DNA from: a virus
Length of the DNA stretch: 20,052 nucleotides
Reading direction: 5' to 3' (one strand)
IMG/VR virus record: IMGVR_UViG_3300047559_000236
Span: 1-20,052 of that record
Shown here: piece after piece, positions 1 to 20,052 of the stretch
How the letters are laid out: each line of letters starts with the position of its first letter
Numbering within the stretch: position 1 is the first letter of the stretch
Position numbers and translations under genes: made by a program
Notes under the pieces: generated by a model
The model's input: only the letters and a program-made list of their open reading frames with translations
Told to the model about the DNA's origin: nothing
Databases searched by the model: none

Positions 1-1
1 C

Positions 2-118
2 ATAGTCATTGGCGGCGAAACCATACCCAATGGCCAGAACAATGAATTTGACATAGACATCGAAGATATTCTGGACTTTTCAGAACGCAATCCTTTTGGT
101 GAGGTAGCCCGTGCTTAA
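2..118 (+). CDS. C-terminal end of a probable neck protein (gp14-like), truncated by the window edge
   Basis: An open frame enters from the left edge and runs for 38 codons to a TAA that overlaps the GTG start of the next gene. The visible tail is acidic (DIDIEDILDFSERNPFGE) and hydrophilic, with no recognisable catalytic motif. In T4-like phages the gene directly upstream of gp15 is gp14, a neck protein of the head-tail connector, and short acidic tails of this type fit. Assignment rests on synteny and a weak resemblance only, because the domain-bearing part lies outside the window. The stop/start overlap suggests translational coupling to gp15. Confidence 0.5.
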   Translation: MVIGGETIPNGQNNEFDIDIEDILDFSERNPFGEVARA

Positions 119-869
119 TCAGACCTTTTATTGGGGTACAACCCGAAAGGCCATCATAGCTTTCGGTAACCTGTTCAATGATATTTTCATTGAGCGTCGT
201 AATGCCGCGGGTTCGGTAATACAGAGACTCAAGGTACCTCTGGCCTATGCTCCTAAACAAAAGATGATCGCCAGAATTGAGGCTCAGCCCAATCTCGAAG
301 ACCAGAGACAGCAGATTGTGCTGCCACGCATGAGTTTTGAGATACTGGGCCTGGACTACGATCCTACCCGAAAGCTCAGTCCCATCAACAGCAACCGAGC
401 CATAAACAGCGACGACGTAACCAGAATACGAGCACAGTACGCTCCAACACCGTATAACATCAACGTCAATCTATACGTTTATTCCAAGAATCAGGATGAC
501 GGTTTACAGATCATAGAACAAATACTGCCATACTTCAATCCAGATTACAATCTAAGTCTCAAGGCCATACCTGAACTAGACATCAAAAACGACCTTCCCG
601 TTATCCTGAACAATGTAACCTTTGACGATGATTATGAGGGTGATTTTGCAGTTCGCAGAAGCATTATTTGGACACTGAGCTTTACCATAAAAATCAACTA
701 TTATGGACCAGTAAACAAAACTGGAATCATTCGCAGGGTCAATGCCAATATATACAAGAACGCAGAACTTACAGCCAATCTGCATAGCTATAGTGCTACT
801 GTGAGTCCTGACTCGGCCGTGCCTACCGATGATTTTGAGTTTTCGGAAACCTTTACTGATTTTGAATGA
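111..869 (+). CDS. 15: Tail sheath stabiliser and completion protein, gp15-like
   Basis: This 252-residue protein matches the T4 gp15 family in size (T4 about 272) and in its N-terminal pattern (FYWGTTRKAIIAFGNLFNDI, then a region with PLAYAPKQK around residues 42-50). gp15 forms the hexameric ring capping the tail tube and sheath, which joins the finished tail to the neck. The start is a GTG that overlaps the end of the upstream frame. The gene ends in an ATGA overlap with the small terminase gene. Its position immediately before gp16 and gp17 is the standard T4 arrangement and strongly supports the call. No signal peptide or membrane segment is visible; it is expected to be a cytoplasmic protein built into the virion. 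Confidence 0.85.
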   Translation: MLNQTFYWGTTRKAIIAFGNLFNDIFIERRNAAGSVIQRLKVPLAYAPKQKMIARIEAQPNLEDQRQQIVLPRMSFEILGLDYDPTRKLSPINSNRAINSDDVTRIRAQYAPTPYNINVNLYVYSKNQDDGLQIIEQILPYFNPDYNLSLKAIPELDIKNDLPVILNNVTFDDDYEGDFAVRRSIIWTLSFTIKINYYGPVNKTGIIRRVNANIYKNAELTANLHSYSATVSPDSAVPTDDFEFSETFTDFE

Positions 870-1303
870 AAAACATTGATCAACTAAATGATCTGTTCAA
901 TACAGATCCTATCCCACCTGCACAAGATCCGCAACCAGAACAGTTGCCTGTGGTATTACCTCAGAGCAAACCAGGGCTAAGCCACGACCAACAAGAAGAT
1001 TTTGATCTGGCACGTGAAACTCTGCGTAGCCTAATCTACAAGGGGCAGAATACCCTGGATGATTTGGTTGAGCTGGCCAAGAATAGCGAACATCCACGCA
1101 ACTATGAAGTTGCTGGACAGATCATGAAAACACTCAGCGACACTGCTAAAGATTTGTTAGAGTTACAGAAAAAAGCTCAGGGTCTGAAACAGCCCGACGA
1201 TGTAGCTCCATCAAACAGCATAGGTACACAGAATAACAACATTGTGTTCACAGGAAGCACTTCTGACCTAATGAAAATGCTGAGGAACGAGAAGGACATC
1301 TAA
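866..1303 (+). CDS. 16: Terminase small subunit, gp16-like
   Basis: A 145-residue protein lies between gp15 and the large terminase, where T4 gp16 (164 residues) sits. The first 50 residues are proline- and glutamine-rich and probably flexible. Residues about 50-110 look helical and would fit the central oligomerisation coiled coil of gp16-type subunits (for example DLARETLRSLIYKGQNTLDD). The C-terminal part is N/Q-rich, then basic. Small terminases bind the genome and regulate the gp17 packaging ATPase and nuclease. The ATG overlaps the gp15 stop (ATGA), and the stop codon is directly followed by the GTG of gp17, so all three are probably co-translated. Confidence 0.85.
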   Translation: MKNIDQLNDLFNTDPIPPAQDPQPEQLPVVLPQSKPGLSHDQQEDFDLARETLRSLIYKGQNTLDDLVELAKNSEHPRNYEVAGQIMKTLSDTAKDLLELQKKAQGLKQPDDVAPSNSIGTQNNNIVFTGSTSDLMKMLRNEKDI

Positions 1304-2992
1304 GTGTCCTCGCAACCCAATAAGCATAGTTATCTGGGCAATTCCAACCTCAAGCAGGTTGGATATAACATTAGTTACACGCCACAGCAGGTCAAGGAGA
1401 TCATGAAGTGTAGTCAGGACTACATCTACTTCATAGAGACCTATTGCCAGATTATTACCCTGGACCACGGCTTACAGCCTTTCAAGTTATATGATTGCCA
1501 GAAAGAAAAAGTTAATCTAATACTGAACAACCGAAAAGTCATACTCATGGAAGGGCGCCAGCAGGGCAAGACCATAACTGCGGCTGCCTGTATTCTCTGG
1601 TATACACTGTTCCATGAAAGCAAAACCGTAGCCATACTGGCCAACAAAAGTTCGGCGGCTCGAGAAGTTCTGTATCGCTATCAGCTCATGTATGAAATGC
1701 TGCCCATATGGATGCAACAGGGGGTCAAGACCTGGAACAAGGGCGATATTGAACTTGAAAATGGTTGCAGAATTTTTACAGCCGCAACCAGCTCAAGCGG
1801 CATTCGTGGTAAATCCGTGAACTGGCTATACATTGACGAAGCTGCCATCATACCCAACAACGTAGCCGAAGATTTCTTCACCTCAGTTTATCCGACCATT
1901 AGTGCTGGTGAAACCACTAAGATCCTGTTGACCAGTACTCCCCTGGGGTATAATCATTTCTGGAAATTCTGGAACGAAGCCGAGCAGGGAACCAATGGCT
2001 TTACGCCACTGTTTATTCCCTACTGGAAAATCCCAGGACGGGATACACGCTGGGCCGAAGAACAAAGAGCTCTGCTGGGCGAACTTCGTTTCAACCAGGA
2101 AGTTTTGTGTACCTTCCTGGGTTCGAGCTCTACACTGATTGCCGCGGATCACCTGGCACGCCAGAGCGCCAAGCGTCCAATGTGGAGCAAAGACGGCCTG
2201 GATCTGTATCTGGAGCCCGAAGAAGGACATCTGTATACCATGGTTGCAGATACCAGTCGAGGTGTGGGAGGAGACTACCATGCCTTTGTTGTCATAGATA
2301 CAACCAGTTTCCCCTATAGGTTAGCTGCCAAGTATCGTGACAATAAAACGCATCCACTGCACTATGCTGACATTATTGTCAAGGTTGCCAAGGACTATAA
2401 CCGATCCATGGTACTAATCGAGCTCAATGATAACGGTCAGCAGGTTGCTGATGCAGTCTGGGCTGATCTGGAATACGAGAACATATTCTGGGTTCAGCGC
2501 AACGTCAAACACGGCGGGCAGTATGCCGGAGGCGGTGGCAACGGAGCAGTTCCTGGTGTTCGTACCACCAAACAGGTCAAGCGTCTGGGCTGCTCTCTGC
2601 TCAAGGGTCTGATTGAGAACAACAAGCTATTACAGCACGACTCAGATATCATCAGTGAACTCAGTACCTTTGTGGAACGCAAGAACAGCTATGAAGCCGA
2701 CGAAGGTTACCACGATGACATGGTCATGTGTCTGGTTCTGTTCAGCTGGCTCAGCAATGAGCCCTACTTCAAGGAAATGAACAATACCAATCTTCGGGTT
2801 GAGATGTTCAAGAAACAGGCCGAAGCCATGGAAGCCGAGCTTACTCCCTTTGGATTCATTGACACAGGGCTCGAGGGAACGCCAGACACTGCCAAACCTC
2901 AGTTTCAGGTCGAGGCTGGTGACGTCTGGTTTAGTGGAACGCCCAACGAAGAAATTGGTAAACTCAAGAAAACCTGGTTGGAAAATCAATAA
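1304..2992 (+). CDS. 17: Terminase large subunit, gp17-like packaging ATPase and nuclease
   Basis: This 562-residue protein is the DNA packaging motor. The N-terminal ATPase has a Walker A variant GRQQGKT at about 84-90 (T4 has SRQLGKT), a Walker B WLYIDEAA with D178 and catalytic E179, and a coupling motif LLTSTP at about 208-213. The C-terminal RNase H-fold nuclease shows acidic residues in VADTSRG (D316), LIELNDNG (E373) and YHDDMVM (D471/D472), in the order known for T4 gp17. It translocates DNA into the prohead through the gp20 portal and cuts headful lengths. The start is a GTG placed immediately after the gp16 stop. No in-frame ATG lies near that position, so GTG is the best choice. 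Confidence 0.97.
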   Translation: MSSQPNKHSYLGNSNLKQVGYNISYTPQQVKEIMKCSQDYIYFIETYCQIITLDHGLQPFKLYDCQKEKVNLILNNRKVILMEGRQQGKTITAAACILWYTLFHESKTVAILANKSSAAREVLYRYQLMYEMLPIWMQQGVKTWNKGDIELENGCRIFTAATSSSGIRGKSVNWLYIDEAAIIPNNVAEDFFTSVYPTISAGETTKILLTSTPLGYNHFWKFWNEAEQGTNGFTPLFIPYWKIPGRDTRWAEEQRALLGELRFNQEVLCTFLGSSSTLIAADHLARQSAKRPMWSKDGLDLYLEPEEGHLYTMVADTSRGVGGDYHAFVVIDTTSFPYRLAAKYRDNKTHPLHYADIIVKVAKDYNRSMVLIELNDNGQQVADAVWADLEYENIFWVQRNVKHGGQYAGGGGNGAVPGVRTTKQVKRLGCSLLKGLIENNKLLQHDSDIISELSTFVERKNSYEADEGYHDDMVMCLVLFSWLSNEPYFKEMNNTNLRVEMFKKQAEAMEAELTPFGFIDTGLEGTPDTAKPQFQVEAGDVWFSGTPNEEIGKLKKTWLENQ

Positions 2993-3033
2993 CAGGCTGA
3001 AAACATAGGTCTGAGATTCAAGATTTGGCCAAC

Positions 3034-3041
3034 TATAAATA
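3034..3041 (+). promoter_or_regulatory. T4-type late promoter before gp18
   Basis: There is an exact match to the T4 late -10 consensus TATAAATA. It continues as AAACGGTAA, the same extension as at the promoter before gp22. The site lies in the 93-base gap between gp17 and the sheath gene, about 45 bases before the ATG, and a good ribosome binding site (AAGGAG) lies downstream. It should be recognised by the gp55-type sigma factor encoded later in this window. Confidence 0.85.
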
Positions 3042-3085
3042 AACGGTAATCAAGATTTCGCTATGTCAACTTTAAGGAGAATAAG

Positions 3086-4807
3086 ATGGCATTTCAGCTT
3101 TCACCGGGTGTTCTGGTTACTGAAAGGGACCTAACAGATGTTGTCCCTGCAGTTGCCACTACTGCTGGTGGGTTTGCCGGTCACTATAATTGGGGTCCTG
3201 TTGGGAAGGTCACAACAGTAGACAGTGAGAAGAATCTATCAAAGACTTTCGGTACTCCCGACGCTAACACCTATCTAGACTTTTTCACTGCTGCTAACTT
3301 TCTAAGCTACGGCAACAACCTTCAGATCGTACGTTCTGCGAATGCCAGTCACCTAAATGCTGTTGCTTGCTTGAATGCTGGCACCAGTGCAGGAACAGGT
3401 ACTTTGGTCAAGAACGCCGACGATTATGACGCAAACAGTTCTTTCTTTGGCGGTACCGTAGTTTCTAGCTCTGGCCTATTTGCGGCCAAGTATCCTGGAA
3501 CCTGGGGTAACAGCCTAAAAATCAGCATGGCTGACGGCAATACCTGGTCAAGCTGGACATACAAGGCTAACTTCGATTCTGCCCCTGGCACAAGCGCATG
3601 GGTATCAGATCGCAGCGGCTCAAACGACGAAATGCACATCATTGTTATTGACGAAGATGGCCGTTTCAGTGGCGTGGCTGGCACAGTTCTGGAAAAATTT
3701 GAATTTGTTAGCAAAGCCAACGACGCACGTAAGAGCGACGGTAGCTCAGCATACTACAAGGATGTATTGGCCAACCAGAGTGGTTATGTCTGGGCCATAG
3801 ATCATCCTGCTACTGCTAACCTAAGTGCCAACTCTAACTGGGGTGTCACAGGTTCTGGCACAACTTTTGCTAATTTGCTGGCCGAAGTAACAGGTAGCTT
3901 CAGCGGCGGCGCATTGGGCACACCAACCGCAGGCGAACACCAGACTGCATTTAGTGAGTTCGTTCAGGACGCTCTGTATGACGTAAGTCTCATGCCTCTG
4001 GGCGCGCATGCCAGTGCAACCATTACTCACGTTGTAAACAATATCTGTGAAGTTCGCAAAGACTGCGTGGCTTTCTTTAGTCCAGAGCTTTCAGATGTTC
4101 AAAATCAGGCAAGCACTTCTGCTGCCACCACTAATGTCACAGGTTTCCGTAGTACTGTAAACCTAAACAGCAGCTATGCTGTCATGGACAGTGGTTGGAA
4201 ATATCAGTATGACCGCTACAACGACGTATATCGTTGGGTACCACTAAACGGCGACGTTGCTGGTCTTTGCGCTCGTACAGACTTTGTTGCTGATCCTTGG
4301 TTCAGCCCAGCTGGTTACAGCCGCGGCCAGATCAAGAACGTTGTCAAGCTGGCATTCAGCCCAGCACAGACTGACCGCGATAACCTATACAAGGCTGGCG
4401 TAAACCCAGTTGTAGCGTTCCCAGGTCAGGGCACTGTACTATTTGGCGACAAGACTCAGCTAACCAAGCCAAGTGCATTTGATAGAATCAATGTTCGTAG
4501 ATTGTTCATTGTGCTAGAAAAAGCCATTGCAACCGCAGCCAAGTATCAGCTGTTCGAATTCAATGATGCCTTTACCCGTGCACAGTTCCGCAATCTTGTA
4601 GAACCATTCCTGCGCGATGTTCAGGGCCGTAGAGGTATCACAGACTTCAAAGTGGTTTGCGACGAAACCAATAACACTGGCGAAGTCATTGACCGCAACG
4701 AATTTGTAGCTGACATCTTTATCAAGCCAGCTCGCTCAATCAACTTCATTACACTGAACTTCATTGCTACCCGCACTGGGATCAGCTTTGAAGAGGTTGG
4801 AGCATAA
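3086..4807 (+). CDS. 18: Contractile tail sheath protein, gp18-like
   Basis: A 573-residue sheath subunit, shorter than T4 gp18 (659), with the family hallmarks. The N-terminus reads SPGVLVTERDLTDVVPAV and a GPVGK segment follows near residue 40. The C-terminal sheath domain includes NVRRLFIVLEKAIATAAK, then FNDAFTRAQFRN and a final segment with the RNEFVADIFIKPARSINFI core. Six-fold rings of this protein wrap the tube and contract on infection. AAGGAG lies 7 bases before the ATG, and a late promoter lies upstream. The middle part (about 90-330) is more variable, as expected for the surface-exposed inserted domains. The tube gene follows 10 bases later, so the pair is probably co-expressed in bulk. 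Confidence 0.96.
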   Translation: MAFQLSPGVLVTERDLTDVVPAVATTAGGFAGHYNWGPVGKVTTVDSEKNLSKTFGTPDANTYLDFFTAANFLSYGNNLQIVRSANASHLNAVACLNAGTSAGTGTLVKNADDYDANSSFFGGTVVSSSGLFAAKYPGTWGNSLKISMADGNTWSSWTYKANFDSAPGTSAWVSDRSGSNDEMHIIVIDEDGRFSGVAGTVLEKFEFVSKANDARKSDGSSAYYKDVLANQSGYVWAIDHPATANLSANSNWGVTGSGTTFANLLAEVTGSFSGGALGTPTAGEHQTAFSEFVQDALYDVSLMPLGAHASATITHVVNNICEVRKDCVAFFSPELSDVQNQASTSAATTNVTGFRSTVNLNSSYAVMDSGWKYQYDRYNDVYRWVPLNGDVAGLCARTDFVADPWFSPAGYSRGQIKNVVKLAFSPAQTDRDNLYKAGVNPVVAFPGQGTVLFGDKTQLTKPSAFDRINVRRLFIVLEKAIATAAKYQLFEFNDAFTRAQFRNLVEPFLRDVQGRRGITDFKVVCDETNNTGEVIDRNEFVADIFIKPARSINFITLNFIATRTGISFEEVGA

Positions 4808-4817
4808 GGAGATATAG

Positions 4818-5396
4818 ATGACAACCGCATTTAACGTAGATAGATTCAAAGCAGCACTGACAAACGGTGGGGTTCGTCCCAACCAGTTTGCGGTGTTCTT
4901 GAGCTTCCCAACCTATGTACCTGCAGCCGGGCTAGCAGTATCCCGTGCTCCATTCCTGGTAACCACTGCTGAGTTGCCAGGACAGGACATTGGTCAGACC
5001 ACTGTATTTTACCGTGGTCGTGAAGTCAAGTTTGCTGGCGATCGTGTGTTCGCTCCCTGGACAGTTAGTGTGCTGAATGATTCAGATTTCAGCATTCGCA
5101 CTGCCATGGAACAGTGGATGAACGGCATGGAAGATCTGGTAAATAAGACAGGCCGTCTGAATCCAAGCGACTACCAGCGTGACCTCGAAGTATTTCAGCT
5201 AGATCGTAACGGCCGAGTACTAAAGGGTTACAAGCTTCGCAGCGCATTCCCAACCAACATCAGTCCTATTGGTGTTGATTTCCAGGCGAATGATCAGATC
5301 AGCCAGTTTACATGTACCTGGGCATACCAGACATTTACTGTAACCAATGCTGGCTCACAACAGATTCTTGATATCGCTAGTGTATTCTCACGATAA
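4818..5396 (+). CDS. 19: Tail tube protein, gp19-like
   Basis: A 192-residue protein of the T4 gp19 tail tube family (T4 163 residues). The central region carries the typical segments TTAELPGQDIGQ, FAGDRVFAPWTVSVLNDSDF and the helix with TAMEQWMNGMEDLVN. The C-terminal strands GVDFQANDQISQFTCTWAYQ follow. Stacked hexamers of this protein form the inner tube through which DNA leaves the capsid. The start is preceded by TAAGGAG and lies 10 bases after the sheath stop. It runs straight on from gp18 and is followed by the portal gene, as in T4. A second, divergent tube-fold protein is encoded at 11078-11647. Confidence 0.95.
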   Translation: MTTAFNVDRFKAALTNGGVRPNQFAVFLSFPTYVPAAGLAVSRAPFLVTTAELPGQDIGQTTVFYRGREVKFAGDRVFAPWTVSVLNDSDFSIRTAMEQWMNGMEDLVNKTGRLNPSDYQRDLEVFQLDRNGRVLKGYKLRSAFPTNISPIGVDFQANDQISQFTCTWAYQTFTVTNAGSQQILDIASVFSR

Positions 5397-5433
5397 AATA
5401 AATCTGTACCTAAACATTATGGAGAAAATATAA

Positions 5434-7023
5434 GTGGCGATCAATTTGTTTGGTTTTACCATAGGTAGACAGAAAGACGAATCTGAGGGCACAAAGTCGC
5501 AAGGCTTTGTGGCTCCTCAGTCCGACGATGGAGCCTCGGTCGTTCAGGCCGGTGGCTACTTCGGCACCTTTGTAGACCTAGACGCAACTGCTAAATCTGA
5601 GTCAGAGCTTATAACACGTTATCGTGAAGCCTCAATGTACGCAGATTGTAGCAATGCCATTGATGAAATCGTATCCGAGGCCATAGCTGCCGTAGATGAC
5701 GAAAACCCTGTAGACATCAATCTAGACGAACTTGATCTAGATGAAACAATCAAGAAAACCATACGGGAAGAATTCAAGAACGTCATGCGTTTACTTGAAT
5801 TCAATACCAAAGGTTTTGAAACATTCAGACGCTGGTACATAGACGGACGTCTATACTTCCAGAAAGTCGTAGACACCAAGAATCTCAGACGTGGTATTGT
5901 CGAGCTCAGACAGATCGACCCACGTAAAATACGAAAAGTTCGTAATGTCACCAAGGAAAAATTATCCACTGGTGTCGAAGTGATCAACAAGGTCGAAGAA
6001 TTTTTTATCTATAATGAAAAGGGTGTGAACACCAACACAGGTGTAAACATTGGTTCTTCGGCCAACAGTACACAATCTGGTCTGAAAATTTCCGTGGATA
6101 GCATTACCTATGTTCCCAGCGGCTTGCTAGACCTGGAACGTAATGTTGTGCTTAGCTATCTACACAAGGCACTGAAACCAGTAAACCAGCTCAAGATGAT
6201 GGAAGACGGTTTAGTTATCTACCGTCTGGCTCGTGCTCCTGAGCGACGTGTTTTCTATATTGATGTTGGAACACTGCCCAAGGTCAAGGCCGAGCAGTAC
6301 ATGAAAGACATCATGGCTCGTTACCGTAACAAGATCATCTATGATTCAAGCACTGGCGAGATCAAAGACGATCGCAAAGTCATGAGCATGCTAGAAGATT
6401 TTTGGTTACCGCGTCGTGAAGGCGGCAAGGGCACTGAAATCTCTACATTGCAGGGCGGCGAGAATCTGGGACAGATTGCTGATATCGAGTATTTTCAGAA
6501 GAAGCTCTATCAGTCACTGAATGTTCCCCTTAGTCGCATGGAAGGTCAGACTGGCATGAGCTTTGGCCGTGTTGCCGAAGTTACCCGAGACGAGCTCAAG
6601 TTTGCCAAGTTTGTAGGCAGGATGCGTAAGAAGTTCAATACATTGTTCAATGACATTTTACGCACTCAGCTGATACTCAAGGGCATTGTTACTGACTCTG
6701 ACTGGGATCTAATCGAAGAACAGATCCAGTATCAGTATGCTCAGGATCAGTATTTTCAGGAACTCAAAGAGGCCGAGGTTACCAGAAATCGTATCGATGT
6801 TCTGAATCAGATTCAGCCCTATGTTGGTTTCTATTTCAGTAAGAAATATGTTCAGCGCAATATTCTGCGTCTCAGTGATGAAGATATTGAGGACATGGAA
6901 GAGGAAATTGAAGAAGAAAAGGCTCAGACGCCTGAGCCCGCAGATGATTCGACCCCATTGCCAACAGCCACAGCCGTTCAGGCTACCAGTGCTGAAAATC
7001 GGCCAGCCGAACCGTCACAATAA
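5434..7023 (+). CDS. 20: Portal vertex protein, gp20-like
   Basis: A 529-residue portal protein, nearly the length of T4 gp20 (524). Recognisable family segments include the N-terminal ADCSNAIDEIVSEAI, RQIDPRKIRKVRN, the conserved RAPERRVFYIDVGTLPK, AEQYMKDIMARYRNK and EDFWLPRREGGKGTEI. These are followed by NVPLSRMEGQTGMSFGR. Twelve copies form the ring at one capsid vertex. The ring nucleates prohead assembly, then docks the terminase and later the neck. The C-terminal 40 residues are acidic, then proline/alanine-rich and likely disordered. Translation starts at GTG after GGAG. An A/T-rich stretch upstream (around 5393-5403) is a poor match to the late promoter. Confidence 0.96.
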   Translation: MAINLFGFTIGRQKDESEGTKSQGFVAPQSDDGASVVQAGGYFGTFVDLDATAKSESELITRYREASMYADCSNAIDEIVSEAIAAVDDENPVDINLDELDLDETIKKTIREEFKNVMRLLEFNTKGFETFRRWYIDGRLYFQKVVDTKNLRRGIVELRQIDPRKIRKVRNVTKEKLSTGVEVINKVEEFFIYNEKGVNTNTGVNIGSSANSTQSGLKISVDSITYVPSGLLDLERNVVLSYLHKALKPVNQLKMMEDGLVIYRLARAPERRVFYIDVGTLPKVKAEQYMKDIMARYRNKIIYDSSTGEIKDDRKVMSMLEDFWLPRREGGKGTEISTLQGGENLGQIADIEYFQKKLYQSLNVPLSRMEGQTGMSFGRVAEVTRDELKFAKFVGRMRKKFNTLFNDILRTQLILKGIVTDSDWDLIEEQIQYQYAQDQYFQELKEAEVTRNRIDVLNQIQPYVGFYFSKKYVQRNILRLSDEDIEDMEEEIEEEKAQTPEPADDSTPLPTATAVQATSAENRPAEPSQ

Positions 7024-7026
7024 ATA
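7019..7026 (+). promoter_or_regulatory. Probable late promoter before the gp67-like gene (one mismatch)
   Basis: AATAAATA differs from TATAAATA only at its first base and is followed by AACG, as at the promoters before gp18 and gp22. It overlaps the end of the portal gene. The distance to the next ATG (7048) is about 21 bases, with AGGAG between them. This is the right layout for a late promoter feeding the small head-core genes, but the mismatch lowers certainty. Confidence 0.55.
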
Positions 7027-7047
7027 AACGATGCATAGGAGAATTCC

Positions 7048-7227
7048 ATGGATTACCAAACACATATAAACAACATGATTTTTGATGTCATGAACGACAA
7101 CGGTGCTGATGCACAGGAAAAGTTCCATGATATCATGACTGCCAAGATCGCCGCTGCCATTGACGGCAAGAAAGCCGAAGTTGCACAGAGTTTCTATCGT
7201 TCAGAACAAGAACAAGCCGCCGAGTAA
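7048..7227 (+). CDS. Small prohead core protein (gp67-like position)
   Basis: A 59-residue ORF begins at ATG 7048 after ATAGGAG and ends in TAA. The protein is short, charged and probably helical (HINNMIFDVMNDNGADAQEK, then KIAAAIDGKKAEVAQSFYR). Small proteins ending in a KKAEVAQSFY-like motif are common just after the portal gene in T4-like phages. The T4 counterpart in this slot is gp67 (80 residues), an abundant prohead core component that is cut up by the gp21 protease. The assignment rests on position, size and composition; no catalytic motif is expected. It is coupled in a tight run with the next small gene. Confidence 0.7.
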   Translation: MDYQTHINNMIFDVMNDNGADAQEKFHDIMTAKIAAAIDGKKAEVAQSFYRSEQEQAAE

Positions 7228-7230
7228 AAC

Positions 7231-7452
7231 ATGAAAAAATTCAAACAACTCAGACAAGAAACACTAGAATATGAACTGGGTGGTTTAGACGACCTTTTGG
7301 AAAAGCTAAGTGCTGACGATCCTGCAGGTAAATGGATCCACGATTTCGTTCATAGCGAAAATCCCAAGTTTGCTGATAAAAGCAAAAAGGAACGTATCCG
7401 CATGGCGCTGGGAGCCAAGTATGGCGCCATGCGCAAAGATAAGGCTCAATAA
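7231..7452 (+). CDS. Small basic protein in the gp68 slot, conserved KWIHDFVHS...ALGAKYG motif
   Basis: A 73-residue protein starts 3 bases after the preceding stop. The C-terminal half carries the pattern AGKWIHDFVHSENPKFADKS, then KKERIRMALGAKYGA. I recognise this motif as recurrent in T4-like phage small proteins, sometimes as a fused segment of larger virion-related proteins, but its function is not established to my knowledge. Its position between the gp67-like gene and gp21 matches T4 gene 68 (a prohead core protein), so a core or scaffold-associated role is the best inference. The charge pattern is mixed with a basic C-terminus. No membrane segment is seen. The ribosome binding site is weak, so translation may depend on coupling to the upstream gene. 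Confidence 0.6.
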   Translation: MKKFKQLRQETLEYELGGLDDLLEKLSADDPAGKWIHDFVHSENPKFADKSKKERIRMALGAKYGAMRKDKAQ

Positions 7453-7469
7453 GGGCTAAGGACAAAGAC

Positions 7470-7838
7470 ATGGCAACAATACTAAAAAAGGTAAGACAAC
7501 AGGCCGTAGTCTCTTTTGTAGGCACAGGTACAGACGTCGTTGATCTCTATGATCTGAAATTGGCCAACAGTAAAGTAACTATAGCGCATATCTGGTTCTC
7601 ATTCACCGACGCTGGCAATATTTCAAGAAATGGTTCTGAGGTACTATCAGTTGGTGCCGGTGCCATGGATAACTGGGATTTCCACCAAACAGGCGGATTT
7701 GTCCTAAATCAGAATGCGAACTCCAATGTTGTGATAAACATGGGTTCCAATGTTGGTACAGTAATTATGACACTGCATAAATCTGCAGGTTATACCGAAC
7801 CCGACAACCAATCCGCTAACATAGCGTCTAAGTGGTAA
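7470..7838 (+). CDS. Unidentified 122-residue protein in the head gene cluster, probably beta-rich
   Basis: I do not recognise a named family with confidence. The 122 residues begin with a basic segment (MATILKKVRQQAVVSFVG). Short hydrophobic, beta-prone stretches follow, rich in G, N, S and T: VTIAHIWFSF, the GSEVLSVGAGAMDNWDF stretch, and NVVINMGSNVGTVIMTLHKS. No cysteines, signal peptide or membrane helix are present. Similar small proteins occur in structural clusters of environmental T4-like phages. Lying among prohead genes between the gp68 slot and the protease, it is plausibly a minor head or decoration component. The start has an AAGG-type ribosome binding site. There is no counterpart at this place in T4 itself. 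Confidence 0.75.
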   Translation: MATILKKVRQQAVVSFVGTGTDVVDLYDLKLANSKVTIAHIWFSFTDAGNISRNGSEVLSVGAGAMDNWDFHQTGGFVLNQNANSNVVINMGSNVGTVIMTLHKSAGYTEPDNQSANIASKW

Positions 7839-7842
7839 AGCC

Positions 7843-8490
7843 ATGAAACTAATCAAAGAAGCATTTCAGGACCTGCAATACCTAAACGAGGAAGCCAACG
7901 GTAAGAAGTCGGTTTTCATCGAAGGTATTTTCATGCAGGCAGACAAAAACAATCGCAACGGCCGACGCTATCCCATGTCGGTCATGGAAAAAGAGCTGGA
8001 TCGTTATCAGTCCATGATCAACGAGAAGCGTAGCCTGGGTGAATTGGGCCATCCCGATAATCCCAGCATCAATTTGAATCAGGTTAGCCACCTGATTACA
8101 AATCTAAGATTCGAAGGCAAGGACATCATTGGACGTGCCAAGATCTTGGAAACACCCATGGGTAAGATTGCTCGCAACTTTATCGAAGAGGGAGTGCGCC
8201 TGGGTGTCAGTAGTCGCGGACTGGGAAGTCTAAAAGAAGGGCGCGATGGAATCATGGAAGTCCAGGACGACTTTCATCTAGCAACAGTAGACATTGTTGC
8301 CGATCCAAGTGCTCCCGATGCATTCGTGGCTGGCATCATGGAAGGTGCTGAATGGGTACTCCAGAATGGAGTCTGGACCAGTGTTCAGGTTGAAGCAGCG
8401 CAGAAGCACATGAAAAAAGCTTCGGCAGCGCAACTGGATGAGGCCAAGCTACAGGTCTGGGAATCATTCATGAAAATCCTTTCAAGGTAA
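7843..8490 (+). CDS. 21: Prohead core protease, gp21-like
   Basis: A 215-residue serine protease of the T4 gp21 family (T4 212), which has a herpesvirus-assemblin-like fold. Visible motifs are NRNGRRYP at 37-44, GELGHP with H70 as the likely catalytic histidine, and GVSSRG at 121-126 with the catalytic serine at 123 or 124. A VDIVADPSAPDAF segment follows at about 149-161. The enzyme matures the capsid by cutting core proteins and the gp23 N-terminus after (I/L)-x-E sites, and also destroys itself. Possible self-cleavage sites include ILE at 101-103 and LDE at 198-200. It sits 4 bases after the unidentified gene and directly before scaffold and capsid, the canonical order. Confidence 0.95.
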   Translation: MKLIKEAFQDLQYLNEEANGKKSVFIEGIFMQADKNNRNGRRYPMSVMEKELDRYQSMINEKRSLGELGHPDNPSINLNQVSHLITNLRFEGKDIIGRAKILETPMGKIARNFIEEGVRLGVSSRGLGSLKEGRDGIMEVQDDFHLATVDIVADPSAPDAFVAGIMEGAEWVLQNGVWTSVQVEAAQKHMKKASAAQLDEAKLQVWESFMKILSR

Positions 8491-8497
8491 ACTTTCT

Positions 8498-8505
8498 TAT
8501 AAATA
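8498..8505 (+). promoter_or_regulatory. T4-type late promoter before gp22
   Basis: An exact TATAAATA lies in the 52-base gap between gp21 and gp22. The downstream AACGGTAA is identical to that at the gp18 promoter. AGGAG lies just before the gp22 ATG. Confidence 0.85.
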
Positions 8506-8542
8506 AACGGTAACAGAATAAGATTCATTTAGGAGATTCTAA

Positions 8543-9658
8543 ATGTCAGTAGATAGTAAAATCAAACAGTTGCTAGAGCGCCTGGAAGGCAAGAAGGTTG
8601 TTGCCGAAGCCGAGGAAATGGGTGCTGGCTCTGTTAGCAAAGACACAACCATCAAGGCAGCAAATGCTGGCGACACCACTGCTCCAATGCAGGGTAGCAG
8701 CGAGCATGCAAGCCACGAAGACCGCGACGGCGAAGCTGATGAAAATCAGGGCGCCAAGGCAAGCGCTTCCATGGCCAAAGCAGTTGCCCCCGCAGCCACT
8801 GGCGCAGGCGATGCACCTAACTTCAAGACAGTTGCCAAAGAAGAAACTGAAACCGAAGAAGAAGTCGTAGCCGAAGAAACCGAAGAAGAAGTCGTAGCCG
8901 AAGAAACCGAAGAAGTTGCCGAGACAGTAGTCGAAGCCATCGATCTCAGCCCAATCTTTGGTGCCGAACTTAGCGAAGAATTCAAAGAGAAAGCAACCAG
9001 CATTTTTGAAGCTGCTGTTGTTGCCCGTGTAAACCACGAAGTTGAGAAAATCAACGCACAGCTAGACGAAAAGTTTGCTGAAGACGTTGCTGAGTTCCAA
9101 CAGCAAATCGTGGAGAAAGTAGATTCCTACCTCAACTATGTGGTAGAAAACTGGATGAAGGAAAACGAAGTTGCAATCGAGTCAGGTCTCCGCACCGAGA
9201 TTGCCGAGGACTTTATCCAAGGTCTCCAGGTACTATTCAAAGAACATTACATTGAAGTACCTGAAGAGAAATATGATGTACTAGGTGACCTAGAAGCCAA
9301 GGCAGATGAACTGAACACTAGACTGAACAGTGCAATCAGTGAAAATGTCGAGCTGAAACAACAGGTTGTTGAGATGAAACGCCTGGCTGTTATCGAAGAG
9401 ATGAGCAAAGATCTAGCTGACACCGAAGTTTCCAAACTTGGTAAACTTCTTGAAGGCGTGAAATTTGATGACGAAGCAACATACAAGCAGAAAGTCGAAG
9501 TTATCAAGGAGAACTACTTCCCCAAGAAAGCTGCTGCTCCTGCTGTTAGTGCACAGCCTCTGGTCGAGGATGTCGAGTCCGCTGCTCCAACCATGGCCGA
9601 GGATAGCACGGTTGCCAAGTATGCCCAGGCTCTCTCAAGATCCATCAAACGTAAGTAA
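8543..9658 (+). CDS. 22: Prohead scaffolding core protein, gp22-like
   Basis: A 371-residue, very acidic protein between the protease and the major capsid gene, the place of T4 gp22 (269 residues). Residues about 20-130 are low-complexity (A, E, T, V and G), including two copies of a nine-residue Glu/Val-rich unit. The rest is strongly helical and coiled-coil-like (for example EKATSIFEAAVVARVNHEVE, then LDEKFAEDVAEFQQQIVEKV), with a conserved-looking end MAEDSTVAKYAQALSRSIKR. The scaffold fills the prohead, guides capsid shape and is degraded by gp21 before packaging. The protein is about 100 residues longer than in T4, mostly through the N-terminal acidic expansion. It has its own late promoter and an AGGAG site. 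Confidence 0.92.
   Translation: MSVDSKIKQLLERLEGKKVVAEAEEMGAGSVSKDTTIKAANAGDTTAPMQGSSEHASHEDRDGEADENQGAKASASMAKAVAPAATGAGDAPNFKTVAKEETETEEEVVAEETEEEVVAEETEEVAETVVEAIDLSPIFGAELSEEFKEKATSIFEAAVVARVNHEVEKINAQLDEKFAEDVAEFQQQIVEKVDSYLNYVVENWMKENEVAIESGLRTEIAEDFIQGLQVLFKEHYIEVPEEKYDVLGDLEAKADELNTRLNSAISENVELKQQVVEMKRLAVIEEMSKDLADTEVSKLGKLLEGVKFDDEATYKQKVEVIKENYFPKKAAAPAVSAQPLVEDVESAAPTMAEDSTVAKYAQALSRSIKRK
8852..8915 (+). repeat. 27-bp tandem repeat inside the scaffold gene (2.4 copies)
   Basis: The 27-base unit beginning ACCGAAGAAGAAGTCGTAGC occurs exactly twice (8852-8878 and 8879-8905). A 10-base partial third copy follows at 8906-8915. The unit is in frame and encodes TEEEVVAEE. The perfect nucleotide identity suggests a recent slippage duplication in the acidic linker. 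Confidence 0.9.
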
Positions 9659-9660
9659 TT

Positions 9661-9668
9661 TATAAATA
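9661..9668 (+). promoter_or_regulatory. T4-type late promoter before gp23
   Basis: An exact TATAAATA starts 3 bases after the gp22 stop. TTAGGAG lies before the ATG of the major capsid gene. The expected start of transcription, about 6 bases after the motif, leaves a leader of about 24 bases. Confidence 0.88.
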
Positions 9669-9697
9669 ATCGAAAGAATCCCTTAGGAGACCCAATA

Positions 9698-10990
9698 ATG
9701 TTTCTTTCCGAACAACTTCAAACCAAGTGGGCGTCAGTTCTTGACCACCCTGATCTTCCAGAGATCAAGGAAAGTTATAAGCGTCAGGTAACTGCAGTTC
9801 TTCTTGAGAACCAAGAAAAAGCTCTGCGTGAAGAGCGTTCAGCACTTCTGCAAGAGACCCCAGCTAACGCAGTACAAGGCAACAGTGGTTCCACAGCCAT
9901 CGGTACCTATGATCCAATTATGATTGGTCTAGTTCGCCGTGCAATGCCAAACCTAATGGCTTATGACATCTGCGGCGTTCAGCCAATGACTGGTCCTACA
10001 GGCCTTATTTTCGCAATGCGCGCTTTCTATGGTTCCGATCGTGCTCCAGCAAGCGGTACAGAAGCTTTGTTTAACGAAGCCGATACCGATTTCAGCGGTG
10101 CAGGTACACACAGTGGTGCAATCAGCAACATCCTAGCAACTGGTAGCTATACCACAGGTACAGCAAATACCACAGCTAACATGGAAGCTGCTTCTGATTA
10201 CAACGAGATGTCATTTGGTATCGACAAGACAACTGTTACTGCTAAGAGCCGTGCTCTAAAGGCAGAGTACACAGTTGAACTTGCACAAGATCTGAAGGCA
10301 ATCCATGGTCTTGATGCCGAAGCTGAACTAAGCAACATCCTCAGCCAAGAGTTCATGTTTGAGATCAACCGCGAAGTTGTTCGCCTGATCTATAAGGTAG
10401 CCAAAGTTGGTAGCCCAGCTACTGCAGCTCCTGGTACTTTTGACCTTGACGTTGACTCAAATGGTCGTTGGAGCGTCGAGCGCTTCAAGGGTCTGCTGTT
10501 CAATATGGAACGCGATGCTAACCATATTGCACAAGATACACGTCGCGGTAAAGGTAACCTGATCGTTTGCTCAGCAGACGTTGCAAGTGCCCTGGCCATG
10601 GCTGGTGTTCTTGACTATGCTCCTGCTCTAAGCACAGGCCTCAACGTTGATGACACAGGCAATACATTTGCTGGTGTACTGAACGGTCGTTTCCGTGTTT
10701 ACATCGACCCATACACAGGCAACCTTGGTGCAGCTAACCAGTTCTACATGGTTGGTTACAAAGGCTCAAGCCCATATGACGCAGGTATCTTCTACTGCCC
10801 ATACGTTCCTCTTCAGATGGTTCGTGCTATCGATCCTAACAGCTTCCAGCCAAAGATCGGCTTCAAGACACGTTATGGTCTGATCGCTAACCCATATGTT
10901 ACACAGGCTAACGGTACAGTTGACGCATCGACATTCACTGCTGACCGTAACCACTACTACCGTAAGACCCGCGTTGTAAACCTAATGTAA
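9698..10990 (+). CDS. 23: Major capsid protein precursor, gp23-like
   Basis: A 430-residue precursor of the T4 gp23 family (T4 521), with an HK97-type fold expected. The first 53 residues form the charged helical delta region (FLSEQLQTKWASVLDHPDLP). A good gp21 cleavage site, L51-Q52-E53, precedes TPANAVQ. The core has family segments YDPIMIGLVRRAMPNLMAYD, CGVQPMTGPTGLIFAMR, ALKAEYTVELAQDLKAIHGL and DAEAELSNILSQEFMFEINR. The C-terminus shows KIGFKTRYGLIANPY. It forms the hexamers of the head. It has its own late promoter and is followed by a strong terminator, consistent with very high late expression. It is about 90 residues shorter than T4 gp23, a size common in environmental T4-like phages. 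Confidence 0.97.
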   Translation: MFLSEQLQTKWASVLDHPDLPEIKESYKRQVTAVLLENQEKALREERSALLQETPANAVQGNSGSTAIGTYDPIMIGLVRRAMPNLMAYDICGVQPMTGPTGLIFAMRAFYGSDRAPASGTEALFNEADTDFSGAGTHSGAISNILATGSYTTGTANTTANMEAASDYNEMSFGIDKTTVTAKSRALKAEYTVELAQDLKAIHGLDAEAELSNILSQEFMFEINREVVRLIYKVAKVGSPATAAPGTFDLDVDSNGRWSVERFKGLLFNMERDANHIAQDTRRGKGNLIVCSADVASALAMAGVLDYAPALSTGLNVDDTGNTFAGVLNGRFRVYIDPYTGNLGAANQFYMVGYKGSSPYDAGIFYCPYVPLQMVRAIDPNSFQPKIGFKTRYGLIANPYVTQANGTVDASTFTADRNHYYRKTRVVNLM

Positions 10991-11034
10991 TTTTGCATTA
11001 GATTTTAAACCGGCGTCAAGATCGGTAGAAATTT

Positions 11035-11058
11035 AGGGGGCCTTAGGGCCCCTTTTTT
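11035..11058 (+). terminator. Intrinsic terminator after gp23
   Basis: A six-base-pair GC-only stem (GGGGCC at 11037-11042 with GGCCCC at 11047-11052, loop TTAG) is extended by weaker pairs and followed by a run of six T (11053-11058). It lies 45 bases after the capsid stop and separates the morphogenesis block from the next transcription unit. Confidence 0.92.
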
Positions 11059-11064
11059 ATCGGG

Positions 11065-11072
11065 TATAAATA
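11065..11072 (+). promoter_or_regulatory. T4-type late promoter immediately before the tube-like gene
   Basis: An exact TATAAATA lies 6 bases after the terminator T run and is followed by CAAGT, as at the promoter before folE. T4 late transcripts start about six bases beyond this element, which falls on or next to the A of the ATG at 11078. No ribosome binding site is visible in between. Confidence 0.78.
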
Positions 11073-11077
11073 CAAGT

Positions 11078-11647
11078 ATGTACACAGCCAACGTATCAGC
11101 ACTCACTAGTAATTGGACTAATTCACGTCCAACTACGGTAAACTTCCTCAGACCAAACAGCTTCCAGTTTTTGGTCCAGGATCTGCCCAACGCTAGTTTT
11201 ACATGTCAGAGTGCCAATCTACCAGGTCTGAATTTAGGGTTCGCAATTCAATCGACACCTTTTACAGATTTGTCTAGAATAGGAGACAAAATGAATTTTG
11301 GTGACTTCACCATTAGATTCATTATCTCGGAGGACATGGGAAATTATCTAGAACTGTATCGCTGGCTCATAGCATTGGGATTTCCCTATGACTATGATCA
11401 GTATAGCGCATTTGTTGATTCGCGCAAAGATCGTTTTCCATATAACAGACTTGAAGCTGGCGCTCATAGCGATGGCACACTATTGATTATGAACAGTTCG
11501 AACAATCCTGGCATCATGATTAGATTTCATGACCTATTTCCTATAAGTCTTGAAGCTCTGGATTTTGATGTAACAGGCTCAACACTGGAATATTTCACTG
11601 CTATAGCATCATTTAGATATAAAAGATTTGATGTTGAAGTATTATAA
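11078..11647 (+). CDS. Second tail-tube-fold protein (gp19 paralogue; tube-cap or tail completion candidate)
   Basis: A 189-residue protein whose layout follows the gp19 fold. It has an N-terminal RPNSFQFLVQDLPNASFTCQ, the loop NLPGLNLGFAIQSTPFTDL, GDKMNFGDFTIRFIISEDMG, then an amphipathic helix YLELYRWLIALGFPYD. C-terminal strands RFHDLFPISLEALDFD, then EYFTAIASFRYKRFDV, close the fold. The order of elements matches the gp19 gene at 4818, but sequence identity looks low. In T4, gp54, gp48 and some completion proteins share this fold, so it may be a tube initiator or terminator rather than the main tube. The start is the only plausible one: no ATG, GTG or TTG follows for many codons. The message may be leaderless. 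Confidence 0.82.
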   Translation: MYTANVSALTSNWTNSRPTTVNFLRPNSFQFLVQDLPNASFTCQSANLPGLNLGFAIQSTPFTDLSRIGDKMNFGDFTIRFIISEDMGNYLELYRWLIALGFPYDYDQYSAFVDSRKDRFPYNRLEAGAHSDGTLLIMNSSNNPGIMIRFHDLFPISLEALDFDVTGSTLEYFTAIASFRYKRFDVEVL

Positions 11648-11681
11648 CTAACTTATAATTCGTTATTGAATTGGAGTAATT

Positions 11682-12650
11682 ATGTCAGAATCTGAAAAAC
11701 CAACAGCACCTACATCAGTGCCCCCTGTAAGTCTAAGTACTTTTCCTCCAGGGTTTGACCCCAGCAAAATGTTGCCTGGTACGCCTGGCAATCCAGCCAG
11801 CCAGGCTGGTATCGCTCCGCTTCCTCCTGGCGCACCAGGTCCCAATCAGCAAATGGTTAGTGTAAAGCTCGAAGATTTGCAAAAGGAACGAATCTTTGTA
11901 GCCACACCCTGCTATGGTGGCGCACTCACTGAACCATATTTCAGAAGCACCATCAAGCTTCTGACTTTCTGCAATCAGCATAAAATTCCCCTGGCCTTTG
12001 GTACCATTGCCAACGAAAGTCTGGTAACACGAGCACGTAATGTTCTGGTTGCTTACTTTCTGCAAAGCAACTTTACCAGACTCATGTTCATTGATGCAGA
12101 CATTGAATATCAGGTTGAAGATATTGTCAAACTTCTGTATCATGACCGTGACATTGCGGTCGGAGCCTATCCCAAGAAGGGCGTAAACTGGAGTCGTATT
12201 CGCGATGCCAGCCGCAAAGCTCCAGATGCCGAACAATGGACTGAGCGTGACATCGCCAGCTTTGGTAGTGACTATGCAGTCAATTTCAAGTTTGTAGATC
12301 AGGAAAAGCGTCAGATTGCTGTTGAGCGTGGATTGGTCAAAGTGCATGATGCAGGAACAGGGTTCATGATGATCAAGCGCAGTGTTATTGATAAAATGAT
12401 TTCTGCCTATCCCGAGCTTGCCTATAACAATGATCTGAACATTGGCGCAGATCTCAAAGGACTGTTTTATAGTTTCTTTGACACCATGATCGATCCCAGG
12501 GATCGTCGTTACCTGAGCGAAGACTATACCTTCTGCCGTCGCTGGCAGGCTCTGGGCGGTGACATTTTCCTTGATCCAACCATTAGCCTAAACCATTATG
12601 GTAGTTTCTGCTTCCAGGGCAATCCAGCCCAGATCATAAACTTTACCTAA
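11682..12650 (+). CDS. GT-A-like glycosyltransferase with proline-rich N-terminus
   Basis: A 322-residue protein. Residues 1-60 are rich in P, G, S and A (for example LSTFPPGFDPSKMLPGTPG) and probably disordered. The catalytic part starts near residue 68 with ERIFVATPCYGGALTEPYF. It continues with NESLVTRARNVLVAYFL and then FTRLMFIDADIEY, where D138-A-D140 is the DxD-type metal and nucleotide-sugar site. A C-terminal LNHYGSFCFQGNP contains a histidine that could complete the metal site. Proteins of this type are frequent in environmental T4-like phages; the acceptor is unknown and could be virion protein, DNA base or cell-surface glycan. GGAG lies before the ATG. It sits between structural and recombination genes. 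Confidence 0.8.
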   Translation: MSESEKPTAPTSVPPVSLSTFPPGFDPSKMLPGTPGNPASQAGIAPLPPGAPGPNQQMVSVKLEDLQKERIFVATPCYGGALTEPYFRSTIKLLTFCNQHKIPLAFGTIANESLVTRARNVLVAYFLQSNFTRLMFIDADIEYQVEDIVKLLYHDRDIAVGAYPKKGVNWSRIRDASRKAPDAEQWTERDIASFGSDYAVNFKFVDQEKRQIAVERGLVKVHDAGTGFMMIKRSVIDKMISAYPELAYNNDLNIGADLKGLFYSFFDTMIDPRDRRYLSEDYTFCRRWQALGGDIFLDPTISLNHYGSFCFQGNPAQIINFT

Positions 12651-12664
12651 TCGTAGGATATATT

Positions 12665-13102
12665 ATGAAATTATCGGAGCTCCAGGATGCCTGGGAAGCT
12701 GATAGTAAAATTGATTTTACTAACCTAGGGCAGGAGTCGGTTCGTACACCGCTCCTGCATGCCAAGTACGTGAATTGGATGGGCAGTGTCCGTCTAAATC
12801 TCAGAAAGGCTGAAAGCGAATACCTTTCACTACGTCGTAAAAAATATCGCTACTATCGTGGCGAAATGACCAGAGACGAACTCGAAGCCGAAGGCTGGGG
12901 TCAGTACCAGGGAAACAAACCTCTGAAAAACGAAATGGATGAATTCCTGACTACCGATCCTGACCTCATTGTTCAGCAGGACAAGATTGAATACTTCAAG
13001 ACTGTTCTAAATCAGCTCGAACAAATCTTGCGCAGCATCAATAGTCGAACCTGGGACGTGAAGAACAGTATTGAATGGTATAAAATGCAAAACGGAATGT
13101 AA
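12665..13102 (+). CDS. uvsY: UvsY-like recombination mediator
   Basis: A 145-residue protein resembling T4 UvsY (137 residues). It starts with MKLSELQDAWEADSKIDFTN and continues with a basic, helical middle (LRKAESEYLSLRRKKYRYYR) and a C-terminal helix pattern LNQLEQILRSINSRTWDVKN. UvsY loads the UvsX recombinase onto single-stranded DNA coated with gp32 in recombination-dependent replication. The call is strengthened by the next gene, a UvsW helicase, which is the T4 neighbour. AGGATAT lies before the ATG, and the stop overlaps the uvsW start (TAATG), implying coupled translation. UvsX is not in the window. Confidence 0.88.
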   Translation: MKLSELQDAWEADSKIDFTNLGQESVRTPLLHAKYVNWMGSVRLNLRKAESEYLSLRRKKYRYYRGEMTRDELEAEGWGQYQGNKPLKNEMDEFLTTDPDLIVQQDKIEYFKTVLNQLEQILRSINSRTWDVKNSIEWYKMQNGM

Positions 13103-14610
13103 TGCCAACTGTTGTAAAAATCTCACACAGGGATGCAGCGTATGCAAAAGTAAACTGCGAAGATGTCGGAGTTCTGCAAGAGATCTCCGATCACTTCACG
13201 TTTGATGTTCCTGGAGCCAAGTTCCATCCGTTGTACAAGTCCAGAATGTGGGATGGTAAGGCCAGATTATTCAATATGATGGCGCGGGAGATATATGTCG
13301 GACTACTACCCTATGTTGAGAAATTTTGTGCTGACCGCGACTATGCTTATGACAGTTCCGATGTCGAATACACAACGGGTCCAACTCGAGCCCAGGTGGT
13401 TGAGTTTTGCCAGAGTCTCAAACTAGGCAGTCGCGGCCAGCCTCTGGAGATTCGTGATTATCAGGTCGATGCAGTATACCAGGCTCTGAAAATGGGTAGA
13501 AAATTATTGCTAAGCCCAACAGGATCGGGCAAGAGCCTGATCATATACTGTTTGGTTCGCTGGTGCCTGGAACAGAATTGCCGCCAACTAATCATAGTGC
13601 CAACAACAAGTCTGGTTGAGCAGTTATACAGCGACTTCCAGGATTATAGTTGTCTGAACGGTTGGAAAGCCAGCAACAATGTTCATAGAATCTATGGCGG
13701 TACAGAAAAATCCAATCAGTTTCCCGTAGTAATCAGCACCTGGCAAAGCCTGTATAAATTGCCTAAACAATTCTTTGCACCGTTTCATGCAGTCTATGGT
13801 GATGAGGCTCATTTATTCAAGGCCAAGAGTCTGAGTAATATCATGAACAAGTGTGTGAATGCCTATTACCGTTTTGGCACTACAGGTACACTGGATGGGC
13901 TCAAGACTCATAAACTGGTTCTGGAGGGCATGTTTGATCCAGTGTACAAGGTCACTACTACCAAAACTCTGATGACCAATCAGCAGTTAGCCGAGCTCAA
14001 AATCTTCAATATCGTCTTGGAGTATCCAGATACCGTTAGACAGGCCTGCAAGAAATACAATAACAACAAGGGACTGACCTATCAGCAAGAAATGGATTTC
14101 TTGGTGAACTATGCCAAACGAAATATCTTCATTCGAAACCTGGCTCTAGATCAAAAGGGCAATACCCTGGTCCTGTTTCAGTTCGTTGAAAAACACGGCA
14201 AGCAATTGTTTGATATGATACAGGAACGATCAGGTGATCGTTCGGTATTTTTCGTCTATGGCGGAACCGATACTGAACAGCGTGAGCAAATTCGTCAATT
14301 GACAGAACAAGAAGATGGTGCTATTATTGTAGCAAGTTATGGGACATTCAGTACAGGCATCAATATCAAAAACCTGCACAACATTATTTTCGCCAGTCCG
14401 AGCAAGAGCAGAGTTCGAAATCTGCAAAGTATTGGTCGTGGTCTACGAACCAGCGAAACCAAGCAAAGTGCCAGGCTCTATGATATTGCCGATGACCTAA
14501 GCTGGAAGTCACATAAGAACTACACGCTACTGCACATGATCGAGCGTGTGAAAATATATAATGAAGAGCAGTTCAACTATCAACTTGTAAAGGTAAAATT
14601 AGATGAGTAA
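13102..14610 (+). CDS. uvsW: UvsW-like SF2 DNA/RNA helicase
   Basis: A 502-residue helicase matching T4 UvsW (503). The first 110 residues form the small N-terminal domain (FHPLYKSRMWDGKARLFN). The motor shows a Q-type motif RDYQ at 118-121, Walker A SPTGSGKS at 138-145, motif Ia VPTTSLVEQL at 167-176, DEAH at 234-237 and TGT at 261-263. In domain 2 come VASYGTFSTGINIKNL and the arginine-finger motif SIGRGLRTSETK. UvsW unwinds R-loops and branched DNA and drives the switch from origin-dependent to recombination-dependent replication. It overlaps UvsY by 1 base and the next gene by 8. A perfect 9-bp inverted repeat lies inside it at 14224-14243. Confidence 0.95.
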   Translation: MPTVVKISHRDAAYAKVNCEDVGVLQEISDHFTFDVPGAKFHPLYKSRMWDGKARLFNMMAREIYVGLLPYVEKFCADRDYAYDSSDVEYTTGPTRAQVVEFCQSLKLGSRGQPLEIRDYQVDAVYQALKMGRKLLLSPTGSGKSLIIYCLVRWCLEQNCRQLIIVPTTSLVEQLYSDFQDYSCLNGWKASNNVHRIYGGTEKSNQFPVVISTWQSLYKLPKQFFAPFHAVYGDEAHLFKAKSLSNIMNKCVNAYYRFGTTGTLDGLKTHKLVLEGMFDPVYKVTTTKTLMTNQQLAELKIFNIVLEYPDTVRQACKKYNNNKGLTYQQEMDFLVNYAKRNIFIRNLALDQKGNTLVLFQFVEKHGKQLFDMIQERSGDRSVFFVYGGTDTEQREQIRQLTEQEDGAIIVASYGTFSTGINIKNLHNIIFASPSKSRVRNLQSIGRGLRTSETKQSARLYDIADDLSWKSHKNYTLLHMIERVKIYNEEQFNYQLVKVKLDE

Positions 14611-15085
14611 TCTCAACTGCAAGTATATCAAACTTAGCAATGGAGAAAATATTATTTGTCTGACCGACGATAACATGGAAAATTTGGAAACGAATAGACG
14701 TGTCCTAATTACCGACCCCATGATGGTTAGTTTAGTTCGTGTACCTCGCCTTGGTGTTGGCGTAGTTGATAGTTATGTATTACATCCCTGGATGCCTCTG
14801 AGCGAGGATAAAATCATGGAGATCAATACAAGCTGTATCATCAGTGCAGTAGAAGCCAAAGCAAGCTTCAGAGAACAGTATGAAAACTTTATTGATCAGA
14901 TGAACAATGAAAAACTCATACCTGCTGAAGAAAGAGAAACAGCTCGGGATCTAAGTAACGCACAAGAGCTCATGAAGGCACTTGTCGGTGACATGGATGT
15001 AGATCTTGATGAAATTTTAGAGGAACAGGAAGATGACGACGACAGCTGGCTCAGAGCAACAGGTACAGGCCGCACCCTCCACTAA
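14603..15085 (+). CDS. LSm-like small phage protein of unknown function
   Basis: A 160-residue protein. The first 85 residues look like a small beta-barrel of the Sm/LSm type: KYIKLSNGENIICLTDDN, RRVLITDPMMVSLVRV, YVLHPWMPLSEDKIMEINTS, then IISAVEAK. Proteins with this layout (short barrel, a WMPLS-like turn, then a helical tail) are common hypotheticals in environmental T4-like phages. The C-terminal half is helical and ends in a strongly acidic run (residues 133-150). RNA binding is suggested by the fold only and is not demonstrated. The gene overlaps uvsW by 8 bases and shares 53 bases with the gp55 gene in another frame, so the three are likely read from one message. Confidence 0.65.
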   Translation: MSNLNCKYIKLSNGENIICLTDDNMENLETNRRVLITDPMMVSLVRVPRLGVGVVDSYVLHPWMPLSEDKIMEINTSCIISAVEAKASFREQYENFIDQMNNEKLIPAEERETARDLSNAQELMKALVGDMDVDLDEILEEQEDDDDSWLRATGTGRTLH

Positions 15086-15629
15086 GAAAGCAGGTGCACA
15101 TTACGTAGACAATAAAAAATTCTACGAAGAACTAAAAAAGTATCGTGAAAGTGTTGATCAGGCCATACTAGAGGGACGTGAAAAACCGCAGATAAGCAAC
15201 TATCTGGGCGATTGTTTTATCAAGATTGCAACACATCTGAGCTACAAGGCCAATTTTATAAATTATACATTCAAAGACGATATGATATCGGATGGCATTG
15301 AAAATTGTCTGTCTGCTGCCGATAAATTTGACCCCAGTAAATCAACCAATCCTTTTGCCTATTATACCCAGATCGTTTACTTTGCCTTTATCCGAAGGAT
15401 TCAAAAGGAAAAGAAACAGCAGGCAACCAAATACCGTTTGATCGAAAACCTGGATCTGGATGATATCCTAACCAGTGAAGATGCCGACCTAAACGATTTT
15501 AGCAACCAATTCCTAGACTACATGAAGAAGAAATTGGATCAGATTGACATAGACAAACGAACCATGAAAAAACCGAAAAGTAATGTTTTAGCCGAAGAGG
15601 ATGATTCCTCTATTGACACCGACAACTAA
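15033..15629 (+). CDS. 55: Late transcription sigma factor, gp55-like
   Basis: A 198-residue protein of the T4 gp55 family (T4 185 residues), a minimal sigma factor that directs host RNA polymerase to TATAAATA late promoters. The diagnostic part is a region-2-like segment at about 80-130: DDMISDGIENCLSAADKFDP, then NPFAYYTQIVYFAFIRRIQK and EKKQQATKYR. The C-terminus is charged, and in T4 it contacts the gp45 sliding clamp and the polymerase flap. The start chosen is ATG 15033, inside the upstream gene, with AGGAACAGGAAG before it; this gives a 24-residue low-complexity N-terminus before the conserved HYVDNKKFYEEL. A later start would remove conserved residues. It links directly to the late promoters found in this window. 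Confidence 0.92.
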   Translation: MTTTAGSEQQVQAAPSTKKAGAHYVDNKKFYEELKKYRESVDQAILEGREKPQISNYLGDCFIKIATHLSYKANFINYTFKDDMISDGIENCLSAADKFDPSKSTNPFAYYTQIVYFAFIRRIQKEKKQQATKYRLIENLDLDDILTSEDADLNDFSNQFLDYMKKKLDQIDIDKRTMKKPKSNVLAEEDDSSIDTDN

Positions 15630-15664
15630 ATACAATACAATTCAGGCTCTGAACAAGGAAAATC

Positions 15665-16510
15665 ATGGCAAAACTAAAAATCTCCGAATTATTTTATAGC
15701 ATCCAGGGTGAGGGAAGATACATGGGAGTCCCCAGTGTTTTCCTCAGAACTTTTGGTTGCAACTTTACCTGTGACGGCTTTGGAATGCCCAAAGGAGAGA
15801 AATCCAATGAGCGAAATGTTATCGCGGTCCAGGCAGATACTTTTACGGACTATCGAAGCCTGCCTCTCGTACATACTGGCTGTGACTCTTATGCTAGCTG
15901 GGATGTTCGTTTTAAGCATCTGTCTCCTGTTCTTAGTACTGACTCTATTGTTGAGTCCATTATGGGTATGTTACCTCATGGTCAGTGGAAAGATGAACAT
16001 CTTGTCATTACAGGAGGTGAGCCGTTGCTGGGCTGGCAAAGATCATATCCAGACCTTTTACAGGAACCGCGAATGATTGCTCTGAAAGAGCTGACATTTG
16101 AAACCAACGGATCACAAGAACTAACCCGAGAGTTTTCTGAGTATCTGAAAATTCATTGGCGCAAGGGTTGGGAGCGTCTTACTTTTAGTGTAAGTCCAAA
16201 GCTAAGTATCAGTGGTGAGAAATGGTCAGAGGCAATTCGTCCTGACATCATTGTAAATTATGAAGAACATGGTTATGTTTATTTGAAGTTTGTTGTAGCT
16301 ACCAAGGAAGATCTAGATGAAGCCAAACAAGCAGTCAGCGAGTATCGTCAGGCTGGTTTCAAAGGTCCTGTGTATCTTATGCCCTGCGGTGGTACTGACC
16401 AGCTGTATTTCCTCAACAACAGGGCCGTTGCTGAGCTTGCAATGTCGGAAGGGTTCAGATACAGCGATAGATTGCAAGTACCACTTTTCAAGAACGCCTG
16501 GGGTACCTGA
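15665..16510 (+). CDS. queE: QueE-like radical SAM 7-carboxy-7-deazaguanine synthase
   Basis: A 281-residue radical SAM enzyme, longer than E. coli QueE (223). It begins with the QueE signature KISELFYSIQGEGRYMGVPS, then FLRTFGCNFTC with C32 and C36. The third cluster cysteine is not in the usual close position; GFGMPKGE and about 30 residues intervene before GCDSYASWD with C73. VITGGEPLLGW at about 114-123 is the SAM-binding GGEP motif. QueE contracts 6-carboxytetrahydropterin to 7-carboxy-7-deazaguanine, in the preQ0 pathway. AAGGAAAATC lies before the ATG. With FolE and a DpdA-like protein downstream, it most likely feeds DNA base modification rather than tRNA queuosine. The spacing variant is discussed as a finding. 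Confidence 0.9.
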   Translation: MAKLKISELFYSIQGEGRYMGVPSVFLRTFGCNFTCDGFGMPKGEKSNERNVIAVQADTFTDYRSLPLVHTGCDSYASWDVRFKHLSPVLSTDSIVESIMGMLPHGQWKDEHLVITGGEPLLGWQRSYPDLLQEPRMIALKELTFETNGSQELTREFSEYLKIHWRKGWERLTFSVSPKLSISGEKWSEAIRPDIIVNYEEHGYVYLKFVVATKEDLDEAKQAVSEYRQAGFKGPVYLMPCGGTDQLYFLNNRAVAELAMSEGFRYSDRLQVPLFKNAWGT

Positions 16511-16546
16511 TTATGCGCAGAGTAACGAAATAGTAGAAGCCCGACC

Positions 16547-16693
16547 GTGGGTAAAAAGGTAGTATTTCCAAGCTGGTGTTGTCAAATCTGCGGCGAGCAC
16601 ATAGGATGGCTCGGCCGCATTTTCGCGTTTCTGTTACCACGGTATCATCAATGTCAGGACCCACACAGGGACCAAGACAACCTAGGCGTATAA
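16547..16693 (+). CDS. Putative 48-residue zinc-binding protein between queE and folE (GTG start)
   Basis: An unlisted short frame starts at GTG 16547 and ends in a TAA that lies inside the following late promoter. The peptide has WCCQICGEHIGWLGR (residues 10-24), then RYHQC with H34 and C36. This gives a plausible CxxC...HxC zinc site (C12, C15, H34, C36), and C11 is also present. The tail is hydrophilic and charged. Short proteins with a C-x2-C-G...IGW(L/I)GR pattern are familiar to me from environmental T4-like phages, without known function. No ATG occurs in this frame after the stop at 16523, and the ribosome binding site is weak. The gene would otherwise leave a 245-base gap in a very compact genome. 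Confidence 0.6.
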   Translation: MGKKVVFPSWCCQICGEHIGWLGRIFAFLLPRYHQCQDPHRDQDNLGV

Positions 16694-16696
16694 ATA
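16689..16696 (+). promoter_or_regulatory. T4-type late promoter before folE
   Basis: An exact TATAAATA is followed by CAAGT, as at the promoter at 11065. It lies 60 bases before the folE ATG and overlaps the stop codon of the small upstream frame. Its position shows that folE starts at 16756 rather than at the earlier in-frame ATG at 16576. Confidence 0.8.
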
Positions 16697-16755
16697 CAAG
16701 TGCCACACAAAGGTGGCAAATTCAATTATCAAGTCCGCGTAAGGAAGGATTCAAG

Positions 16756-17427
16756 ATGTCATATAACAAGACAAAAACCGACCCTGAACTGGGTCAAAGA
16801 GTTCACGAACATTTGGTCAAGATGGGTGTTGAAACTCCCGTAACCAAATCAGGCTTTGATCGCAAAACCCAAATCGAAAAGATTGAGCAGAACTTTACTG
16901 CTATCATGACCATACTGGGTCTGGATCTGACTGACGATAGTCTGGCAGAGACGCCTAAGCGTGTGGCCAAGATGTATGTCAATGAAATTTTCTGGGGTCT
17001 GGACTATGACGCATTTCCCAAGTGTACCACAGTCGACAACAAGATGAAATACGACGAAATGGTTGTGGAGAAAAATGTCATTGTTCAAAGCAACTGCGAG
17101 CATCACTTCGTGATTATTGATGGTCTGGCAACCGTGGCCTATATTCCAAACCAAAAGGTTCTGGGACTGAGTAAAATCAATCGCATTGTTGAGTACTTTA
17201 GCAAGCGTCCGCAGATTCAGGAACGTCTAACCGAACAAGTATACTTTGCATTACAGTATATTCTGGATACAGATAACATTGCTGTTGTTGTCAAGGCACA
17301 GCATTACTGTGTCAAGAGTCGTGGTGTTGAAGATACTGGCAGTCATACCGTTACTGCTAAACTTGGTGGTTGTTTCAAGTCTGACCCCGCAGCTCGTGCA
17401 GAGTTCATGGCCATAGCAAATAGCTGA
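16756..17427 (+). CDS. folE: GTP cyclohydrolase I (FolE)
   Basis: A 223-residue protein, almost exactly the size of E. coli FolE (222). It converts GTP to dihydroneopterin triphosphate, the first step toward folate and toward 7-deazaguanines. Zinc and active-site residues are visible: C114 with H116 and H117 in SNCEHHFV, and H183 and C185 in AQHYCVKSRG. Further FolE motifs are DDSLAETPKRVAKMYVNEIF, VAYIPNQKVLGLSKINRIVE and SRPQIQERLTEQ-like (KRPQIQERLTEQ). AAGGAAGGA precedes ATG 16756. An upstream in-frame ATG at 16576 would add 60 residues, but that stretch has no FolE similarity and spans the late promoter. Placed between queE and a DpdA-like gene, it probably supplies precursor for base modification. 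Confidence 0.95.
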   Translation: MSYNKTKTDPELGQRVHEHLVKMGVETPVTKSGFDRKTQIEKIEQNFTAIMTILGLDLTDDSLAETPKRVAKMYVNEIFWGLDYDAFPKCTTVDNKMKYDEMVVEKNVIVQSNCEHHFVIIDGLATVAYIPNQKVLGLSKINRIVEYFSKRPQIQERLTEQVYFALQYILDTDNIAVVVKAQHYCVKSRGVEDTGSHTVTAKLGGCFKSDPAARAEFMAIANS

Positions 17428-17434
17428 GGTTGTC

Positions 17435-17935
17435 ATGAACAATATTATGATTGACATTGAGACTCTGGGTGTTCAGCCTAATTCCTGCATACTAAGCATC
17501 GGTGCTGTACGGTTTACAGACACTGAGCTCAAGGATGGCTTCTATGTCAATGTCGATCCAGCAACCTGTAAAGAGATTGGCATGACCATAGACAAGTCTA
17601 CGGTCGAATGGTGGAAGGGTCAGCCAAAACAGGTACGAGATAGCCTTTTGGTAGACCAGAAGCCATTGACAGAAGCTCTGAGAAGTCTTAGAATGTGGAT
17701 AGGTCCAGGTAAACCAAATATCTGGGCCAATGGTCCTGATTTTGATCTAGTCATACTTAGTCAGGCCTTTGAACTTTTGGGAGACAATCCTCCCTGGACA
17801 TTTAGACAGTATCGTTGCTATCGTACCATGTCCAGGCTGGTAGATGTTCCTCGACCCGAATCAGGTCTGAATCACAATGCGTTTGATGACGCCAAAACAC
17901 AGGCTCTGCATCTAATAAAAATACTAGGAAGTTGA
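17435..17935 (+). CDS. DEDDh 3'-5' exonuclease, RNase T/DexA-like
   Basis: A 166-residue exonuclease of the DnaQ-like superfamily. It has the Exo I motif MIDIETLG (D7, E9), Exo II NGPDFD (D102, with D104) and Exo III HNAFDDA (H147, D152). These are the four acidic residues plus histidine of the DEDDh class. The compact form with TVEWWKGQ near residue 56 resembles the phage exonuclease family that includes T4 DexA (227 residues) and the Rv2179c-type exoribonucleases. The substrate (DNA or RNA) cannot be told from sequence. It sits between folE and the DpdA-like gene, 7 bases after the former and 1 base before the latter, so it is co-transcribed with the modification genes. The ribosome binding site is weak (GAGG). 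Confidence 0.85.
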   Translation: MNNIMIDIETLGVQPNSCILSIGAVRFTDTELKDGFYVNVDPATCKEIGMTIDKSTVEWWKGQPKQVRDSLLVDQKPLTEALRSLRMWIGPGKPNIWANGPDFDLVILSQAFELLGDNPPWTFRQYRCYRTMSRLVDVPRPESGLNHNAFDDAKTQALHLIKILGS

Positions 17936-17936
17936 T

Positions 17937-19223
17937 ATGTTTGAATACGTTGGAAGCGGTACAAGTTATTTCAAACTCATGTATGAAGAAAGCTATCGTC
18001 CAGAAAACATGGACGTGTTTGCACAGACCTATGGCAGTCTAAATGGTCAGCATGATCACAAGATTAGTCTCTTGTACAATGCTTTTACTGAACGACGTAC
18101 TGGTCCCAGACTAAAAGAAAACTATGCCAAGTATCTGCATAGCATTCATGCAGACTCAGGTGGTCTGCAGATCATTACTCTGGGTAAAACAATCACACCC
18201 GAGCTCAAAGAAGAAATCTATGCCAATCAGGCACAGAATTCAGACATTGCCATGTGCTTTGATATGATACCAGTACGAGTTCTAAGTGATAGATCCGAAA
18301 GACTGGATCTGGAAAATCGCAGGTTTGATCCCAGTATGCTGGAATCCTGTGCTCGTGAGACTGGAAAAAATCTAAGACGCCAGATTGACCATTTTGACGA
18401 AAAGAAAAGCTCGGCTCGTCCCATGCTAATTACCCAGGGTAATGATTATGACAGCTACATGAAATGGGTTGAATATGTGGCAGCTGAACTCACACCCTAT
18501 CACATTGGTCGCATTGGCGGTATCGCCATGGGAGCTGCTGCTCTGGGCAAAGGACCGCTCGAAGATATCAAGCGCGCATTTTATTTCACACAACTGCCCA
18601 TTGAACTAGAAAGTCGACATCTGCACTTACTGGGTGTGGGCAGTGTGTATCGTATGTTGCCTAACATAGTATTCATACAGAATGGACTGTACCAGGGTGT
18701 TCAGCTAAGCTATGATAGTACCACGCACACCAGCGGAGTAACACAGGGCAGATACTATATCAGCGGAGATCGTGTACTCAATGGCAAGTATAGATTTGCT
18801 GATTATCAGATGACATTCAATCGTGTATTTGACGACAACTATAGAATCATCTGGGAAGATATCTGTGATTTATTTCCTTGCATGAAGCAATACAGTCTGG
18901 ATACTTTTTACGAAGTGCTGCAGATCAGCGCCCGAACCTATGAAGAAAAGTATGGGAACATTGACCCCAGCATTCAGATCTATATTGCCTATGTAAGTGC
19001 CTGTATCAAGAATTTTATGCGTCATGTAGAGCGTGTAAATCAGAGTCAGGAAAATCTGATTGACTTTGCCAGAGGCACAGACAAGAATGCCTTCAAGTTT
19101 TTATATGACGTCAAGAACACCAATGATTTTGATAATTGGTTACGACATATTGGCAAGACCATAGAGTCCGAACCTGTCAAAGTCATGTCACCAGAATTTA
19201 ATTTAGAGGAGTTATTTGCATGA
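17937..19223 (+). CDS. dpdA: DpdA-like DNA 7-deazaguanine transglycosylase (TGT family)
   Basis: A 428-residue protein with the TIM-barrel marks of tRNA-guanine transglycosylase. These are HADSGGLQI at 71-79 (D73 aligns with the base-binding Asp of TGT), DIAMCFDMIP at 103-112, GGIAMGA at 194-200 (like GGLAVGE) and LHLLGVGS at 229-236. D260 in YDSTTHTSG fits the nucleophilic Asp position. The zinc motif CxCxxC...H of bacterial TGT is not seen; the C-terminal part (about 280-428) is different and helical. Phage DpdA proteins are TGT relatives that exchange guanine in DNA for a 7-deazaguanine. The folE and queE neighbours make DNA modification far more likely than tRNA modification. It ends in an ATGA overlap with the QueD-like gene. 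Confidence 0.85.
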   Translation: MFEYVGSGTSYFKLMYEESYRPENMDVFAQTYGSLNGQHDHKISLLYNAFTERRTGPRLKENYAKYLHSIHADSGGLQIITLGKTITPELKEEIYANQAQNSDIAMCFDMIPVRVLSDRSERLDLENRRFDPSMLESCARETGKNLRRQIDHFDEKKSSARPMLITQGNDYDSYMKWVEYVAAELTPYHIGRIGGIAMGAAALGKGPLEDIKRAFYFTQLPIELESRHLHLLGVGSVYRMLPNIVFIQNGLYQGVQLSYDSTTHTSGVTQGRYYISGDRVLNGKYRFADYQMTFNRVFDDNYRIIWEDICDLFPCMKQYSLDTFYEVLQISARTYEEKYGNIDPSIQIYIAYVSACIKNFMRHVERVNQSQENLIDFARGTDKNAFKFLYDVKNTNDFDNWLRHIGKTIESEPVKVMSPEFNLEELFA

Positions 19224-19624
19224 ACCTACAAAGATGGATCGAGGTAAGTTTACAGAAAGAAGGTATTCACAAGTACCCTGGTGCTGATACAGACCCCAAG
19301 TTAGCCACAGGTGATTGGGATGATGTAAGTTTCCTGGGAGTACCGCATCGTCATATTTTTCATTTCTATGCCAAGCTAGAAGTATTTCATAATGATCGTG
19401 AAGTTGAATTTATTCAGTTCAAGCGTTGGCTAGAGCGTCTCTTTGATCAGGGTACCATGCAGGCTAGTTTCAAAAGTTGCGAAATGATGGCCGAGGACAT
19501 GATTGAACGTATTCACGAAAAGTATCCTGGTCGTAATATCGAAGTTCGTGTCTATGAGGACAACGAGAATGGAGCTATTCTGATCTATGACAGGAATCAG
19601 GCTCTCAAAGTTTACCAGGCATGA
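19220..19624 (+). CDS. Divergent T-fold protein resembling QueD / 6-pyruvoyl-tetrahydropterin synthase
   Basis: A 134-residue protein that I align by eye with QueD (E. coli 121). GIHKYP (H17) matches the first zinc histidine region, and VPHRHIFHFYAKLEV (H43, H45) matches the HGH motif. REVEFIQFKRWLERLF matches the DF..LK helix, and SCEMMAEDMIERI matches the PTSE..A.WIW helix. NIEVRVYEDNENGAI places E113 at the catalytic or substrate-binding glutamate. The catalytic cysteine four residues before the HGH motif in QueD is absent. If active, it would make 6-carboxytetrahydropterin, the step between FolE and QueE. The family is common but usually unnamed in environmental phages. Its start overlaps the dpdA stop. 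Confidence 0.6.
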   Translation: MNLQRWIEVSLQKEGIHKYPGADTDPKLATGDWDDVSFLGVPHRHIFHFYAKLEVFHNDREVEFIQFKRWLERLFDQGTMQASFKSCEMMAEDMIERIHEKYPGRNIEVRVYEDNENGAILIYDRNQALKVYQA

Positions 19625-19645
19625 GGAAAAATAAGGAGTAAAAAC

Positions 19646-20052
19646 ATGGAAAAGATTGCCCTAGTTTCAGGCGGATTTGATCCAGTACACAGTGGTCACA
19701 TTCAGTTATTTGATTCTGCCAGACGCATGGCAGACAAACTGGTTGTGGCAACCAACAGCGATGAATGGCTTACTGCGAAAAAAGGTAAGCCTTTTATGCC
19801 AATGGCTGAAAGGCTGACGGTTCTAAGTCATTTGAACATGGTAGATCATGCCATTACCTTTCCCAATGATGCCAATGGAACTGCTATAAATGCAATCAAA
19901 ACTGTGCGTAGCATGTATCCTGAAGCTAGGATATTCTTTTGCAATGGAGGAGACAGAACTCGAGACAATATTCCCGAAATGGATTATGAGGATGATAATC
20001 TGAGTTTCCTGTTTGGGGTTGGAGGCTCAAACAAGGCCAATAGCAGCAGTGC
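19646..20052 (+). CDS. Nucleotidyltransferase of the HxGH (cytidylyltransferase-like) superfamily, cut by window end
   Basis: A frame opening at ATG 19646 after AAGGAG runs off the right edge with 135 residues visible. VSGGFDPVHSGHI contains the HxGH nucleotide-binding motif (H15-S-G-H18). ATNSDEWLTAKKGKPFMPMA with the K, then ERL and VLSHLNMVD, follow the pattern of RfaE/heptose-phosphate adenylyltransferases and glycerol-3-phosphate cytidylyltransferases. VGGSNKANSSS near the edge may be the start of the second nucleotide-binding motif (usually ISSTxxR). These enzymes join a nucleotide to a phosphorylated sugar, alcohol or cofactor precursor. The true substrate is unknown; a link to sugar activation or to the modification cluster is only suggested by position. 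Confidence 0.85.
   Translation, partial: MEKIALVSGGFDPVHSGHIQLFDSARRMADKLVVATNSDEWLTAKKGKPFMPMAERLTVLSHLNMVDHAITFPNDANGTAINAIKTVRSMYPEARIFFCNGGDRTRDNIPEMDYEDDNLSFLFGVGGSNKANSSS

Follow-up and report, generated by a model that had tools for sequence, protein, structure and literature searches.

Origin of the question

Which modified base, if any, would a T4-like phage build from a cluster of 7-deazaguanine genes that contains no QueC? The question arises from the window, i.e. the whole 20,052-nucleotide stretch analysed here, which a late sigma factor (phrog_234) and a major head protein match assign to a T4-like phage. An earlier note on the window had proposed that queE, folE, a dpdA-like gene and a T-fold gene form a 7-deazaguanine DNA-modification cluster, with a nuclease and a nucleotidyltransferase among them. 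The open reading frames lie where it had placed them and, as sequence matches, QueE, FolE, DpdA, the T-fold protein and their neighbours are far above chance, supporting the proposed cluster. The window ends mid-operon and the cluster continues beyond its end; a 30.8-kb contig, L094, overlaps window positions 7937-20052 with 99.93% identity over 12,116 bases and thus completes the operon:

15665..16510, + strand: QueE; phrog_2076, E 1.1e-52; TIGR03365, E 1.2e-14 (below cut-off); cysteines C32-X3-C36-X36-C73
16576..17427, + strand: FolE (GTP cyclohydrolase I); PF01227, E 1.8e-60; NF006824, E 8.1e-98
17435..17935, + strand: 3'-5' exonuclease; PF16473, E 1.1e-43; phrog_255 exonuclease
17937..19223, + strand: DpdA2-type DNA-guanine transglycosylase (predicted); phrog_10773; TGT hhalign, E 6.8e-8
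19220..19624, + strand: T-fold protein with the QueD fold but without the catalytic Cys; phrog_17812, E 2.5e-27, function unknown
19646..20052, + strand: nucleotidyltransferase (RfaE domain II-like), N-terminal part, running off the window; PF01467, E 2.7e-12
L094:11710-12489: nucleotidyltransferase/cupin fusion, complete
L094:12456-13538: GT4-type glycosyltransferase
L094:13555-14073: true QueD; PF01242, E 3.8e-13
L094:14081-14470: MazG/PRA-PH
L094:14814-16010: FAD amino-acid-oxidase-like protein

The start of the T-fold gene overlaps the DpdA stop. The exonuclease, which we read as DexA-like, is a neighbour that is probably outside the pathway. The PF01227 match of FolE begins at residue 103. 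As the first ~60 residues of the open reading frame have no match, translation probably begins at the ATG near 16756, and the NF006824 score was obtained on this shorter form. QueE, which lies far under the TIGR03365 cut-off, is a member of the phage QueE-like family PHROG 2076. Its sequence has no contiguous radical-SAM CX3CX2C motif, the CX3C being followed by 36 residues before the third Cys. The earlier note had seen this QueE as an unusual feature of the window phage; it is not peculiar, the QueE of phage pf16 having the same cysteine layout in an alignment.

The transglycosylase and its two clades

The window DpdA and the DpdA2 of Vibrio phage nt-1 (YP_008125322) both match phrog_10773, and tblastn of the former against nt-1 gave E 2e-36. 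Similarity to tRNA-guanine transglycosylase (TGT) is more distant, with a below-cut-off match to TIGR00430 Tgt (E 3.6e-7) and an hhalign probability of 94.6 (E 6.8e-8) for E. coli TGT. D73 and D260 of DpdA, whose correspondence to the TGT catalytic positions was the check proposed beforehand, align by sequence to E. coli TGT D89 and D264, and both are invariant in an alignment of 31 rows. The phage probably exchanges some guanines of its own DNA for a modified guanine. TGT homology as such would also suit enzymes acting on tRNA rather than DNA, a reading that we consider highly improbable, given that nt-1, with a DpdA2 of the same PHROG, has DNA containing mainly dPreQ0 (Hutinet et al. 2019, PMC6884629), and that phage 6E351A, of the same genus-level group, carries 15% of dG as dPreQ1 and has QueC and QueF (PMC12028318; the same text cites an nt-1 dPreQ0 level of 0.1% of guanine).

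In a DpdA2 tree, one branch (99/94) divides 39 T-fold-linked from 12 QueC-linked rows, i.e. the two DpdA2 clades match the two gene sets. Ten positions differ between the classes, of which 199, 202 and 203 are in the loop aligned to GLAVGE of TGT. When pairwise distances were compared, rho was 0.35 for DpdA2-T-fold and DpdA2-GT (0 of 999 permutations as high), GT being the glycosyltransferase encoded beyond the window, and 0.20 for T-fold-GT (17/999). The corresponding values were 0.03 for GT-QueE (287/999) and 0.01 for GT-QueD (359/999); we counted these weak correlations, together with the lower T-fold-GT one, against our best explanation.

A T-fold gene in the place of QueC

The absence of QueC from the window, recorded in the earlier note, was borne out and extends to L094, and our own models matched no QueC- or QueF-like gene in loci of the window class. 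A QueC-like match (PF06508, over cut-off) is present in 4 of 79 T-fold-carrying records (D479, L020, L205 and L211), each time separated from the T-fold gene by at least ~17 kb; the same search detected Mendera QueC, used as positive control, at 30.9 bits. Phage ACP17 has the order DpdA2-GT-T-fold-QueE between UvsX and primase, and its distant relative Mendera has QueC-DpdA2-QueE in the same place. Judged by gene order, the T-fold gene stands where QueC would. Cyano-, amido- and aminomethyl-deazaguanine need QueC, of phage or host. Of the four bases initially proposed, the carboxy form (or its decarboxylated derivative) therefore fits better than these three, there being no QueC nearby in loci of the class, though a host QueC could act for the phage.

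What the sequences themselves show is which genes are present and how they are arranged, their folds and active-site residues, and the replacement of one gene by another. The AlphaFold2 model of the T-fold protein (pLDDT 93.2) has QueD/PTPS structures as its best 21 Foldseek matches in the PDB, the top one at E 1.7e-3 and none at E <= 0.001, and as its best 10 VIA-align matches (Z up to 11.4); other T-fold enzymes, QueF-like ones included, also score well (Z 9.9). The sequence match to QueD by hhalign (probability 30, E 5.5e-4) is weak by itself. The family, PHROG 17812, with at least 595 confirmed matches in a scan of viral contigs, has the zinc histidines H17, H43 and H45 together with Leu39 in 164/164 sequences, and S86-C87-E88 and E113 in all 163 with a residue there. 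Leu39, four residues before the HxH, occupies the position of the catalytic C27 of E. coli QueD, and Leu likewise replaces this Cys in 19/19 loci from genome contigs.

The earlier note took the T-fold protein for a divergent QueD, in a phage that inserts 7-carboxy-7-deazaguanine (CDG), or preQ0-type bases with the aid of host QueC. The QueD fold, the zinc histidines and the contig without QueC, for which a host enzyme could stand in, are all consistent with this. However, the invariant Leu argues against it, as does the true QueD that the same L094 operon encodes 1.9 kb downstream of the T-fold gene and that retains both the catalytic Cys and the Asp-His pair, and as do separate PTPS matches (E <= 0.001) in 63 of 79 T-fold-carrying records, 62 of them over Pfam's cut-off. 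We thus retain the likeness in fold, reject the T-fold protein as the QueD of the pathway, and regard the divergent-QueD reading as improbable.

A glycosyltransferase beside the T-fold gene

The glycosyltransferase lies outside the window and was thus beyond the reach of the earlier note. Its predicted structure (pLDDT 92.5) has the GT-B fold of retaining GT4-type enzymes, with a best PDB match at E 2.7e-10; judged by their titles, the 50 PDB matches listed are GT-B enzymes, one being titled trehalose-6-phosphate phosphatase N-terminal domain. E267 and E275 of its EX7E motif are invariant in a 17-row alignment, and E275 alone in a wider one of 26 rows. Two points count against the proposed glycosylation: enzymes with this fold act on a wide range of acceptors, and 7-deazaguanine, once decarboxylated, lacks the hydroxyl on which an ordinary O-glycoside could be built.

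After de-duplication, 72 groups had at least 3 kb of sequence to either side of the T-fold gene; 65 of them have the glycosyltransferase beside it, and the two genes are on the same strand in 148/148 cases. It is missing in the other seven, among them phiST, MA9V-3, RHph_I1_18, Ahp1, Bakedbeans and D479 (which carries a distant QueC-like protein), and so must be dispensable for the core step. Since our own GT model had these same loci as its training set, an independent Pfam control was run on an author-chosen sample of 18 T-fold and 18 QueC records; PF00534 matches lay no more than ~2.2 kb from the T-fold gene in 15/18 and no more than 8 kb from QueC in 1/18, the window-lineage enzyme itself falling under Pfam's cut-off (18.0 vs 26.4 bits). 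The glycosyltransferase adjoins the T-fold gene beside two different DpdA-type families, and some loci (e.g. L001, L014 and L226) have a second one upstream of DpdA2, with which they may build a disaccharide. A family of NAD-dependent epimerases is represented no more than 8 kb from the T-fold gene in 49/163 loci, compared with 1/82 QueC loci, and the cupin of the L094 nucleotidyltransferase fusion is of the mannose-6-phosphate-isomerase type. The IMG/VR contigs compared are mostly fragments.

Proposed pathway and alternatives

We favour, with modest confidence, a QueC-less DpdA2 operon in which the T-fold protein acts on CDG, the resulting base is inserted into DNA and the glycosyltransferase adds a sugar. 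FolE would convert GTP to dihydroneopterin triphosphate, from which QueD (encoded beyond the window) and QueE would give CDG. The reactions after QueE, the DNA target and the sugar are what we infer: the T-fold protein would act on CDG in place of QueC, most likely by decarboxylation to 7-deazaguanine, DpdA2 would swap guanine in phage DNA for the product, and the adjacent GT4-type enzyme would add a sugar to it, with the nucleotidyltransferase/cupin fusion perhaps supplying the donor. A gene set that includes a glycosyltransferase and is missing the usual QueC suggests a further step in which the modified base receives a sugar. That phage DNA contains glycosylated 7-deazaguanine, in the boldest form with CDG decarboxylated and a GT4-type enzyme making a carbon-sugar bond at the free, nucleophilic C7, is a tentative proposal, to which we give slightly less than even credence.

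The T-fold protein may instead be a CDG decarboxylase in a phage whose DNA contains 7-deazaguanine without a sugar (dDG), either alone or alongside CDG. The glycosyltransferase would then be a mere neighbour that acts, for example, on virion or host surface glycans. The seven groups with room for a nearby glycosyltransferase but without one, phiST included, are consistent with this, and Cui and co-workers (NAR, 2023) reportedly found both dDG and dCDG in phage DNA and put forward a decarboxylase, DpdL; yet adjacency in 65 of 72 groups, the constant strand and the association with two DpdA-type families are hard to explain by chance, and we judge the reading unlikely, if still a serious one. 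The glycosyltransferase might also modify another base, with the 7-deazaguanine genes serving a second, separate DNA modification; T4, which glycosylates hydroxymethylcytosine, is a precedent, and a PF00303 protein (dCMP-hydroxymethylase family) is present in 4/6 tested T-fold-class records without DpdA2. Eight genomes or long contigs of the T-fold class with DpdA2 were searched and none has a PF00303 protein, which makes T4-type hydroxymethylcytosine an unlikely sugar acceptor, and the glycosyltransferase adjoins the T-fold gene, so that we consider this alternative very improbable.

Insertion by DpdA2-type enzymes is already known as a class, and no report of glycosylated 7-deazaguanine DNA was found in the literature searched. 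If our preferred reading is true, a large phage group coats its guanines with sugar via a 7-deazaguanine handle, PHROG 17812, a family labelled unknown, gains a testable function, and two kinds of DpdA2 phage become separable by the base they insert. Isolated phages with relevant loci include BUCT-ZZ01, ACP17, X1 and the PA5oct/Paride group, the latter with another DpdA-type gene.

Comparison with known systems

The closest known system is that of nt-1, likewise a T4-like phage with FolE, QueD, QueE and a DpdA2 of the same PHROG; nt-1, however, has QueC beside DpdA2, whereas the window class has the T-fold protein and the glycosyltransferase without nearby QueC, and its DpdA2 lies across the 99/94 branch from the nt-1 type. 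Phage 6E351A, with its QueC and QueF, shares FolE, QueD, QueE and a DpdA with the window class, in whose loci our models matched no QueC- or QueF-like gene. The phages with dDG and dCDG resemble the window class in having CDG-derived bases without QueC; phiST, reportedly one of them, has a T-fold gene and gave no QueC match, and no glycosyltransferase is known to feature in the same work. Sugars on a 7-deazaguanine nucleoside have a counterpart in the mannosyl- and galactosyl-queuosine of animal tRNA, where the sugar is on the cyclopentenediol side chain, which the window-class pathway does not make. The proposed acceptor, 7-deazaguanine, differs from that of T4, but post-replication sugar transfer to phage DNA by a glycosyltransferase, as in T4, provides the working analogy.

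The cluster and its continuation

The late sigma factor and the major head protein, which resembles those of S-SRM01 and Stenotrophomonas phages, mark the 20-kb contig as that of a T4-like phage. At its right end, all on the plus strand, lie genes for QueE, FolE, an exonuclease, a TGT homologue and a 134-residue protein, followed by the start of a nucleotidyltransferase gene; the stop of the TGT homologue is overlapped by the start codon of the 134-residue protein. Because the window is the entire record, the rest of the operon must come from relatives. L094, an overlapping IMG/VR contig, is 99.93% identical to window positions 7937-20052, and its locus reaches 9.2 kb beyond. The features concerned are:

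window 17937-19223, plus strand: TGT homologue, DpdA2
window 19220-19624, plus strand: 134-residue T-fold protein, PHROG 17812
L094, downstream: nucleotidyltransferase fused to a mannose-6-phosphate-isomerase-type cupin
L094, downstream: glycosyltransferase (GT)
L094, downstream: QueD, PTPS family (PF01242, E 3.8e-13)
L094, downstream: MazG/PRA-PH pyrophosphohydrolase
L094 14814-16010, downstream, in the operon: D-amino-acid-dehydrogenase/ThiO-like FAD enzyme
L094, after the FAD enzyme: SbcD-like and SbcC-like nuclease subunits, then peptide deformylase

QueC had no match anywhere in the 30.8-kb L094 record. PADLOC returned nothing relevant. Our own model found the FAD enzyme in 5 of the 82 loci of the DpdA2 scan. 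The earlier note had described a 7-deazaguanine DNA hypermodification cluster; its observation was correct and its interpretation right in kind, but its QueD assignment and the range of bases that it favoured did not stand, and the GT is missing from its interpretation because that gene lies outside the window. The check it proposed on D73 and D260 of the DpdA-like protein was borne out, both aligning in sequence with the catalytic aspartates D89 and D264 of E. coli TGT.

The T-fold protein is not QueD

The predicted model of the 134-residue protein (pLDDT 93.2) is a T-fold with QueD/PTPS nearest, although at some distance: Foldseek gave E. coli QueD at E 1.7e-3, with no match reaching E <= 0.001, while VIA-align gave PTPS 2dtt (Z 11.4) and QueD 4ntk (Z 10.8), other T-fold enzymes scoring Z 10.0 or less. 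Profile alignment with E. coli QueD was weak (probability only 30, E 5.5e-4); it pairs H17, H43 and H45 with the zinc-binding histidines of QueD, E113 with E110 and Leu39 with the catalytic C27. Within the family, the three histidines and Leu39 are invariant in 164/164 sequences, and Ser-Cys-Glu (86-88) and E113 are present in all 163 sequences with a residue at the site. The separate QueD of L094 keeps its Cys and Asp-His, and a separate PTPS match (E <= 0.001) accompanies the T-fold gene in 10/11 named phages, 12/19 contigs and a further 41/49 contigs (40 over the cut-off). On account of the separate QueD and the lost catalytic Cys, we reject the T-fold gene as QueD. Searched with hmmsearch against PDB sequences, the T-fold, DpdA2 and GT profiles gave no significant match.

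In the phages Bakedbeans (L007, 7212-8363) and MA9V-3 (L010, 7431-8312) the T-fold domain forms the C-terminal portion of a longer ORF; in MA9V-3 an endonuclease VII-like domain precedes it there.

The T-fold gene in place of QueC

Gene content and order indicate that the T-fold gene replaces QueC in its class of loci. In nt-1 and pf16, the two DpdA2 phages of the initial set that lack the T-fold gene, QueC adjoins DpdA2. Between UvsX and primase, ACP17 carries QueD-FolE-DpdA2-GT-T-fold-QueE and Mendera FolE-QueC-DpdA2-QueE, the two phages being 61% identical in UvsX and 50% in primase versus 31% in DpdA and 24% in QueE. Among T-fold carriers, Pfam QueC exceeded its cut-off in one of 11 named phages (D479), one of 19 contigs and two of 49 contigs, in no case closer than about 17 kb to the T-fold gene. 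The QueC-like protein of D479 (268 residues, with SGIDS and CxxCxxC as read by eye) is encoded 102 kb away, and short matches lie, by arithmetic from the contig ranges, about 17.5 kb (L020), over 60 kb (L211) and about 65 kb (L205) from the T-fold gene. Both QueC matches in the T-fold locus L089 are below the cut-off; a further sub-cut-off match, in X1, is actually an NAD synthase (PF02540, E 5.1e-30). Our own QueC HMM divided 255 loci into 163 with the T-fold gene only, 82 with QueC only, 10 with neither and none with both, but this count is weak because the model is insensitive (Mendera QueC scores just 15.8 bits), so the Pfam searches are preferred; moreover, the scans took the best 80 loci each, under-sampling distant members.

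A QueF-like gene is present in 53 of 80 QueC loci. A family that from its start resembles class II glutamine amidotransferases (e.g. L131:3164-3805) occurs in 77 of 82, and in Mendera (L260, 5505-6755) a gene annotated as myo-inositol-1-phosphate synthase sits between FolE and QueC of the 7-deazaguanine cluster.

Three actinobacterial loci (L275 5954-12234, L276 and L279) carry the T-fold gene with QueD, QueE and FolE, and our own models found neither GT nor QueC in them; the first, which we give as a prophage, has a ParB-like ORF (read by eye) and a possible, weakly assigned DpdA-like ORF before these genes and a terminase after them. In the bacterial genome of Streptomyces sp. NEAU-Y11 (L277 and L278, 7959-9624) the T-fold gene adjoins QueD and FolE, close to genes for a class III aminotransferase and an FAD-binding oxidoreductase, and none of the genes examined there is a phage gene; this is perhaps a 7-deazapurine natural-product cluster. 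Four Magnetospirillum contigs (L268, L269, L271 and L272), two of them long (424 kb and 1.4 Mb), have, in a single row, a GT, the T-fold gene, a transglycosylase of the 517-540-residue type described below and a QueD-like gene; L273 (Rhodospirillaceae) and L270 (Deltaproteobacteria) carry similar gene sets.

A glycosyltransferase accompanies the T-fold gene

The predicted GT model (pLDDT 92.5) is of the GT-B type, nearest to glycogen synthase, BshA and MshA, with EX7E present. The gene is on the same strand as the T-fold gene in 148/148 cases and downstream in 145, at a median gap of 198 bp. After near-copies were grouped it was present in 65 of the 72 groups with enough flank, 19 of 91 having been set aside for too little flanking sequence. 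All-against-all BLAST grouping placed it in 81/84 loci with T-fold gene and DpdA2, 64/79 with the T-fold gene but without DpdA2 and 0/82 QueC loci, and our own GT model found it in none of 80 QueC-anchored loci. Independently, PF00534 matched anywhere in 16/18 T-fold records versus 5/18 QueC records; with distances calculated manually from the ranges of the contigs, 15/18 T-fold records had a match no more than about 2.2 kb from the T-fold gene, and 1/18 QueC records had one within 8 kb of QueC. An NAD-dependent epimerase family, presumably acting on a nucleotide sugar, is nearby in 18/84 and 31/79 T-fold loci, with and without DpdA2 respectively, versus 1/82 QueC loci. In four loci (L001, L014, L226 and L250) two GTs flank DpdA2 and the T-fold gene and could build a disaccharide.

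Two lineages of DpdA2

DpdA2 was first named from nt-1, the DNA of which contains mainly dPreQ0 (PMC6884629). The window TGT homologue belongs to the same PHROG as nt-1 DpdA2; Tgt models matched it below their cut-offs, and hhalign matched it to E. coli TGT. Pfam TGT (PF01702) matched none of 22 records, nt-1 among them, making that negative uninformative. In an unrooted tree with several long branches, 39 T-fold-linked and 12 QueC-linked DpdA2 proteins lie on opposite sides of one branch (99/94); these are what remained of 83 and 17 after near-copies and sequences under 350 residues were dropped, and the 7 DpdA2 loci having neither marker are also absent. Ten positions differ between the classes, including 199, 202 and 203, which correspond to 213, 216 and 217 of E. 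coli TGT within the GLAVGE loop, which binds the 7-substituent. Pairwise distances for DpdA2 correlated more strongly with those for the GT and for the T-fold protein (rho 0.35 in both cases, 0/999 permutations) than with those for FolE, QueE and QueD (0.14-0.18); T-fold versus GT gave 0.20 (17/999), and GT versus QueE (0.03) or QueD (0.01) nothing, all being modest values from 34 of 56 loci.

A family of 517-540 residues with DSGGFQ ... FDC motifs (L089:8132-9724; L004, phage Paride, 5233-6855; and 61 further ORFs) lies near the T-fold gene, in most cases upstream, in 62 of the 79 loci that lack DpdA2. Two members scanned had no Pfam or PHROG match, hhalign related the family to DpdA2 (probability 96.9, E 1.9e-10), and it looks like another DpdA-type transglycosylase.

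The possible sugar acceptor and chemistry

T4-type glucosylation depends on a PF00303-family dCMP hydroxymethylase. No such protein was found in eight records of the class with DpdA2 and T-fold gene (BUCT-ZZ01, which infects the laboratory strain Synechococcus elongatus PCC 7942, X1, ACP17 and five contigs of 149-213 kb), so a 7-deazaguanine would be the natural acceptor there; four of six tested T-fold records without DpdA2 do have one. The parts examined of the MIJ3 paper (PMC6892783) contain nothing on DNA modification. Were the T-fold enzyme to decarboxylate 7-carboxy-7-deazaguanine (CDG), C7 would become a nucleophilic carbon and a C-glycoside would be conceivable; alternatively, CDG itself might be inserted, making a glycosyl ester possible. 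We prefer prior decarboxylation because the T-fold enzyme stands at the place of QueC and retains both the metal site and the Glu that anchors pterin/guanine, without the nucleophilic Cys. In 2023, Cui et al. reportedly predicted that phages with 2'-deoxy-7-deazaguanosine (dDG) have a CDG decarboxylase, DpdL. If PHROG 17812 is DpdL, the T-fold part of the present proposal is already known, and the association with a GT is the remaining novelty.
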